Shown piece by piece: positions 1 through 64,000 of a DNA stretch of 64,000 nucleotides (positions are counted from its first letter, which is position 1; every line of letters starts with the position of its first letter). Source of the DNA: Chloroflexota bacterium (GTDB lineage: Bacteria; Chloroflexota; UBA11872); assembly GCA_022821905.1 (NCBI GenBank), contig JAJECS010000029.1:1-64000 (forward strand), written 5' to 3'. Below the pieces are notes generated by a model. The model was given only the letters and a program-made list of their open reading frames with translations, was not told the origin of the DNA and did not search any database. The translations under genes were made by a program, and so were the position numbers.

Positions 1-2
1 CC

Positions 3-110
3 GGTAAGCCGCCCAAGGTGGCCCTCACCGCCTGTCTCCGCAAGCTCCTGCTGCTCTGCAACGCCCTCTGCAAGCAGCAGGCCCCGTGGAACCCCGCCAT
101 GGCCACCTAA
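3..110 (+). CDS. IS110-family transposase, C-terminal fragment (5' end outside window)
   Basis: The first 108 bases read in frame as 35 residues ending in TAA. They contain GKPPKVALTACLRKLLLLCN and then QQAPW. The pattern G-K-P-x-K-V-A-L-x-A-x-x-R-K-L-L followed by a short tail with PW is the typical C-terminus of IS110-family (DEDD, serine-containing Tnp_20 domain) transposases, where it follows the conserved Ser block. The rest of the gene lies left of the window, so it is not known whether the element is intact. No inverted repeat is expected, because IS110 elements usually lack them. This end is short but the match to the family signature is clear. Confidence 0.8.
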   Translation, partial: GKPPKVALTACLRKLLLLCNALCKQQAPWNPAMAT

Positions 111-252
111 ACCCTTCACCGGCCACACAGTTGCTCTCCCCAAGGAGAGGGGACCGGACCCACGATGCCGCGCAGGCGCTATTCTTTCCGCGAGCGACGA
201 GCAACGCGCGGTCCGCAGCGACCGCCGATATCCCTCTCCCGGAGGAAATCCT
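111..252. other. Gap after the transposase, with a partial dispersed repeat
   Basis: This 142-base stretch holds the right flank of the IS110 fragment. Around 131-155 it carries the short palindrome CTCTCCCC-AAGG-AGAGGGG, which resembles the R2 repeat seen at 40259, 44801 and 46104. A strong ribosome binding site, GGAGGA at 241-246, sits 6 bases before the ATG at 253. I see no convincing promoter. Confidence 0.5.
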
Positions 253-1221
253 ATGCCCCCTAGCAGTGAGCGCGCCCTGCGCGAGTTGCGTGGTCCCGCC
301 GCGCTGGTGATGGCGCCGTTCGATGATGATCTGCGACTCGACCTGGACGCCCTGCGCTCGAACATCCAGTTCATGCTCGACGCGGGCCTGGAGACCGGCA
401 AGGGATTCATCATTTCGCCCTGCGGCAGCGGCGAATACCTCAGCCTTTCGCCGTCGGAGCACCGCGACATGGTCGCGGCGTCGGTCGAAGCCGCTGCGGG
501 CAAGATCCCCGTGGTGGCGGGCGCGGCGAGCTTGAACCTGGACGAGGTGATCGCCCTCTCGCAGGGCGCGGCGGACGCCGGCGCGGAGTACGTGATGATC
601 TCGCCACCCTGCTACTACCCGATCAGCCAGCAGGGTATGTACGAGTGGTACCGGATTCTCGCGGAGTCGCTGGATGCCGGGATCATGATCTACGACCAAT
701 CCTGGCGGCAGGAGATCGGCACGTCGCTGGGCGTCGAGCTCATCGGGCGGCTGGCCGAGTTTCCGAGCATCGTGTCGCTCAAGTACGGCGCGCCCAACAT
801 CATCGAGCCGATGGTCGAGGCGCTGGATCGGTACGCCGACCGCTTCGCCTTCATCGACAACTCGCTGGGCTACACCTCGACGGTGGCCTACATGCACGGC
901 GCCACCGGATACATCTCCGGTCCGGCGACCTGGTGGCCGGAGTTCGAGCTGGAGTTCTTCCGGCTGCTCGAGGCGGGCGACTTCGCCGGCGCGGACCGCT
1001 GGCACGCGAAGATCGGGCCCTACATGTCGCTGCACCAGAGCGAGGGCGGCCCCGGATGGAACGACCTGCAGGACTCGGCCATCATCAAGGCGGCGCAGGA
1101 CTTTGTGGGTCTGCACGGCGGACCGGCGCGACCGCCGTTCCGCGGCGTCAACAACGAGGAACGCCTCGTGATCAATGCGGTCCTGGACGACCTGGGCGTG
1201 CGGCAGGCGGTGCCGGCCTAA
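253..1221 (+). CDS. Dihydrodipicolinate synthase/N-acetylneuraminate lyase family protein
   Basis: A 322-residue class I aldolase of the DapA/NanA/KDG aldolase family. These (beta/alpha)8 enzymes use a Schiff-base lysine to make or cleave 2-keto acid aldol products. The Schiff-base lysine is K177 in SLKYG and the matching catalytic tyrosine is Y147 in IMIYDQS. The GSGE segment near 58-61 occupies the carboxylate-binding TTGE position. The length fits the family and the start has a good GGAGGA site. The next gene is convergent. The specific substrate cannot be read from sequence; the surrounding sugar-acid and semialdehyde genes favour a catabolic lyase over lysine synthesis. Confidence 0.85.
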   Translation: MPPSSERALRELRGPAALVMAPFDDDLRLDLDALRSNIQFMLDAGLETGKGFIISPCGSGEYLSLSPSEHRDMVAASVEAAAGKIPVVAGAASLNLDEVIALSQGAADAGAEYVMISPPCYYPISQQGMYEWYRILAESLDAGIMIYDQSWRQEIGTSLGVELIGRLAEFPSIVSLKYGAPNIIEPMVEALDRYADRFAFIDNSLGYTSTVAYMHGATGYISGPATWWPEFELEFFRLLEAGDFAGADRWHAKIGPYMSLHQSEGGPGWNDLQDSAIIKAAQDFVGLHGGPARPPFRGVNNEERLVINAVLDDLGVRQAVPA

Positions 1222-1237
1222 GGGACGGTCGTCGCGG

Positions 1238-2008
1238 TCAGTCTTGCCCTAGGGCGATACGCACGTCTTCGGTGGTGTCGCGGAGCACGGTGGGCCGGAT
1301 GGCGATCTCCTCGATGAGCGTGCGCCCCGGCGTCGCCGCGCAAAAGACGATGGCGTCGGCGACGTCGTCGGCACCGATCATGGTGGCGCGGTCCTCTGCC
1401 GTCGGCGGACGCGGTCGCTCGCCGAGCAGCGGCGTGTCGACCTCGCCGGGCAGGACGGTGCAGGCGCGGATCCCTCGGTTGCGAAACTCGGCGTTCACGC
1501 TGCCCATGTAGTTGAGCAGCGCCGCCTTGGACGCCGCATAGGCCGCACCGCCGAGCGGTCCGGGGCTGTAGACGGCGAACGACGACACGCTCACGATCGT
1601 GCCGCCGCCGCGCTCGATCATGCCGGGAATCAGTCCGCGGCAAAGGATCGACGCGGCGGTGACGTTGATGCGGAAGAGCTCGTCGAGCGCGGCATCCGCC
1701 GTCGCCGAGCTGCGGTGGGGAGAGTTGGCGCCGGCATTGTTGACCAGCACGTCCACGCCGCCCAACGACTCCGCCGCCCAGCGCGCGAGCGCGTCAACCT
1801 GGGCGGGGTCCATGAAGTCGGCGACGTAGGAGGGGACATCGGCGGCGCCGGCGGCCTCTACGGCGGCCGCGGCGCGAGCCAGGCGATCAGGGCGGCGGCT
1901 GGTGAGCGCCACCCGCGCGCCTTCCCGCGTGAGCGCCAGGGCGGCGGCGGTGCCGATAGCGCCTCCGCCTCCCGTGACCAGTGCAACCTGACCGTCCAAC
2001 CGTCCCAT
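1238..2008 (-). CDS. SDR-family NAD(P)-dependent oxidoreductase
   Basis: A 256-residue classical short-chain dehydrogenase/reductase. The Rossmann motif TGGGGAIG is at residues 12-19 and NNAG at 90-93. Catalytic Asn is in RINV (about 115), Ser in VSSF (142-143) and Tyr/Lys in YAASK (157-161). A GGAGGG site precedes the ATG. It lies 30 bases downstream of the D-threonine aldolase-like gene on the same strand, so the two are probably co-transcribed. It most likely oxidises a hydroxyl made or used in that pathway. The substrate is unknown. Confidence 0.88.
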   Translation of the reverse strand: MGRLDGQVALVTGGGGAIGTAAALALTREGARVALTSRRPDRLARAAAAVEAAGAADVPSYVADFMDPAQVDALARWAAESLGGVDVLVNNAGANSPHRSSATADAALDELFRINVTAASILCRGLIPGMIERGGGTIVSVSSFAVYSPGPLGGAAYAASKAALLNYMGSVNAEFRNRGIRACTVLPGEVDTPLLGERPRPPTAEDRATMIGADDVADAIVFCAATPGRTLIEEIAIRPTVLRDTTEDVRIALGQD

Positions 2009-2038
2009 GCGTCCCTCCGCCGTGGCGACTACGGGCCG

Positions 2039-3190
2039 CTACTGGCTGCGGCCGCGCGCGGTGACGTGCCAAACGGCCTCAACGATACCCTCCCGCGCGG
2101 CGAAGGCATGGTCGTAGAGGTTCACGCAGGGACAGATGTGGTTGGGGATGACGCGCAGCGTCTGACCGATGGCGAAGGCGCTCGCGTCCGGCGCGGCGAT
2201 CACGCCGTGCTCGTCGGAGACGCTGGTGATGACGGCTTCGGGATGGCCCACCACCATGCCGTGGCCGGTGTTTTCCAGCACGCTGGGGCCGCGGCGGTCG
2301 GACGTGAGCGCCTTGGCGCCGGCGTCGATGACGACGCGATCCGGCGCGGGCAGGTTCACCACCGTCGCCAGCACGGTTGCCGCGCACCAATCGGTGTGAC
2401 CGAGCAAATTCGCGTGCGACGCATCGTTGAACACGGCGGTGCCGGGTCGCAATTCGTCAATTGGCGCGTGGAACGATTCCAGCAGGAATGACGGCGAGGA
2501 GCCCATGCTGACCTCGCACGCCGCTCCGGTGGCGGCCTGGATCGCCGCGGCGATGCTGGTCATCAGTTGTTGGGACTCTTCAGCGGCAGTGTGGACGCCG
2601 GCCGGGTCGGCCGCCTGATAGTCGTGGCCTTCGTGGGTGTAGATGCCGCGAAGATTGAGGCCATCCGTGCGGAGCGTCTGCTGCGCAAGGGCAACGGCAG
2701 CTTCCGCGGTCGCAACGCCGGTGCGACATTGGCCGGTATCGATCTCGATGGCCACGTCGATCGTTGCGTCGGACGCGGAGAGGGCGGCGCCGAGCGCCCG
2801 CACGTGTTCGGCATGGTCGACGCCTACGGCGAGGCGGGTGCGCTCGGCAAGCTCTACAAGGCGAATGAGGCGGGACGCTCCTACGACCTGGTTGGCGATG
2901 AAGATGTCGTCGAAGCCGGCGTCGGCGAAGGCCTCGGCCTCACCGAGCTTGGCGCAGCAGATGCCCTCTGCGCCCGCCTGCCGCTGACGCGCCGCGACCG
3001 CCGCCATGCGGTGGGTCTTGACATGCGGGCGCAGCCTGGCACCCGCCTTGCCCGCAGTAGCAATAAGGCGCGCGATGTTGGCGTCGAGCACGTCGAGGTC
3101 GATCACCAGTGCTGGGGTTTCGAGATCGACCACGGCGCGACCGATGGCAGCGGAAGGCTCCCGGCTGGAGAGCACGGGTTCGGACGTCAT
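2039..3190 (-). CDS. D-threonine aldolase / D-serine dehydratase-like PLP enzyme (DSD1 family)
   Basis: A 383-residue fold-type III PLP enzyme. The N-terminal alanine-racemase-like barrel carries the PLP lysine K58 in RPHVKTH. The C-terminal D-serine-dehydratase-like domain carries an HxC metal motif in PNHICPC, as in eukaryotic-type D-serine dehydratase, where His and Cys bind zinc. The family acts on D-3-hydroxy amino acids, either cleaving to glycine and an aldehyde or dehydrating D-serine. I chose the ATG at 3190 because the upstream in-frame residues are unlike the family and run toward the divergent dehydrogenase. It is upstream of, and probably in operon with, the SDR. Confidence 0.85.
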   Translation of the reverse strand: MTSEPVLSSREPSAAIGRAVVDLETPALVIDLDVLDANIARLIATAGKAGARLRPHVKTHRMAAVAARQRQAGAEGICCAKLGEAEAFADAGFDDIFIANQVVGASRLIRLVELAERTRLAVGVDHAEHVRALGAALSASDATIDVAIEIDTGQCRTGVATAEAAVALAQQTLRTDGLNLRGIYTHEGHDYQAADPAGVHTAAEESQQLMTSIAAAIQAATGAACEVSMGSSPSFLLESFHAPIDELRPGTAVFNDASHANLLGHTDWCAATVLATVVNLPAPDRVVIDAGAKALTSDRRGPSVLENTGHGMVVGHPEAVITSVSDEHGVIAAPDASAFAIGQTLRVIPNHICPCVNLYDHAFAAREGIVEAVWHVTARGRSQ

Positions 3191-3349
3191 GGGTTTTCGG
3201 CGCGGTCCTGCGCTGGTCGCAGTGTACGTTCCGCTATGCAGGCTTGGAGTGGACTGGGCGGCGGATGTCGTACCGTTCGATACGCGGATTACGAATCGAA
3301 CGAACAGCACCGCAAATGAACGTCACCGATGGTCGGAGGTTGGATCGCC

Positions 3350-4840
3350 ATGGGCGCTGAGGTCAGGCGGCTGAGCAATTGGATCAACGGCGAGTGGGTG
3401 GAGTCGGCCAGCACCGATCGTCTGGACGCCGACAATCCGGCGACGGGCGAGGTGATCGCCAGCGTCCCGCTGTCGACCGAGTCTGAGATCGACGCGGCCG
3501 TGCAGACGGCCAAGGCGGCCTTCCCCGCGTGGCGCGACACCCCGGCGGTCGACCGCGGACGGGTGCTGTTTCGGCTGCATTCGCTGATGCGGGATCGGTT
3601 CGAGGAGCTTTCCCGCACCGTGACCATTGAAAACGGCAAGACGCTGGAAGAGGCCCGAGGCGAGGTGCTGCGGGCCGTCGAGAACGTCGAAGTGGCCGCA
3701 GGCGTTCCCACCCTGCAGCAGGGCTCGTTTTCCAGCGACATTTCGGCGGCCATCGATGAGCACTCGATCCGCGAGCCGCTGGGCGTGTTTGCGCAGATCG
3801 GGCCCTTCAACTTCCCGGCCATGGTGCCCTTCTGGTTCGCCCCGCTGGCGGTGGCCTGCGGCAACACCTTCGTGACAAAGCCGTCGCAGAAGACGCCGCT
3901 GAGCCAGACGCTGCTCACGGAACTGACCGCCGAGGCGGGCTTCCCGCCGAGCGTGATGAACCTGGTGCACGGCGCCGGCGAGCAGGCGCAGGCGCTGAGC
4001 GCTCACCCGGACGTGGCCGGCGTGTCGTTCGTGGGCTCGACGCCGGTGGCGCGGGCGGTCTACGAGACGGCCACGCGGCACGGAAAGCGGGCGCAATGCC
4101 AGGGCGGGGCGAAGAATCATCTAGTGGTGCTGCCGGATGCCGACCTCGACGCCGCGATCCCCAACATCTGCGGCTCGACCTATGGCTGCGCCGGCCAGCG
4201 GTGCCTGGCCGGATCGGTGGTGGTGACGGTCGGCAGCGTGCGCGAGGAGCTGACGGAGCGGCTGGTCGAGGCAACCTCATCGATTCGCCTGGGCGACGGG
4301 CTCGATCCCGATACGGGCATGGGTCCGGTGATTTCCGCCGAGTCGCGCGACCGCGCGTTCACCTATATCGACCAAGCGGTCAAAGACGGCGCCGAACTCC
4401 TGCTGGACGGTCGCGGGGCGACCGTCGACGAGCTGCCGGGCGGCTACTGGGTCGGCGCAACCGTGCTGCACGAGGTGACGCCCGACATGCCCGTGGTGCG
4501 CGATGAGATCTTCGGTCCGGTGGTGAGCCTGATGCATGCCGACACGCTGCAGGAAGCCATTGACATGGTGGAAGCCAGCCCCTTCGGCAACGCGGCCACG
4601 CTCTACACCAACAGCGGCGGCGCGGCGCGGGAGTTCACGCGGCAGGTGAACGTCGGCAATGTCGGCATCAACGTGGGCGTGGCGGCGCCGATGGCCTTCT
4701 ATCCCTTCGGCGGACGCAAGCAGTCGTTCTTCGGCGACATCCACGCGCAGTCCACCGAGCTAGTGCGGTTCTACACCGATCCAAAGGTCGTGATCACGCG
4801 TTGGCCCGACAAGACGGACGGCCGGGATCCGTGGGACTGA
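3350..4840 (+). CDS. mmsA: CoA-acylating methylmalonate-semialdehyde dehydrogenase
   Basis: A 496-residue aldehyde dehydrogenase of the MmsA/IolA type. These convert (methyl)malonate semialdehyde, NAD and CoA to propionyl- or acetyl-CoA. The oxyanion Asn is N154 in GPFNFP and the nucleophile is C285 in CAGQRCLAG. The general-base Glu of hydrolytic ALDHs is absent: QGGAKNH stands where ELGGK is usual, as expected for the CoA-dependent subfamily. An in-frame ATG at 3329 also exists. I prefer 3350 because GGAGG at 3335-3339 is placed for it. It is divergent from the D-threonine aldolase-like gene and is followed after 21 bases by an O-methyltransferase. Confidence 0.92.
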   Translation: MGAEVRRLSNWINGEWVESASTDRLDADNPATGEVIASVPLSTESEIDAAVQTAKAAFPAWRDTPAVDRGRVLFRLHSLMRDRFEELSRTVTIENGKTLEEARGEVLRAVENVEVAAGVPTLQQGSFSSDISAAIDEHSIREPLGVFAQIGPFNFPAMVPFWFAPLAVACGNTFVTKPSQKTPLSQTLLTELTAEAGFPPSVMNLVHGAGEQAQALSAHPDVAGVSFVGSTPVARAVYETATRHGKRAQCQGGAKNHLVVLPDADLDAAIPNICGSTYGCAGQRCLAGSVVVTVGSVREELTERLVEATSSIRLGDGLDPDTGMGPVISAESRDRAFTYIDQAVKDGAELLLDGRGATVDELPGGYWVGATVLHEVTPDMPVVRDEIFGPVVSLMHADTLQEAIDMVEASPFGNAATLYTNSGGAAREFTRQVNVGNVGINVGVAAPMAFYPFGGRKQSFFGDIHAQSTELVRFYTDPKVVITRWPDKTDGRDPWD

Positions 4841-4861
4841 GCGCGCGGAAGGAGCGGCCCA

Positions 4862-5536
4862 ATGGCGCATGAGTACCGCCACTCCGGCGAACGGCACATT
4901 CGCGACAGCGCCTACCTGGAGCGCATCCACCCGGACATTGGGTCGGTGCTGCTCGGCATGGAGGACGAGGCCGAGCGCGACGGCCTGCCGATCACGGAAC
5001 GGCCGAGCACGCGCCTGTTGTCCCTGGTCGTGCGCGCGATGGGCGCGCGGCGGGCGCTGGAGATCGGCACGAACATCGGCTACTCGGCAATCGCCATCGC
5101 CTCGGCGCTGGGCGACGGCGGCGAACTGGTCACGCTGGACATCGACCCGGAGATGCACGAGCGGGCGCGCGCCAACGCGGATCGCGCGGGCGTCGGGGAT
5201 CGCGTGACGCTGGTCACCGGGCCGGCGCTCGAGACGATTGCTGGGATCGACGGACCGTTCGACTTCGCCTACATCGACGCCGACAAGGGCTCGTATCCGC
5301 AGTACCTCGATGCAGTCATCGAGCGACTGCGGCCGGGCGGCGTGGTGGCGCTCGACAACCTCCTGTGGCTGGGCCAGGCGGCGCACGAGCCGGAGGACAG
5401 CGACTTCCATCGCGAGTCGACGCCCATCATCCGCGCCTTCAATGAGGCCTTTCTGGCCGACGCGCGGCTGGACTCGACAATCGTGCAGGTCGGCGACGGG
5501 GTCGGGATGGGCGTGAAGCGACTACCTGTTGACTGA
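4862..5536 (+). CDS. Class I SAM-dependent O-methyltransferase
   Basis: A 224-residue methyltransferase of the caffeoyl-CoA/catechol O-methyltransferase-like family (Methyltransf_24/3). SAM motif I is LEIGTNIGYSA near residue 65. Next come LDIDPE and the metal-binding IDADK segment near 137-141, and later an ALDN block. Enzymes of this family are Mg-dependent and methylate hydroxyl groups on small, often phenolic, substrates. GGAAGGAG precedes the ATG and the gene follows mmsA by 21 bases, so both are likely on one transcript. The methyl acceptor is unknown. Confidence 0.85.
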   Translation: MAHEYRHSGERHIRDSAYLERIHPDIGSVLLGMEDEAERDGLPITERPSTRLLSLVVRAMGARRALEIGTNIGYSAIAIASALGDGGELVTLDIDPEMHERARANADRAGVGDRVTLVTGPALETIAGIDGPFDFAYIDADKGSYPQYLDAVIERLRPGGVVALDNLLWLGQAAHEPEDSDFHRESTPIIRAFNEAFLADARLDSTIVQVGDGVGMGVKRLPVD

Positions 5537-5595
5537 TAGCGGCAGGGCGCGTAGCGTCGCGCCGCGGAACGTGTGTGCGTGAGGGACTGATCCAG

Positions 5596-6348
5596 ATGTT
5601 GCGCAACCCTGCCAAGCAACGGCTCGAGAGCGGCCAGGTGGCGCTCGGCGTCAGCTGCGGGATGGGCGCGCCGTTTCTCGCCGAGATCCTGGCGCGCGCG
5701 GGGTTCGACTGGGTGATGATCGACAACCAGCACGGGATGTGGGACCGGCAATCGTCCTCCCTGGCCATGATGGGCGTGCGGGCCGGCGGCTCGACGCCAA
5801 TGGTGCGCGCGCCGGAGAACGACTACTACGCCATCGGTCGTCTGCTCGACGAGGGCGCGTTGGGCGTGATCGTGCCGATGGTCGAGAACCGCGAGGAGGC
5901 GGAGCGGGTGGTCCAGGCCTGCCGCTATCCGCCCATCGGCAGCCGCTCGGACGGCGTGAGCGGCGCGAGCGTGCTCGGTCCCAGCTATCGCGAGCGGGCC
6001 AACGACGAGATCCTGGTGGCGATCCAACTCGAGTCGCGGGAGGCCATCGAAAACGCGGACGCCATCATGTCGGTCGAGGGAATCGACGCCTGCTGGCTCG
6101 GACCGGCCGACCTGGCGAACTCCCTCGGTCACGCGCGCAACACGCCCGAGCATGACGCGGCGGTCATGGAAATGGTTTCGGCCTGCAAGCGGCACGGGAA
6201 GGCCGCGGGCATCGCCGCGGGAAGTGTCGAACAGGTCGAGAAGTGGGTGGCGGCCGGCTGCACGTTCGTCAGCGCCGGCGGCGACAAGATCTATGTGGGA
6301 ACCAGCGCGGCGGCGGAGTTCAACGCCCTGGCGAGCTTGCGGGAGTAG
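5596..6348 (+). CDS. HpcH/HpaI aldolase family protein (copy 1)
   Basis: A 250-residue class II metal-dependent aldolase related to 4-hydroxy-2-oxoheptanedioate aldolase and 2-dehydro-3-deoxyglucarate aldolase. These release pyruvate from 2-keto-3-deoxy sugar acids. The catalytic His is H46 in IDNQHG, and the metal ligands are the Glu in IQLES and the Asp in GPADLANS. I chose the ATG at 5596 because GAGGGA lies 9 bases upstream; a GTG at 5575 is an alternative that matches the paralogue's length. The next gene is a paralogue starting 6 bases after the stop, so this is a tandem duplication in one operon. Confidence 0.86.
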   Translation: MLRNPAKQRLESGQVALGVSCGMGAPFLAEILARAGFDWVMIDNQHGMWDRQSSSLAMMGVRAGGSTPMVRAPENDYYAIGRLLDEGALGVIVPMVENREEAERVVQACRYPPIGSRSDGVSGASVLGPSYRERANDEILVAIQLESREAIENADAIMSVEGIDACWLGPADLANSLGHARNTPEHDAAVMEMVSACKRHGKAAGIAAGSVEQVEKWVAAGCTFVSAGGDKIYVGTSAAAEFNALASLRE

Positions 6349-6354
6349 CGAGAT

Positions 6355-7137
6355 ATGGCACGCATCGACTCATTGACCAATCCTGTGAAGGCGAAGCTGC
6401 GACGCGGCGAGGTGGCCCTGGGCGTGGGGTGCGCGCTCGGAAATCCGAACATCGTGGAGCTGCTCGCGCGGCAGGGGTTCGATTGGGTTCTGATCGACAA
6501 CCAGCACGGCACGTGGGGGCGAGAGTCCACGTCCGCGGCGTTCATGGCGGCTCGGGCCGGTGGGGCGGTGCCCATTCCGCGGGTGCTCAGCAGCGAGTTC
6601 ACGGCCATCGGGCACCTTCTCGACGAGGGTTCCACCGGGGTCATCGTTCCGATGGTGGATTCGCCGGAGGAGGCGGAGCAGGTGGTGCACGCCTGCCGCT
6701 ACCCGCCCGCGGGCGGGCGGTCGATCGGTGCGTCGGGGGCCATCGCGCACGGGCTGGACTACATGAGCCGCATCAACGACGAGCTACTCATCATGGTCCA
6801 GATCGAGTCCAAGCAAGCCGCCGAGGCGGCCGACGAGATCATGGCGGTGGACGGCGTCGATGGCACGTGGGTCGGCCCGGCCGACCTGGCCGCGTCCATC
6901 GGTCACGCCCAGGGCAGCACCGAGCACACGGATTGCGTCGTCGGCGTGTTCGAGGCTTGCCGGAACCAGGGCAAGATTCCGGGGATCTCCGCCGGTCCCC
7001 CCGACTCGGCCAAACGCTGGATCGAACACGGCGCGCGCTTCGTGACCCTGGGCGCCGACGTGCTGTACGTGTTGCAGGGCGCGCAGGCCGAGCTGGAGGC
7101 GTTTGGGCGCGAGCCGGGCCTCGGTAACTGGTCCTAG
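6355..7137 (+). CDS. HpcH/HpaI aldolase family protein (copy 2)
   Basis: A 260-residue paralogue of the preceding gene with the same architecture. Family residues are H51 in IDNQHG, R76, metal ligands E151 in QIES and D177 in GPADLAAS. The two copies have diverged well beyond a recent duplication, for example in the loop after GRS near 121-135, so they may take different keto-acid chain lengths or work as a mixed complex. The gene starts 6 bases after copy 1 and abuts the stop of the convergent quinone reductase. Substrate unknown. Confidence 0.86.
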   Translation: MARIDSLTNPVKAKLRRGEVALGVGCALGNPNIVELLARQGFDWVLIDNQHGTWGRESTSAAFMAARAGGAVPIPRVLSSEFTAIGHLLDEGSTGVIVPMVDSPEEAEQVVHACRYPPAGGRSIGASGAIAHGLDYMSRINDELLIMVQIESKQAAEAADEIMAVDGVDGTWVGPADLAASIGHAQGSTEHTDCVVGVFEACRNQGKIPGISAGPPDSAKRWIEHGARFVTLGADVLYVLQGAQAELEAFGREPGLGNWS

Positions 7138-8106
7138 CTAGGGAATCAGCAGCAGCTTCCCGGTCGTGGCGCGGCCTTCGAGGTCGGTGTGGGCTTGCGC
7201 GGCGTCGGCCATGGCGTATTCGCCGTGGATCTTGAGCTCGAGCGAGCCGTCCGCGACCCAGCCCAGCACGGACGAGGTGCGCCACTGAAACTCCTCGGGG
7301 GTGATGAGGAAGTGCCCCAGGCTCGGACGCGTCAGGAAGAGCGAGCCCTTCTGGTTGAGGATCTGCGGGTCCATGGGCGGCACCGGCCCGCTGGCGGCGC
7401 CGAAGAGCACCATGTAGCCGCGCGGCTTGAGGCAATCGAGCCCCCGGTCGAACGTCGCCTGCCCCACGCCGTCATAGACCACGTCCACGCCGGCCCCATC
7501 GGTGAGCTCGCGGACCTTGGGGAGGAAATCCTCCTCGGTGTAGTTGATGACGTGATCGGCGCCCACGTCGCGCGCGACTTCAGCCTTGGCGGGCGTGCCG
7601 ACGGTGGCGATGACCTTGGCTCCGGCCTTCTTGGCCATCTGAATGATCAGGCGGCCGGCGCCGCCGGCGCCCGCGTGCACCAGGGCGGTGTGGCCGGCGC
7701 GCAGCGGGAAGGATGACGCGGTGAGGTAGTGCGCCGTGCAGCCCTGGAGCATCACGGCGGCGGCGGTGCGGGTGTCCAGCGATTCCGGAACGCGCACCAG
7801 GCGGTCGGCCGCGACGGCCTGCATTTCGGCATAGGAACCGATCTCGGTGCCGTGCGCCACGCGGTCACCGACCTCGAGCGTGGTCACGTCGGACCCAACC
7901 TCCACGACCACGCCGGCGCCTTCCATGCCCAGCGTGAACGGGGGCTCGACCGGGTAGCGGCCGGTGCGTTGATAGGTGTCGATGTAGTTCACCCCGGCGG
8001 CCTCGGTGCGCACGAGGACCTCGTTCGGCGCGGGCGACGGGTCGGGGATGTCTTCGTAGCTGAGCGCCTCGATGCCGCCGGGCGTGTGGACGCGAATGGC
8101 CTTCAT
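7138..8106 (-). CDS. Quinone oxidoreductase, zinc-independent MDR family
   Basis: A 322-residue NAD(P)H:quinone reductase of the QOR branch of the medium-chain dehydrogenase/reductase superfamily. The GroES-like N-terminal domain includes PFTLGMEGAGVV and lacks the catalytic and structural zinc cysteines of alcohol dehydrogenases. The nucleotide fold shows VHAGAGGAGRL followed by the ATVGTPAKAE segment. AAGGAG precedes the ATG by about 7 bases. It is convergent with the second aldolase (adjoining stop codons) and divergent from the MFS gene. Likely reduces quinones or alpha,beta-unsaturated carbonyls. Confidence 0.88.
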   Translation of the reverse strand: MKAIRVHTPGGIEALSYEDIPDPSPAPNEVLVRTEAAGVNYIDTYQRTGRYPVEPPFTLGMEGAGVVVEVGSDVTTLEVGDRVAHGTEIGSYAEMQAVAADRLVRVPESLDTRTAAAVMLQGCTAHYLTASSFPLRAGHTALVHAGAGGAGRLIIQMAKKAGAKVIATVGTPAKAEVARDVGADHVINYTEEDFLPKVRELTDGAGVDVVYDGVGQATFDRGLDCLKPRGYMVLFGAASGPVPPMDPQILNQKGSLFLTRPSLGHFLITPEEFQWRTSSVLGWVADGSLELKIHGEYAMADAAQAHTDLEGRATTGKLLLIP

Positions 8107-8189
8107 GGGTGACTCCTTTGCGGCGGGAAAACGCCAGCATAGGACGCGGCGCGGCCGGGCAGGGACGCGCGTGCCTTATATTCCGGCCC

Positions 8190-9413
8190 GTGCGCATCCC
8201 CGACGTGCTCCAAACCCTGCGCCCGCTGATCGCCGGCGTGTATCTGCCGGCGTTCCTGATGTTCTTCGGCGTCGGGATGCTGACGCCGACGCTGCCGCTG
8301 TTCGCGGCGGAGCTGGGCGTGAACTACACGCTGGTGACGCTGGCGGTGGCGGTGACCGGCCTGGGCACGCTGCTCTGGAACGTTCCGGCCGGTCTGCTGC
8401 AGGCGCGCTGGAGCGAGCATCGCTCGGCGATCGTGGGATTGCTGGCGGTGGCGGCGGCGACGCTGGCGATGGGCTTCACGCGCGACTACACCCTGGTTGT
8501 GGTCTTCAGGGCGCTGGCCGGGATCGGCATGGCGACCTGGACGATCTCACGCATGTCGCACCTGGTGGCCGCCGTGCCGCAGCACCACCGCGGGCGGGCG
8601 ATGTCGCTATTCGGCGGGATCATGCGCATCAGCCTGTTTCCCAGCCCCGCCATAGGCGGCGCATTGGCCGAGCTGGTGAGCTACGAGGTGTGCTTCCTAG
8701 TGGCGGGCCTCTTTGCCGCCGTCGGCGTGCTGCCGATGCTGCTGATGCGGCACCGCGTCGAGCGGCCGCTGGGCAGCGTGCCCGCGCGGCATGTGGCGCC
8801 GTCGAGCCTGTGGGCGGTGCTGCGAGACCACTGGCGCGATCTCGCGACCGCCGGCACCGGGCACGTGCTGGCGTCGGCCGTCCGCGCGGGACGACAGGTG
8901 ATCATTCCGATCTACGGCGCGTTTGTGCTGGGTCTGGACGCCGCCGAGATCGGCGTGGTCGTCAGCGCCTCTGCGGCCATCGACATGACGCTGTTTCCGA
9001 TCGCGGGCTACGTGATGGATCGGTTTGGGCGCAAGTTCACGAACGCGCCGTCGATGGTGATGCTGGGCGCATCCATGGCCGTGCTGCCGCTAGCGCAGGA
9101 CTTCGTGGGATTGATCGTGGTGGGGCTCTTCGCCGGCGTGGCGAATGGATGGGGATCCGGCGCCATGCTGACGCTGGGGTCGGACCTGGCGCCCCGCGAG
9201 TCGCCGGGGCCGTTCCTGGGCGTCTGGCAGTTCATGGGGAACACGGGCATGACGGGCGGGCCGCTGATCGTCGGCGTAGTGGCCGATGCCGCCGGTCCGG
9301 ACGCGGCGCCGTTCTACCTGGCGGCGGCGGGGTTCGCCAGCGGGCTGATCTTCTTGCTGCTGGTGCGCGAGACGCACCGGGTGCGGGGACAGCCGGCGGC
9401 GGTGTCGGCGTAG
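8190..9413 (+). CDS. MFS transporter
   Basis: A 407-residue major facilitator with about 12 hydrophobic segments in two halves. A DRFGRKF loop matches the MFS signature between helices of the second half. I chose the GTG at 8190. An ATG at 8109 would leave only 2 bases to the divergent quinone reductase start and adds an Arg-rich, non-membrane leader. It ends directly against the stop of the convergent enolase-superfamily gene. It may export or import a substrate of the neighbouring catabolic enzymes; no substrate can be assigned. Confidence 0.85.
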   Translation: MRIPDVLQTLRPLIAGVYLPAFLMFFGVGMLTPTLPLFAAELGVNYTLVTLAVAVTGLGTLLWNVPAGLLQARWSEHRSAIVGLLAVAAATLAMGFTRDYTLVVVFRALAGIGMATWTISRMSHLVAAVPQHHRGRAMSLFGGIMRISLFPSPAIGGALAELVSYEVCFLVAGLFAAVGVLPMLLMRHRVERPLGSVPARHVAPSSLWAVLRDHWRDLATAGTGHVLASAVRAGRQVIIPIYGAFVLGLDAAEIGVVVSASAAIDMTLFPIAGYVMDRFGRKFTNAPSMVMLGASMAVLPLAQDFVGLIVVGLFAGVANGWGSGAMLTLGSDLAPRESPGPFLGVWQFMGNTGMTGGPLIVGVVADAAGPDAAPFYLAAAGFASGLIFLLLVRETHRVRGQPAAVSA

Positions 9414-10520
9414 CTACTTCGGCGTGACGGTGGCGTGGCGGGTGGACATGCGTTCGAGACGCTCGGGATCGGGTTCGGGCAGGCCCTCGGTGGCCGGCGC
9501 GAAAGTGAGATCGGGTTCGAGCTCCAGGGCCGGCGCCGCCAAGTCCTGGCGGTAGAACTTCGACGACGGGAACAGGTCACCCGGATAGGTGAAGTTGGGC
9601 AGCGTGGCCAGCTCGACGCACAGCGCCGCCCCAACGGAGCTTTCGAGCATCCCGCCGATCCACACTGGAATCCCGGCGTCGCGACAAACGTCGTGCATGG
9701 CGACGGAGTTGGTGAACCCGCCCGCCCGGCCGGGCTTGATGTTGACGTAGTGGCAGGCGCCGATGCGGATGGCCTGCTGGACCATCTCGAGGTCGCGGGC
9801 GGATTCGTCCAGGCAGATCGGCGTCTCGATCGCTCGCGCCAGCTCGGCGTGGTCGATGATGTCGTTCCAGCCCAGCGGTTGCTCGATGAAGGCCAGTCCC
9901 AGGTCGTCGATGGCCTCGAAGGTGTCGAGATCGTCGAGGGTGTAGCCGGAGTTGCAGTCGATGTGGATGAGGTGTTTCGGAAATGCCGAGCGCACGGCGC
10001 GCAGCATGTCGACGTCCCAGCCCGGGCGCACCTTGAGCTTGGTGCGCGGGAAGCCGGCGTCGACGGCCTGCTGCATGTTGCCGAGCAGCATGTCGATGGA
10101 GTCCTGCACGCCGAAGTCGGCGCCGGCGATGACGGGGCGCGTCTCGCCGCCGAGCAGGCGATGGACGGGCGTGCCGGTGATCTTGGACTCCAATGTCCAC
10201 CAGCACAGCTCGACCGCCGCCTTGGCGAAGCCGTTGCCCTTGGCGAAGGCGAGCCGGTCGTGGAGGTCCTGGGCCGTGTCGTATTCACGCCCCACGACAT
10301 GCGGCCCGAACACCTCGGCCACCAGGTAAAACACGCCGCCGGCGCACTCGTTCACGTAGTGCGGGGCGAAGAAGGGGGTGGCCTCGGCCCAGGCCTCGTG
10401 ATCGCCGCTGGTGGCTTTCACGAGCACCGAGTCGATGTCGTGGTCTTCGCCGTAGGCGGTGCGCCAGGGGTAGATGAGCGGCATTCGGACGTAGTAGACG
10501 TCCAGGCGGTCGATGCGCAT
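9414..10520 (-). CDS. Enolase-superfamily enzyme, N-succinylamino-acid racemase/OSBS-like
   Basis: A 368-residue muconate-lactonizing-enzyme subgroup protein. The KxK catalytic pair is K161/K163 in TKLKVRPG. Metal ligands are D188 in HIDCN, E213 in FIEQPL and D238 in CLDES, and the second-face lysine is K262 in NIKPGRAGG. The WIGGMLES segment is typical of the MenC2/N-succinylamino-acid racemase group. The window encodes the futalosine menaquinone pathway, so an o-succinylbenzoate synthase role is unlikely; racemisation of an N-acyl amino acid is the better guess. AGAGGAGG lies 5 bases before the ATG. Confidence 0.83.
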   Translation of the reverse strand: MRIDRLDVYYVRMPLIYPWRTAYGEDHDIDSVLVKATSGDHEAWAEATPFFAPHYVNECAGGVFYLVAEVFGPHVVGREYDTAQDLHDRLAFAKGNGFAKAAVELCWWTLESKITGTPVHRLLGGETRPVIAGADFGVQDSIDMLLGNMQQAVDAGFPRTKLKVRPGWDVDMLRAVRSAFPKHLIHIDCNSGYTLDDLDTFEAIDDLGLAFIEQPLGWNDIIDHAELARAIETPICLDESARDLEMVQQAIRIGACHYVNIKPGRAGGFTNSVAMHDVCRDAGIPVWIGGMLESSVGAALCVELATLPNFTYPGDLFPSSKFYRQDLAAPALELEPDLTFAPATEGLPEPDPERLERMSTRHATVTPK

Positions 10521-10614
10521 GCAGGCCTCCTCTGAAAGGCATGGTGACGGGACGGGACGCGGGATGCAATAGAAAACCCGCGACGAGACGCCCGAAAGCG
10601 CGTTGAGTCCGGAG

Positions 10615-12903
10615 CTAGCGCGTGCGGCGCTTGCAAACGACGGGCGTGGGATTGGACGGAGCCGCCACCGCGCCTTCGAGACGCAGGCGGGGCAGCCAGC
10701 GCAGCGGTCGCGGCAGCCACCAGTTGCGCGACCCGAGCAACTTCATCGAGGCCGGCACCAGGATGGAGCGAATGAGCGTGGCGTCGATGGCGACGGCGAC
10801 CGCCAGCCCGAAGCCAATCTGCTGGAAGACGACGAGGTCACCCGAGGCAAACCCGCCGAATACCGCGACCATGATCAGGGCGGCGCCGGTGATGAGCGCG
10901 CCGGTTCGCCGCAGGCCGAACGCCACGGACTCGGCGTTGTCGCCGGTCCGCTCAAAGCGCTCGCGAATGCGGCTGAGCAGGAACACGTGGTAGTCCATAG
11001 AAAGCCCAAACAGCACAGCGAAGAGCAGAATCGGGACCCAGGCCTCGATGGCCATGACCTTCTGAAAGCCCAGCAGGTCGGCGGCGAAGCCCATTTGGGA
11101 CACCAGCACGATCAGCCCATAGGCGGCGCCCACCGCCAGAAGATTCATGAGAATCGCCTTGGCCGGCACGATCAGCGAGCGGAAGACCACCAGCAGCAGG
11201 ACGAAACTGATGCTGAGGACGATGCCGAAGACCACCGGGGTGTATTGCGCGGCCACGTCGAAGTAGGCCACGTTCTGCGCCGTGACGCCGGTGACGTAGG
11301 CCCTGGCCTCGACATCGGCCAACGCCCGCGGAATGACTTCGTCGCGCAGACGGCGAACGGCGTCGGCGCCGGCGTCACTGGTGGGTTCGGCGACCAGCGG
11401 CACCGTTATGAGCGCGGCGGTGCCGTCCGGGCTCACTTCGAGGCGCGAGGGACCGAATGCCGGGTCGTCGGCGAGCGCCGCTTGCAGTCGGGCGATCGCC
11501 GCCTGCACGTCGGCAGCCGACGTGTCGCCGTCGACGACGATTTGGGCCGGTGAGACCAGGCCGCCGAGGAACTCACGCTGTAGCACGGCAAGTCCCTCAT
11601 GCGTCCGCGTCCCCGGCGGCAGGCTCGAAAGGCTGGAGGATCCCGTGTTGATCCCAATGTTGGGCACCGCGGCGGCGGCCAGCAGGCCACCAACGATGAC
11701 CAGGCTGACGACCGGCCGGCGCATGACGGCGTAGGCCAGTCTGTCCCACAGCGGGCGGCCCCGCCGGCGGTTGGCCGCGGCGGCGAGGCGTCCCAGGAAC
11801 GGAAGGCGCAGGGCATCGACGCGATCGCCCATGAGGCTGAGCACCGCCGGGAGCAGCGTGAGCGCCGCGAACACCGCCGCGGCAACCACGAGGATCGCAC
11901 CGGCCGCCAATCCCTGGAACACGTTTACGGGAATTGCCAGCAGCCCGAGCAGGGCCACGATGACGACCAGGCCGCTGATGAGCACCGCACGGCTGGCCGT
12001 GGCTCCCATGGTCGTGATGGCATCGACAGTGTCTCGGCCCGCGCGGCGCTCCTCGCGGTAGCGGGAGACGACGAACAGCGAGTAGTCGATGCCAACGGCC
12101 AGGCCCATCATCGTGACCATGTTGACCACGAAGAACGAGAGATCGAACACCTGGCCGATCAGTGCGGTCACGCCCAGGGCAATGACGATGGCCACTCCGG
12201 CGAGGATGATCGGGAGGAGCGCCGCGGCAAGGGCGCCGAACACCAGCACAAGAATCAGAAAGGCGATCGGCAGGGCCACCAGCTCGCCTTTTTGCAGGTC
12301 GCGCTCGGCGATCTCCCGGAAGTCCTGGCCGCCGGTGGCGCGCCCGGTCACATACGTCGTGAAGCCTTCCGTCTGCATGTCATCAACGACCGCGTGGACC
12401 TGGTGGACGTTGACGATCGCGTCCTCCAGGTCACCGCCCATGAGCACCGGCAGCAGCAGCGATCGGCGGTCCCGCGAGACCATCGAGGGATCGCCGGTCT
12501 GGTAGTAGCTGAACACGCCCTGCACCGTTGCCGGGCCGAGCGCGGTGAGATCGGCGTGTAACCGCTCGACCACGGTGCGGAAGGTCGACTCGTCCACGGT
12601 GCTCGCCTCGGACTGCACGATCACCAGCTCGGTGACACCGCCCGGACGGTTGAACCGCTCGGCGATGATCCGATCGCCGCGCACGTAGTCGGGGTTGTTC
12701 GAGATCCGTTGATCAGTCGTGAGCGAGCCGCCCAGCTGCGTCGCGACCAGCGCGCTCGCCGCCAGCAGCATGGCCGCCCAGATCATGATTGTGCGCCACG
12801 GATGGCGCGCGCAATGGGCGGCAAGTCCTCCCAGCGAGAGCTCGGGAATCGGCAGGCCGCCGGCGGCACCAAGGCTCGGCAATCGGCGAACGAAACGCCT
12901 CAT
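10615..12903 (-). CDS. MMPL/RND-family transporter
   Basis: A 762-residue inner-membrane protein with two MMPL repeats, each a membrane segment, an external loop and a five-helix bundle. The first membrane helix is at about 38-55. The family proton-relay motifs GIDYS (271-275) and SMDYH (635-639) are present. Such proteins are proton-driven exporters of lipids or drugs (MmpL/YdfJ type). I chose the ATG at 12903 because the in-frame extension upstream is Arg-rich and unlike the family. No TetR or MarR partner is adjacent. The upstream region holds a truncated isomerase. Confidence 0.88.
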   Translation of the reverse strand: MRRFVRRLPSLGAAGGLPIPELSLGGLAAHCARHPWRTIMIWAAMLLAASALVATQLGGSLTTDQRISNNPDYVRGDRIIAERFNRPGGVTELVIVQSEASTVDESTFRTVVERLHADLTALGPATVQGVFSYYQTGDPSMVSRDRRSLLLPVLMGGDLEDAIVNVHQVHAVVDDMQTEGFTTYVTGRATGGQDFREIAERDLQKGELVALPIAFLILVLVFGALAAALLPIILAGVAIVIALGVTALIGQVFDLSFFVVNMVTMMGLAVGIDYSLFVVSRYREERRAGRDTVDAITTMGATASRAVLISGLVVIVALLGLLAIPVNVFQGLAAGAILVVAAAVFAALTLLPAVLSLMGDRVDALRLPFLGRLAAAANRRRGRPLWDRLAYAVMRRPVVSLVIVGGLLAAAAVPNIGINTGSSSLSSLPPGTRTHEGLAVLQREFLGGLVSPAQIVVDGDTSAADVQAAIARLQAALADDPAFGPSRLEVSPDGTAALITVPLVAEPTSDAGADAVRRLRDEVIPRALADVEARAYVTGVTAQNVAYFDVAAQYTPVVFGIVLSISFVLLLVVFRSLIVPAKAILMNLLAVGAAYGLIVLVSQMGFAADLLGFQKVMAIEAWVPILLFAVLFGLSMDYHVFLLSRIRERFERTGDNAESVAFGLRRTGALITGAALIMVAVFGGFASGDLVVFQQIGFGLAVAVAIDATLIRSILVPASMKLLGSRNWWLPRPLRWLPRLRLEGAVAAPSNPTPVVCKRRTR

Positions 12904-13179
12904 CGATCCGCCGCCGGGTCGCGCTCGATCGGGCGAGGTTCCAACCAGGTCCCGTCTATGCCAGAGCCGCGCGTGGCTGGTGCGAAACAAGCGGCTGCGC
13001 CCCCGAAGTGGGCATCGCGCTTCTCGAATCGCAGAGGGCGGCGCTAGACGCCGCATGCTAGATGAGACCAGTGTGTGGCGCGCATCGACCGCGCCAGTGT
13101 GAGTTCCGCAACGCGGTGGCGAAGCGCTCCGGCGATTTTGTAAGAAGACTTACAGTGCGGGCAGCGAAATTTGTCCTGG

Positions 13180-13568
13180 CGAAGCGCCTGCGCATCGAGC
13201 CGCACGCGGACAGCGTGACCTGGTCACCGGAGCTGGCGCTGCGCATGCTGGACGACATGCCCGGCCTGTCGTTAACGCTGGATCACTCGCACTTCGTGTT
13301 CCACGGCATGCCCTATGAGCACATCGCGCTGATGCATCCGCACGGGACGCACTGGCACGTGCGCCAGGCGGCGCTGTCGCAGCTGCAATTGCGCTTTGAC
13401 GAGGGCACCATCGACTTCCCGCGGATCGTGGCCGACCTGAAGCACGACGGCTACGACGGAGTGATGGCGCTGGAGCTGGCGACGACACCGTGGCTGGGCC
13501 TCAACCACATGGACGTGCTGACGGAGACGATCTTGCTGAGGGATCAGATGCGGGGGTTGCTGGCGTAG
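13180..13568 (+). pseudogene. Truncated sugar-phosphate isomerase/epimerase (AP endonuclease 2 superfamily)
   Basis: From about 13180 the frame reads like the last 130 residues of a xylose-isomerase-like TIM barrel. It has RLRIEPHADS, then LTLDHSHF, a HVRQA block, GTIDFPRI and ALEL near the end. Full-length family members are about 270-290 residues. The region upstream in the same frame (13062-13180) does not resemble the missing N-terminal half, and no start with a ribosome site is present. I interpret it as a decayed gene that lost its 5' half, possibly during the rearrangement that placed the MMPL gene next to it. Confidence 0.7.
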
Positions 13569-13608
13569 GCAGGCCGGTGCGGCACCGATAAGCGCAGCAC
13601 TTGCGGTG

Positions 13609-13614
13609 TATACT
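13609..13614 (+). promoter_or_regulatory. Putative -10 element for the RNA leader and DUF3800 gene
   Basis: TATACT lies 6 bases before the first base of the structured RNA stem at 13621, which would be the expected transcription start. No clear -35 box is seen at the right spacing, so this is a modest call. Confidence 0.4.
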
Positions 13615-13620
13615 TGGGCT

Positions 13621-13671
13621 TGACCAGGAGGGTCACGGTTAACTGACCCGTGGGATTCGTCCCCCTGGTCA
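13621..13671 (+). ncRNA. Structured RNA leader upstream of DUF3800 gene (candidate DUF3800 RNA motif)
   Basis: A compact 51-base element is closed by a perfect 8-bp stem, TGACCAGG (13621-13628) with CCTGGTCA (13664-13671). Inside, GGGTCA (13630-13635) can pair with TGACCC (13644-13649). GGGA (13652-13655) pairs with TCCC (13660-13663) around a UUCG tetraloop. An alternative pairing CACGG/CCGTG (13634-13638 with 13648-13652) is exclusive with the inner stem, so a switch or pseudoknot is possible. A T-rich run (TTCTTTTT) follows at 13673-13681. Comparative work has described several 'DUF3800' RNA motifs that lie just upstream of DUF3800 genes; position and shape here fit, but which class it belongs to is not known to me. 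Confidence 0.72.
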
Positions 13672-13695
13672 CGTTCTTTTTCGGAGACTGGCGCG

Positions 13696-14442
13696 ATGTA
13701 TCTGTTATACCTCGATGAGTCGGGTCTCCATCAAGGCCCTTACTTCGTACTCGCTGGCCTTGCCGTACACGAGACGCAATCGCATTCGCTCTCATCTGCG
13801 GTCGACAATCTCTTGGAAGCGCGACTTTCGTCACACGCGCAAGCCGAACCGTTACGTGCAACGGCTATTCGTGCCGGAGCCGATTCACCGTGGGACGAGA
13901 TTGACAAGAGGCTTCGGTACGACCTGCTCGACGAGACCTACGAGGTCATCCGGGAAAGCGGGACCGTTCTATTCGGCGTAGCAATTGAACGAGGGTGGCT
14001 GCCTTCGGGCGAAAACGAATACCTATTCGCTCTCGAGAGCATTGCCCGGCGGTTCGACGGGTGCCTGCAACGGATGAATCGCCTCGAATCCAACTGGCAA
14101 CGGGGGATTATCATCGTCGCCGAGTCTCAGTTCCGCGCACGGATTGAGACCCTCGCACTGAGGATCCAACAACAGGGCACACGGTGGGGCGAGCTTCGGA
14201 ACCTCGCAGAAGTCCCATTGTTTACCTCCGCCTCCAACTCTCGGATGCTTCAGCTCGCCGACCTGTGTGCGAACGCGGTACATGCTCGATACGCCACAGG
14301 CCATGCGCGCCACTTTGACCGAATCGCTCCGCGCTTCGATGCGAACGCTGGAATCGTCCATGGCCTCTGGCACGCTTCCCGAGATCATCAAACGTGCCTT
14401 TGTCCCGGATGCCTTAGCAGGCGGATCGCTGGTAGCGACTAG
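13696..14442 (+). CDS. DUF3800 domain-containing protein
   Basis: A 248-residue protein opening with MYLLYLDESG, the N-terminal signature of DUF3800, with acidic pair D7/E8. A second acidic strand is IIIVAES (E143), and the conserved C-terminal QLADL is at 186-190. The spread of acidic residues on strands recalls RNase H-like nucleases, but catalysis is unproven. The tail carries a CxCxxC cluster (C234, C236, C239) that might bind metal. The gene sits 24 bases after the structured RNA and is convergent with an SDR. Such genes are often found in mobile or defence contexts. Codon use is less GC-biased than in the neighbours, consistent with transfer. Confidence 0.85.
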   Translation: MYLLYLDESGLHQGPYFVLAGLAVHETQSHSLSSAVDNLLEARLSSHAQAEPLRATAIRAGADSPWDEIDKRLRYDLLDETYEVIRESGTVLFGVAIERGWLPSGENEYLFALESIARRFDGCLQRMNRLESNWQRGIIIVAESQFRARIETLALRIQQQGTRWGELRNLAEVPLFTSASNSRMLQLADLCANAVHARYATGHARHFDRIAPRFDANAGIVHGLWHASRDHQTCLCPGCLSRRIAGSD

Positions 14443-14454
14443 CCGATCATTCGC

Positions 14455-15216
14455 TCATACCGGCTTCCCGCCGTGGACCATGAGCACCTGGCCGGTGGCG
14501 AGGCGGTTGTGAACCACGAAGCCCATGATCGCGTCGGCCACGTCCTCCGGCTCGCAGACGCGCTGGAGATAGGTGCCGGTGCGGGCGCGCTCTCGGTTGG
14601 TGTCGGCGTACGTCGGGTCGGGATGGTCGTAGTGCCACTCGGTGTTGATGAATCCGGGGGCGACGCAGTTGACCCGCACGTCGGGAGCCAGCGCCCGCGC
14701 GAGCGTGCGGGTGAGGCTGTGCACCGCCGCCTTGGAGGCGCAGTAGGGAATCGAGCTGCCGGAGTCGCCGATACCGGCGACCGAACCGACATTCACGACC
14801 ACGCCCGAGCCGCCGGCGCGCAGGTGCGGCGCGGCGGCGCGGGTGACGTTGAACAGCCCCTGGACGTTGGTGGCGAAGATGACCTCCCAGGCTTCGTCCT
14901 CCACGCTGTCGAGGTTCAGGATGTCGCTGAAGCGGGTGACCGCAGCGTTGTTGACCAGGATGTCGAGACCGCCCAGGGCGTCGACCGCTTCGGCGACAAG
15001 CGTCCGCGCCGCGTCCGGCGAGCTCACGTCCGCCGCGATGGGCACGGCGGTTACGCCGTGGGCGCGGGCGTTTTCCGCGACCGCATCGGCGCGGTCCTTC
15101 GATCGCACGTAGTTCACGGCGACGGAGGCGCCGCGCTCGGCCAGCATCTCGACCGTGGCGGCGCCGACGCCGCGGCTGCCTCCGGTCACCAGGGCGCGTT
15201 TGCCGCTGAGCGTCAT
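14455..15216 (-). CDS. SDR-family oxidoreductase
   Basis: A 253-residue classical SDR. Near the N-terminus TGGSRGVG marks the cofactor site. It also has NNAAV, the catalytic serine in VGSVAG and the YCASK Tyr/Lys pair. NNAAV replaces the usual NNAG, a common variation. AAGGAG lies 8 bases before the ATG at 15216, which decides the start over longer in-frame options. It is divergent from the thioredoxin-domain gene (15345) with about 130 bases between, room for two promoters. Similar to 3-oxoacyl-ACP reductase-like or sugar dehydrogenases; substrate unknown. Confidence 0.87.
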
Positions 15217-15344
15217 TGCAGGAACTCCTTCGATCCGCCTCATTCGAGCGGCATGGTACGCGCCCGCCGTTGGCGGCGAGCCGGCCGCCGGGTGAGAATC
15301 GGGAGCCGCCCGGACCGCCGCGCGGCTCACCGACGGGTCACAGC

Positions 15345-17378
<2,034 letters not shown>

Positions 17379-17422
17379 CGCCGGGCCGGTAGGATGGGGC
17401 AACAGCGAAGTCGGGGGCTGCG

Positions 17423-18322
17423 ATGGACGTTCTGCGAATAACGCCGCGGGGCTTCTGCCATGGCGTGGTGGACGCCATCCGCCTGGCGCAAGAGGCCGGT
17501 CAAACGCACGAGGGCCCCGTGTACATGCTGGGCTATCTGGTGCACAACGCCCACGTGGTGCAGGAGCTCGCCCAGTACAACGTGAAGCTCATCGATCTTG
17601 ACGATCGGTTTGCCGGGCTGGAGAAAATCGAAAGCGGCACGGTGATCCTGACGGCGCACGGCGTGTCGCCGGCGGTGAAGTCGCGAGCGATGGACCGCGG
17701 GCTGACCGTGATCGACGCGACCTGCTCCGACGTCTACGTGACGCACGACCTGATCATCGACCTGGTCGACAAGGGCTACCAGATCATCTACGTGGGCAAG
17801 CCGGGCCATCCCGAGCCTGAAGGGGCGATCGGCGAAGCGCCCGATCACGTGCACCTGGTCTCGTCGATGGACGACGTCGCCAAGCTCGATCTCGATGCGG
17901 CGCACATCGCCGTGACGACGCAAACCACGCTGAGCGTCTGGGACACCGAGGACATCATCTCCAGCATTCTGGACAAATACCCCGACGCCGAGGTGCACAA
18001 CGACATCTGCCTGGCCACCCAGGATCGCCAGGAAGCGGCCGTTGCCGCGGCCGACGAGTGCGATCTGGTGCTGGTCGTGGGGAGCGAGCGCAGCTCCAAC
18101 TCACGGCGTCTGGTCGAGGTGGTGCGTGACATCAAGGGCAAGCCGGCGTATCTGGTGGACACCGTCGCGGAAATCGACCTGCAGTGGTTCGTGGATACGA
18201 AGCGCGTGGGGATTACCGCCGGGGCTTCAACGCCGGCACGGCTGACCCGCGAAGTGATCGAGTTCGTGGAGGCCTACGAGCCGGCGATCTCGGTCCCCAA
18301 CGGGGGAAGCGAGCCGGACTAG
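17423..18322 (+). CDS. ispH: 4-hydroxy-3-methylbut-2-enyl diphosphate reductase
   Basis: A 299-residue IspH/LytB enzyme, the last step of the MEP pathway, giving IPP and DMAPP from HMBPP. The three cysteines that hold the iron-sulfur cluster are C12 in PRGFCHG, C101 in DATCSD and C196 in NDICLAT. Substrate-binding histidines are in LVHN (41) and TAHG (79), and the catalytic acid is E131 in HPEPEG. This shows the organism makes isoprenoids by the MEP route, needed here for the menaquinone side chain. It follows the thioredoxin-domain gene by 44 bases. Confidence 0.97.
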   Translation: MDVLRITPRGFCHGVVDAIRLAQEAGQTHEGPVYMLGYLVHNAHVVQELAQYNVKLIDLDDRFAGLEKIESGTVILTAHGVSPAVKSRAMDRGLTVIDATCSDVYVTHDLIIDLVDKGYQIIYVGKPGHPEPEGAIGEAPDHVHLVSSMDDVAKLDLDAAHIAVTTQTTLSVWDTEDIISSILDKYPDAEVHNDICLATQDRQEAAVAAADECDLVLVVGSERSSNSRRLVEVVRDIKGKPAYLVDTVAEIDLQWFVDTKRVGITAGASTPARLTREVIEFVEAYEPAISVPNGGSEPD

Positions 18323-19374
18323 AGCCGCTCGGACGAGCCGGATTGCTCGGCTTGCGCGTTGAGGTCATCGACCACGAATGGCAGCAGCGGCACACCCAGC
18401 TCACGCGATTCATCGAAGCGCTCCCACTCGATCTCGCCGGGCACGAAGATGCGCGACGTGCCGTCCACGCGGTCGCAGTCGTGGAACATCTCGATCTGCT
18501 GATCGACGAGGGCCGTGAACGCGTCAGGCGGCATGAAGGCCGCGACATCGATGGCGTGAAACCAGTGGCCGGTAGCGCCGTGACTCCCATCAGGCTGCGG
18601 CCGCCCCACCCTGGGCCCAAAGCTGGCGCCGGCGAGCACGCCGGCCAGGAGATCGACGACCTGCGCCAGACCGATGCCCTTGGGCCCTCCGATGGAAACG
18701 CCGGATCCCTCGGCGAGATCGGCGGGGTCGTTGCTCGGCTGGCCGTGGCGGTCCAAAATCCAGCCGTCTGGCACCGTCTGCCCCAAGCGTTCGGCGATCG
18801 CCACGCGCGAGTTGGCCGAGACGGACATGGCCATGTCCAGCACGACCGGGCGCTCCCGAGCCGCGGGAATGGCGAAGGCGATGGGGTTGTTGCCAACCAT
18901 GCGCTTCCGCCCGCCAAAGGGAAACATCGTGGGCCCGGCGTTGGTGGCGGCAAACCCGATCATCCGGTGCGGCAGCGCCATCATGGCGAAGTGGGCGGCC
19001 GCGCCGAAGTGGTTGCTCCCCTTGGTAAACCCGGTGGCCGCCCCGCTGGCGCTGGCCTTTCGAATCACCGCCTGCATGGTGAAGTGGCCCGCGACGGCGC
19101 CTGGCGCGCGGTCGCCGTCCACGTGAACCGTCGCGGGAGTTTCGCTCACGATGCGCGGTTGAGCCTTGGCGTTGGTGGACCCGCGCCGGATCTCCTTGCA
19201 GTACTTCGGCAGCATCACGTGGCCATGGGTGCGGACGCCGCGCATGTCGGCGGCGATGAGGTTGTCGGCCAGGATGCCGGCGTGGTCGGCGCTCAGTCCG
19301 AGGTTTTGCAGAAGCGCGACGTCGAAGCGGCGAAGGTCAGCTTCGGGAATACGCACATATTCGTCAGGCGGCAT
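18319..19374 (-). CDS. Ldh2/malate-lactate dehydrogenase family oxidoreductase (copy A)
   Basis: A 351-residue NAD(P)-dependent dehydrogenase of the Ldh2 family. This family includes sulfolactate, ureidoglycolate and 2,3-diketogulonate dehydrogenases and cyclic imine reductases, and is unrelated to Rossmann LDHs. The conserved catalytic histidines appear in RGVRTHG and GSNHFGA. The NPIAF and GGPKGIGL segments of the nucleotide site are also present. I chose the ATG at 19374 because the preceding residues are not family-like. It overlaps the convergent ispH stop by 4 bases. It is the first of four such paralogues in the window. Confidence 0.87.
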   Translation of the reverse strand: MPPDEYVRIPEADLRRFDVALLQNLGLSADHAGILADNLIAADMRGVRTHGHVMLPKYCKEIRRGSTNAKAQPRIVSETPATVHVDGDRAPGAVAGHFTMQAVIRKASASGAATGFTKGSNHFGAAAHFAMMALPHRMIGFAATNAGPTMFPFGGRKRMVGNNPIAFAIPAARERPVVLDMAMSVSANSRVAIAERLGQTVPDGWILDRHGQPSNDPADLAEGSGVSIGGPKGIGLAQVVDLLAGVLAGASFGPRVGRPQPDGSHGATGHWFHAIDVAAFMPPDAFTALVDQQIEMFHDCDRVDGTSRIFVPGEIEWERFDESRELGVPLLPFVVDDLNAQAEQSGSSERL

Positions 19375-19547
19375 GGCGTGGCCGATTCCGGGAATGCAGG
19401 ACGCCTCAGAATCGTACGTCAGGCGTGGGTTGGCAATGGATCGAAGCCGGCGACCGTTCACATCTCACTCACGTAGACCGGTGGGCCGCTGGCCAGACGG
19501 GCCTGGGTTGATACGATCATCGCCGCTGATCCGACCGAGAAATCGAC

Positions 19548-19850
19548 ATGCCCGCACTTGACGATGCCGCCATGGAAGCCGTGGTCCGCGCGCTATACGC
19601 GCATCCGAACCGCCGTCACGCCGTCCCGGTTGATTCCGACGACGCCGTCGGCAGTTTGCGTCTTGCGCTTGAGGCGACGGTGGAACGCCTGCACGGCATC
19701 GACGCCATGTGGGGCCGAGGCGTTCGGATCGAGGTGGAGCGGGACGATGACGGCATCCCGCATCGCGCATGGCTTTGGCGCGGCCTGGTCGGCGGCCAAC
19801 GACCAATGCGGGACGGCTTCAGCAGCGAGCCGCGGCGGGTGCGGGCGTAG
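19548..19850 (+). CDS. Hypothetical protein, 100 aa
   Basis: A short acidic-then-basic reading frame with an ATG preceded by a weak GAGAAA site. The content (alternating acidic and aliphatic residues, a WLWRG segment) is protein-like, but I recognise no family. It stands alone between the Ldh2 gene A and the convergent sulfatase-like gene. It could be spurious in this high-GC DNA. Confidence 0.4.
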   Translation: MPALDDAAMEAVVRALYAHPNRRHAVPVDSDDAVGSLRLALEATVERLHGIDAMWGRGVRIEVERDDDGIPHRAWLWRGLVGGQRPMRDGFSSEPRRVRA

Positions 19851-19905
19851 CCTCCATAGCTATATGCGCCGCCTTTTGGCCAGAATCTCCAGCGCTACCC
19901 CGGCG

Positions 19906-22317
19906 TCAACCCGCGCGCACGAACACGCGATCCTCCAATAGACCCAACCCAAGACTGAAGTAATAGTCCAATATCGCTCTAAACACATTTACAGATGTAA
20001 TCGACGGATATATCGCCTTCTCTCCTCCTTCGGGAAGCAGATAGGCAGCCAGGATTGCTGTCGGGTCGCCGGTCGCAAATCCCCAGTCCGCTCGAGAATG
20101 ATCACTCGTGATGACGATAATCGGCTGCCTATCAGAATTAGCGAGAATGCCGTCAATCACCTCAAGCATGCGTCCATTCAACCACATCACCTGACCGTGA
20201 AAGGCGGACGCCACTCGTGCATCATGCTCATCTGTCCATCCCTGTCCAAAAGCAATATTTCCATCCTGATCGAAAGAATATGGCTCATGCGGCTTCAACA
20301 AATGCGCAAATAGAAATCTTGGTGCATCACTGGGATTGCCTTCTTTCATATAGTCTAGCCAGTCCTGAGCGCGATACGGATGCCATGGTCCATACAAATT
20401 GCCAGGGTCTGCATCATAGTCGCCAAACTCCCAAAGTGCTTTCAGAAGCGTCGTTTCACCAAAATTCACCATAAATTGACTAGACATGCTAACGCCTCTT
20501 TCAAACGCCCGGTGCCATTGGAAGTACGCCTCGTATTCGTCATGTCTCCATTCGACGCGTCCTTCGGGTGTGAAATCCACAATCAGGTCGGCACTTCGAC
20601 TGGTCGCCGTCATCGTCCACCCTGACGACACATGGACATAGTTGTATCCCAGACTCTTTAGGATTCTTCCCAAATCATGACTCAGAGCCACATTGTAAAT
20701 CGTTGCGTGATCGATCTGGGATGTTCCGCATGGATTATCACCTTTGAAATAGCTCATATTTGTAGCCGACGCGATCGAATGCACGGTGCACGTATAGTTG
20801 CTGCGCGCTTGCGGATCCACATAGAAACCTCGCTTTTCGAGCTCGGCGACAAATGCGCTGTTATCAAACGACTCCAGCGATCCGCTGCGAGGATATGTAT
20901 CTAGGACGATATAGTAGATGTCCCTTAAGTCGTTGGGGTCAATTGACGCCGCTTTCTGGCTCAAGCTCGCATCAATCATAACCGGGTTAGCCAGAATATC
21001 GTTTTGCATATCGTCGGCGTTAGGTGATGACCGAACCCGGCTCTCTCCATTATCACTCACCGCTTGGTTCGCCAGGATTTCAGTGTCTCGATCCGGCTGA
21101 GAGGCGGTGGTGACCAGAATCTCCCCGAGCTGAAATATCGGGAATGCGACAAGCACGAGAGCTCCAAAATTGAGGATGCGACCGATCTTGTGCGAAAAAT
21201 CAACGCGGCCTCTTAGTAGCATGCCTATCCCCACGAGCGCCGGGGGGCCAATGCCGAGGAGAAGCCTCAGGTCTGGTTGCTCAGAATCGGCTATATAAAT
21301 ATGACCATAGGAAAAGAAGAGAACCCCAAGCAGTCCCGTGAATAAAGCTGCCGGCGCCGCTCCATTGAGAATAAATCGAAACGTTATGAATGCAGCTGCA
21401 ACTCCAGCCATAATGACAATGCTCGGAACAATCGCTTCGTGTGCTCGAATGAGAAGCAGATTTGTAGCAAGAAAGTGCAAAATGGCGAACGCGGGTATGA
21501 GCCATGGATAGATGTAGAAGGCCCGGCGCCTCGGTTCAGGCCCGGTTGGCGGGCGCGTCACCCCGAGCCAGGCGCCAACCGCTGTCCGCCTGCCGGCGAT
21601 TACCCCACCTGTCGCGAGCACCGCAGCGCGCAATCGCCCGAGCGCTTGGGTCAGACGGCGTGCGACGGGGGTCCGGAGCAACACGGCCGCCACCGCGGCG
21701 ACAATGCCGCCCGCGAGGCGCAACCGATCGTGCCACGATCCTTCCAGCGCCGCCCGCCAGCCCTCACCCCGCCATATCACCTCGTACGCCAGCGGTCCCT
21801 GCTCGGTCGGATTGAGATTGAGGGTCGGTCCAGCTCGGTCGGCGCCCGGCTCCATCGTGCCGAAGATGGCGTGGTTCCTCCTCTCTGGCGACACCCACAG
21901 TTGCAGGACCAATGCCTCGCCGGGCGCCGGATGGTAGGGCGCAAACTCAATTACGTATGGCTGTTGCAGGTGGCTCGCCTTGATCCCGACCCGCTCCTGT
22001 CGGACTAGCTCTCGGTCCGGCCCTTGCAGCAGCGCGGCCACCACCGGCGCCTCGCCGCGTCCCACCCCAGCCGCGCCCCAAATCCGAATCTCCGACACGA
22101 CGCCAGGCACGTCTTCGATGACCTGCTCGACGGATTGCTCGGGCCAAACCGGGCCCACGGCATCGACGATCTCGCCGGCGGGGCGGGTAACGAAGCTCGT
22201 GCGCGGCAGCAGACTCAGCAGCAGCCCCAGGCCGACCAGGCCGAGGAGCGCGGAGGCTAGCCGGAGCCGCGAGTCACGCAGTGGAACAACCTTGACGTCT
22301 GATTGGCACGGCTGCAC
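19906..22317 (-). CDS. Membrane-anchored sulfatase/alkaline-phosphatase-superfamily protein, mosaic
   Basis: An 803-residue protein with a GTG start. Residues 1-260 hold a membrane helix (about 20-38), an extracytoplasmic beta-rich domain and a second helix (about 200-215). Residues 265-400 contain several further helices. Residues about 470-790 are a sulfatase-like domain, with DIYYIVLDTYPRSG at its start and TSDHSRADWG near its end as metal-binding blocks. Proteins with this 'YYIVLD' type often sit in surface-polysaccharide loci and may transfer phospho-groups. DNA for the first 265 residues is GC-rich, while most of the rest (about 19950-21500) is clearly AT-richer, which suggests a fusion with transferred DNA. 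Exact reaction unknown. Confidence 0.75.
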   Translation of the reverse strand: MQPCQSDVKVVPLRDSRLRLASALLGLVGLGLLLSLLPRTSFVTRPAGEIVDAVGPVWPEQSVEQVIEDVPGVVSEIRIWGAAGVGRGEAPVVAALLQGPDRELVRQERVGIKASHLQQPYVIEFAPYHPAPGEALVLQLWVSPERRNHAIFGTMEPGADRAGPTLNLNPTEQGPLAYEVIWRGEGWRAALEGSWHDRLRLAGGIVAAVAAVLLRTPVARRLTQALGRLRAAVLATGGVIAGRRTAVGAWLGVTRPPTGPEPRRRAFYIYPWLIPAFAILHFLATNLLLIRAHEAIVPSIVIMAGVAAAFITFRFILNGAAPAALFTGLLGVLFFSYGHIYIADSEQPDLRLLLGIGPPALVGIGMLLRGRVDFSHKIGRILNFGALVLVAFPIFQLGEILVTTASQPDRDTEILANQAVSDNGESRVRSSPNADDMQNDILANPVMIDASLSQKAASIDPNDLRDIYYIVLDTYPRSGSLESFDNSAFVAELEKRGFYVDPQARSNYTCTVHSIASATNMSYFKGDNPCGTSQIDHATIYNVALSHDLGRILKSLGYNYVHVSSGWTMTATSRSADLIVDFTPEGRVEWRHDEYEAYFQWHRAFERGVSMSSQFMVNFGETTLLKALWEFGDYDADPGNLYGPWHPYRAQDWLDYMKEGNPSDAPRFLFAHLLKPHEPYSFDQDGNIAFGQGWTDEHDARVASAFHGQVMWLNGRMLEVIDGILANSDRQPIIVITSDHSRADWGFATGDPTAILAAYLLPEGGEKAIYPSITSVNVFRAILDYYFSLGLGLLEDRVFVRAG

Positions 22318-22356
22318 ATCTCAGATCTCGGCAGATGACGAGCGGTGCCGCACGAG

Positions 22357-23379
22357 CTAGGAGGTTTCGGCGTCCAGTGCCGCGAGCGCCTCCTCGGCCT
22401 TGCGCTTCTTCTCCGGGTCGGGATCGCGGGCGACGATGCGCTGCAGCGTGGCGCGCGCCTCGATGCCGCCTTTGGCGGCTACCTCGAAGGCCATGGCGTC
22501 GCGCTTTTCGTTGTATTGCGTATCAATTGCCACGATGTCGAGGTCCCAGTCACGCCAGTAGTACTGGTGCTGGCCTGGAGCCCAGCCGGCATATATGTCG
22601 TCCCAGGTGACATCGGGATCATGCGGCCTGAGGCTGCCCGGCGAAATGGGATCGGCCATCCGCTGAAACCGAAGGTCAACCGATAGCCGCAGACGAGCAC
22701 CCGTGGCCGGCGCCCCGCGATGGACCGTCATGCTGTGAAAGAACAGCACGTCGCCTTGCTGGAACGTGCCCCCCACCCAGGCACCGTGCAGCGGATCGGT
22801 GATTTCCGTGCCGCTGGCGCCGAGTGCGGGGGCGAAATCGAACACGCCCTGTCGGTGAGTCCCGGCGGCGATCTCGAGCCCGCCCATCTCCGTCGTCAGG
22901 TGGGTCAGCGGTATCCAGGCCGTGATGGTGTCGGCGGCGCCTTGCACGGGCACGAAGTCCTGGTGCGCCGGCGTGGTGTGAGCCGTGCGTTCGGGGAACA
23001 TCACGCGGGCGATGACCCGCGGCTGCGGCATCACGGGAGCGTCGAGCATCGCTCCGACGAGGTCCATCAGCTCCGAGCGGTGCTGCATGGCGTGAAACGC
23101 GGGCACGCTGTAGAGCTGGTTGTAGACCTTCTGATAGGCGGGCTCGGGCTCGACGGTGAAGGCGCTCAGATCGGCGATCTGGTCGGTCGCCGGGGAGTCG
23201 CCCGCTATCCAGCCGGCATCCCGCAGCACGGTGAGGAATTGGCGACGCAGGTCTTCGACCACGGGCGGCGGGAGAAGGCCGCGAACGAAGAGGTAGCCGT
23301 CACGGTCGAAGCGACCGCGGGCCTCGGCAGCGTCGCTCGCGATTCTAGTGGCGTCGAAGAATGGCCTTACGTCGCTCAT
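22357..23379 (-). CDS. Phytanoyl-CoA dioxygenase family protein (copy 2)
   Basis: A 340-residue Fe(II)/2-oxoglutarate-dependent oxygenase of the PhyH family. The iron triad is H139 and D141 in AHQDF and H220 in TVHRG, and R231 follows as the 2-oxoglutarate anchor. A C-terminal region after about 255, with WAPGQHQYYWRDWDLD, is shared with copy 1. It hydroxylates an unknown small molecule; bacterial PhyH enzymes act on substrates as varied as ectoine, alkylphosphonates and betaines. It starts in the gap after copy 1 (71 bases), within a duplicated upstream segment, at the end of the mqn transcript. Confidence 0.88.
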   Translation of the reverse strand: MSDVRPFFDATRIASDAAEARGRFDRDGYLFVRGLLPPPVVEDLRRQFLTVLRDAGWIAGDSPATDQIADLSAFTVEPEPAYQKVYNQLYSVPAFHAMQHRSELMDLVGAMLDAPVMPQPRVIARVMFPERTAHTTPAHQDFVPVQGAADTITAWIPLTHLTTEMGGLEIAAGTHRQGVFDFAPALGASGTEITDPLHGAWVGGTFQQGDVLFFHSMTVHRGAPATGARLRLSVDLRFQRMADPISPGSLRPHDPDVTWDDIYAGWAPGQHQYYWRDWDLDIVAIDTQYNEKRDAMAFEVAAKGGIEARATLQRIVARDPDPEKKRKAEEALAALDAETS

Positions 23380-23433
23380 CGTCAGACTCTCAGGAGCCGT
23401 GTCGTCGTGCGTGAGTGTAGCGAGCGCCGACTC
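23377..23433. repeat. Direct repeat flank of the phyH duplication, copy at phyH 2
   Basis: From the phyH start codon outward, about 57 bases are nearly identical to 24471-24527. Both include GTCAGACTCTC, then CGTCGTGCGTGAGTGTAGCG. The duplicated unit therefore runs from the end of mqnD through the phyH start, so the repeat includes any local translation signal. Confidence 0.8.
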
Positions 23434-23450
23434 CAACGCTGCCGCACGCG

Positions 23451-24473
23451 CTATGCGGTGTCGGCGTCGAGGGTGGCGAGCGCCTCGGCGGCCTTGCGCT
23501 GCTTCTCCGGGTCGGGATTACGGGCGACGATGCGAAGCAGGGCGGCTCGGGCCTCAACGTCCCCCTTGGCGGCCAGCTCGAAGGCCATGGCATCGCGCTT
23601 ATCGTTGTACTGCGTATCGAACTCCCCGACATTGAGGTCCCAGTCGCGCCAGTAGTACTGGTGCTGCCCCGGCGCCCAGCCCTCGTAGATCTGCTCCCAG
23701 GAGATGTCGGGATCATGCGGCCCGAGGCTGCCCGGCGCGATGGGATCGGCGAGCCGTTGAAAGCGCATATCCACCGACAGGCGCAGCCGAGAGCCTGAAG
23801 CCGGGGCCCCGCGATGGACGGTCATGCTGTGAAAGAACAGCACGTCACCCTGCTCAAACGTTCCGCCAACCCATGCGCCGTCCAGCGGGTCGGTGATTTC
23901 GGTGCCGCCGGCGCCCAGCGCCGGTACGAAGTCGAACACGCCCTGCCGGTGGGAGCCGGCCGCGATCTCGAGCCCGCCCATCTCCGCCGGCAGGTCGGTC
24001 AGCGGTATCCAGGCCGTGATGGTGTCGGCGGTCCCTTGAATGGGTGGAAAGTCCTGGTGCGCCGGCGTGGTGTGGGCCGTGTGATCGGGGAACATCACGC
24101 GGGCGATGATCCGCGGATGTGGCATGACGGGGGCGTCGAGCAGCGCGCCGACGAGGTCCATCAGCTCCGAGCGGTGCTGCAGGGCGTGAAACGCGGGGAG
24201 GCTGTAGAGCTGGTTGTAGACCTTCTGATAGGCCGGCTCGGGCTCGACGGCGAAGGCGCTCGGATCGGCAATCTGGTCGGTCGCTGGGGAGTCGGTCGCG
24301 ATCCAGCCGGCCTGCCGCAGGACGGGGAGGAATTGGCGGCGCAAGTCCTCGACCACCGGCGCCGGCAAGAGGCCGCGAACGACGAGGTAACCATCCTGGT
24401 CAAAGCGGCTGCGAGCATCGTCGGGGTCGCCAACGAGGGTGGTGGTGTCGAAGAAGGGTCGAACGTCATTCAT
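23451..24473 (-). CDS. Phytanoyl-CoA dioxygenase family protein (copy 1)
   Basis: A 340-residue paralogue of the next gene, colinear with it over the full length without visible gaps. The HxD...H iron triad and Arg anchor are at the same positions (AHQDF, TVHRG). It begins 48 bases after the mqnD stop, so it may be read from the mqn promoter. The two copies and their upstream flanks form direct repeats of about 1.09 kb, a clear tandem duplication. Differences are scattered substitutions, so both copies have remained under selection. Confidence 0.88.
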   Translation of the reverse strand: MNDVRPFFDTTTLVGDPDDARSRFDQDGYLVVRGLLPAPVVEDLRRQFLPVLRQAGWIATDSPATDQIADPSAFAVEPEPAYQKVYNQLYSLPAFHALQHRSELMDLVGALLDAPVMPHPRIIARVMFPDHTAHTTPAHQDFPPIQGTADTITAWIPLTDLPAEMGGLEIAAGSHRQGVFDFVPALGAGGTEITDPLDGAWVGGTFEQGDVLFFHSMTVHRGAPASGSRLRLSVDMRFQRLADPIAPGSLGPHDPDISWEQIYEGWAPGQHQYYWRDWDLNVGEFDTQYNDKRDAMAFELAAKGDVEARAALLRIVARNPDPEKQRKAAEALATLDADTA

Positions 24474-24527
24474 GGTCAGACTCTCGGGAGCCATGCCGTC
24501 GTGCGTGAGTGTAGCGAGCGGCTAGGC
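24471..24527. repeat. Direct repeat flank of the phyH duplication, copy at phyH 1
   Basis: This matches 23377-23433 with a few substitutions. Its outer edge meets the mqnD stop codon (24522-24524), which marks this copy as the original junction and the other as the derived one. Confidence 0.75.
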
Positions 24528-25358
24528 GCGAAGAATGTCCAGCGTCGGCAAGGCGTCCAGCAGTCCGGCTCGAACGGCGCGGCGGTACAGCGCTTCGAGT
24601 CCGGCGGCCCCTTGCGTTCCCATGTCACGGGTCAAGTCGTTGACGTACATCCGCGTGAACTCCGCGGTGAGTTTGGCGTCAACTTCCGGAGCAAAGCCGC
24701 GGGCGTAGGCCAGCGCCGGCTCGGGATGCGCATCGGCCCAGGCGATTGAGGCGCTCAGGGCGGACGCCAGCGCGCGCTGTCGGGCCTCGCCGAGTCCGCG
24801 CCGCACCACGTTAAGACCCAGCGGCAACGGCAGACCCGTCGAGGCGAACCAGCGCTCGCCCAGATCGACCTGCTTGATCAAGCCATGGTCGGCGTAGCTG
24901 AGCTGACCCTCGTGAATGACGATTCCCGCCGTCACGGAGCCGTCCCGAACCGCAGGCAGCACATCGGCGAAGGCCATTTCGACCGGCTGAAACGGCGGCA
25001 GGAAGATCCGGCCGAGGAGATAGGCGGTGGTGTGCTCGCCGGGGATCGCCACGGGCGCGCCGCGGAAATCGGTCTCCGCGCCTTGCGCAACGACGATTGG
25101 GCCGTAGTTGAGGCCCATGGATGAACCGCAGGAGGTGATGCGGTACGCGTCGGCGACATAGGGATAGGCGCCCGCCGACACCTGGGTCATGTCGAGGTCG
25201 CCGGCGAAGGCGCGCCGATTCAACGCCTGGATGTCGGCGTGGACCTCGGAATAGCCACCGGATGGCACGCCCTCGACCGCGACCTTGCCGTGGGCCAGCG
25301 CGTAGAACATGAACGCGTCGTCGGCGTCGGGGCTGTGGCCCACGGTCACCCGCGTCAT
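24522..25358 (-). CDS. mqnD: 1,4-dihydroxy-6-naphthoate synthase
   Basis: A 278-residue periplasmic-binding-protein-fold enzyme. It converts cyclic dehypoxanthinyl futalosine to 1,4-dihydroxy-6-naphthoate, the fourth step of the futalosine menaquinone pathway. The N-terminal GHSPDADDAFMFYAL is diagnostic for MqnD. Other family blocks are STGLPLPLGLNVVRR and the TTAYLLGRIFLP segment. It starts 13 bases after the mqnC stop and is the last mqn gene of the operon, followed by two phyH genes. Confidence 0.94.
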   Translation of the reverse strand: MTRVTVGHSPDADDAFMFYALAHGKVAVEGVPSGGYSEVHADIQALNRRAFAGDLDMTQVSAGAYPYVADAYRITSCGSSMGLNYGPIVVAQGAETDFRGAPVAIPGEHTTAYLLGRIFLPPFQPVEMAFADVLPAVRDGSVTAGIVIHEGQLSYADHGLIKQVDLGERWFASTGLPLPLGLNVVRRGLGEARQRALASALSASIAWADAHPEPALAYARGFAPEVDAKLTAEFTRMYVNDLTRDMGTQGAAGLEALYRRAVRAGLLDALPTLDILRA

Positions 25359-25371
25359 GACAGGCTGGCGA

Positions 25372-26475
25372 TCAGACGCCGGCGGGCGCCCCGTCGAACG
25401 TGCGCAGAATCTCGTAGAAGGTGTTGCGCTGGGCAGGCACGAATCCGGCCTCGCGGATCATGGTCTGCGTCTCGGCGATGCTCACCCGCGCGTAGTGCCC
25501 GGCTTCCTGCATGACGTTTTCCTCGAACAGGGTCCCGCCAAAGTCGTCGGCGCCGAAATGCAGCGCCACCTGCCCGACCTTCTTGCCCTCGCTGAACCAC
25601 GACGCGTCCACGTGGTCCACGTTGTCGAGGAACAGCCGTGACGCGGCCAGGATGCGCAGATAGCGATTGGCCGACGCCCGCTTGCCCTCCAGCTTGCGTC
25701 CGAGCGGCGTCCCGCCGGGGGCGAAGCTCCAGGGAATGAAGGCCGTGAACCCGCCCGTCTCGTCCTGCAGGTCGCGCACGCGCGTCAGGTGCTCCACGAG
25801 GTCGTCATCGGTTTCTACGTGTCCGTACATCATCGTGGCGGTGCTGCGCACGCCGGCGAGGTGCGCGGCGCGATGGACCGCGATCCACTCGTCGGCGTCC
25901 ATCTTGAGCGGGCTGATGGCATCGCGGACGCGGTTGGTGAGCACCTCCGCGCCGCCGCCGGGAAACGTGCGCTGGCCGGCCGCGAATAGGGCGGCCATGA
26001 CCTCGTCGTAGCTCAGTCCCGAGACCTTGGCCATCTCGTAGACCTCCGGCGCCGACCAGAAGTGCGGCGTGAGGCCGGGAAATCGTTCGCGGGTGGCGCG
26101 CACCATGTCGGTGTAGTACTCGAAGGGCAACTCGGGGTTGAGGCCGCCCTGCATGAGCACGGTGGTGCAGCCCATCTCGACCGCCGCCGCCATGCGTTCC
26201 AGCATCTGGTCGACGGTGTGCGTGTACGCGTCGGGCGCGGTGCTGGTGTGCGGCCGATAGAAGGCGCAGAACGAGCAATAGGCGTCGCAGAGGTTGGTGT
26301 AGTTGAGGTTGGTGTCGACCACGTAGGTGACGACGGATTCGGGATGACGCTGGAACCTGACCTCGTTGGCCAGCGCCCCCAGGTCCATGAGCGGCGCGTC
26401 TCCGAGCAGGTAGGACGCGTCGGCGGTCGAGAGCCGCCGGCCCTCGCGCACCTTGGCCTCAATCGCCCGAATCAT
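25372..26475 (-). CDS. mqnC: Cyclic dehypoxanthinyl futalosine synthase
   Basis: A 367-residue radical SAM enzyme. The cluster motif CxxxCxxC is C63/C67/C70 in NLCDAYCSFCAF, and MQGGLNPELPFEYY and FPGGGAEVL follow, all characteristic of MqnC. It performs the radical cyclisation of dehypoxanthine futalosine. Its ATG at 26475 overlaps the mqnA TGA (ATGA), showing translational coupling. The same frame stays open further upstream inside mqnA, but this is only lack of stops in GC-rich DNA. Confidence 0.95.
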   Translation of the reverse strand: MIRAIEAKVREGRRLSTADASYLLGDAPLMDLGALANEVRFQRHPESVVTYVVDTNLNYTNLCDAYCSFCAFYRPHTSTAPDAYTHTVDQMLERMAAAVEMGCTTVLMQGGLNPELPFEYYTDMVRATRERFPGLTPHFWSAPEVYEMAKVSGLSYDEVMAALFAAGQRTFPGGGAEVLTNRVRDAISPLKMDADEWIAVHRAAHLAGVRSTATMMYGHVETDDDLVEHLTRVRDLQDETGGFTAFIPWSFAPGGTPLGRKLEGKRASANRYLRILAASRLFLDNVDHVDASWFSEGKKVGQVALHFGADDFGGTLFEENVMQEAGHYARVSIAETQTMIREAGFVPAQRNTFYEILRTFDGAPAGV

Positions 26476-27233
26476 GCGGCATCGTGCTGGACGCTGACCT
26501 GTGCATCGAGCTCTCGAAAGCGGTCGACGGCCGCCCAGGCCCGCGGTCCAAAGCGGTACTCGAACGTCTGGAGATAGCGGCGAACCGCCGCCGCGTCCAG
26601 GCCGCAATCCGGCCGCCGCGCGGCCAGCGCCCCCAGATCGGCAAGGTTGACGGTGAGTTGGCGATCCAGGTAGTCCACCGCCGCCGCGGCCTTCGCCGGG
26701 GCCACGCCCGCACGCTGCATCCAAGCGGCAAATACGAAGGGCAGACCGGTCCATTCGTGCCATGCCGCCGCCAGGTCGGTGACGTGGGGATAGCGGGAAT
26801 CTTGCGGCGATTGCAGCAGCGCGCGGTCGCCGATGAGCAAGACGGCGTCGGACGGGGCGTCCAAGGGCACCAGCCGGTAGCCGCCAACGGCGTAGTGGCA
26901 TTGCAGAAGCACGCTCAGCAGCCGGGCTGACGTGGCCGTGTCGTCGATGACGCCAATGCACCGGCCGCCCAAGTCGGCGGGCGGCGCCTGGGAGAAGAGG
27001 AGCACGGACTTGGCGTCAGCCTGGGTGGCGATGCCCATGTCGCCCACGGGCACGAACAGGTCCGGATGGTCGAACGCGGCGACGATCGGCAGCGGCGCCA
27101 CGTCGACCTGACCGCCGCGCACGAGGTCGATCATGGCCCGGGGCGTCGCCGTGCGCGCCCCGGCTCGGACCGGATCATCGCCGAAGAACGGCTCGGTATT
27201 CAGATAGGGGATGCGCCCGAGACTAGGCAGCAT
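26472..27233 (-). CDS. mqnA: Chorismate dehydratase
   Basis: A 253-residue MqnA protein, first step of the futalosine pathway (chorismate to 3-enolpyruvylbenzoate), with a periplasmic-binding-protein-like fold. Residues 5-17 (LGRIPYLNTEPFF) form the family signature. DVAPLPIVAA and DDTATSA are also typical. The start at 27233 gives an 11-base overlap with mqnE upstream, and the stop overlaps the mqnC start. No mqnB (futalosine hydrolase) is present in the window; an MTAN-type nucleosidase elsewhere could serve. Confidence 0.93.
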   Translation of the reverse strand: MLPSLGRIPYLNTEPFFGDDPVRAGARTATPRAMIDLVRGGQVDVAPLPIVAAFDHPDLFVPVGDMGIATQADAKSVLLFSQAPPADLGGRCIGVIDDTATSARLLSVLLQCHYAVGGYRLVPLDAPSDAVLLIGDRALLQSPQDSRYPHVTDLAAAWHEWTGLPFVFAAWMQRAGVAPAKAAAAVDYLDRQLTVNLADLGALAARRPDCGLDAAAVRRYLQTFEYRFGPRAWAAVDRFRELDAQVSVQHDAA

Positions 27234-28329
27234 GGGTGCGCATGACGGTGTAGGTGGCGTTGCGCTCCACCGGCACCTTGCCGGCCGAGCGGATGAGCCC
27301 CACCAGCCGCGTGCGGGCGACGCCGACCGGGCTGTCGGCCAGCGCGGCGTGCGCGATGCGCTCGGTGCCAATGGTGCCGTCCAGGTCGTCGGCGCCAAAG
27401 TTCAGACCGATAGAGGCGGTTTCTTCGCCCGTCATCACCCAATAGGCCTTGATGTGCGGGAAGTTGTCGAGCATCAGCCGGGCGGTGGCGATCATGCGCA
27501 AATCATCGATGGCGCTGGCGTGGCGGGGCACGAGGTTCGTGGTGCCGAGCTGGTATTCGAGCGGGATGAAGCAGAGGAATCCACCGGTCGCGTCCTGGGC
27601 TTCGCGCAGGCGGACGAAGTGGTGGATGCGCTCTTCCAGCGTCTCAATGTGGCCGTAGAGCATCGTGGCGTTGGATTGCAGCCCCATGCGGTGGGCCAGG
27701 TGGTGAATCTCGATCCAGCGGTCGGCGCCGGCCTTGCCGCGAAACAGCTCCCGTCGCACCCGCTCCGAGAAGACCTCGGCCCCTCCGCCGGGCATGGAGC
27801 TGACGCCCGCGGCCATCATGCGTTCCAGGACCTCCGCGTCCGGGAGCTTGAAACGCTTATGGAAATAGTCGACTTCGGCGGCCGTGAATGCCTTGATCTG
27901 GACGGCGGGGCGCTCGTCCTTGATCGCGCGCAGCAGGTCCTCGTACCACTCGAACGGAATGTCGGGATGGTGGCCGCCGACGATATGCACCTCGTGCACG
28001 TCGGGTGGAATCTGTCCCAGGATTTGAGGGATCGAGTACTCGTAGGCGTGGCTATCGCCGTGCTTGGCGGCGAAGTCGCAGAACTTGCACGACAGCACGC
28101 AGATATTGGTCGGATTGATGTGGACGTTGAGCGTGAAGTACACGCGGTCGTCGGAGCGACGGCGGGCCGCCCAATCGGCCATTCGCCCCAGGCCGACGAT
28201 GTCCGGCGTCTGGAGGCAGCGGAGCCCCTCGGCCGCGCTGAGCCGGCGTCCTTCCCGGACGCTCGTCCAGATGGGCTCAAGTGCGGCGTCGCGGAAGCGC
28301 ATGTCGGGAGCGGTCAGCGTCTCAGGCAT
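27223..28329 (-). CDS. mqnE: Aminofutalosine synthase
   Basis: A 368-residue radical SAM enzyme joining 3-enolpyruvylbenzoate and SAM into aminofutalosine. The cluster cysteines are C77/C81/C84 in NICVLSCKFC. EVHIVGGHHPDIPFEWY and SMPGGGAEVF are typical of MqnE and separate it from MqnC. The start codon overlaps the 3' end of the tetR gene by 8 bases, and the 3' end overlaps mqnA by 11, so the whole series is one coupled transcript. Confidence 0.95.
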   Translation of the reverse strand: MPETLTAPDMRFRDAALEPIWTSVREGRRLSAAEGLRCLQTPDIVGLGRMADWAARRRSDDRVYFTLNVHINPTNICVLSCKFCDFAAKHGDSHAYEYSIPQILGQIPPDVHEVHIVGGHHPDIPFEWYEDLLRAIKDERPAVQIKAFTAAEVDYFHKRFKLPDAEVLERMMAAGVSSMPGGGAEVFSERVRRELFRGKAGADRWIEIHHLAHRMGLQSNATMLYGHIETLEERIHHFVRLREAQDATGGFLCFIPLEYQLGTTNLVPRHASAIDDLRMIATARLMLDNFPHIKAYWVMTGEETASIGLNFGADDLDGTIGTERIAHAALADSPVGVARTRLVGLIRSAGKVPVERNATYTVMRTHAA

Positions 28330-28972
28330 GGGCCGGGGTCCTGTCCGCCGGGAGCTGGTTGATGTCGATGCCCACGCTCTGCAGCAGCAGATGCCGCAGC
28401 GCCGGATAGGTCATGTGCAGCGGCCCACGGTCGGGATCGTGCAGCCAGCGGACGACGATCTCGCTGATGGCGCCGAACCAGGCAGTGGCGATGAGATCGG
28501 TGTCGCAGGGTTCGAGGGTGCCCTCGGCGACGGCGGCATCCAGGTGCCGGCGGATCAAGGCGGCAAACTGCTGCCGGACGAAGAGCAAGTCGTCGCTGAA
28601 GGCGCGTCCGGCGCCCGCAACCTCCACCAGCGTGACGCGCGCCAGCGTGCGATGTTTGGTGAAAATGTCGATGACCGACAGCAGCGCGGCGTCGAGCCGG
28701 TGAATGGCGGTGGGCTCGTCGACGAGTTCCCGATCGACGCGCTCGACCAGATAGGACGCCAACTCCCGGACCAACGCGCGGAAAATGGCCTCTTTGCTCG
28801 GGAAGTGGAAGTAGGCCGTGCCCTTGGACCGCCCGGCGCGGGTCACGATTTCGTCCACGGCGGCGCGGTGATAGCCCTTTTCGCCAAAGACGTTGAGGGC
28901 GGATTCGAGCAGCGCGCGCCGCGTGGCGTCTCGCTTGGTCCCGCGACGGGCCCCAGGGAGGCGAAGTTGCAA
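28322..28972 (-). CDS. TetR-family transcriptional regulator, first gene of the mqn operon
   Basis: About 216 residues. The helix-turn-helix region is near residues 15-60, with ALNVFGEKGYHRAAVDEIV followed by AGRSKGTAYFHFPSKE, a textbook TetR DNA-binding domain. The C-terminal ligand-binding domain is variable. I prefer the TTG at 28972 because TetR N-termini are short and because this leaves the operator-like palindrome (28986-29007) just upstream; GTG at 29014 and TTG at 29032 are alternatives that would put the palindrome inside the gene. Its 3' end overlaps mqnE by 8 bases. It probably represses its own operon. The inducer is unknown. Confidence 0.85.
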   Translation of the reverse strand: MQLRLPGARRGTKRDATRRALLESALNVFGEKGYHRAAVDEIVTRAGRSKGTAYFHFPSKEAIFRALVRELASYLVERVDRELVDEPTAIHRLDAALLSVIDIFTKHRTLARVTLVEVAGAGRAFSDDLLFVRQQFAALIRRHLDAAVAEGTLEPCDTDLIATAWFGAISEIVVRWLHDPDRGPLHMTYPALRHLLLQSVGIDINQLPADRTPAHA

Positions 28973-28985
28973 CGGCCAATCACCA

Positions 28986-29007
28986 AAACTGACTGGTGGG
29001 TCAGTTT
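28986..29007. promoter_or_regulatory. Palindromic operator, probable TetR site
   Basis: AAACTGAC (28986-28993) and GTCAGTTT (29000-29007) are perfect 8-base inverted arms around a 6-base spacer. This is a typical TetR-family operator size, right upstream of the tetR-mqnE-mqnA-mqnC-mqnD series. A further half-site AACTGAC is at 29031-29037. A TTGACG hexamer on the minus strand at 29032-29027 could be the -35 box, though no good -10 is seen. Confidence 0.65.
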
Positions 29008-29046
29008 GTCTCACGTTGGATTCCCGCGTCAACTGACGGGTTGGGC

Positions 29047-29769
29047 CTAGACCCGAATGCGGGCGAAGTTCATCCGCAACGGCGCGAGGGCATCACGGTT
29101 GAGGATCGCGGTTGCGGGCATTTGGTCGCGCTTCTGTATCGGCATAGCCCAAGCGCCAAACCGGTCGCCCAACAGGGTGGCGCGGGACGTGACCCACATG
29201 CGTCCGCCGTCGAACGGCGACACCAGCATGGTGCCGATGGCCTGCTCGCCACCGGACAGCGCGGCAGAAAAGACCAACCCCACCTGCGCGCCGGACACCG
29301 CGCCAAACGCGGAATCCCACACCTGGGCCATGAACTGGCGCTCGATCATGCTGGCCGCGGCGCGGCGCGGATCGCTCACGTTCACGCCCTGCGCCCGAAT
29401 GCTGGCCTCGGCAGAGGCGATCAGCGTGTCGCGAGATTTGAAGAATTGGTCGCGCGCCGCCTCGATGCGGGTGCGGTAAGCCTCCGTGGGATCGAAGGGC
29501 AGTAGCACGACCAGCGTGGCCGGCACCTGCCGTGGATCGACGTCGAGCGCCACCCGCACCTGATAGGGCGGCGACGGCTGGGTGCGAGCTTCGGCGTCTT
29601 TCTGGGCTTCGGGGGTCGCCCCTGGCGCTTCAGCCGGCTGAGCCCCGGCAGCCGGAGGCGACTCGGGCTCCGCGGCGGGCGCGGGCTCCGGCGGCGGCGA
29701 GGGCGCGGCCGGCAGCGGCTGGCCGCTGGGACCAAGGAGCACGGGCCGTTTGTTCCTCGACTGGGCCAC
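29047..29769 (-). CDS. Hypothetical protein with Pro/Ala-rich N-terminus
   Basis: A 240-residue protein. Residues about 14-72 are low-complexity Pro/Ala/Glu, probably disordered. The rest (about 73-240) looks folded, with [26 protein letters not shown] and an amphipathic helix around [10 protein letters not shown]. There is no signal peptide or membrane helix. GGAAAG lies 8 bases before the GTG at 29769, which decides the start. It lies just upstream of, and on the strand opposite to, tetR's target promoter, and is divergent from the class II aldolase. I do not recognise the family. Confidence 0.6.
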
Positions 29770-29923
29770 GGCATCACTTTCCGGCAGCGGTGCGGGGCAT
29801 GCTACCGCACTCGTGGCCGCGGACCGTCCCAAGCCATCGCGAGCGCGGCGTATTCTTGGTCGGGCGTCGCAGCCGGCAGCCGGCCGGCGGGTCGTTGCGG
29901 CGGGCGAGAGAGGAGACGGTCCG

Positions 29924-30970
29924 ATGGCGCTGCTGCCCATGCGCGTGCTGCTCGATCACGCGGCCGCCAACGACTACGGGGTCGCGGCCTTCAACGTGAA
30001 TTTCATGGAGCAGATCCAGGCCATCATGGAGGCGGCCGACGAGGCTGACGCGCCGGTGATCATCCAGGCCAGCCGCGGGGCCCGCGAGTACACCAACGAC
30101 CTCTACCTGCGGCACCTGATGCTGGCCGCCGCGGAGCTTTATCCGCAGGTGCCCATCGCGATGCACCAGGACCACGGCAACAGCCCCGCGACCTGCGCCA
30201 GCGCGATCGAGCACGGGTTCACCAGCGTGATGATGGACGGCTCGCTCGAGGCGGACGGCAAGACGCCGGCTTCGTACGAGTACAACGTCGCCGTGACGCG
30301 CGAGGTGGTGACGCTGGCCCACGCGAAGGGCGTAACCGTCGAGGGCGAGCTTGGCGTGCTGGGAAGCCTGGAGACCGGCATGGGCGACCAGGAAGACGGG
30401 CACGGCGCGGAGGGGCCGATCGATCGGGAGCAGTTGCTCACCGATCCCGAACAGGCCGAGGATTTCGTGGCCGCGACAGGCGTGGACGCGCTGGCCGTGG
30501 CCATTGGCACGAGCCACGGGGCCTACAAATTTAGTCGCAAGCCGGATGCGGGCGTGCTGGTAATGGACCGGATTCGCGAAATCCACCGCCGCCTGCCAAA
30601 CACCCATCTCGTGATGCACGGCAGCTCGTCGGTGCCGCAGCACCTGCAAGACGTGATCAACGCAAACGGCGGCGAAATGCGGCAAACCTATGGCGTGCCG
30701 ATTGCCGAGATTCAAGAGGGCATTCGCCACGGGGTGCGCAAGATCAACGTCGACACCGACAACCGCATGGCCATCACCGGCGCCATTCGCCAGGTGTTTC
30801 ACGAAGACCCGAGCGAGTTCGATCCGCGCAAATACCTCGGGCCCGCGCGCGACGCGATGAAGCAGGTGTGCCTGGCGCGCATGGAGGCGTTTGGCATGGC
30901 CGGCCAGGGGTCGCGCGTGCCGCACGTGGGGCTGGACGCGATGATTGACGAGTACGCGGCGCTGGTTTAG
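29924..30970 (+). CDS. fba: Class II fructose-bisphosphate aldolase
   Basis: A 348-residue zinc-dependent aldolase of glycolysis, gluconeogenesis or the Calvin cycle. Zinc and catalytic residues lie in AMHQDHGNS (H81, D83, H84), VEGELG and [10 protein letters not shown] (zinc His). The phosphate-binding MHGSSS and KINVDTDNR blocks are also present. The length and the insertion [17 protein letters not shown] place it in the longer 'Calvin-cycle' subtype (FruBisAldo_II_B), which is also common in heterotrophs. GAGAGGAG precedes the ATG. No other Calvin genes are nearby. Confidence 0.94.
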
Positions 30971-30987
30971 CCGGTCGCCAGATTCCG

Positions 30988-31575
30988 GTGCGAATCGATC
31001 GGGACGCGCTGCAGGCGCTCCACGCCGCCGGTCGGGCTGCGGCCCGCGCGTGGGCGAATGGCTGCGCGCAGGAAGCCCTGGGCGAGATTAGTCGGACGGC
31101 GTACGCGCCCGAGTTCCGGAGCCGCGGAACCGATGCGATCAGCCCCCAGGCAGCGACACACCTGGGTCACGCCATCACCGAGGCACTGGGCCAGGAGGCT
31201 GAATCCGGCGAAACCGCGCTGGCGCTGGCAGCGGCGTTGCTCGCGTCACCCAACGCATCCCTTCGCATGGTCGGTCCGCACGTGCTCACGCCGCTGGTAC
31301 GGGAGAGACCCACCTGCGCCGGCCGCGTCATTGAACTGGCCGATCTCTGCGCCGATCCGGCGGCTACCGCCGCTCTGGCGATCCCGCTGGCAGCGGCCGT
31401 GACGCGCGACCCATGCGCGGCGGCGGCCAGCTTGGGACAGTCCGGGGATTCCGCGCGGCGGCGGTTGGCATTGCGGGCAACTCGCCAGGCGCTCGCCACA
31501 AGGAATCCGAAGTTGGCGCGGATGTTGCCGGACGCGATCGCGAAGGCCGCTGGGCGCGCGCCGCCAGCCGACTAG
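30988..31575 (+). CDS. Hypothetical protein, alpha-helical repeat-like
   Basis: A 195-residue protein with a GTG start 17 bases after the fba stop. It is rich in Ala and Leu, with helical pairs such as ETALALAAALLASPNAS and AATAALAIPLAAAVTRD spaced about 40 residues apart, which resembles HEAT/Armadillo-type helical repeats. No catalytic motif is visible. The stop overlaps that of the convergent DUF971 gene by 3-4 bases. Coding evidence is modest in this GC-rich DNA. Confidence 0.5.
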   Translation: MRIDRDALQALHAAGRAAARAWANGCAQEALGEISRTAYAPEFRSRGTDAISPQAATHLGHAITEALGQEAESGETALALAAALLASPNASLRMVGPHVLTPLVRERPTCAGRVIELADLCADPAATAALAIPLAAAVTRDPCAAAASLGQSGDSARRRLALRATRQALATRNPKLARMLPDAIAKAAGRAPPAD

Positions 31576-31904
31576 GCGCCGCCGTCCTGCGTGGCGCCAA
31601 ATCCGTCGGCCAGGGCGCGCAGGTTCTCCCAGGGATAGATGCCCGTGGCGTGGCCATCGGTCCACGTGAAGGTGAGGGCGTAGTGACCGACGGGCGCGAT
31701 GCGCACCGCGCCGATGTCGGCCGGGACCGTGTCCGGATCGAGCTGCGGGGCGCCCGTGACCTCGTTCACGCACACCGCGCAGCCACAGGCCAGGCGGATT
31801 TCACGCAAGGGCAAGGTTGACTCGGCGCCGTCGGCCCAGGTGATGCCCAGCGCCTGCTCACCCACCCGTCGCAAACCGGTCGCCGTCGTCGCGGCGCTGG
31901 TCAT
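31572..31904 (-). CDS. DUF971 (GBBH-like N-terminal) domain protein
   Basis: A 110-residue single-domain protein. [19 protein letters not shown] is the signature cysteine-bearing block, followed by [13 protein letters not shown] and [10 protein letters not shown] at the end, both typical of DUF971. The domain also forms the N-terminus of gamma-butyrobetaine hydroxylases and appears next to iron-sulfur and Apc4/Mrp-type proteins; its own function is unclear. Its ATG overlaps the stop of the upstream nucleotidyltransferase gene (ATGA), so the two are translationally coupled, an unusual partnership. Confidence 0.88.
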
Positions 31905-34405
31905 GCGGGGCGGCCGTCCGCACCGTTGCGCGCCGCGTGCTCCACGAACGAGCCGATCTCATCGGCCAGCGTCTCGGCCAGGGCTTGCGTGCCGGCTTCG
32001 GCCAGAATGCGAAACGCCGGTTCGTCGACATCCGGAACGACGACCGCACGCTCGCCGGGGGCGCCGATCACGACGCCGTCCAGCGGGCCCTCGTCGCGGC
32101 GCCGGCTGTGGCTGTTGAGGCGCCGCATGACGGCCCCGCGACGTTCCCAATCCACTCGAACCTCGCGACTGGCGACGGTGAACGCCGGCAGCGCCGCCAC
32201 ATAGGCGCTCACCGGCCGCTCCGCCCCGGCCAATCCGGCCACCAGGCGAATAACCGTCGCCATCGGGTCGGGACCGGCGTGCAGCGACGGAAAGCCGAAG
32301 GCATCGCGCCCGTTGATCGTGAGCACGGCGTCGCGCTGCATCGCCGCGCGCATCATGGCGGCGGCGTTCGTGGGCGTGCGGTGCGGAGCAAACCCCAGGT
32401 CCGCGGCGTGGTTGAACACGCTATCCGGCACCGTGACCGGGAGCGCGACCGTGCCCGAGAGCCCGGCCTCGCGCAGCACCGCCACCACCAGACCGGCCGC
32501 CTCCAGAGCGTCCAGCGCCCGGCCACGCTCATCGGTAATCCAGACGCGGTTGCCGTCCGCATCGATAAGGGCCCCGAACGCCGCCCCGACGGCCGGCACG
32601 ATGCGCCCAAGCCGGGCGCGCCGCGCCTCGATGTCGGCGAGCGTGGGCAGGGACGCGCTGCTCGATGAGGCGTCAATGGCTGTCTCGCGAACTCCCAGCC
32701 GCGCGAGCAGCGTCGGCAGAACTTCGCCACAGGCGCCGCCCATGTAGTCCACGACGAGTCCCAGGGTCCGTTCGAGCGGTTGCGGAATCTCGCTCAGCAA
32801 TGCGTCCCCGTACTCGCTTACGGGATCGGCCAACGTGATCTCGGCGATTTCGGCGGCGCCGACGCGGCGAAAGTCCTCACGGCTGAAGGTGGTTTCGATC
32901 TTGCGCTCGTCGCTGGGGCGAATGTCGATGCCGCGCTCGTCCAGAAAGCGCACGTCGATGGCGTCCGGGTCATAGGGTGAGCGCCGAATGTGGATGCAGC
33001 CGGCGGCGTCGAACTGTTGGGTGGCAAAGCGCGCCACGGGAAACGGCATGGCGCCAATGTCGACGGTTCGGACGCCCACCGACGCCAGGCCGGACATGAG
33101 CGCTCGCTTGAACATGCGCGCCGGGCGCGTCTCGTCGCGGTTGGCGGCCACGGTCGATCCGGGGGCCAGCGCCGAGCCCCAGGCAGACCCGAGCCGCGCG
33201 GCAAACTCCGGGGTGAGCTCGACATTGGCCAGTCCAGCCACGCCGCCGTGCACGAAGATGGTGCGGCGCGCTCGGCTGCCGTGGACCAGATTGCGGTCAA
33301 TCACCACGCGGTCTTCCACGAATTTCCGCGGCCAGACGCTGATGCCCGCGCGCACGTTGACTTCAGCGCCGAGCGTGGTCCCGTCGCCGACCACCGCGCC
33401 CTGCCCGACGGCGGCCGCTCGGCCGAGTCGGCAGTGGCGCCCGATGACGCAGCGATCGAGATTGGCCCCGACGCCGATGTAGGCATTGCTGAGCACGGTG
33501 GACTCGTGCACCTCGGCCCGCTCGTCCACCAGCGTGCGGTCGCCGACCATCGCGGGGCCGCGCACGAGGGCGCCGGCGCGAACCTCGGCCTCCCGGCCAA
33601 CGTAAACCGCACCCTCGATCCGGGCCGAGGAATCCACGCGGGCCGTGGGATCGATGGTGGGGCGCGTTGGGCCATAGCCGGGCGCGCGTGGTACGCGGAC
33701 CCGGCCGCTGACCAGGTCGGCATTGGCTTGCCGGTAGGCGTCCAGCATGCCGACGTCGGTCCAGTACCCGTCGGCCACAAAGCCGTAGACGGCTTCGCCG
33801 CGCCGCAGCATGGCCGGGAACACATCGAGGCTGAAATCCACCTCGCGCCCGGGCGGAATGTCGTCGAGCGCCGAGGGATGCAGCGCATAGATGCCGGTGT
33901 TTATGGTGTCGCTGAGCACTTCGCCCCAGGAAGGCTTTTCCTGGAATTGCCGCACCCGGCTCTCGTCGTCGGTGATGACCACGCCGTATTCGAGCGGGTT
34001 CTCCACTCGATAGAGCAATAGGGCGGCCTGCGCGGACCGCTCGGTGAAGAACCTCGCGAAGGCGGAGAGATCGACATCGGTCAGCGCGTCGCCGGAGATC
34101 ACCAGGAACGGCTCGTCGAGCACGTCGCGGGCGAGCGCGACGCTGCCGGCGGTCCCGAGCGGCCGGTCCTCGTGCGTGTAGGTGATGTTGAGGCCGAGCT
34201 CCTCCCCGGAGCGGAAATAGTCCTCGATGACCGACCCGAGGTAGTGGAGCGAGATGACCACGTCGGTGATGCCGTGATGCTTGAGCAGCCGCAGGATGTG
34301 CTCGATGGCCGGGGCGTGGCCCAGGGTGATCATGGGCTTGGGTCGTTCGAGGGTGAGCGGGCGAAGGCGGGAGCCTTCGCCGCCGGCCATGACCACCGCT
34401 TTCAT
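31901..34405 (-). CDS. Sugar-1-phosphate nucleotidyltransferase fused to a degenerate phosphomutase domain
   Basis: 834 residues in three parts. Residues 1-235 are a nucleotidyltransferase like mannose-1-phosphate guanylyltransferase, with [12 protein letters not shown] at 7-18, RPKPM and metal Asp D106 in SGDALTD. Residues about 250-365 are a left-handed beta-helix of hexapeptide repeats. Residues about 385-834 are homologous to phosphomannomutase. In that domain the phosphoserine loop, normally TASHNP, reads HIRRSPYDP (472-480), and the metal loop DGDADR reads DADGNR (615-620). It therefore probably makes an NDP-sugar, with the mutase part structural or regulatory. GDP-mannose supply for the gmd/rmd operon is a reasonable role. 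Confidence 0.85.
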
Positions 34406-34542
34406 GCGGGATCACCCGCTGCACGCAGGGACTGGCGTTCCAACATGCGGGACCCGGTGGCGCGGACCTTCATCCGAGTCTAGCGGCTGCGAGCGTCAGC
34501 GCCCGCGGCATTTCCCACCAAGATCGTGGACGAGGACCGCCG

Positions 34543-35427
34543 CTAGCCGGCGTCCGCCGCGGCCTCATGGTCCTTGGGCCGAGCGGCCGCCAACTCGGCG
34601 TAGATCTGGGTCGTGGCCAGGCTGGCGTGCCCGAGCATCTGCTGAATCTGCCGCACGTTGCCGTCGGCCCGCAGTCGATGCTCGGCAAACGAATGCCGCA
34701 ACGTGTGGGGCGTGATGTGGGCCTTGATTCCGGCCCGGCGGGCATAGGTTTTGACAATCAGCCAGAACCCCTGGCGCGTGAGGCGGGCGCCGCGGTGATT
34801 GAGAAAAAGCGCCGGTTCGTCGGCGCTGGGCTTGAGTCTGGCGCGGCCGGCCGCGAGGTAGTCCTCGACGGCAGCCAGGGCGCGGCCACCGAGCGGCACG
34901 CGGCGTTCGCCGGCGCCGTTGCGCGCCAGGGTGATCGTTTCCTTGGCCTGATCCACGTCGGCAAGGTCGAGCGCCGCGAGCTCGGAGACGCGCATGCCGG
35001 TGGCGTAAAGCGCCTCGAGCATGGCGCGGTCCCGCAGATTCTCAGGCTCCCGACCGCGGGCCGCCTCCTGAAGGACGCGTTCAACCTGCGCCCGGCTGAG
35101 CGTCTGCGGCAGGCGCTTCTTGACTCGCGCCCCGTCGAGACCCGCCGTGGGATCACTGCTGACCACGCCAGCGCTCAGCAAATAGCGATACAGAGATTTG
35201 AGCGCCGCCAGCTTGCGCGCCTGCGACGACGGTTCGTACTCGCGCTGCACCAGTTCATTCATGAACTCACGCACGAAGGTCGGAGGCACGCTCCACGAGC
35301 CGCGCTCGGCGCGAGCCATGTACTCGCGAAACTGGTTGAGATCGCTGCGATACGCGGAGAGAGTGTTGGCCGACAGCCCACGTTCGATGCGCAGGTGTTC
35401 GACAAAGTCCTCGATCGTGGCGTCCAT
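34543..35427 (-). CDS. xerC: Tyrosine recombinase XerC/XerD-like
   Basis: A 294-residue tyrosine recombinase. The N-terminal SAM-like core-binding domain (about 1-90) contains RGLSANTLSAYRSDL. The catalytic domain has R146 in TGMRVSEL, H241 and R244 in HTLRHSF, H267 in LGHASL and the nucleophile Y276 in TTQIY. The beta-hairpin lysine of XerD-type enzymes (GKG before ERxVPL) appears as RNG (N170), so one general acid may be missing or supplied elsewhere. Length and HTLRHSF/LGHASLATTQIY fit chromosomal dimer-resolution recombinases. It is divergent from larA with about 165 bases between; no dif-like site is obvious. Confidence 0.87.
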   Translation of the reverse strand: MDATIEDFVEHLRIERGLSANTLSAYRSDLNQFREYMARAERGSWSVPPTFVREFMNELVQREYEPSSQARKLAALKSLYRYLLSAGVVSSDPTAGLDGARVKKRLPQTLSRAQVERVLQEAARGREPENLRDRAMLEALYATGMRVSELAALDLADVDQAKETITLARNGAGERRVPLGGRALAAVEDYLAAGRARLKPSADEPALFLNHRGARLTRQGFWLIVKTYARRAGIKAHITPHTLRHSFAEHRLRADGNVRQIQQMLGHASLATTQIYAELAAARPKDHEAAADAG

Positions 35428-35592
35428 CGCACCGCTTTCAGCAAAGTGGGGGCATCTCGAGGCGGTGGTCCGAGGGCCCGCGTTCGCCCCGCCGCGGGCT
35501 ATCCCCCACGGGGACATTATGTTAACACAATCGCAGGCGGACACCGTGCAAGCGGGGCATACAATCTCCCAACATTCGGCGGAGGATCGGCT

Positions 35593-36849
35593 GTGCGCGT
35601 AACGCTGGCCTATGGGACCACCGGCTTGCCGGTGGACTTTCGACGCCCGGTCGACGTGATCGAGCCCGCGGCCCGTCAGCTCGTGGAGCACCCGGAGGTG
35701 GCGCTTCGAGACGCGCTGCGCCACCCGATCGACTCCCGTCCACTGCGTGAACTCGCGGGGCCGGGCGATCGGGTCGTAATCGTGATCAGCGACGTCACCC
35801 GTCCCGCGCCCAACCGCGCCATGGTCCGGGCGCTGCTGCACGAGCTGCAGGACGTGCCGCCGGAACGGATCCTGCTGATGATCGCCACCGGCCTGCACCG
35901 GCCGTGCACGCGGGAAGAAATCGAAGGCATGCTCGGCGCGGACATTGCCTACAACTATCCGGTCCTCAATCACGCCGCGGAGGATGAGGACGCGTGCCGC
36001 GAAATCGGTCACACGTCGTCCGGGCGACCGGTGGCCATCAATCGCGCCTACCTGGACGCGGACCTGCGCATCACGGCGGGGCTGATCGAGCCGCACTTCT
36101 TCGCCGGATTCAGCGGCGGCGCCAAGCTGGTGCTGCCGGGCGTGGCCGCGGCCAGGAGCATCATGAGCAACCACGACGCCACGCTCATCGGCGACCCCAT
36201 GGCGCGCTGGGGCCAGCTGGGCGGCAACCCCATCCATCGCGAGCAACGCGAGGCGGCGCGCCTGGCCGGCTGCGAGTTCACCTTGAACGTCACGGTGAAT
36301 CCGGCACGCGACATCACCGGGATCTATGCCGGCGCGCTGGAGCCGGCGCACGACGCCGGCTGCCGCGAGTTGGCCCACGAGGTGATGCGCGGCGTGGATG
36401 AGCCCTACGACGTGGTGGTGACCACGAACGGCGGGTTCCCGCTGGATCTCAACCTGTATCAGGCGGTCAAGGGCATGGACGCGGGCGCCCAGATCGTGCG
36501 CGACGGCGGCCACGTGGTGTGCGCGGCGGAGTGCCGGGAAGGCGCGGGCCACGGAGCCTTCGTGCACATGCTGCGTGATCACAAGGCTCCGTCAGAGATG
36601 CTGGCGAGCATCGTGGCGCCGGGGCATCACGAGGTGGACCAGTGGCAGAACCAGATCTTCGCGCGCGTCCTGGACCGGGCCACGGTGCACCTGCACGCCG
36701 ACGGCCTGGACGATGCGGCGGTGCGCGAGGCGTTTTGCGAGCCGTGCCCCGACATCGCCGAGCGGGTGGAGGAGCTGGCCGGCCGCGGGGGCCGCGTGTG
36801 CGTGCTGCCGCGAGGACCGGAGACGATCCCCTACGTGCGGGCAGCCTGA
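35593..36849 (+). CDS. larA: LarA-like nickel-dependent racemase/epimerase (DUF2088)
   Basis: A 418-residue protein of the lactate racemase family, which uses the covalent nickel-pincer nucleotide. All four key residues are present by alignment with L. plantarum LarA: H102 in TGLHRP, H168 in IEPHFF, the cofactor-binding lysine K178 in SGGAKLVLPG and H194 in MSNHDA. DVTRPAP (67-73) is also typical. Homologues racemise or epimerise other alpha-hydroxy acids such as malate. GGAGG lies 7 bases before the GTG. The maturation genes larB, larC and larE are not in the window. Confidence 0.9.
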   Translation: MRVTLAYGTTGLPVDFRRPVDVIEPAARQLVEHPEVALRDALRHPIDSRPLRELAGPGDRVVIVISDVTRPAPNRAMVRALLHELQDVPPERILLMIATGLHRPCTREEIEGMLGADIAYNYPVLNHAAEDEDACREIGHTSSGRPVAINRAYLDADLRITAGLIEPHFFAGFSGGAKLVLPGVAAARSIMSNHDATLIGDPMARWGQLGGNPIHREQREAARLAGCEFTLNVTVNPARDITGIYAGALEPAHDAGCRELAHEVMRGVDEPYDVVVTTNGGFPLDLNLYQAVKGMDAGAQIVRDGGHVVCAAECREGAGHGAFVHMLRDHKAPSEMLASIVAPGHHEVDQWQNQIFARVLDRATVHLHADGLDDAAVREAFCEPCPDIAERVEELAGRGGRVCVLPRGPETIPYVRAA

Positions 36850-36889
36850 GCCGCCCGAGCTCGAAAAACTCTGACTAAGTCTGTCGGCC

Positions 36890-36947
36890 GCGCCCCCATC
36901 CGTTCGTCCTGAGCTTGTCGAAGGAGTTGCCGAACGGATGGGGGCGC
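36890..36947. repeat. R3 palindromic repeat between convergent genes
   Basis: Arms GCGCCCCCATCCGTTCG (36890-36906) and CGAACGGATGGGGGCGC (36931-36947) are perfect 17-base inverted repeats around a 24-base loop containing CCTGAGCTTGTCGAAGG. A related copy with 7-base arms (GTTCGGT/ACCGAAC) is at 37024-37062. The core matches a dispersed repeat family found in many bacteria. It lies between larA and the convergent CoA-binding gene, where it could act as a two-way terminator, though no T-run follows. Confidence 0.75.
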
Positions 36948-37100
36948 ATGTCGGCGAGGGGCTCTTATTTGTTCAGAGGTCGCTGAACGAGCAGATGGCC
37001 TCGGCGCAGAACTAACAGAAGCTGTTCGGTAGGCCCTGAGCTCTTCGAATGGTCGACCGAACGGCTTGGGTCACCGCCAACGGGCTGACTCACAGCATCC

Positions 37101-37514
37101 CTAGCGCCGGCGCAGCCGCTGGACCTCGACACGCAGACAGCGGTCCTGCACCGCCTTCAAGCCTCCCGCCTCGGCAATCGCCATCGCCTCGTCGTTGCGA
37201 ATGCCCTGTTGCAGCCAGAGAACGCCGGCCCCGATCTCGACCGCCGCCCGCGCAATGTCCGCGCAGTACTCGGGCCGCCGGAACACATTCACCATGTCTA
37301 CCGGGCCGTCGATCAGCCCAAGGTCCGCGACCGAATCCGCCCCAAACACGGCGGATTCGTTGGGATTGACCGGCACGATGTCGAAGCCGTTGGCCTTGAG
37401 GAACAGCGCCACGCCATTGCTCGGCCGCGCCGGATTGCCGGAAAGCCCGACGACGGCGATGCGGCGGGCGTGCTCGATGATTTCGCGCAGGTCGTCGTCA
37501 CTGGTGACGGGCAT
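37101..37514 (-). CDS. CoA-binding domain protein (YccU family)
   Basis: A 137-residue Rossmann-fold protein. IAVVGLSGNPARPSNGVA near residues 19-36 is the nucleotide loop, IVPVNPNE follows, and VLWLQQGIRNDEA near the end is diagnostic of the CoA_binding_2 family. It is homologous to the CoA-binding half of succinyl-CoA synthetase alpha but lacks the catalytic histidine region. Role unclear; probably binds CoA or its acyl forms. It is convergent with larA. Confidence 0.9.
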   Translation of the reverse strand: MPVTSDDDLREIIEHARRIAVVGLSGNPARPSNGVALFLKANGFDIVPVNPNESAVFGADSVADLGLIDGPVDMVNVFRRPEYCADIARAAVEIGAGVLWLQQGIRNDEAMAIAEAGGLKAVQDRCLRVEVQRLRRR

Positions 37515-37641
37515 TGATTGGGACCTCGATTCCCCAGCGACGACCGGTGCCGCCGTCTGTCAGATCCTACGAAGCGTTCATCCGTACGGATCCCGGGTAC
37601 CGCACAAGCGCCGGGCAACATCGATTCGTTGGTTGGCAAGC

Positions 37642-37700
37642 GGGGATGGATTCCCGCTCCCCGCCTTCGCGGGGACATGCTTCGCGGGAATGACGGAATC
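37642..37700. repeat. R1 palindromic dispersed repeat, extended copy
   Basis: The core GGATTCCCGC...GCGGGAATGAC is split by an inner hairpin (CCCCGCC-TTC-GCGGGG), giving a nested palindrome. Shorter copies are at 40193-40219 and 46205-46229, with a partial one at 63557-63572. It occupies most of the gap between the CoA-binding gene and the 65-residue protein. It is intergenic like the other copies. Confidence 0.75.
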
Positions 37701-37792
37701 AGAGTCACCCGGCCCTCGCGCCAGATGTGCGCGAGGGCCAAGGGGTAGACTGCGAGCGGCGCGGCGCGCGCACCCCACGAGAGGTTGTCCCC

Positions 37793-37990
37793 GTGGCTGA
37801 CGAGCCCCACGAGCACATCTTCCAAGAGATCTACCAGAGCGATACGGTCGCGATCTCCGAGGAGACGACCCACCAGACGATCACCGTGGAGCTGTTCGAC
37901 CGCGGCATCGTCATCCACATGGAACGCGACGAAACGCTCGAGTTGGCGCGGGCATTCACAGCCGCCAGCCGGTATCTCGACGAGACTTAA
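37793..37990 (+). CDS. Small conserved-looking protein, 65 aa
   Basis: A short acidic protein starting with GTG, with GAGAGG 8 bases upstream. The sequence is regular, with strands ITVELF and IVIHME and a final helix LELARAFTAASRYL, which suggests a real small alpha/beta protein rather than noise. The family is not recognised. It lies upstream of groES on the same strand with 165 bases between, in which the groES promoter sits. Confidence 0.6.
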   Translation: MADEPHEHIFQEIYQSDTVAISEETTHQTITVELFDRGIVIHMERDETLELARAFTAASRYLDET

Positions 37991-38032
37991 CGCTGGGTTG
38001 GGCGGCGGAAGTGCGGAATTCGCGCTTGCCCA

Positions 38033-38061
38033 TTGAGCCAGCCACGCGTCTTGGCTAGAAT
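38033..38061 (+). promoter_or_regulatory. Promoter for groES-groEL
   Basis: TTGAGC (38033-38038) and TAGAAT (38056-38061) are separated by exactly 17 bases and stand 95 bases before the groES ATG, a good sigma-70-type promoter. No CIRCE inverted repeat (TTAGCACTC...GAGTGCTAA) is present, so HrcA control is not supported. Confidence 0.55.
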
Positions 38062-38155
38062 TGGCACTTGCCCGGTTCGGCGACCACCCAACCATGATTG
38101 CGCGTTCGCGCGACGCCGTCCCGGAACGTCAGCGTGTTGTACGGAGGAGATCTGA

Positions 38156-38458
38156 ATGTCTGAAGTGGCGACGAAGGTCCGCCCGATGGGTGACCGCATC
38201 CTGATCCGGCCCGTGAGCCGTGAGGAAACGACCAAGAGCGGGCTGGTTCTGCCGGATACCGCCAAAGAGAAGCCCATGGAGGGCGAGGTGCTGGCGGTCG
38301 GCCGCGGTCGGACGACCGACGACGGCACCGTGGTCGAAGTGGACGTGAAGGAAGGCGACCTGGTGCTGTTCGCCAAGTACTCGGGCACCGAAGTTCGAAT
38401 CGATGACTCAGACCTTCTCATCATTGCGGAGCGCGACCTGCTGGCGGTCCTCAGCTAG
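38156..38458 (+). CDS. groES: Co-chaperonin GroES
   Basis: A 100-residue Cpn10. It forms the heptameric lid of the chaperonin. It contains VRPMGDRILIRPV, the mobile loop TTKSGLVLPDTAKEKP (the IVL-type GroEL contact is GLVLP), and the roof/core VLFAKYSGTEVRIDD. A strong GGAGGA site precedes the ATG. The groEL-like gene follows directly. Confidence 0.95.
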   Translation: MSEVATKVRPMGDRILIRPVSREETTKSGLVLPDTAKEKPMEGEVLAVGRGRTTDDGTVVEVDVKEGDLVLFAKYSGTEVRIDDSDLLIIAERDLLAVLS

Positions 38459-38547
38459 CCCGCGGTTCCGCGGAGGCCGTAGCGGTCGCTTCCCCTAGCA
38501 CCGCGCGGCCGAAGCTGGTTCGCTTTGGCACGCCCGCTCGCGAGGCA

Positions 38548-40140
38548 TTGCGAGCGGGCGTAGACCTTGCCGCCAATCTGATCGGGGCCACGCTCGGCCC
38601 GGGCGGGCGCAACGTGGCCTACGCGCGAAGCATGGGCGCCCCGAGGCTGACCAACGACGGGGCCACCATCGCGAACGAGCTGGAAGAGGTGCGCGATCCG
38701 GTCCTGGATCTCGGCCTCCAGCTCATGCGCCGCGCGGCGCAGACGGCCGACGACAGGGGCGGCGACGGCACGACGACCGCGGTGGTGCTGGCCCAGGCCA
38801 TCGTTCACCGGGGTCTCTACAACATCGCGGCCGGGGCCAACGGCGCGCGCCTGCGCGAGGGTCTGGAGCGCGGGTTCGAGGCGGCGGCCGCGGCGCTGCG
38901 CGACCTTGCCCGTCCGGTGGAGTCGACCGAGCAGCTGGGGCACGTGGCCACGGTGTCCTCGGAAGACGCGCCGATGGGACGCATGATTGCCGACGTGGCG
39001 GCGGCGGTGGGTCCGGACGGACTGATCCTGGCCGACTATCACCGCGGTACCAAGCGCCTCGAAGCCCGGTACATCGACGGCATGCAGATCGACCGCGGCT
39101 GGCTCTCGCCGCTCTTCAACGAAGGCGCCGATCGCATCCAGGTGACGCTGGAGCAGCCCTACGTGCTCCTGACCGATCGCGACCTGGACCATGAGCGCGA
39201 CCTGGTCCCGGTGCTCGACCAGGTGCGCGCCAGCGGACCGGCGACGATCCTGGTGGTGGCCCGGAACGTGCGGGACCGCGCGCTGCACCTGCTGCTGCAA
39301 AACCGCGCCCAGGGACGACTCAACGTCATCGCCGTCAAGGCCCCCTCGTTCGGCACGGAGATGCGCGAGATGCTGGAAGACCTGGCGGCGCTGACCGGCG
39401 CCACCGTGGTATCGGAAGGCTTGGGCGCGACCTGGGACGACGTGCCGCTGGAATGGCTGGGCCGCTGTCGCCGCGCCGTGGTGAATCGGACGACCACGGT
39501 GATCCTGGAAGGCGAGGGACGCGAGCCCGAGATCCGGGACCGGCAACGGCAAATCCGGGCGCAGATCGCGCAGGCGCACACCGACGTGGACCGCCGGCGG
39601 CTCGAGCGCCGCGTGGCGCGCCTGGGCGAAGCGGTGGGCATGATTCTGGTCGGCGGCATCACCGAGCAGGAGCGCCGGGCGCGCAAGGACAAGGCCGACG
39701 ACGCCGTGGCCGCGGTGCGCCGCGCCCGCGAAGACGGAGTGGTACCCGGCGGCGGCGCGGCCTATCTGCGGGCGCAGGAGGCCGTCGCGCGCGAAGCCGA
39801 TGCGCTCACCGGGGACGCCGCCACCGGCGCGCGCACCCTGCACGACGCGCTGGAAGCGCCGCTCCGGCGAATCGCCAGAAACGCCGGTGAGCGGCCATCG
39901 GTGGTCCTGGATCGCGTGCGGCGAATGGAGCCATGGGGAACCTGGGACGCGCTGCAGCGCCAATACGTGGACGCCTACACCGGCGGCCTCCTCGATCCGC
40001 TGGCGACGAAACTTTCCTCGCTGCAAGCCGCCGTCAGCGTGGGCCAAATGGTGCTAACCACCGACGCCATAGTCTGCGAGAAACGATCCGTGCCGGTCCC
40101 CCGAACGCCTCGCCCCGCCGCCTCGCGCGGGCCGTTTTAG
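38548..40140 (+). CDS. groEL: Divergent GroEL-like chaperonin (Cpn60)
   Basis: About 530 residues from the first standard start (TTG 38548). The ATPase site GDGTTT is kept, as is the catalytic Asp in the KADDAV block and the VPGGGAAYL segment. Apical-domain residues are divergent, and the C-terminus lacks a GGM tail, ending in Pro/Arg-rich residues. The frame is clearly chaperonin before the TTG: codons from 38512 read KLVRFGTPAREA, the usual KxxxFGxxAR start region. No ATG, GTG or TTG exists there; CTG at 38515 is the only plausible initiator. Together with groES it forms a two-gene operon; a second, canonical groEL probably exists elsewhere. Confidence 0.88.
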   Translation: MRAGVDLAANLIGATLGPGGRNVAYARSMGAPRLTNDGATIANELEEVRDPVLDLGLQLMRRAAQTADDRGGDGTTTAVVLAQAIVHRGLYNIAAGANGARLREGLERGFEAAAAALRDLARPVESTEQLGHVATVSSEDAPMGRMIADVAAAVGPDGLILADYHRGTKRLEARYIDGMQIDRGWLSPLFNEGADRIQVTLEQPYVLLTDRDLDHERDLVPVLDQVRASGPATILVVARNVRDRALHLLLQNRAQGRLNVIAVKAPSFGTEMREMLEDLAALTGATVVSEGLGATWDDVPLEWLGRCRRAVVNRTTTVILEGEGREPEIRDRQRQIRAQIAQAHTDVDRRRLERRVARLGEAVGMILVGGITEQERRARKDKADDAVAAVRRAREDGVVPGGGAAYLRAQEAVAREADALTGDAATGARTLHDALEAPLRRIARNAGERPSVVLDRVRRMEPWGTWDALQRQYVDAYTGGLLDPLATKLSSLQAAVSVGQMVLTTDAIVCEKRSVPVPRTPRPAASRGPF

Positions 40141-40192
40141 GAAACCTCAGACAAAGCGCCGATCCCCCTCCGCTATTCCGCCGTCCGACTCC

Positions 40193-40219
40193 GTCATTCC
40201 CGCGGAGGCGGGAATCCAG
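40193..40219. repeat. R1 dispersed palindrome
   Basis: GTCATTCCCGCG-GAG-GCGGGAATCCAG lies after groEL. It is the same family as 37642-37700 and 46205-46229. Confidence 0.75.
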
Positions 40220-40258
40220 TTCGGCGGACAACACTTTCGGTCACTCCGCCGTCCGACT

Positions 40259-40291
40259 CCCTCTCCTGAGGGAGAGGGTCGGGGTGAGGGG
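40259..40291. repeat. R2 dispersed repeat, left boundary of the defence pair
   Basis: CCCTCTCCTGAGGGAGAGGG is followed by TCGGGGTGAGGG. This is the reverse complement of the copy at 44801-44833. The two copies face each other across the FRG and restriction-modification genes. Confidence 0.75.
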
Positions 40292-40321
40292 TCGCCCCTA
40301 TTGCAAGTTGCAGAGGTCTCG

Positions 40322-43300
40322 CTAGGAGGACTCCACCGAGGGAAAGGGCAGGCCCACTTCATCGATCGCTGCCATCAGACGGATGGTCTCGCGCTGGGCG
40401 GCGGCGATGCGGCCGTAGTGGTGCAGGTCGTCGAAACTGAGTTCGCGGCCCTTACGGTCCTTCAACCACTGGTGCAGCGGCTGGTATCCGCCGATGCGGA
40501 ATTCCCAGACCTCGGGGGCGATGCCGTCGAAGTACTGGCCGCGTATGGCCGGTCGGGCACCTCTCGCGCGACGGCTGGTGTTGATGTATACCCGGCCCTG
40601 CGCAACTGGCTCCGACTCGCCGCTCGGAGTCGTGCCGGTCGGGACGTATTTGGGATGCCCCTGCTGTACCACATTGTCGCCGGGAACCGGAAATCCGAGG
40701 GTTGGCGCGTCCAGCACGGGGACTTCAAGCAAATGGACGCCTGTGAGTTGCCGCCCCAGCGAAGCCAAGGCGCGGAATTGACCCAGGTCGCTCGGCGAGG
40801 GAACACGCGCAAAATCGGCGCGCAGGAACTGGGCGTATCGCTCGCGGTACTTGCGAGAGTGCAAGACCGCGTAGATGTAGTGGAACACGTCTTCGGGGCC
40901 AAGGCTGGATTCCAGGTCGCCGCGCCCGTCACAAACGAACTCCAGCCCCAAGCGCTCGGCCAACTCGGCCGTGAACTTTGGATCGAAGTTCGGCCGCCGC
41001 GCGCCGCGTTGGTAGAGACCCTGTTCGATTTCCTGTTCCGATGGATAAAGATATAGAGGAAAGAGATAGTTCACTTCCTTGAGCGATACAGTATGGTGTT
41101 GAACAATATTCCTGCTAATGAAGACGTGCTCGAAACCGCCTTGTATTTCAAGTGATCTTGTAGTGGACATTCCTATGTTTGACCCTGAAATCATATGCCG
41201 CATCACTTCTTTGCGAGGTCTCCAAATGAAACCCTGACTGTTCCCTGTATAGAAAGTGTACCGTGTGTCGAAGGGACGGTAAAGTATAGGTGTTACAAGC
41301 CTATCTTCGAGCCTTGAATTATTAAGGTCGTCTTGAGCTAGCTGAACGGTCCATCCACCAGCGTCCTGTCGAAGTCGGTACTTAGATCTGGCGATTTCTG
41401 GCGGTTGTACAGCAAAGTCGCGGACGACCTTCATCATTTCAGCGGATGTGTGCTGAACCGTCAGCTTATCTCGAGCAGTTAAGACGCCGGTCGAGTTGAC
41501 GGACATAATCTCGGTGATTCTAGGCCAATTCCCGTATTCTGATTCCAGATCTGTAGCCCAGTGCTGGAACAGGTAGTTGGGTGAAGCAGGCTCAAGTTCT
41601 TCCCAGGTGGTCGTGGTGATGTCCGACTGAGCCAGCGCTGCGTACTTGCCCTCTTGCTCACCCCACAAGTCGGCATGGCGGACTCTGGCCGGCCCCCTTT
41701 TGCCCGGTTCTTTAACGAAGATTCCAATGGCGACGCCTTGTTGAATGTCGAATACGTTCTCGTCCACGCCGCCGTCGGGTGTGCGCTCGCGCAGCTTGAC
41801 GCTTCCGTGCAAGTCGAGCACATATATGTCGGTGAAGGCGTCCATCAGCTGCTGACGCATGCCGCGAAAAGTCGGGTTGTTTAGATATCTGTGATTGGTA
41901 ATGAAGGCCAGGATACCCGCACGTGATTGCTGGATGCGCCACTGGCCGAAGCGAATGAATTTCACGTAGTCGTCTTGAAGCCAGCTGCGACTTTTCTCAC
42001 CATAGTGCAACCCATCGACTATCTTGTAGTCCTCGATTAGTTTGCCAATCCAGGTCAACGTGCCATTCCTGCGGCTCTCATTGGCCGAACTGCCGGAGTA
42101 CGGAGGATTGCCTAGCACCACCATGATCGGCAGGTCGCGCTTCACGCTGGCTGCGGCGCGGGCCTCCGCGGTCAGGGCCCGGAGCGGGCCGAACATGGTC
42201 GGTGCCTGGTCCTCGCCAGGCTCCAGTGTGTTGGTCAGGTACACCCCGAGGCGCTCACCGGCGTCGACGGGATAGGCCCAGTCGGCCCGCGCGGCCTGAG
42301 GCATGTCCAAGGCTGCCAGTTGCATACCCAGCTTGAGGTGGGCCATTGCATAGGCCGCCATAAGAAGCTCGAAGCCGAACAACCGTGGCAGCAGGTGTTC
42401 CTTGACGTAGCCGCGCCACATACCGGCACGGCCACGGGCCTCGTAGTAGTCACGGATGTGGTCGACGACGGCGTAGAGGAACGAGCCGGTGCCGCAGGCG
42501 GGGTCCAACACCAGCACGCGGTGCGCCTCGCGCTCATTGCCGTCGTGGTCCGAATAGTGCGTCATCTCGTGGTCCGCCAGGCCCTCGCGGCAGTCGAACT
42601 GCTCCCGCAGCAGGTGGTCAACTGAGCGCACGATGTAGGAAATCACCGGCTCCGGCGTGTAGTACACCCCGCGCCCCTTCCGCAGCGCCGGATCGTAGGC
42701 GGCCAAGAAGGTCTCGTAGAAGTGCATGATCGGGTCTAGGCGCACGCCGCGCCGGCCGAAGTCCGCCAGCACTGCTTCTAGGTCGGCGGTTCCCAAAAGC
42801 TGCGCCAGGTCATCCACGAAGCTGGCAAAGGGCTCGCTTCGCAGGTCAGGGCCGGCCACCACGGCGAAGACCTGCCGGATGAACGGGTTGGCGGCGGGGA
42901 TGTCGTGGGCAGCGTCCTGCCAGCGGAACGGACCCGATGCGTGGTTCACGCGCGCGGCGAACAGGCCGTAGGCCAGAGTCTGGGCGAACATATCGGCGAA
43001 GGTGTCTTCTGCCAGGTCGGGAACCAGCGCCTGTTTCGACGCGGCGTACAAGTCGCGCACGCCCTGCGATAGTTGATCTTGCTTGAACCCCTCCCCCACG
43101 ATGCTGCGGATCATGTGTGAAATGCGCGCCATGCGCTCGGCCAGCTCGTGAGCGTTGCCCACCGGCTCTATGGGCCGCTGGTAGAAGGCGGTAAGGAGCT
43201 CGCGTGTCTCCTGCTCCCCTCGCCGATCCAGGGTCAGCCCGCCGATCGTGTCTTCCGCTAGTTGGGCAGTTCTCAGGCGCTCGCGGTCTACATACCAGCG

Positions 43301-43663
43301 GAACTCGGTGTAATTTGTCAGCACTAGGTTGGGTAGCGAATCCCGATACCGCCTGAGCTGCTGCCCATTTGGTGTGCTCGGGTTGCGCCGGTCGCTGTCC
43401 CGCTCGATGGCGCTCAGGTCGACGCCTATATCCTTGGCCTCGACGTAACCGATGGTCGAATGGCCGGCGGATTTCTTGGTGACCACGAAGTCCGGCGCGC
43501 CGCAGTCAATGTGCTGCGGTTCGTTGGTTGCCTCGACATCGCGGTCGGCAGCTTCAAGCAGCCGCTCCAGGGCCGGCCGGTGCGTGTGCTCCGTGGCATT
43601 GCCGAGGTCGAGCTTGTCACGCAGCTCCCGCACGTATACGCGGAAGGGACTTGGGGGTGGCAT
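40322..43663 (-). CDS. Single-chain type IIG/ISP-like restriction-modification enzyme
   Basis: A 1113-residue protein. The N-terminal PD-(D/E)xK nuclease-like region has D58 in GAPDFV and E75-x-K77 in YVEAKD. An alpha-helical linker leads to an N6-adenine methyltransferase with motif I DPACGTGSF (387-395) and motif IV NPPY (519-522). The C-terminal half (about 650-1113) resembles the specificity domain of type ISP enzymes. No helicase (DEAD or Walker) is present, unlike LlaGI-type ISP enzymes. It should methylate and cut DNA in one chain. It lies 6 bases after the FRG gene in the same operon. Codon use in 41050-41650 is AT-richer, suggesting transfer of a specificity region. Confidence 0.85.
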   Translation of the reverse strand: MPPPSPFRVYVRELRDKLDLGNATEHTHRPALERLLEAADRDVEATNEPQHIDCGAPDFVVTKKSAGHSTIGYVEAKDIGVDLSAIERDSDRRNPSTPNGQQLRRYRDSLPNLVLTNYTEFRWYVDRERLRTAQLAEDTIGGLTLDRRGEQETRELLTAFYQRPIEPVGNAHELAERMARISHMIRSIVGEGFKQDQLSQGVRDLYAASKQALVPDLAEDTFADMFAQTLAYGLFAARVNHASGPFRWQDAAHDIPAANPFIRQVFAVVAGPDLRSEPFASFVDDLAQLLGTADLEAVLADFGRRGVRLDPIMHFYETFLAAYDPALRKGRGVYYTPEPVISYIVRSVDHLLREQFDCREGLADHEMTHYSDHDGNEREAHRVLVLDPACGTGSFLYAVVDHIRDYYEARGRAGMWRGYVKEHLLPRLFGFELLMAAYAMAHLKLGMQLAALDMPQAARADWAYPVDAGERLGVYLTNTLEPGEDQAPTMFGPLRALTAEARAAASVKRDLPIMVVLGNPPYSGSSANESRRNGTLTWIGKLIEDYKIVDGLHYGEKSRSWLQDDYVKFIRFGQWRIQQSRAGILAFITNHRYLNNPTFRGMRQQLMDAFTDIYVLDLHGSVKLRERTPDGGVDENVFDIQQGVAIGIFVKEPGKRGPARVRHADLWGEQEGKYAALAQSDITTTTWEELEPASPNYLFQHWATDLESEYGNWPRITEIMSVNSTGVLTARDKLTVQHTSAEMMKVVRDFAVQPPEIARSKYRLRQDAGGWTVQLAQDDLNNSRLEDRLVTPILYRPFDTRYTFYTGNSQGFIWRPRKEVMRHMISGSNIGMSTTRSLEIQGGFEHVFISRNIVQHHTVSLKEVNYLFPLYLYPSEQEIEQGLYQRGARRPNFDPKFTAELAERLGLEFVCDGRGDLESSLGPEDVFHYIYAVLHSRKYRERYAQFLRADFARVPSPSDLGQFRALASLGRQLTGVHLLEVPVLDAPTLGFPVPGDNVVQQGHPKYVPTGTTPSGESEPVAQGRVYINTSRRARGARPAIRGQYFDGIAPEVWEFRIGGYQPLHQWLKDRKGRELSFDDLHHYGRIAAAQRETIRLMAAIDEVGLPFPSVESS

Positions 43664-43669
43664 TCTTGG

Positions 43670-44575
43670 CTAATGGTCCCTGGGCAACAGGTACCCTGTT
43701 GATGGGGCACCGAACGAACCTTCATTCCTAAAAAACCGCCAATCGGGCTCCATATTCACTTGGAGTGCGGCACCCTGAGGATCTGGGAACACAGTCCCAT
43801 AATGAATGTTCATGCGTTCAAGATCGGAAAGCGGAGCACTAAGTTCCTGCATATTTGAACATGGAATCTCATACCGCTCTAGCGTGCCGACAATATCTTT
43901 CGACGACAGATATTCTTCCACATCAGTATGTCCGTCGTGCTCGAGGCGGGTAAATACACCCTGCTGGGCCCGTTGTCTGTGGAGATCATATCTTGCATTG
44001 TCAATGAGATCAAACTCGCCTTCCGAAAATACCTTTATCCGTTCTGAACTTCCACGCGCCAGCTCGCGATCATACACCAGCTCCCATACAACTACATGTT
44101 TATCTGAATGTAGATTGCCGAGTGTCCACGTTAAATCATTGTAACGCCTCTCAAATTCCATCCTCTCGACAAATGCCCAGAAGGCAGCAATGAATGGGCT
44201 GCGTGACCAATCAAGCAGCGGCGTCTCCAGGCCGTAGTGCCTGCCCAAGGCCCACCAGTCGTTGTCCTCATTAGGTGCTATGGGTGGCATGTCGGGCATT
44301 GTCCTAGCCATGTGTTTGAATTGGTTGAGGGGTCGGTCGCGGTGGCTTTCGTACTCAATGCGCGATCTGTATGTGGCAGAGCGGGTTGGATAACCGTAGC
44401 GGTTAAGTTTTCGTTCCCAGGTGGACGACAGCTTCCAGTCTGGATCAGCGTGGCCGCGGAAAATACGTTGGCCGTATCCCTTAGCGGCTGTCGGCCTGAG
44501 TTCCTGGATAAACTCGTCCCAGGATTTGCACGGCGTGAGCACAGTGCCTGAGGGCAGAATCGTGCGTTTGGGCAA
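43670..44575 (-). CDS. FRG-domain protein
   Basis: A 301-residue protein. FRGHADPDWKL at 39-49 is the FRG signature, and HYGLETPLLDWSRSP (113-127) is the second conserved block typical of FRG domains. The family's function is unsettled; it is often found in mobile or defence contexts. AT-richer DNA than the neighbours and the adjacent nuclease/methyltransferase suggest a horizontally acquired defence module. The stop is 6 bases before the restriction-modification start codon, so the two genes are co-transcribed. Confidence 0.85.
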   Translation of the reverse strand: MPKRTILPSGTVLTPCKSWDEFIQELRPTAAKGYGQRIFRGHADPDWKLSSTWERKLNRYGYPTRSATYRSRIEYESHRDRPLNQFKHMARTMPDMPPIAPNEDNDWWALGRHYGLETPLLDWSRSPFIAAFWAFVERMEFERRYNDLTWTLGNLHSDKHVVVWELVYDRELARGSSERIKVFSEGEFDLIDNARYDLHRQRAQQGVFTRLEHDGHTDVEEYLSSKDIVGTLERYEIPCSNMQELSAPLSDLERMNIHYGTVFPDPQGAALQVNMEPDWRFFRNEGSFGAPSTGYLLPRDH

Positions 44576-44693
44576 TGCAACAAGCCTCGGTAAACAAGGA
44601 AGCCGAGGCTGATTCTACCCCGCGCGGTTATTGTGGACCGATCAGCGTCTGGTAGTTGGGGGGACGCATGAGTCGCCCCTGCCGCTGGACTAC

Positions 44694-44723
44694 GGGTTTT
44701 ACTTCGTTGACGAAGTTAAACCC
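44694..44723. repeat. Inverted repeat upstream of the FRG gene
   Basis: GGGTTTTACTTCG and CGAAGTTAAACCC pair with one mismatch around TTGA, giving a strong hairpin on either strand. It lies about 120 bases upstream of the FRG start codon and could be a terminator-like or protein-binding site; no T-run. Confidence 0.6.
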
Positions 44724-44800
44724 CGAACATGCAAAAAACTCCTGCCCCAATCTGTTCGCCCTGCGCCTGTCGCACGGGCAATCGACCGGATTGGGGCGCC

Positions 44801-44833
44801 CCCTCACCCCGACCCTCTCCCCGAGGGAGAGGG
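44801..44833. repeat. R2 dispersed repeat, right boundary of the defence pair
   Basis: CCCTCACCCCGACCCTCTCC is followed by CCGAGGGAGAGGG. It is inverted with respect to the copy at 40259-40291 and the same family as 46104-46136. Confidence 0.75.
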
Positions 44834-44989
44834 AGCCGGACTCGAATGGGGAGAGGGGACTAGCCCGCCCGTGTGCCACGATGACGCCGCGCGCTGTGCT
44901 GTCACCTGAGGCGAACCCTGCTGCCGGAACCATTTGATTTCGAGCCGTCGCTGAGTGCCGCCGGTCGGCGGCGCGGGCGCGGCAGCGCG

Positions 44990-46141
44990 ATGGTCTCTCC
45001 GGGGCGGTCGAGCGGTCCCATGGTGGCGGACCTGACGGTGGGTCAGCCGGCGGTTGAGGTGCTGCCGCTAGAAGAGCTGGCGGAGGCGGCGCGAGCGGCG
45101 CTGCCCGGCAATTCCAAGGCGCTGCTGTATACGCAAACCGAGGGCGCGGTGGAGCTGATCGACGTGGTGCGGGCCAAGCTGCGGCACTACGAAGGACTGG
45201 ACCTCGACCGCGACCAGATCGCCATCACCAGCGGTTCGAGCCAGGCGATCGACCTGGTGCTGCGGACGTTCACCGACCTCGATGGACCGCTGGCGCTGGA
45301 TGTCGTGTCGTACGGCGCCATTCCGGCACGCCGGCTGACCGGTCGCGTGGACCACATTCCGTTCGACGACGAGGGACCGCAGCCGGAGGCCGTCGCCCGG
45401 CATGCCCGTGCGCTCGACCGGCCGTTCGTGTACTACACCATGCCGACGTTTCAGAACCCGATGGGCCTGACCACCGGCGTGGCTCGCCGCCGCGAGCTGC
45501 TCGAAGTCTGCCGCACGGCGGGCGTTCCGATCCTCGAGGACGACGCCTACTACGAGCTGCGCTATGAGGGCGAGCGGGTGCCGTCGCTCTTGGAGCTGGA
45601 CGGCGGCAGCGGCCTCGTGGTGCGGACGGGCACGTTTTCCAAGGTTCTCGGGGCCGGCATTCGCCTCGGCTGGATGGCGAGCTCGGCGCCGCTGATCGAC
45701 CGGGTGCTGCGACTGAAGCCGGACAGCGGCACCAGCCCCTTCGCCTCGGCCATCGCGGCGCGGTTCATGCAGGACCACATGGAGTCGCAGATCGCGCGGG
45801 TGCGGGCGTTCTATCGGGACAAGCGGGACCTGATCATGGAGTCGCTCGACCGCCATCTCGAGGATCGGGCGACGTGGCAGACTCCGGCGGGCGGCTTCTT
45901 CGTGTGGATCACGTTCGACCCGTCGCTCGACGTGGCGGCGATCGTGCGTGAGTGCGCCGAGCGCGGCGTGCGCGTGCGCAGCGGCGCGGAGTTTCGGGTG
46001 GACGGGGACACGCGCCACGCCATTCGGCTGGCGTTCAGTCACACTGAGCCGCAGGCTATCGAGAGAGGTGTGGAAATCTTGGGCGAGGTGGTGGCGGGGA
46101 AAACCCCTCACCCCAACCCTCTCCCACAAGGGGACCTTTGA
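44990..46141 (+). CDS. PLP-dependent aminotransferase (class I/II)
   Basis: A 383-residue fold-type I aminotransferase, like 2-aminoadipate or MocR-type transaminases without the DNA-binding domain. The PLP lysine is K218 in TFSKVLGAG, the ring-stacking and pyridine contacts are N156, D185 and Y188, and the phosphate Arg is R225 in GIRLGW. The last 13 residues (KTPHPNPLPQGDL) are encoded by an R2 dispersed repeat, so the true C-terminus has been extended by it. It heads the run of Ldh2 and cysteine-synthase-like genes but is 153 bases away from them. Confidence 0.87.
   Translation: MVSPGRSSGPMVADLTVGQPAVEVLPLEELAEAARAALPGNSKALLYTQTEGAVELIDVVRAKLRHYEGLDLDRDQIAITSGSSQAIDLVLRTFTDLDGPLALDVVSYGAIPARRLTGRVDHIPFDDEGPQPEAVARHARALDRPFVYYTMPTFQNPMGLTTGVARRRELLEVCRTAGVPILEDDAYYELRYEGERVPSLLELDGGSGLVVRTGTFSKVLGAGIRLGWMASSAPLIDRVLRLKPDSGTSPFASAIAARFMQDHMESQIARVRAFYRDKRDLIMESLDRHLEDRATWQTPAGGFFVWITFDPSLDVAAIVRECAERGVRVRSGAEFRVDGDTRHAIRLAFSHTEPQAIERGVEILGEVVAGKTPHPNPLPQGDL
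46104..46136. repeat. R2 dispersed repeat inside the aminotransferase 3' end
   Basis: CCCCTCACCCCAACCCTCTC is followed by CCACAAGGGGACC. It encodes TPHPNPLPQGD in the aminotransferase frame and supplies the sequence just before its stop. Confidence 0.8.
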
Positions 46142-46204
46142 GTAATTCGGGCAGACGAAGACTGAGCCTGCGAATCCCGTCCGCCCCCAGGTTCAATGAT
46201 GGGT

Positions 46205-46229
46205 GGATTCCCGCCTTCGCGGGAATGAC
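46205..46229. repeat. R1 dispersed palindrome
   Basis: GGATTCCCGC-CTTC-GCGGGAATGAC lies between the aminotransferase and the first Ldh2 gene. Same family as 37642-37700 and 40193-40219. Confidence 0.75.
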
Positions 46230-46294
46230 GAAAGGGTTGTGCCGAGGTTTCCGCAAGGGTAGGGGGAGCCGCGCGAAGGAATGACTGAACCAAC

Positions 46295-47344
46295 ATGACC
46301 GGCAGCCCTCGCATGGACCACCAAACCATGCGGACGTTCGCCGCCGATGTGATGGCCGCCGCCGGATGTTCGGCCGAGGAGGCGGACAGCGTCGCCGACG
46401 TGCTGGTGGAAGCGGACCTGCGCGGCCTGTATTCGCACGGCGTGATGCGGCTGACGCTCTACACCGACTGGATTCGCGAAGGCCGCATGCGCCCCGGCGC
46501 CGAGATTCGGGAGGTTGTTTCGGGGCCGGCGGTCGCCGTATTGGACGCCGACGGAGCCCTCGGCCCAGTGTCCGCCGCGCGCGGCGTCGACCGCGCCGTC
46601 GAGCTTGCCCTCGCCGGCGCCGCGGCGTTCGTCTTCGTGAAGAACGGCACCCACTTCGGTCCGGCGGCGCATTGGGCGCTGCGAGCGGCCGAGCACGACT
46701 GCATCGGGTTCTGCTCCAGCAACGGCGGCGGCGTGGCCGGCGTGCTGGCCTATGGCAGCCGGGAGGTGGCCCTGACCAACGGCCCCATCGCCTGGGCGCT
46801 GCCGGCAAGCAGGCATCCGGCGCTCGTGGCCGACATGGCCGTGGGCGCGGCCGCGATGGGCAAGGTGCGGGTGGCGCGGGCGGCCGGCACGCCGATTCCC
46901 GACGACTGGGGCGTGGATGCAGACGGCAATCCGACCACCGACCCGGCCGCGCTCGTCAACCTGATTCCGTTTGCGGGACCCAAGGGCTACGGACTCGGCA
47001 TCGTGACCGAGACGCTGGCGGGCATCCTGGCGGGCGCGGTGGCCCGAGTGAACCGGAAGCCCGACGATCCGCAGCCGGTGGGGCAGGTGTTCGGCGCGAT
47101 CAACATTGCCGCGTTCCGGCCCGTGGCGGAGTTTCGCGCGGACGTCGACGACACCATCGACCGGATCCACGCCATTCCGCCGGCGGAGGGATCCGACGGA
47201 GTGATGGCTCCGGGCGAGCCCGAGTGGCGGCGGCGCGAGGCCTCCCTAGCGGACGGCATCGAGTACCCGGACGGCCTGCTGGAAGACCTGGCCGACACCG
47301 CACTCGGCCTCGGCGTCACGCCATTCTGGAGCGATGCGCCATGA
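46295..47344 (+). CDS. Ldh2/malate-lactate dehydrogenase family oxidoreductase (copy B)
   Basis: A 349-residue member of the Ldh2 family. Catalytic histidines are in RGLYSHG and NGTHFGPA, and nucleotide-site blocks are NGPIAWALP and GPKGYGL. Its TGA overlaps the next gene's ATG (ATGA), so it is translationally coupled to copy C. Residue differences are widespread, so the two are not recent duplicates. Related proteins reduce cyclic imines (piperideine/pyrroline carboxylates) or oxidise hydroxy acids. The ATG at 46313 is an alternative start. Confidence 0.87.
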   Translation: MTGSPRMDHQTMRTFAADVMAAAGCSAEEADSVADVLVEADLRGLYSHGVMRLTLYTDWIREGRMRPGAEIREVVSGPAVAVLDADGALGPVSAARGVDRAVELALAGAAAFVFVKNGTHFGPAAHWALRAAEHDCIGFCSSNGGGVAGVLAYGSREVALTNGPIAWALPASRHPALVADMAVGAAAMGKVRVARAAGTPIPDDWGVDADGNPTTDPAALVNLIPFAGPKGYGLGIVTETLAGILAGAVARVNRKPDDPQPVGQVFGAINIAAFRPVAEFRADVDDTIDRIHAIPPAEGSDGVMAPGEPEWRRREASLADGIEYPDGLLEDLADTALGLGVTPFWSDAP

Positions 47345-48417
47345 CCGCCGCGACCCATGTCTCCTACGACACCAGCGGCCCGGTGGTCGCTCGGGGAGAA
47401 TTGGAATCCTTCGCGAGCAAGCTGCTGGAAGCCGTGGGAGTGGACCCGGCGGGCGCCGACCTGACGGCACGAACGCTGGTGCACGCGGACCTGCGCGGGG
47501 TGCACTCGCACGGCGTGCGGATGCTGCCGCTGTATCTGAGGACGCTGGCGAGCAACTCCCTGAATCCCAGGCCGACGGTGCGGGAAGTCAGCAGCGGCCC
47601 CGGCCACGCGACGTTCGACGGAGACAACGGGATGGGCCAGATCGCCTCCGAGATTGCGATGAGCCGGGCGATCGAGCTAGCCCACGAGTTTGGCGTCGGA
47701 ATGACGGTCGTCGACAACACCGGCCACTTCGGCGCAGCCGGCTATTGGGTCATCATGGCGGCGGAGGCGGGCTGCATGGGCTATTGCGCCAGCAACCTGC
47801 GCGGTCCCGTGCTGCTGGCGACCGGGGGCCGCGGCGGGGCCGCCGGCAACAACCCACTGGCCTGGGCCTTCCCCGGCAGGCGCCACCGTCCCACGGTGCT
47901 GGACATGGCGACCGGGGCCGTGGCGCTGGGCAAGATCGCGGCACTGGGCGAGGGCGGATTTCAAGCCCCGGAGGGCGTCGCGGCGGATGCCGAGGGCCGG
48001 CCAACCCGCGATCCGGCCAAGGTGGCCTTCGTGGCGCCGGCCGCCGGCCCCAAGGGCTATGCGCTGGCCGTGGTGCACGACGTGCTGGTAGGCGCGCTGA
48101 CCGGCGGCGGATCGGCGCTGCAGAAGGAGCCGCTGGTGCTCGGCGGTCCGCTGGACGGCGGCCTGTTCTTCATGGCCATGGACATTGCGGCGGTGATGCC
48201 GCTGGCGGACTTCACCACGGCCATGGACGCGCAAACCGACGCGGTGAACGACCTCGAACCGGCGGCAGGCGTGGAGCGAGTGAGCATGCCGGGTCAAATC
48301 GAGTGGGACCTCTACGACGAGCGTGTAACGGCGGGCATTCCGTTTCCGGCGGGCGTGCTCGATCCGTTGGCTGAGGTCGCGAAGGGGTACGGCGTGGCCG
48401 CGCCGTGGGTTGGATAA
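47341..48417 (+). CDS. Ldh2/malate-lactate dehydrogenase family oxidoreductase (copy C)
   Basis: A 358-residue Ldh2 paralogue with RGVHSHG and NTGHFGAAGYW histidine motifs, GNNPLAWAFP and GPKGYALAV. Start coupled to copy B; stop 3 bases before the cysteine-synthase-like gene. The tight order B-C-CysK-like means the products probably act in one pathway on amino acid-derived substrates. Substrate unknown. Confidence 0.87.
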   Translation: MTAATHVSYDTSGPVVARGELESFASKLLEAVGVDPAGADLTARTLVHADLRGVHSHGVRMLPLYLRTLASNSLNPRPTVREVSSGPGHATFDGDNGMGQIASEIAMSRAIELAHEFGVGMTVVDNTGHFGAAGYWVIMAAEAGCMGYCASNLRGPVLLATGGRGGAAGNNPLAWAFPGRRHRPTVLDMATGAVALGKIAALGEGGFQAPEGVAADAEGRPTRDPAKVAFVAPAAGPKGYALAVVHDVLVGALTGGGSALQKEPLVLGGPLDGGLFFMAMDIAAVMPLADFTTAMDAQTDAVNDLEPAAGVERVSMPGQIEWDLYDERVTAGIPFPAGVLDPLAEVAKGYGVAAPWVG

Positions 48418-48420
48418 GCG

Positions 48421-49392
48421 ATGAGCGCCACTCAACCCAACCGACCGCTTGATTCCGTGCTGGGCGCGATCGGCAACACGCCGGTCGTGGAGTTGTCGCG
48501 TCTTACGAGGGATCTGCCCGGTCGGCTGGTGGTGAAGCTCGACTACCTGCAGCCCGGATTCTCGAAGAAAGACCGCGTGGCGCTGCGGATGATCGAGGAC
48601 GCCGAGGCCAGCGGCGAGCTGCGGCCCGGACAGCCCGTGGTGGAGCTGACCAGCGGCAACGCCGGCACCGGCTTCTCCATCGTGTGCGCGGTGAAGGGCT
48701 ATCACTTCGTGGCGGTGATGTCTCGGGGAAACTCCGAGGAGCGGGCGCGCATGATGCGGGCGCTGGGCGCCGAAGTCGTGCTGGTGGACCAGTTGCCCGA
48801 GTCGACGCCGGGCCAGGTCTCGGGCGCGGATCTCGACCTGGTGGAGGCCGAGGCCCAGCGCATCGTGCGGGAGCGTGGCGCCTTTCGACCGGACCAGTTC
48901 CGGTTGCGCAGCAACTATCGGGCGCATCGCGACACGACCGGTCCGGAGCTGGTGGCGCAGACGGACGGGGACATCGACGCCTTTTGCGACATGGCGGGTT
49001 CGGGCGGAACGGTGGGCGGGACGTCGGCGGCGCTCAAGAAGGCCATCCCAGGCGTCAAGTGCTACGTGGTGGAGCCGGTCGGCGCCGCGGTGCTGGCAGG
49101 CAAGCCGATCGTGAACGCGGACCACCGCATCCAAGGCGCGGGCTACTCGCGGTCGGAGCTGGCGAACATTCCGTCGGAGGTGGTGGACGGATTTCTGACC
49201 ATCGACGACGAGGCGGCGACCGAGACGACGCGTCGGCTGGCGCGCGAGGAAGGCATTTTCGCCGGCTTTTCATCCGGGGCGAACGTATCGGCGGCCCTGG
49301 AGCTGCTGCAGGGCGAATTCAAGGGCGGCACGGTGGCCACGATCATCAACGACTCGGGACTGAAGTACCTCAGCACCGACCTCTGGGACTAG
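48421..49392 (+). CDS. Cysteine synthase/beta-replacing PLP enzyme
   Basis: A 323-residue fold-type II PLP enzyme. It has GAIGNTPVVEL at the start and the PLP lysine K50 in FSKKDRVAL, where cysteine synthases usually read SVKDR. The asparagine loop is TSGNAGTG (77-84) instead of TSGNTGIG, and the phosphate loop is GSGGTVGGTS. The altered catalytic segments suggest a substrate other than O-acetylserine, for example making a diaminopropionate- or other beta-substituted alanine, or a beta-elimination. It is the third gene of the Ldh2 run. Confidence 0.85.
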   Translation: MSATQPNRPLDSVLGAIGNTPVVELSRLTRDLPGRLVVKLDYLQPGFSKKDRVALRMIEDAEASGELRPGQPVVELTSGNAGTGFSIVCAVKGYHFVAVMSRGNSEERARMMRALGAEVVLVDQLPESTPGQVSGADLDLVEAEAQRIVRERGAFRPDQFRLRSNYRAHRDTTGPELVAQTDGDIDAFCDMAGSGGTVGGTSAALKKAIPGVKCYVVEPVGAAVLAGKPIVNADHRIQGAGYSRSELANIPSEVVDGFLTIDDEAATETTRRLAREEGIFAGFSSGANVSAALELLQGEFKGGTVATIINDSGLKYLSTDLWD

Positions 49393-49514
49393 CGCGAGCG
49401 GCCGATTGACCGTGGGTCGTGATCGGCGCGCAACTGCGACACAATGGCGAGCATCGACATCGACCGGGCGCTGATCGCGCCCACAACCCATCCGAGGCAC
49501 AAGGAGCAGTGACG

Positions 49515-49841
49515 ATGAGCATCAACCACCGAGACGGCCGTCCGATCATCGACATGGGCGACGGCGTGCAGCGGCGCACGATGGTGTGGGGCGACCGCAT
49601 GCTGCTGGCGGAGATTCACTTCGAGGCCGGCGGCGCCGTGCCGCGGCACGATCACGTCTACGAGCAGATCGGTTACTGCATCAGCGGAAGTCTCGAGCTG
49701 GACGTGGGCGACGACACGACGGTGGTCAAGGCCAATACCTCCTGGGTGATTCCCGGCAATGCACCGCACGCGGCGCGCGCCCTCGAGCCGAGCTTCGTGA
49801 TCGAGATTTGGAACCCGGCGCGCGACGACTACAAGGACTAG
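49515..49841 (+). CDS. Cupin-domain protein
   Basis: A 108-residue single cupin. The first motif contains the HDH metal pair and Glu/Gln in PRHDHVYEQIGYCISG, and the second, PGNAPHAA, gives the final His. Such proteins are small isomerases, dioxygenases or sensors. AAGGAG lies 8 bases before the ATG, which decides the start. It follows the cysteine-synthase-like gene by about 120 bases and may belong to the same metabolic group. Confidence 0.85.
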   Translation: MSINHRDGRPIIDMGDGVQRRTMVWGDRMLLAEIHFEAGGAVPRHDHVYEQIGYCISGSLELDVGDDTTVVKANTSWVIPGNAPHAARALEPSFVIEIWNPARDDYKD

Positions 49842-49938
49842 CCCCGGCTTTCTTCGCCGTGCCCCTCATGCCGCCTGAACCGGCGTTGCGGCCGATGGAC
49901 GCAGCCGCTTGAGCACATCCGGCGGCGTCACGCGGCGC

Positions 49939-51210
49939 ATGTCGCGCGCGACGATCGAGATTCTGCGCGACAACCTGACGCTCATTCCCTTCGTCACCGC
50001 GGGTGGGCTTGCCGCCGCCGGCTTCCAGGTGTTTCTCTCGCGCACCCTCGAAAAAGAGGTCTACGGCGAGACGTTTGTCGTGCTCGGCGTTCTCTCGGTT
50101 CTGGGGGCGTCCACCCTGGTCATCCAGACGGTCGTCGCGCGGAGCAGCGCGCGGCTCTTTGCGTTGGAGCGGCTGGCGGATATGCGCCTGGCGGCGTGGA
50201 CCGCCGGCCGGCGACTGACCATTGCGGCGATCCTGCTCACCGCAATCCTTGCCGCGCTCACACCACTGCTGGTGCGCGCGCTGCAACTGACCAGCCCGTG
50301 GCCCATGCTGGTGGCCGCGGTCGGGGCCGGCTTGGGGCTGGTGGAGCCGCTGTTCCGCGGCATCACGCAAGGGGCGAGGGACTTCGTGGCGCACGGCGCC
50401 GTCGTGGCGATGCATGGGTTTGGCCGTCTCGGCGTTGGAGCCGTCGGCGTGGTGGCCGGGGGTGGATCGACCGGCGCGCTGCTGGCAGGCCCAGGAGGCG
50501 CGCTCGCCGCCATAGGCACGGGAGTGGTGGCGCTCCGACGCCTCCTGCGCGGCGATTCCGAGCCGGCCAACCGGTCACGTTCAGGCGAGCCGCCGTGGGT
50601 GCACATTCGAGTCGGCCTGATCGTCACCATCATGGTCGCCATGCTGCACCTGGACGGGCTGGCGATGCGCGTGTTCCATCCCCCAGACGTCGCCGCCGAC
50701 TACGCCGTCCTCGCGGTGATCGGCCGGATGGTGTACTGGAGCGGGATCACGATTGGGCTGGTGCTGCTGCCCTTTGTGGTTCAGGCCGCCACGCGCGGCG
50801 AGGACTACGTGCGGGCCTACCTGATCAGCGTGGGACTGATGGTGTTTGCCGGGTCGATCACGGCGTTCGTCGTGCTGCTGTGGCCCGAGTTCGTCTACGG
50901 CGTGGCGTTCCGGGACGAATACACGCTCGACACGACGCTCTTGCCGATGTATGTGGCCGCAGCGGCGATGCTGGCCATTGCGACAATGACGGCGAGTCTC
51001 CACATCGGTGCGTCCAATCTGCGGGTATGGATTCCCCTGGCGGTATTGGTGGCGGGGACCCTCGTGGCATTTGGCGTGGCGCATGAAAGCGCGCGCCAGG
51101 TGGTAACCGTTGTCCTCGTGGCGGACGCCCTGGCCTTCGTCTACCTGGTCGGGGAGGCCGCGCTGCTCGCACGGCGGGGGCCGGAGAATCCTCCAATCCG
51201 TTCGCCCTGA
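49939..51210 (+). CDS. Polysaccharide flippase-like (MATE/Wzx) membrane protein
   Basis: About 423 residues with 11-12 hydrophobic segments, one Gly-rich helix pair near 165-215 and an overall layout of MVF/MATE-type polysaccharide exporters. I prefer the ATG at 49939 (MSRATIEIL) over the TTG at 49909. Its last codons (PPIRSP and the stop) are within the R3 repeat beginning at 51198. Placed upstream of, and convergent with, the GDP-6-deoxyhexose operon, it could export the lipid-linked polysaccharide built from it. Confidence 0.7.
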   Translation: MSRATIEILRDNLTLIPFVTAGGLAAAGFQVFLSRTLEKEVYGETFVVLGVLSVLGASTLVIQTVVARSSARLFALERLADMRLAAWTAGRRLTIAAILLTAILAALTPLLVRALQLTSPWPMLVAAVGAGLGLVEPLFRGITQGARDFVAHGAVVAMHGFGRLGVGAVGVVAGGGSTGALLAGPGGALAAIGTGVVALRRLLRGDSEPANRSRSGEPPWVHIRVGLIVTIMVAMLHLDGLAMRVFHPPDVAADYAVLAVIGRMVYWSGITIGLVLLPFVVQAATRGEDYVRAYLISVGLMVFAGSITAFVVLLWPEFVYGVAFRDEYTLDTTLLPMYVAAAAMLAIATMTASLHIGASNLRVWIPLAVLVAGTLVAFGVAHESARQVVTVVLVADALAFVYLVGEAALLARRGPENPPIRSP

Positions 51211-51282
51211 GCGAAGTCGAAGGGCGACTCCCGAGCCGGCGGGCAGGGGCGTGGTTCGACAGGCTCACCACGAACGAATGGG
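51198..51282. repeat. R3-type repeat pair between convergent genes
   Basis: CCGTTCGCCCTGAGCGAAGT (51198-51217) and then TTCGACAGGCTCACCACGAA (51254-51273) are oppositely oriented members of the dispersed 'TTCGxCCTGAGC..GTCGAA' family. The first supplies the flippase stop codon. It separates the flippase from the convergent cupin gene. Confidence 0.7.
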
Positions 51283-51311
51283 CTCACCGCGAACGGAGTT
51301 GGGACGAGTAC

Positions 51312-51683
51312 CTACTCGGGCGAGCGGCCGTAGTCGTCGGAGAAGCGGACCACGTCGTCGGGGTGTGGGGTGGAAACTTCCAGCACGCGCACGGGGCCGT
51401 GGGGGGCGGCGAATCGATGCACGGTCCCGGCTCGAACGCGGAAGGCCTCGCCGGGTTCCATGTCGCGTGTTTGCACGGTTTCCGGCGCGGAGCCGACGGT
51501 CAGGGCCAGTCGTCCGTCGAGCACGTAGATCGTCTCGTCCTTTTCCACGTGCGCTTGCAGGCTGAGCCGGTGGCCCTCGCTGATCTCGATCACCTTGCCC
51601 AGGTAGTGCTCGCAGTTGGCGTAGATGATCTCGCGCCCCCAGGGCTTGTCCACGATGGTGACGGCGTCGGACGGCGCGCTCAT
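51312..51683 (-). CDS. Cupin protein, mannose-6-phosphate isomerase-like
   Basis: A 123-residue cupin. The block KPWGREIIYA and HVEKDETIYVLDGRL are typical of the mannose-6-phosphate isomerase type II/ManC C-terminal domain, and PGEAFRVRAGTVHRF is the second cupin motif. Its ATG overlaps the phosphomutase stop (ATGA). In this operon it most likely feeds the GDP-mannose route or controls it. Confidence 0.85.
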   Translation of the reverse strand: MSAPSDAVTIVDKPWGREIIYANCEHYLGKVIEISEGHRLSLQAHVEKDETIYVLDGRLALTVGSAPETVQTRDMEPGEAFRVRAGTVHRFAAPHGPVRVLEVSTPHPDDVVRFSDDYGRSPE

Positions 51684-53104
51684 GGGACCCCGGCGGCCGA
51701 CCGCCCAATGTCGAGCAGACGATCGACGCGGTCGGCGGAGGTCGTCTCGCAATAGATGCGCAGGAGCGGCTCGGTGCCCGAGAAGCGCACGAGCAGCCAG
51801 CTTTCGTCGGCCAGGTAGAACTTGAAGCCGTCGAAGTCGCCGCGTCGGGCCACCGGGGTGCCGTCGATGGTCTCGGGCGTCCACGCCTCCATGCGGGACA
51901 TGATCGCCTCTCGCTCCGCGGCGGGAAAGCGCAGGTCCAGGCGGCGGTAGTGGTACTCGCGTCCGAGCTTCTCGAAGAGCATCTGCACGAGCTGCGACGG
52001 GCTCTTGTCTTCGCAGATCATGAGGTCGAGGAAGAACAGGCCGGCGACGATGCCGTCTCGCTCGGGCATGTGCAGGCCGAACACATAGCCGCCGCTCTCC
52101 TCGCCGCCCATGACCGCGTTGGTGTCGCGCATGGTTGGGGCCACGTACTTCATGCCAACGCCGGTCTCGTGCACCGGCACGTCGTAGAGCCGCCCGAGCC
52201 GCTCCAGCATCGCGGACGTGGTGAGCGTCTTGACGAGGGGCCGCCGGTCGTCGCGATGCTCGAGCATGTAGTAGGCCAGCAGGGCAATGGTGCGGAGCTG
52301 GTCGACGAATTCACCGTGCTCGTCGACCACGCCCAGTCGATCGGCGTCGCCGTCGACCGCCAGTCCCACAGCGGCCCGTGCCTGTCGCACGGCATCCCCA
52401 AGGGCGTCCGTTTGGGGTGGGATGGGCTCGGGTCGCGCCAGACCCGGAAACGCCGGGTTCCACTCGGAATGAATCTCCTCAACCCGGAGCTTGCCGCCTT
52501 GAAGCAACCGCGGCAGCCAGCCGGCGCCCGAGCCGTACATGGCGTCCACGACCACGCGGAGGTCGCGCTGCCGAAGTCCGGGCAGGTCGAGCAGGTTTGG
52601 CACGTGCCTGAGATAGCTGGACCCGGGGTCGAACGTCCTGACCTGGCCGGCCTGCGGCGGGCCGAGGCTGCGAATCGCCTCGGGCGTGACTCGGGCGACG
52701 GCCGCCTCGACCTTCTCCAGGCTCGGGGGCGGCAGAGCGGCGCCGCTGGCGGTGCGGATCTTGAAGCCGTTGTCGCTGGGCGGATTGTGGCTGGCGGTGA
52801 TCATCACGGCGCCCGCCGCACCGACGCCGGCGATGCTGAATGCCGCGACAGGCGTGGGACAGGGCCGGTCGACGAGGAATGCCGGAATGCCGTTCGCGCC
52901 CAGCACGTCGGCCACGGTGCGGGCGAACTCGGGCGAGCCGAAGCGGCGGTCGTAGCCGACGACGATGCCGTTTTGCCAGGACCACTCACGGCGCACGAAG
53001 TGGGCAAAACCCTGGGCGACGCGGCGCACGTTGGCAAAGGTGTACTCATCGGCGATGGCCGCACGCCAGCCGTCGGTGCCGAAGCGGATGGTTTCGGCGG
53101 TCAT
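51680..53104 (-). CDS. Phosphomannomutase/phosphoglucomutase
   Basis: A 474-residue alpha-D-phosphohexomutase with intact catalytic loops: phosphoserine S105 in TASHNP, metal loop DGDADR (251-256), sugar loop GGEESGG and phosphate loop RFSGTEP. It provides mannose-1-phosphate (or glucose-1-phosphate). It follows rmd by 22 bases and is coupled to the cupin gene. This intact enzyme contrasts with the degenerate mutase domain at 31901-34405. Confidence 0.92.
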   Translation of the reverse strand: MTAETIRFGTDGWRAAIADEYTFANVRRVAQGFAHFVRREWSWQNGIVVGYDRRFGSPEFARTVADVLGANGIPAFLVDRPCPTPVAAFSIAGVGAAGAVMITASHNPPSDNGFKIRTASGAALPPPSLEKVEAAVARVTPEAIRSLGPPQAGQVRTFDPGSSYLRHVPNLLDLPGLRQRDLRVVVDAMYGSGAGWLPRLLQGGKLRVEEIHSEWNPAFPGLARPEPIPPQTDALGDAVRQARAAVGLAVDGDADRLGVVDEHGEFVDQLRTIALLAYYMLEHRDDRRPLVKTLTTSAMLERLGRLYDVPVHETGVGMKYVAPTMRDTNAVMGGEESGGYVFGLHMPERDGIVAGLFFLDLMICEDKSPSQLVQMLFEKLGREYHYRRLDLRFPAAEREAIMSRMEAWTPETIDGTPVARRGDFDGFKFYLADESWLLVRFSGTEPLLRIYCETTSADRVDRLLDIGRSAAGVP

Positions 53105-53126
53105 ATCTGCCTGAGCACGGCGCGGC

Positions 53127-54098
53127 TCACGCGACGATCGGCACGCAAGAGGCGAGGCGCTCGCGCACTTCGGTCAGACCATCTCGCAACGAATCATCGA
53201 GAGTCCGGCTGACGCGCCACCCGGTATCGCGGGCCATCAGGGACGGGTCGCCCACGACGACGCGGCCTTTCGCCGCTGCATTCGACCCGCCCTCTTGAAC
53301 CTCGGCCTGAATGCCGGCGATCTCGATGAGCCGGTCCACCACCGAGCGCAGCGGCGTGGCCAACCCGGAGGCGACGTTGTAGGCGGCCCCCGCCCGACCA
53401 CGCGCCGCAACGGCCTGAATGGCGTCGGCAGCATCCCGCACGTCAACGAAGTCCAGGGTGTCGCGCAGGCTCAGGGTGCGAATGACCGGCGGGGCGCCAC
53501 GGTCCAGGATCTCGGCAGCCTGCCTGGTTTGGGGCGCGGGGAAGTACTCCTCGGGCCGGCCGGGGCCGATGACGTTGAACAGGCGTAGCCGGACGATGTC
53601 GAGTCCGTCGGAGCGATGATGCTGGACGGCCTGCAAGTCCGCCGCCGCCTTGGTCGTGGCATATACCCCATCGGGTCGCTGCGGATCGTCTTCGCGAACG
53701 GGACGGTCGTGGCCATCGCGGCCGTATTGCAGGGCCGAGCCTACGACGACGAGGCGAGCGTCCGGAGCAAGCTCGCGCAGGGCCAGGATGATCCGCAGCT
53801 GCCCGAGGACGTTCACGTCGTAGGCGGCGAGGGGATCGGCCTCGGCCCGACGCGGATCGGCAATGGCGGCGAGGTTGATGACGATTGCGGGCTTCGAGGA
53901 TCGGATCGCCTCACGGACGGTGTCACCGTCGCGCAGGTCCAGCTTGACGTCGGCGTCGCCGCCGCGGTCGCCGGCGACGACCTCAGCGCCGGCCGCCCCC
54001 AGGCCCGCGACGAGGTGCCGCCCGATGAATCCGCGAGCCCCGGTGACCAGCACCCGGGCGCCGTCCCACGAGCCGTCGGCCGCCACCGCCTCTTTCAC
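53127..54098 (-). CDS. rmd: GDP-6-deoxy-D-mannose reductase-like NAD-dependent epimerase/dehydratase
   Basis: A 323-residue extended SDR. The cofactor loop [11 protein letters not shown] lies near residues 19-29, the catalytic pair is in YATTK, and VVGSALQYG and FNVIGPGRP are typical of this family. With Gmd upstream it most likely reduces GDP-4-keto-6-deoxymannose to GDP-D-rhamnose. GDP-L-fucose synthase would require an additional epimerase type with different motifs. The GTG start overlaps the gmd stop (GTGA). Confidence 0.82.
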
Positions 54099-55096
54099 GC
54101 GCCGTGCCGCGACGCCATGATTTGCGCGTGCGCGAGCTCGCTCTCGACGAGCTCCATATCGGCATCGACCATGATGGTCACGAGCTCGTTGAAGGTGACG
54201 CTTGGCTCCCAGCCCAGCTTTTCCCGTGCCTTGGTCGGATCCCCGATGAGCCGGTCGACCTCGGCCGGTCGAAACAGGTCTTCGCTGGTGTAGATGTGGT
54301 CGCGGGCATTGAGCCCGAGATGCGAAAAGGCGAGCTCGGCAAACTCCTCGCCGGAGTGCGTCTCGCCCGTCGCGAGGACGTAGTCGTCCGGCTCCGGCTG
54401 CTGCAGCATCAGCCACATGGCCCGCACGTAGTCGGGCGCATAGCCCCAGTCGCGCGTCGTCGTGAGATTGCCGAACGGCACCTTGTCGATGATGCCGTGG
54501 CGCACGCGGGCGGCGTTGTAGCTCATCTTGCGGGTGACGAATTCGAGCCCGCGGCGCGGTGACTCGTGGTTGAAGCAGATGCCCGAGCAGGCATACATGT
54601 TGAAGCTCTCGCGGTAGTTGATGGTGATCCAGTGGGCGTAGAGCTTGGCGACGCCGTAGGGGCTGCGCGGATAGAACGGCGTGGACTCGCTCTGGGGCCA
54701 CTCCTGCACGGCGCCGAACATCTCGCTGCTGGACGCCTGGTAGAAGCGGATGCCGGGATCGACGGCGCGCACGGCCTCCAGCATGCGCGTGGCGCCGAGA
54801 GCGGTGACCTCGCCGGTGAGCACCGGCTGATACCACGAGGTCTGCACGAACGACTGGGCCGCCAGGTTGTAGACCTCGTCGGGCCGGTGCTTCTTGAGAA
54901 TCTCGATCAGCGAGTACTGGTCGTGCAGATCGCCCGGTTCGAGCGTGATGTCGTCCTGGATGTGCGCGATGCGTCCGTTGTTCTCGGTGCTCGTGCGGCG
55001 CACGATCCCGACGACGTGATAGCCGCGCTCGAGGAGAAACTCGGCCATGTAGGAGCCGTCTTGACCGGTGATCCCGGTGACGATGGCGGTCGGCAT
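54095..55096 (-). CDS. gmd: GDP-mannose 4,6-dehydratase
   Basis: A 333-residue extended SDR that forms GDP-4-keto-6-deoxymannose from GDP-mannose. The N-terminal [14 protein letters not shown], the NLAAQSFV block and the Tyr/Lys pair in [15 protein letters not shown] are diagnostic, as is the [10 protein letters not shown] tail block. I chose the ATG at 55096 because the upstream in-frame residues are not family-like. First gene of the gmd-rmd-phosphomutase-cupin operon. It makes the precursor of GDP-rhamnose or GDP-fucose type sugars. Confidence 0.95.
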
Positions 55097-55334
55097 CAGT
55101 GGCGTGTCTCGATGCTCGGTTGCGTCCGTAGTATACGTCGCAGGTTCTGGCCTCCCGATATGCCACCACACTCTTCCTAAAGTAGCCTCCACCGGAAAAC
55201 TGGTTCCATCACACTCGGTGGTTTCTTGTGTGACGTGAAATTCGATTCGTCAATGCATTTCAAGTGAATTCAATATCTTTCCTGAAATCCACTAAAGTCT
55301 CCTCAGCACCGAATTCTTGTGATACTATCGTCGA
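55097..55334. other. AT-rich gap upstream of gmd and the membrane protein
   Basis: A 238-base region shared by two divergent genes, clearly AT-rich from about 55180. It should hold promoters for both. I see no strong consensus pair. Confidence 0.4.
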
Positions 55335-56228
55335 ATGCACACAGCAAGATCCTACCTCTATCGGAGAATCAAGTGGACCACTGATTCTACTCTCAAGCGC
55401 TTCGGAGCAGAACCCGGACGACGCTGGCGAATTGTCGTAGCTTCGATCATCCTATCAGTGATCGGCACGGCCGTGCACTCACTCATTATATTTGTATCTG
55501 CGAATCCGTATCCGGAATGGGATCTCCTGCTTGAAAGGTGGCTATTGTGGGTTGCATATATTGGGGCTCCTGCGTTTAGTCTATGGATGCTCTATTGGAT
55601 TCGATCTGCCGGAGAACTCGACCGACAACTCCAGGACGAAATCGTCTCTCTGGAAGGCGCGGTGTCAGATTTCAAAGGGCGTCTCCGACCAGACATTTGG
55701 ATCACGCCAGATATCCATGAAGATGTGATCAAAGGGATGGAAAACAGCTCCGGGTATTATCGCGCAGGTTTTTCGGTTGAAAATAGGAGCGATAAAGATT
55801 TGATCTCAGTCCAAATTGACTTGATACGACTCGACCAATGGTTTGAGCAGGTAAATGGGCCAAGCGATTTTGCTCCCTATACGATATTCAGCCCACCAGT
55901 AGCGCTTGAGTGGAGCCCGCAAGAGCAAAACACCTCCGGCGTGCTAGAGACAAAAATACCTGCTGGTTCGTCCCGTTGGATTGGTGTGTTCGAGGATTCA
56001 CCACAATCAGGATTAGGTTGTCTTGGAGTGCTGTCAGCGAATCACGAAGTTCGCGAATCGCTAGTCCTAATCCCGGATCGATATCGGTTCAAGATTCGCT
56101 TGTCAGCCCAAGGCATACCAGCAATTGAAAGCCAGTGTTATGAGGTCACCAGATGGGATATATTTGAAATCACACCAATGGAACCTGTTCAGCTAGTAAA
56201 CCCTCGGGCTGTGGAGCCGACGCCATAG
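55335..56228 (+). CDS. Hypothetical membrane protein in AT-rich DNA
   Basis: A 297-residue protein. Two membrane helices (about 34-54 and 68-90) are followed by a short coiled-coil-like region (about 92-115) and a soluble beta-rich domain to the end. No family is recognised and there is no signal peptide. The DNA is much less GC-rich than all the surrounding genes, pointing to transfer. It is convergent with the large adenine methyltransferase, a context that could make it an accessory of that defence-like locus. Confidence 0.65.
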   Translation: MHTARSYLYRRIKWTTDSTLKRFGAEPGRRWRIVVASIILSVIGTAVHSLIIFVSANPYPEWDLLLERWLLWVAYIGAPAFSLWMLYWIRSAGELDRQLQDEIVSLEGAVSDFKGRLRPDIWITPDIHEDVIKGMENSSGYYRAGFSVENRSDKDLISVQIDLIRLDQWFEQVNGPSDFAPYTIFSPPVALEWSPQEQNTSGVLETKIPAGSSRWIGVFEDSPQSGLGCLGVLSANHEVRESLVLIPDRYRFKIRLSAQGIPAIESQCYEVTRWDIFEITPMEPVQLVNPRAVEPTP

Positions 56229-56321
56229 TTTCCGCCCGGCCCATCGAAGATGGGCAATACCTAAACAGCATACAGCCGGAGCATTCTCTTACTGGATTCA
56301 GCTTCTCGCACCTAGTCTGGG

Positions 56322-59159
56322 TCACGTCGGCCGCGTGGCCTTGCCGCCATGGACCGTTGGTTCGGCGCACCACTGCCGGCGCAGCAGGTCCATCGGTTCA
56401 AGAACCGTGTCCGGCAATCCAAGCAGGTCGATGAGCACGGCTTCGTCGAGCGCTTGCCGGGCTTCGTCGTGGTAGGCCTCATTGGCCGGGAGGAACTCGC
56501 GTTCGCGGAAGTCCTCAAAGATGTCATGCGCGCGTTGAAGCTGTGCGTCGCTCAGTTGCCGAACATCAAGCGTCATCAGCGAAGGGAGCTGCGTGATTGT
56601 GAGCCTCGCCCGGCCCTGCTGCTGACGGCCTCCCTTCCACCAGAAGCAGATCAGCCCCAGCGTGGTGTTGGCCCAGAGCGCGATAGCCTCTTCAGCGCGC
56701 TCGCCGGCGTGCAACTGGAAACTTGGCCACGCCGTGCCGCCGATTGAGCGCTCGGGAGTCAAGCAGGCGGACAGGCTCTGCGAGTTGAGCCGGAAATCGC
56801 GATTGAAGTGAAGCCTGGTCGACGTGCCCCAGACGTCGAGCGCCTGATCTGCACAGTTTTCCCGCACCCGGCCCGCGCTATCCGGCTGGACGATCAGGTG
56901 TCGCTCGCGCGCCGCGTCGTGCCACCAAAGCATGGGATAGGCGGGCGTCGAGTCACGGATATCCTCCACGTCGAATGGGCCTCGTGAGGTTCCATCGCTG
57001 TTCAGGCCGTTGATGTCACGATCGACTAGCCCGCGCTCGCCCAGGTCGGCCAGTCGCGCCAAGGGCAAGCGCGGTTCATCCCGGAGGCGCGCCAGTCGCA
57101 ATATGCCGTCCCGCAGCGCGAGCGCGGTCTCGGCAACACCCGGCTCTCGCAGCGAGGCGCAGCCGCCGTCGGCTAGCTTCGCGCGAACGACGCAGCCCAC
57201 ATACTCGCCGCCAAGCAGGAGGAGGTCGCCACGCCGGTCAGCCAGACTGCCGACCGCACGAGCGATCGCGGCCGCCTCCACCATGCCACGCGGTCGGCAA
57301 TTGAGGTTCACGTAGAGCACGTTCGCATCCGACTCATCGGCGTCGATCGGCTCAAAGCGCTTCACTGCAACGACTAGCGCCTCGGCGATGCCCGTGTCCG
57401 CCGAGAACGCGCGTTCATGCGCATCACCGGCGGCTGCGATGGTCACCACCGCTAGATCGCGATACTCGCGCGCCAGCAGGCGGCGGGCCGACGACCATGC
57501 ATCGCCCGTGATCACCGCGAGCGGCAGCACCAGCGCCAGCACGCCACCCGGCTTCAGCTTGGCGTGCGCCAGGTCCATGAAGTTGGAGGCCAATCCGGCG
57601 TTGCCATGGCCGGCGGGTTGCTCCAGTTGCGCACGGATGCGCTGAAGCGCCTGTGACATCTCCCGTTGCTCGTCTTCGCTCGTGGCAAACCCGGCGAACG
57701 ATGGCACCGGAACATCGTATTCAGCCGCATGGTTCGTCGGACTGGTGAACGGCGGATTCATGATCATGAGGTCCACCGAGCCGTGCGGCACCCGAATCTC
57801 GTCACCCTGGCGGCCATAGACGATGCCCGTGTCGATGCCGATCTCCTCGCCAGCTCCCCGCACCACGTGCGCCCCCGTTCCGAATAGCGAAGGCTGTTCG
57901 TCACTCACGATGAGGTCCAGCGACCCGATCGCCGCCGCGCGACCGCTTTCGCCGCTCGGGTCTTGCGTGCCGTACGGCATGGTGTGGATGCGGGTCCGCT
58001 CGAAGGTAATGGTCGGATGGGAGCTCGAGAGGGTCGATGCGGTGAGGTGCGTGGCCGCCGGCATGATGTCCGCGCCGATCAGCGCACGTTCGATCATCGC
58101 TTGGTGCAGCGGCTCGTCGTCGCCTCCGGCGCGGCGGTGTCGCGCCGCGACCGCGCGATAGGCGGCGGCCAACAGCGCGCCCGTGCCGCAGGCAAGGTCG
58201 GCGATCCGCAGGTCACCGTATGCCTCGGGCGACGACCAGTCCACCTCCAGGCGCGCGGCGGCCAGCTCGGCCAGCAGCGCGGCGGACGGCGGCAGGGTGT
58301 AGAACGTGGCCAGAAACTTCCGGTCGGTGATGAGCCGCCCAAACATCTGCCCGGAGAGATCGTGGGTGCTGGCCGCCCCGATGCCATGCAAGTGCGCCGC
58401 GCCCACGGCCAGTCGGTCGAGCACAACCTGCGCCGTCCCATTGGGAATCGGTGCCAGCACTTCCGCGGCGATCTTGAAGATCGGCCAGTAGTTGACCTCA
58501 TCGAGGATGCGGCGCCAACTCCGAAGCACGTCGGATTTCAACGGCAGGCCGTGCGCGCCGCGAAGCTCGTCGAGCATCGGCAGGCCGTGCGCCGCCGCGA
58601 TTGCGATGTGAAAGGTGAGCGCGTTCGTAAGGATGGCCATGGCCATGCGCAACGTCTGCTCGCCGCCTTCCTGATGGAGCGCAGCCGCGATTCGTTGGAG
58701 GGCGGCGGGATAGTCGCGCTGGAGGTCGTCGCGCAAGCGGCCCGCGGACTCGCCGACGACGTTCTCGAGGATCAGCATTCCACGGTCGATCAGGCGCTCC
58801 GAAACCGCGGTTTGCTCGATCAAGTCCGCCAAGTCGTCCACGCCACCGCGAAGCCAGCCAGTGCCGGGCCAGCGCACCGGACCATCGCGGCCCACGGTGT
58901 AGACGCAATAGTCGAACACCGTCGCGGCGATGTGCTCGGACAAGCGTGACTGGTCGACGCCGCGGAGCGTGGACGGAGTGCAAACGGCAATGACGTGCTC
59001 GATGCGATCGCCAGTCTCCGCAATGACCTTGCCCAAGCGGCTCCGGGCGTCTCGCTCAGCGCCTCGCGCCGGCCGGAATTCAGTCTCAACGATCACGGTC
59101 AGCCCGCCGGGATGGCGAATCACGATATCGGGACGCTGCGCTGGCGCGTTCCGCAGCAC
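56322..59159 (-). CDS. Large N6-adenine DNA methyltransferase
   Basis: 945 residues from the GTG at 59159. Motif I DLACGTG is at 321-327 and motif IV NPPF at 468-471, giving a gamma-type adenine methyltransferase, with long helical flanks. The N-terminal block RPDIVI...VIVETEF looks like a PD-(D/E)xK nuclease in which the lysine is replaced by Glu (E25-T-E27), so nuclease activity is doubtful. The frame stays open to 59297 with protein-like sequence (LQITDTYRTAESVVNAELAN), but only a CTG exists there. It may be the methylase, or a decayed fusion, of an uncharacterised restriction system. No partner nuclease is adjacent. Confidence 0.82.
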   Translation of the reverse strand: MLRNAPAQRPDIVIRHPGGLTVIVETEFRPARGAERDARSRLGKVIAETGDRIEHVIAVCTPSTLRGVDQSRLSEHIAATVFDYCVYTVGRDGPVRWPGTGWLRGGVDDLADLIEQTAVSERLIDRGMLILENVVGESAGRLRDDLQRDYPAALQRIAAALHQEGGEQTLRMAMAILTNALTFHIAIAAAHGLPMLDELRGAHGLPLKSDVLRSWRRILDEVNYWPIFKIAAEVLAPIPNGTAQVVLDRLAVGAAHLHGIGAASTHDLSGQMFGRLITDRKFLATFYTLPPSAALLAELAAARLEVDWSSPEAYGDLRIADLACGTGALLAAAYRAVAARHRRAGGDDEPLHQAMIERALIGADIMPAATHLTASTLSSSHPTITFERTRIHTMPYGTQDPSGESGRAAAIGSLDLIVSDEQPSLFGTGAHVVRGAGEEIGIDTGIVYGRQGDEIRVPHGSVDLMIMNPPFTSPTNHAAEYDVPVPSFAGFATSEDEQREMSQALQRIRAQLEQPAGHGNAGLASNFMDLAHAKLKPGGVLALVLPLAVITGDAWSSARRLLAREYRDLAVVTIAAAGDAHERAFSADTGIAEALVVAVKRFEPIDADESDANVLYVNLNCRPRGMVEAAAIARAVGSLADRRGDLLLLGGEYVGCVVRAKLADGGCASLREPGVAETALALRDGILRLARLRDEPRLPLARLADLGERGLVDRDINGLNSDGTSRGPFDVEDIRDSTPAYPMLWWHDAARERHLIVQPDSAGRVRENCADQALDVWGTSTRLHFNRDFRLNSQSLSACLTPERSIGGTAWPSFQLHAGERAEEAIALWANTTLGLICFWWKGGRQQQGRARLTITQLPSLMTLDVRQLSDAQLQRAHDIFEDFREREFLPANEAYHDEARQALDEAVLIDLLGLPDTVLEPMDLLRRQWCAEPTVHGGKATRPT

Positions 59160-59334
59160 GCCGGTCTGCTCGGCGCTGACGCGGTTGCGCCAGCGCGGGT
59201 GCTTGCCTCGGAGAGCGTTAGCGAGCTCCGCGTTGACGACGCTTTCCGCCGTCCGGTATGTGTCGGTTATCTGGAGAAACCCCTCAAGTGCTGCCAGCCA
59301 TTAGCCAGCCTGCCAGGCGACCCGGCCATAGTAT

Positions 59335-60420
59335 TCAGTCGGAACCGATAGCACTCGGAAACTCCACGCCGACGGCGGTGCCGGTTTCGGTGAGCGTGGC
59401 GATGATGTCGTCGGTGAGCGGGCAGCCGTTGGCCTCGCGGTCGGCGGCGTTGGCGGTCTCGATGTCGCCGGGGGCGAAGACCTGGTCGAATCCTGGACGG
59501 CGGGCGACCCCGCGCATGGCCGCCAGGGTGCCGGCCACACGCGATTTGAACTCCTCGAGCGGCATCATCCGCGCCACGTCGACGGCCAGGAAGGCGTGCC
59601 CGACGCGCTGGGGACGGTCTTTGTGCTGCCAGTACATGCTGCCGACGTCGACGGTGGACGCGGCGCCGGAGAGGATGCCGGCCATGACGTCGATGAGCAG
59701 CGAGAGACCGGCGCCCTTGTATCCGCCCAGCGGCAGCAGCGAGCCGCCGTCGAGGAAGGCCGCCGGATCGGTGGTGTCGTTGCCGTCGGCGTCGAGCGCC
59801 CAGCCCTCGGGGATCGTCTCGCCGCGACTCTGCGCCAGGAAAATGTGACCGGCGGCGACCTGCGTGGTGGCCATGTCAAGCACGAGCTCGTCCGGCGGAT
59901 CGGTGGGGATGGCGATGCAGATGGGATTGGTGGAAACGAACTTCTCACTGCCGCCCCACGGCGCGACGATGGCCTCGCCGTTGGTGAAGGCCCAGGTCAT
60001 CAGACCGGCGCGCGCGCCGCGCAGCGCCCAGTAGCCCTGGGAGCCGTTGTGATTGGACTCGCGGATGCCCGTCCAGCAGGCGCCGTTGGCCCTGGCGCGC
60101 TCGATGGTGGCGTCGATGGCGAAGTCGCAGACGACGTGGCCCAAGCCATTCTCGCCATCGACCACGACGGTGGTGGGCGATTCGGTGACGATCCGGGGAC
60201 GGGCCTGGGCGTTCACCAGGCCGGCGTTGAGCCGCTCGAGATAGATGGGAATGCGGGTGATGCCGTGGGTGTCGACGCCGCGCAGGTTCGAGTCCACTAG
60301 CCCGTGCGCCACGACCCGTGCGTCCTTGTCGGCGACGCCGGCGGTGCGGAAGATGGCGGCGGTGAATGCGCGGAGATCGTCCGCGCTGAATCGCTGCGCT
60401 GGGGATGAAGCGGTGCCCAT
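59335..60420 (-). CDS. Ldh2/malate-lactate dehydrogenase family oxidoreductase (copy D)
   Basis: A 361-residue Ldh2 paralogue. Histidine motifs are RGVDTHG and ESNHNGSQGYW; the second reads NHNG where the other copies have HFG, so its active site is altered. NPICIAIP and GGYKGAGLSLL are the nucleotide-site blocks. AAGGAG is well placed before the ATG. It stands alone, divergent from yqeC by about 70 bases. Confidence 0.86.
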   Translation of the reverse strand: MGTASSPAQRFSADDLRAFTAAIFRTAGVADKDARVVAHGLVDSNLRGVDTHGITRIPIYLERLNAGLVNAQARPRIVTESPTTVVVDGENGLGHVVCDFAIDATIERARANGACWTGIRESNHNGSQGYWALRGARAGLMTWAFTNGEAIVAPWGGSEKFVSTNPICIAIPTDPPDELVLDMATTQVAAGHIFLAQSRGETIPEGWALDADGNDTTDPAAFLDGGSLLPLGGYKGAGLSLLIDVMAGILSGAASTVDVGSMYWQHKDRPQRVGHAFLAVDVARMMPLEEFKSRVAGTLAAMRGVARRPGFDQVFAPGDIETANAADREANGCPLTDDIIATLTETGTAVGVEFPSAIGSD

Positions 60421-60492
60421 CGATCACTCCTTCGCCGAGACCGGTCGGCGAACCTTACCGCCGCCGACCGCCTCCCGGCTGGGTCGCGGCTG

Positions 60493-61281
60493 ATGCCCCA
60501 CCGGGAACTCAGGCCGGTGGACTTGGTGAGCATAGCGGCGCCTGGCGACATCGTCGCCATCGTGGGCGCCGGTGGCAAGACCTCGACCATGTTCGCGCTC
60601 AGCCGCGCGCTGACCGCGGCGGGGCGGCGCGTGCTGACGACCAAGTCCACTATCATCTATCGACCGACGATGGCGCAGAGTCCCGGCGTGGTGGAGGTTC
60701 CGGCGGAGCGATGGGCGACCGAGCTTCGGGGCCTGCTGGACGAACGACGCGAGGTGACGGTGGTGACCGGATCGACGGGACCCGATCGCTGGCAGGGCGT
60801 GCCGGCGGACCGGATGACCGAGCTGCGCGACGCGGCGAGGGCCGATCACGTGATCGTGGAGGCCGACGGGGCACGGGGTCGGTGGATCAAGGCGCCCGCG
60901 GCGCACGAGCCGTCCATGCCCGGCAGCGCCGCGGTGGTGATGCCGGTGGTGAACCTGCGGGCCGTGGGGGAGCGGATCAACTCCGAGCACGTGCACCGGC
61001 CGGAGCTTGTGGCGGCGCTGCTGGGGCTTCCGGAGGACAGCCTGATCGGCATGGAGCACATGCCCAGGGTTCTGTTGGATGCGGCCGGTGGACTCAAACG
61101 CGCGCCGGCGAACGCTCGCGTGTGGCCGGTGCTTGCGGGCGTGGATGCCGTGGAGCCGTCCCAGGTCGAGGCCTTACTTCAGCGGCTCACGGAGCACCCC
61201 CGGGTCAGCGGGGTACTCAACGCTGATCGGGACTGGCGCTACACCGCGCTAGCCGCGCACGGCGCGGACGATATCGCCTAG
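60493..61281 (+). CDS. yqeC: YqeC-like selenium/molybdenum hydroxylase accessory protein
   Basis: A 262-residue P-loop protein. VAIVGAGGKTSTMF (21-34) is the Walker A of this family, and VEADGARGRWIKAPAAHEP is its characteristic second block. YqeC is found in organisms with selenium-dependent molybdenum hydroxylases, where it is thought to help mature the cofactor. No molybdenum hydroxylase, selD or selA/selU genes are in the window. The 3' end overlaps the convergent permease gene by 33 bases. Confidence 0.87.
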   Translation: MPHRELRPVDLVSIAAPGDIVAIVGAGGKTSTMFALSRALTAAGRRVLTTKSTIIYRPTMAQSPGVVEVPAERWATELRGLLDERREVTVVTGSTGPDRWQGVPADRMTELRDAARADHVIVEADGARGRWIKAPAAHEPSMPGSAAVVMPVVNLRAVGERINSEHVHRPELVAALLGLPEDSLIGMEHMPRVLLDAAGGLKRAPANARVWPVLAGVDAVEPSQVEALLQRLTEHPRVSGVLNADRDWRYTALAAHGADDIA

Positions 61282-62470
61282 GCGCAGGCGCCGGCCGTAG
61301 ACGAGGAGCCCGATGCGGAAGACCCGCGTGCTGATCCAGAGCGCGAGCGGGACGCAGGCGGCCAGAATCCCCACGCTGATCGCGAGTGACAGCGTGTCCT
61401 GCGATCCGGCCGCCACGCGCATCAGCCCGGCGATCGGCGCGGTGATGGGAATCCAACTAAGCGCCACGGCCAGCATGCCGTCGGGGTCGCCCTGGATGAA
61501 CGCGCTGAGCATGAAGGGAACGATGGACGGCAGGATGAGGTAGGCGGCGAGCTGCTGGCTCTCCTTGAAACTGGTGGTCAGGGATCCCACGGTGGCGTAG
61601 AACGCCGCGAATAGCAGGTAGCCGAGCAGCAGATAGGCCAGGGCGAGCGGGAGCACCGCGAGGTTGAAGGTCAGGTCGCCGAGGTCGTCGAACTGCGCCA
61701 GCAGCACGGGGACCAGCGCGAGCGCGGGCAGCACCCACGCCAGCAACTGCGTGAGGCCGGCGAGGGCCTGACCGGCCACCTTGCCGAGCAGCAACTGGTC
61801 GGGCGTGACCGATGACAGCACGAGCTCGATGACGCGGGTTTCCTTTTCCTCGCTCACGCCCTCCAGCAAGTACCCCGCGCTGGTGAAGACGACGACCATG
61901 AACAGAATGGCCGCCACGTAGGGCACGACCGAATCGAAGATCATGCCGGCGCCGAATCCGGGCGGAGGCGAGCCGTCCTCGCTTTCGGCGCGCAGCGTGA
62001 CGGGCTGCTGGATGCGGGGGGCGATCTCGGGCGCCACGTGCGCCTCGAGCAGCGCCTCGAGAAGCACCGAGCGTATGGCGCGACGCGCGTCGCCCTCGCG
62101 CTCGCCGAACGTGCCGAACTCGTCGGCCACGAAACGCACGTCACCGGACGCCATGTAGCCGGCGTCGACGACGAAATAGCCGTCAACGTCTCCCCGCGAA
62201 AGCGCCGCGCGCATCGTCGCCTCGTCGGCGAAGCGCGAGAAATCCGGCGGCAGATTCCGCCCGGCCAGCACGCCGGCGTAATCGATCAGACCGTAGCGGT
62301 TGTCCGAATCGGACGTGGACGCCTCGGCCACGGCGCCGCCGATGCGGTCGCCAAAGATGACGAACACCAGCACCGTGATCGCCAGCAGCACGGGCAGGGC
62401 CGCCGTGCTGATGAGGAAGCCCTTGCGGCCAATCGTGCGCCGCAGCTCCCAGGACGCCACCACCGCCGCG

Positions 62471-62478
<8 letters not shown>
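61249..62478 (-). CDS. ABC-2 type transporter permease (NatB-like)
   Basis: A 409-residue permease. One helix near the N-terminus (about 20-42), a large extracytoplasmic loop (about 45-180) and five or six helices after it match the NatB/YhaP sodium-efflux layout. The loop EEKETRVIELVLSSVTPDQL is the diagnostic cytoplasmic block. The start codon overlaps the end of the ATPase gene by 8 bases. It probably exports sodium or a toxic solute with its partner. Confidence 0.9.
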
Positions 62479-63373
<895 letters not shown>

Positions 63374-63628
63374 GGAGCATGTTTAGCACGCCCAATCGAA
63401 AGTCAGGCAAGCCGTGGGTGGTGGGCCACTCTGCTGGCTTTGCACTGTGGGCAGCGAAATCGCCATTCACCTGCACCCTCACCGCCGTATCGAGTACAGG
63501 AGTGAGGGAGATCCGAGGCTTGGGCGCGGAATGTTGACCGTTTTGAAAGGGTCTCCGGAGGCGGGAATCCAGCCTCCCTCACCCTGAAACCACAAAGGGT
63601 GCTCGTTCCCCGGTCAGTGCAACCACAC
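63374..63628. other. Gap between the ABC operon and mutM with a partial R1 repeat
   Basis: No gene seen. GGAGGCGGGAATCCAG at 63557-63572 is half of the R1 palindrome. A promoter for natA should lie close to 63374; no consensus pair is clear. Confidence 0.4.
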
Positions 63629-64000
63629 CTACCCCCGCCGCCGCTGACAGCGCGGGCAGATGTGCGTGCCCCGCTGCCCAACCACCAGCCGCTTGATTGC
63701 CCGCCCGCAGCGCGGACACGGCTCGCCGGTGCGTTGAAAGACGTTCAGCTGCTCCTGGTACCGGCCGCGCTCGCCGCGGCTGCCCACGTGCGTGAGAAAG
63801 CTCGTCCCGTCGTGCTCGATGCCGGCCCGGAGCGTCGTGACGATCGCCTGCGCCAGGTTGTTCAGGCGGCGGCGGCTCAGCGACCCGGCGGGAGTGTCCG
63901 GGTGGATTCGCGACAGCCAGAGCGCCTCGTCCGCGTAGATGTTCCCCACGCCGGCCACGATCCGCTGGTCCAGCAGCGTGGGCTTGATCGCCCGGCGGCG
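63629..64000 (-). CDS. mutM: Formamidopyrimidine-DNA glycosylase, C-terminal part (5' end outside window)
   Basis: The frame continues to the window edge, giving 123 residues plus the stop. It has KPTLLDQ and VAGVGNIYADEALW, the helix-two-turn-helix DNA contact, and the zinc finger with CPRCGR near the middle and CPRCQR at the end. Fpg/MutM removes 8-oxoguanine and opened purines in base excision repair. The N-terminal catalytic proline lies beyond the window. Confidence 0.95.
   Translation of the reverse strand, partial: RRRAIKPTLLDQRIVAGVGNIYADEALWLSRIHPDTPAGSLSRRRLNNLAQAIVTTLRAGIEHDGTSFLTHVGSRGERGRYQEQLNVFQRTGEPCPRCGRAIKRLVVGQRGTHICPRCQRRRG

Follow-up and report, generated by a model that had tools for sequence, protein, structure and literature searches.

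The DNA analysed in this work, a stretch of 64,000 nucleotides hereafter called the window, holds on its plus strand (13621-13671) a 51-base RNA that can fold as a compact three-way junction just upstream of a DUF3800 gene. The fold is supported by covariation among homologous leaders, is flanked by promoter- and terminator-like signals, and appears related to the Rfam family DUF3800-VI (RF02915). By analogy with known modules, our leading proposal, held tentatively and at somewhat below an even chance, is an RNA-restrained nuclease, in which the terminated RNA would limit read-through into the gene and hold its nuclease-like product in check.

Fold, covariation and end signals of the leader RNA

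P1 pairs positions 13621-13628 with 13664-13671 (UGACCAGG/CCUGGUCA, eight perfect pairs); a single A read from the sequence (A13629) stands between P1 and P2, which joins 13630-13634 to 13645-13649 (GGGUC/GACCC) and may gain a sixth, A-U pair; and a GU linker separates P2 from P3 (13652-13655/13660-13663, GGGA/UCCC), whose UUCG loop is closed by A-U. The junction ends 24 bases before the ATG of the DUF3800 gene, and the original prediction of a structured RNA directly 5' of this gene, with three stems, an 8-bp closing stem and a UUCG loop packed in 51 bases, is confirmed. The UUCG loop itself is incidental, and varies among copies (CUCG in L020, other loops elsewhere). Single-sequence folding was too weak as evidence alone, with an energy z of -1.94 over 76 nt (6 of 200 shuffles folded equally well) and of -1.17 over 53 nt (25 of 200 equally good).

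DUF3800 homologues were collected from a phylum sample (17 of 400 genomes), the window's family (9 of 19 genomes), public genomes (26 loci), plasmids (47 records) and phages (2 records), and the same fold was found in most leaders preceding genes that start like M(Y/H)LLYLDE(S/A)G. In A2, an alignment of 21 homologous leaders that replaced a 13-leader MAFFT alignment with a misaligned P2, 93.2% of 399 cells were paired, a value that dropped to 35-45% when partners were slid by 1-3 columns. The compensatory changes by which the prediction was to be judged are strong in these 21 leaders, with double changes at 18 of 20 pairs and 96 double-change cells versus 30.5 in shuffles. This strength comes from the distant set, because the seven close copies show a two-sided change at just one stem pair, which belongs to P1, and no variation in the stems of P2 and P3.

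The suggestion that alternative pairing could make the element a switch found no support, as no conserved competing pairing was noticed on an unsystematic inspection of A2; a ligand riboswitch likewise found no support there. The conserved promoter signal at the 5' side and terminator signal at the 3' side point to a terminated small RNA or an attenuator, not to a ligand switch. A -10 box (TATACT, 13609-13614, plus strand) lies 6 nt before P1, and transcription is predicted from sequence to start near the first base of P1; across loci, 28 of 36 copies (27 distinct locus names by script) have a -10-like hexamer that ends 5-9 nt short of P1, compared with a mean of 2.7 and a maximum of 8 in mononucleotide shuffles. 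Immediately 3' of P1, at 13672-13681, the window reads CGUUCUUUUU, and this U-run (CGTTCTTTTT), together with the cross-locus count, makes a proposed terminator with the junction as its stem. An immediate U-run follows P1 in 22 of 41 copies, a hairpin plus U-run in 19 of 41, and one or both in 38 of 41, compared with 7.3% of 820 random stretches from the same loci; three loci (L041, L021 and L006) have neither by the rules used. Both the -10-like box and the T-rich run named in the original prediction are therefore present, and above chance across loci. A simple promoter and terminator scan of the window flagged neither; visual inspection shows no convincing -35 box, the junction differs from a simple hairpin, and a probable ribosome-binding site (GGAG) is seen at 13683-13686. 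Taken together, the RNA looks, at the sequence level, like a short transcription unit of its own.

Several RNA families associated with DUF3800 genes are held in Rfam, the motifs reportedly stemming from a 2017 paper, and we know of no role assigned to any of them; likewise, the available portions of the DUF3800 literature covered report no function for these RNAs. A link to these motifs had been anticipated, and it holds through the relatives: the leaders of L030, L034, L036, L040, L075, L077, L079 and L080 pass RF02915 and align with the window RNA in A2. The window itself matched no DUF3800 model, either at the gathering threshold or at E <= 10, and falls short of the RF02915 threshold of 35 bits; its sibling L085, with 6 differences from it in 51 bases (four within the P2 loop), aligns end to end with RF02915 at 29 bits, under the cut-off of 35. 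The window RNA has the P1-A-P2-NN-P3-P1' three-way junction of DUF3800-VI, with covariation, and its position upstream of a DUF3800 gene. Shared features are the 8-bp P1, the single A, P2, the 2-nt linker, P3 and the absence of a linker before the 3' strand of P1, whereas the window P2 has 5-6 pairs and a 10-nt loop (after five pairs) with a palindrome, in contrast to the 7 pairs and short loop of the RF02915 consensus; moreover, unlike RF02915, sister copies of the window RNA precede an ATPase gene or stand alone. We thus class the window RNA, on these comparisons, as a divergent relative of DUF3800-VI that is not a member by Rfam's own criterion, and label it DUF3800-VI-like because A2 leaders pass RF02915 and L085 reaches 29 bits. 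Other Rfam elements were seen near two of the relatives: in L034, a minus-strand TPP riboswitch (2335-2445) precedes the archaeal DUF3800-VI RNA by about 480 nt, and on the Ti plasmid L076 the ar15 sRNA (3673-3782, 112.6 bits) lies upstream of the DUF3800-VI RNA at a distance of about 110 nt.

The DUF3800 subfamily, its protein and its carriers

A covariance model (R1) was built from the 21 leaders, window included. It scores the window RNA, itself one of the model sequences, at 48.2 bits (E 5.7e-9), as the single significant match in the window; the leader has one RNA copy. Among 46 distinct loci of the MYLLYLDESG type, R1 matched within about 110 nt upstream of the gene in 36 (21 in the model and 15 outside it, 7 of these 15 distant) and about 550 nt upstream in L023 and L033; the remaining eight were unmatched (L010, L019, L022, L024, L032, L039, L042 and L044), and of these L024 and L042 show a junction-like fold by eye. 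At 19 loci that hold partial or other DUF3800 relatives, several of them cut by contig ends, R1 gave no match up to E 10. The RNA thus appears to go with one DUF3800 subfamily, across phyla and including archaea, and RNA-DUF3800 pairs are found again in bacterial and archaeal genomes, on small plasmids and in a phage.

The window gene (13696-14442, plus strand) encodes 248 aa with the N-terminus MYLLYLDESG, and DUF3800 (PF12686, E 1.2e-13) is its sole Pfam domain. An AlphaFold2 model of the protein (mean pLDDT 91) gave as best solved structure in Foldseek an RNase HII (1eke, E 1.6e-4), the first seven rows all being RNase HII, at 13-17% identity and TM-scores of 0.37-0.51; a PDB sequence search with the protein profile returned nothing useful (best E 0.43). 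The D7-E8-S-G of the window protein is similar to DEAG, a motif of RNase HII. All of 32 aligned relatives (of 35 translated) have D7, E8 and E26 as well as an acidic residue at 172, and 30 of them have D189. From the model, the protein is predicted to have an RNase HII-like fold and to be nuclease-like, probably an enzyme that cuts RNA. The available text of a published AlphaFold analysis assigns DUF3800 an RNase H fold that shows a catalytic rearrangement, and links it to putative ncRNAs (PMC10910872). Upstream of the RNA, an open frame (13062-13568) covers the C-terminal portion of a TIM barrel of xylose-isomerase-like type (AP_endonuc_2, E 7.9e-10) and is probably a gene remnant; BLAST of 13168-13446 at the locus in five sister genomes found no match.

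The module is patchily distributed. Members of the window's genus differ in what lies between the MMPL and SDR genes: the window has RNA and gene, G109 has the RNA (98% identical) and no DUF3800 gene there, its genome carrying a DUF3800 gene of 41% identity elsewhere, and G051, G133, G010 and G060 have neither. Enterobacterial plasmids of 3.6-6.9 kb carry the module with few other annotated genes, it was found in 12 of 5,426 E. coli genomes, always on plasmids, and in a Pseudomonas phage it lies one gene away from a CI-like repressor. The RNA is upstream in all 35 plasmid records covering at least 80% of the window protein, many of which are close relatives. Broken DUF3800 genes on several plasmids still lie beside a high-scoring RNA (42.6-56.6 bits): the RNA is kept where the gene is frameshifted or fragmented (L152 and L157, and by annotation L158 and L160), truncated with a changed active-site motif (L153 and L154, the latter having also lost part of its terminator hairpin) or split, with an insertion sequence next to it (L156). 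Gene and RNA have both decayed in G023 (R1 13.8 bits), and at L161 the gene is partial and R1 found nothing. As to RNAs beside broken genes, chance alone preserves a short RNA more often than it preserves a gene. Virus contigs yielded no relatives of the DUF3800 protein and no matches for two RNA patterns, hence no phage decoy RNA was found there.

RNA-led ATPase genes and palindromic P2 loops

In family f1, the RNA also occurs just 5' of a gene for an AAA_15 ATPase of 528-545 aa (Pfam AAA_15, 4e-19; PADLOC best PD-T4-4_A, 5.5e-32). Such ATPase-linked copies were found in five genomes (G085, G101, G308, G205 and G069); in two of these, G101 and G069, the window's DUF3800 protein has no match. 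Degraded copies are present in G229 and in the window's own genome, G000, where the one on contig C4 (L166, 3163-3213, 10.9 bits) retains P1 and P2 before the ATPase gene; G023 has no clear one, and the more distant ATPase homologues L171-L175 gave no R1 match. The idea of a single recent capture of the ATPase leader was rejected in view of these five intact and two decayed states within one family. In a comparison of four ATPase loci, identity was 92-97% over the RNA with 10 nt added, 72-84% over the 200 nt upstream and 58-68% over the first 600 nt of the ATPase gene. These values suggest selection on the RNA at these loci, although conservation of the upstream flank likewise exceeds that of the gene. 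At L020 (1174-1225, 30.5 bits), another copy has no DUF3800 gene directly behind it. In a phylum-wide search of 400 genomes, strict filters missed copies found in smaller searches, so that the counts are lower bounds. Within the literature covered, two features of the RNA in the window's family appear to be new: it can lie before an AAA_15 ATPase gene as well, and it can occur by itself.

Other genes and matches were seen around these loci. A DRT4-type antiviral reverse transcriptase (RVT_1) is encoded at L130 (8166-9713; PADLOC Drt4, 3e-139) and at L020 (4520-6067), one lying about 2.9 kb after an ATPase-linked RNA and one downstream of a DUF3800 locus; at L124 (7105-8706), a DUF5131 gene and its neighbour match the PADLOC candidate PDC-M41 downstream of an RNA-led ATPase operon; and a 25-bit R1 match at L097 (1501-1551, G229) may be due to chance.

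In the main rival explanation, the RNA would be a purely cis-acting leader with no partner protein. The junction and U-run would form an attenuator, a trigger, namely a host or phage factor, would determine how far transcription reads through it, and the RNA would have become a shared leader for defence-type genes. Its occurrence close before both DUF3800 and AAA_15 genes, its near identity at ATPase loci whose genes have diverged, and its presence in genomes lacking a match to the window's DUF3800 protein all favour this possibility; however, the RNA tracks one DUF3800 subfamily across phyla, archaea included, a separate terminator hairpin in 19 of 41 copies means that the junction is not needed as terminator there, no conserved antiterminator was noticed, and a gene-less copy persists in G109. 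We consider a purely cis-acting leader possible, though less likely than the restrained nuclease.

It is still less probable, in our judgement, that the RNA is a guide or scaffold subunit that activates or aims a DUF3800 ribonucleoprotein cutting foreign RNA or RNA-DNA hybrids. The RNase H-like fold of the DUF3800 model and the promoter-terminator layout of the RNA agree with such a role, as does the proximity of DUF3800 proteins to some Cas12a2-type loci (PMC10910872) and to VI-F and V-A2 CRISPR loci (PMC12669027) in the available text of these reports; but no variable, target-like segment was seen, the RNA being nearly all paired and conserved in close copies.

The P2 loop of the window contains the palindromic hexamer GTTAAC (13638-13643, plus strand), a proposed kissing-loop site set in the usual layout of 3 nt, hexamer and 1 nt. 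A palindromic loop hexamer was found in 16 of 38 P2 hairpins examined (a 39th copy yielded no hairpin), comprising six hexamers (GUUAAC, GCUAGC, UCUAGA, AGGCCU, GGUACC and GAGCUC) in ten distinct loops. Fourteen of the 16 are Chloroflexota copies, the window included, and the other two (L026 and L027), from Gammaproteobacteria, played no part in forming the palindrome idea. The 22 hairpins without a palindrome include L037, L045 and L081 (5 pairs by script) and the Chloroflexota copy L009. An initial view that all window-like copies are palindromic gave way to 16 of 19 when three ATPase-linked ones identified later proved to lack the hexamer, two of them being also structurally degraded; the group of 19 was itself delimited in part by this feature. 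In seven distinct hairpins with a 10-nt loop, all three palindrome pairs show double changes. Five genomes (G085, G308, G109, G205 and G400) hold more than one palindromic copy, and each of them has at least two different hexamers; in G205 one hexamer is also present twice.

The simplest reading suggested by these sequences is self-pairing between two molecules, because intramolecular pairing of a loop hexamer with itself is impossible; within the literature covered, the palindromic P2 hexamer of window-like copies appears to be new. A DNA operator or other DNA-level site is highly improbable, for although all palindrome changes are Watson-Crick and fit DNA as well as RNA, the six different hexamers are all self-complementary and sit in the apical loop of a conserved RNA hairpin, and one sequence-specific regulator would not tolerate changing hexamers. 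Retroviral and plasmid kissing-loop RNAs have an apical loop with a short self-complementary stretch and a few unpaired flanking bases, a layout that the window P2 loop shares, whereas RNA, host and role differ. It is conceivable, albeit unlikely, that the window-like copies define a new class of RNA-controlled nuclease, with a kissing-loop homodimer RNA, mostly distinct palindromes among paralogues and an AAA_15 ATPase as second gene; if so, the different palindromes of same-genome paralogues would keep their RNAs apart.

A proposed restrained nuclease compared with known RNA-protein modules

In the RNA-restrained nuclease that we favour, a small-RNA gene of about 60 nt would be fused in front of the nuclease gene. 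Transcription would start at the first base of P1, most transcripts would stop at the U-run after P1, releasing a free three-way-junction RNA, and a minority would read through to yield the DUF3800 protein, presumably a nuclease with an RNase HII-type fold. The free RNA would most likely bind the nuclease and restrain it, the terminator would keep RNA in excess over protein, and the window-like RNA would probably self-pair through its palindromic P2 loop and act as a dimer. The module would then be an RNA antitoxin or an RNA-regulated abortive-infection system, like AbiF/RCd22 and type III toxin-antitoxin. The computed basis of this proposal is the conserved fold, the promoter- and terminator-like end signals, the tie to one DUF3800 subfamily, the palindromes and the modelled protein fold; transcript ends, binding, inhibition, toxicity and dimerisation are what we infer from it.

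In favour of the restrained nuclease count the covariation, the subfamily tie, the end signals, the RNase HII-like model and the invariant D7, E8 and E26, together with carriage on plasmids and a phage, the RNA in 35 of 35 plasmid records and its presence beside broken genes, even if an RNA before intact genes and beside broken ones is partly expected, since it carries the promoter and is short. Against it count the G109 locus, which keeps the RNA without the gene, the single copy of the RNA where type III antitoxins are tandem repeats, the joint decay of gene and RNA (G023 and L161) and, as the strongest point, the same RNA before an unrelated AAA_15 ATPase in five genomes, which favours a shared cis attenuator. 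This unrelated gene behind the same RNA can in turn separate a partner-RNA model from a pure attenuator model. Moreover, one Rfam DUF3800 RNA family can now be put to the test as a proposed discrete, terminated RNA that accompanies a nuclease of RNase HII fold; the module is easily testable on small E. coli plasmids, and the palindromic loops predict dimerisation.

In the available account of AbiF/RCd22, a prophage-borne unit comprises a promoter, an Rfam RNA motif, a Rho-independent terminator and a toxin gene, and its RNA ends transcription early and neutralises the toxin (PMC12373285). The window shares with AbiF/RCd22 (RF03085) the layout of promoter, structured RNA motif, terminator and effector gene, here as sequence signals alone; AbiF/RCd22 has two motif copies and a tested function, whereas the window has one copy, known from sequence. 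The effectors also differ, the AbiF toxin being Abi_2, which is HEPN-like, and the window protein RNase HII-like. Type III systems (ToxIN, CptIN and TenpIN), in the part of the source available, combine a single promoter, RNA, terminator and nuclease gene in one operon and occur on plasmids and chromosomes (PMC5086642). Type III antitoxins are tandem repeats and the window leader RNA is a single copy, and in place of a ToxN-family toxin the window encodes a protein that is DUF3800 in Pfam with an RNase HII-like model. The restrained-nuclease model is favoured because its predicted order of promoter, RNA, terminator and effector matches that of AbiF/RCd22 and of the type III operons.
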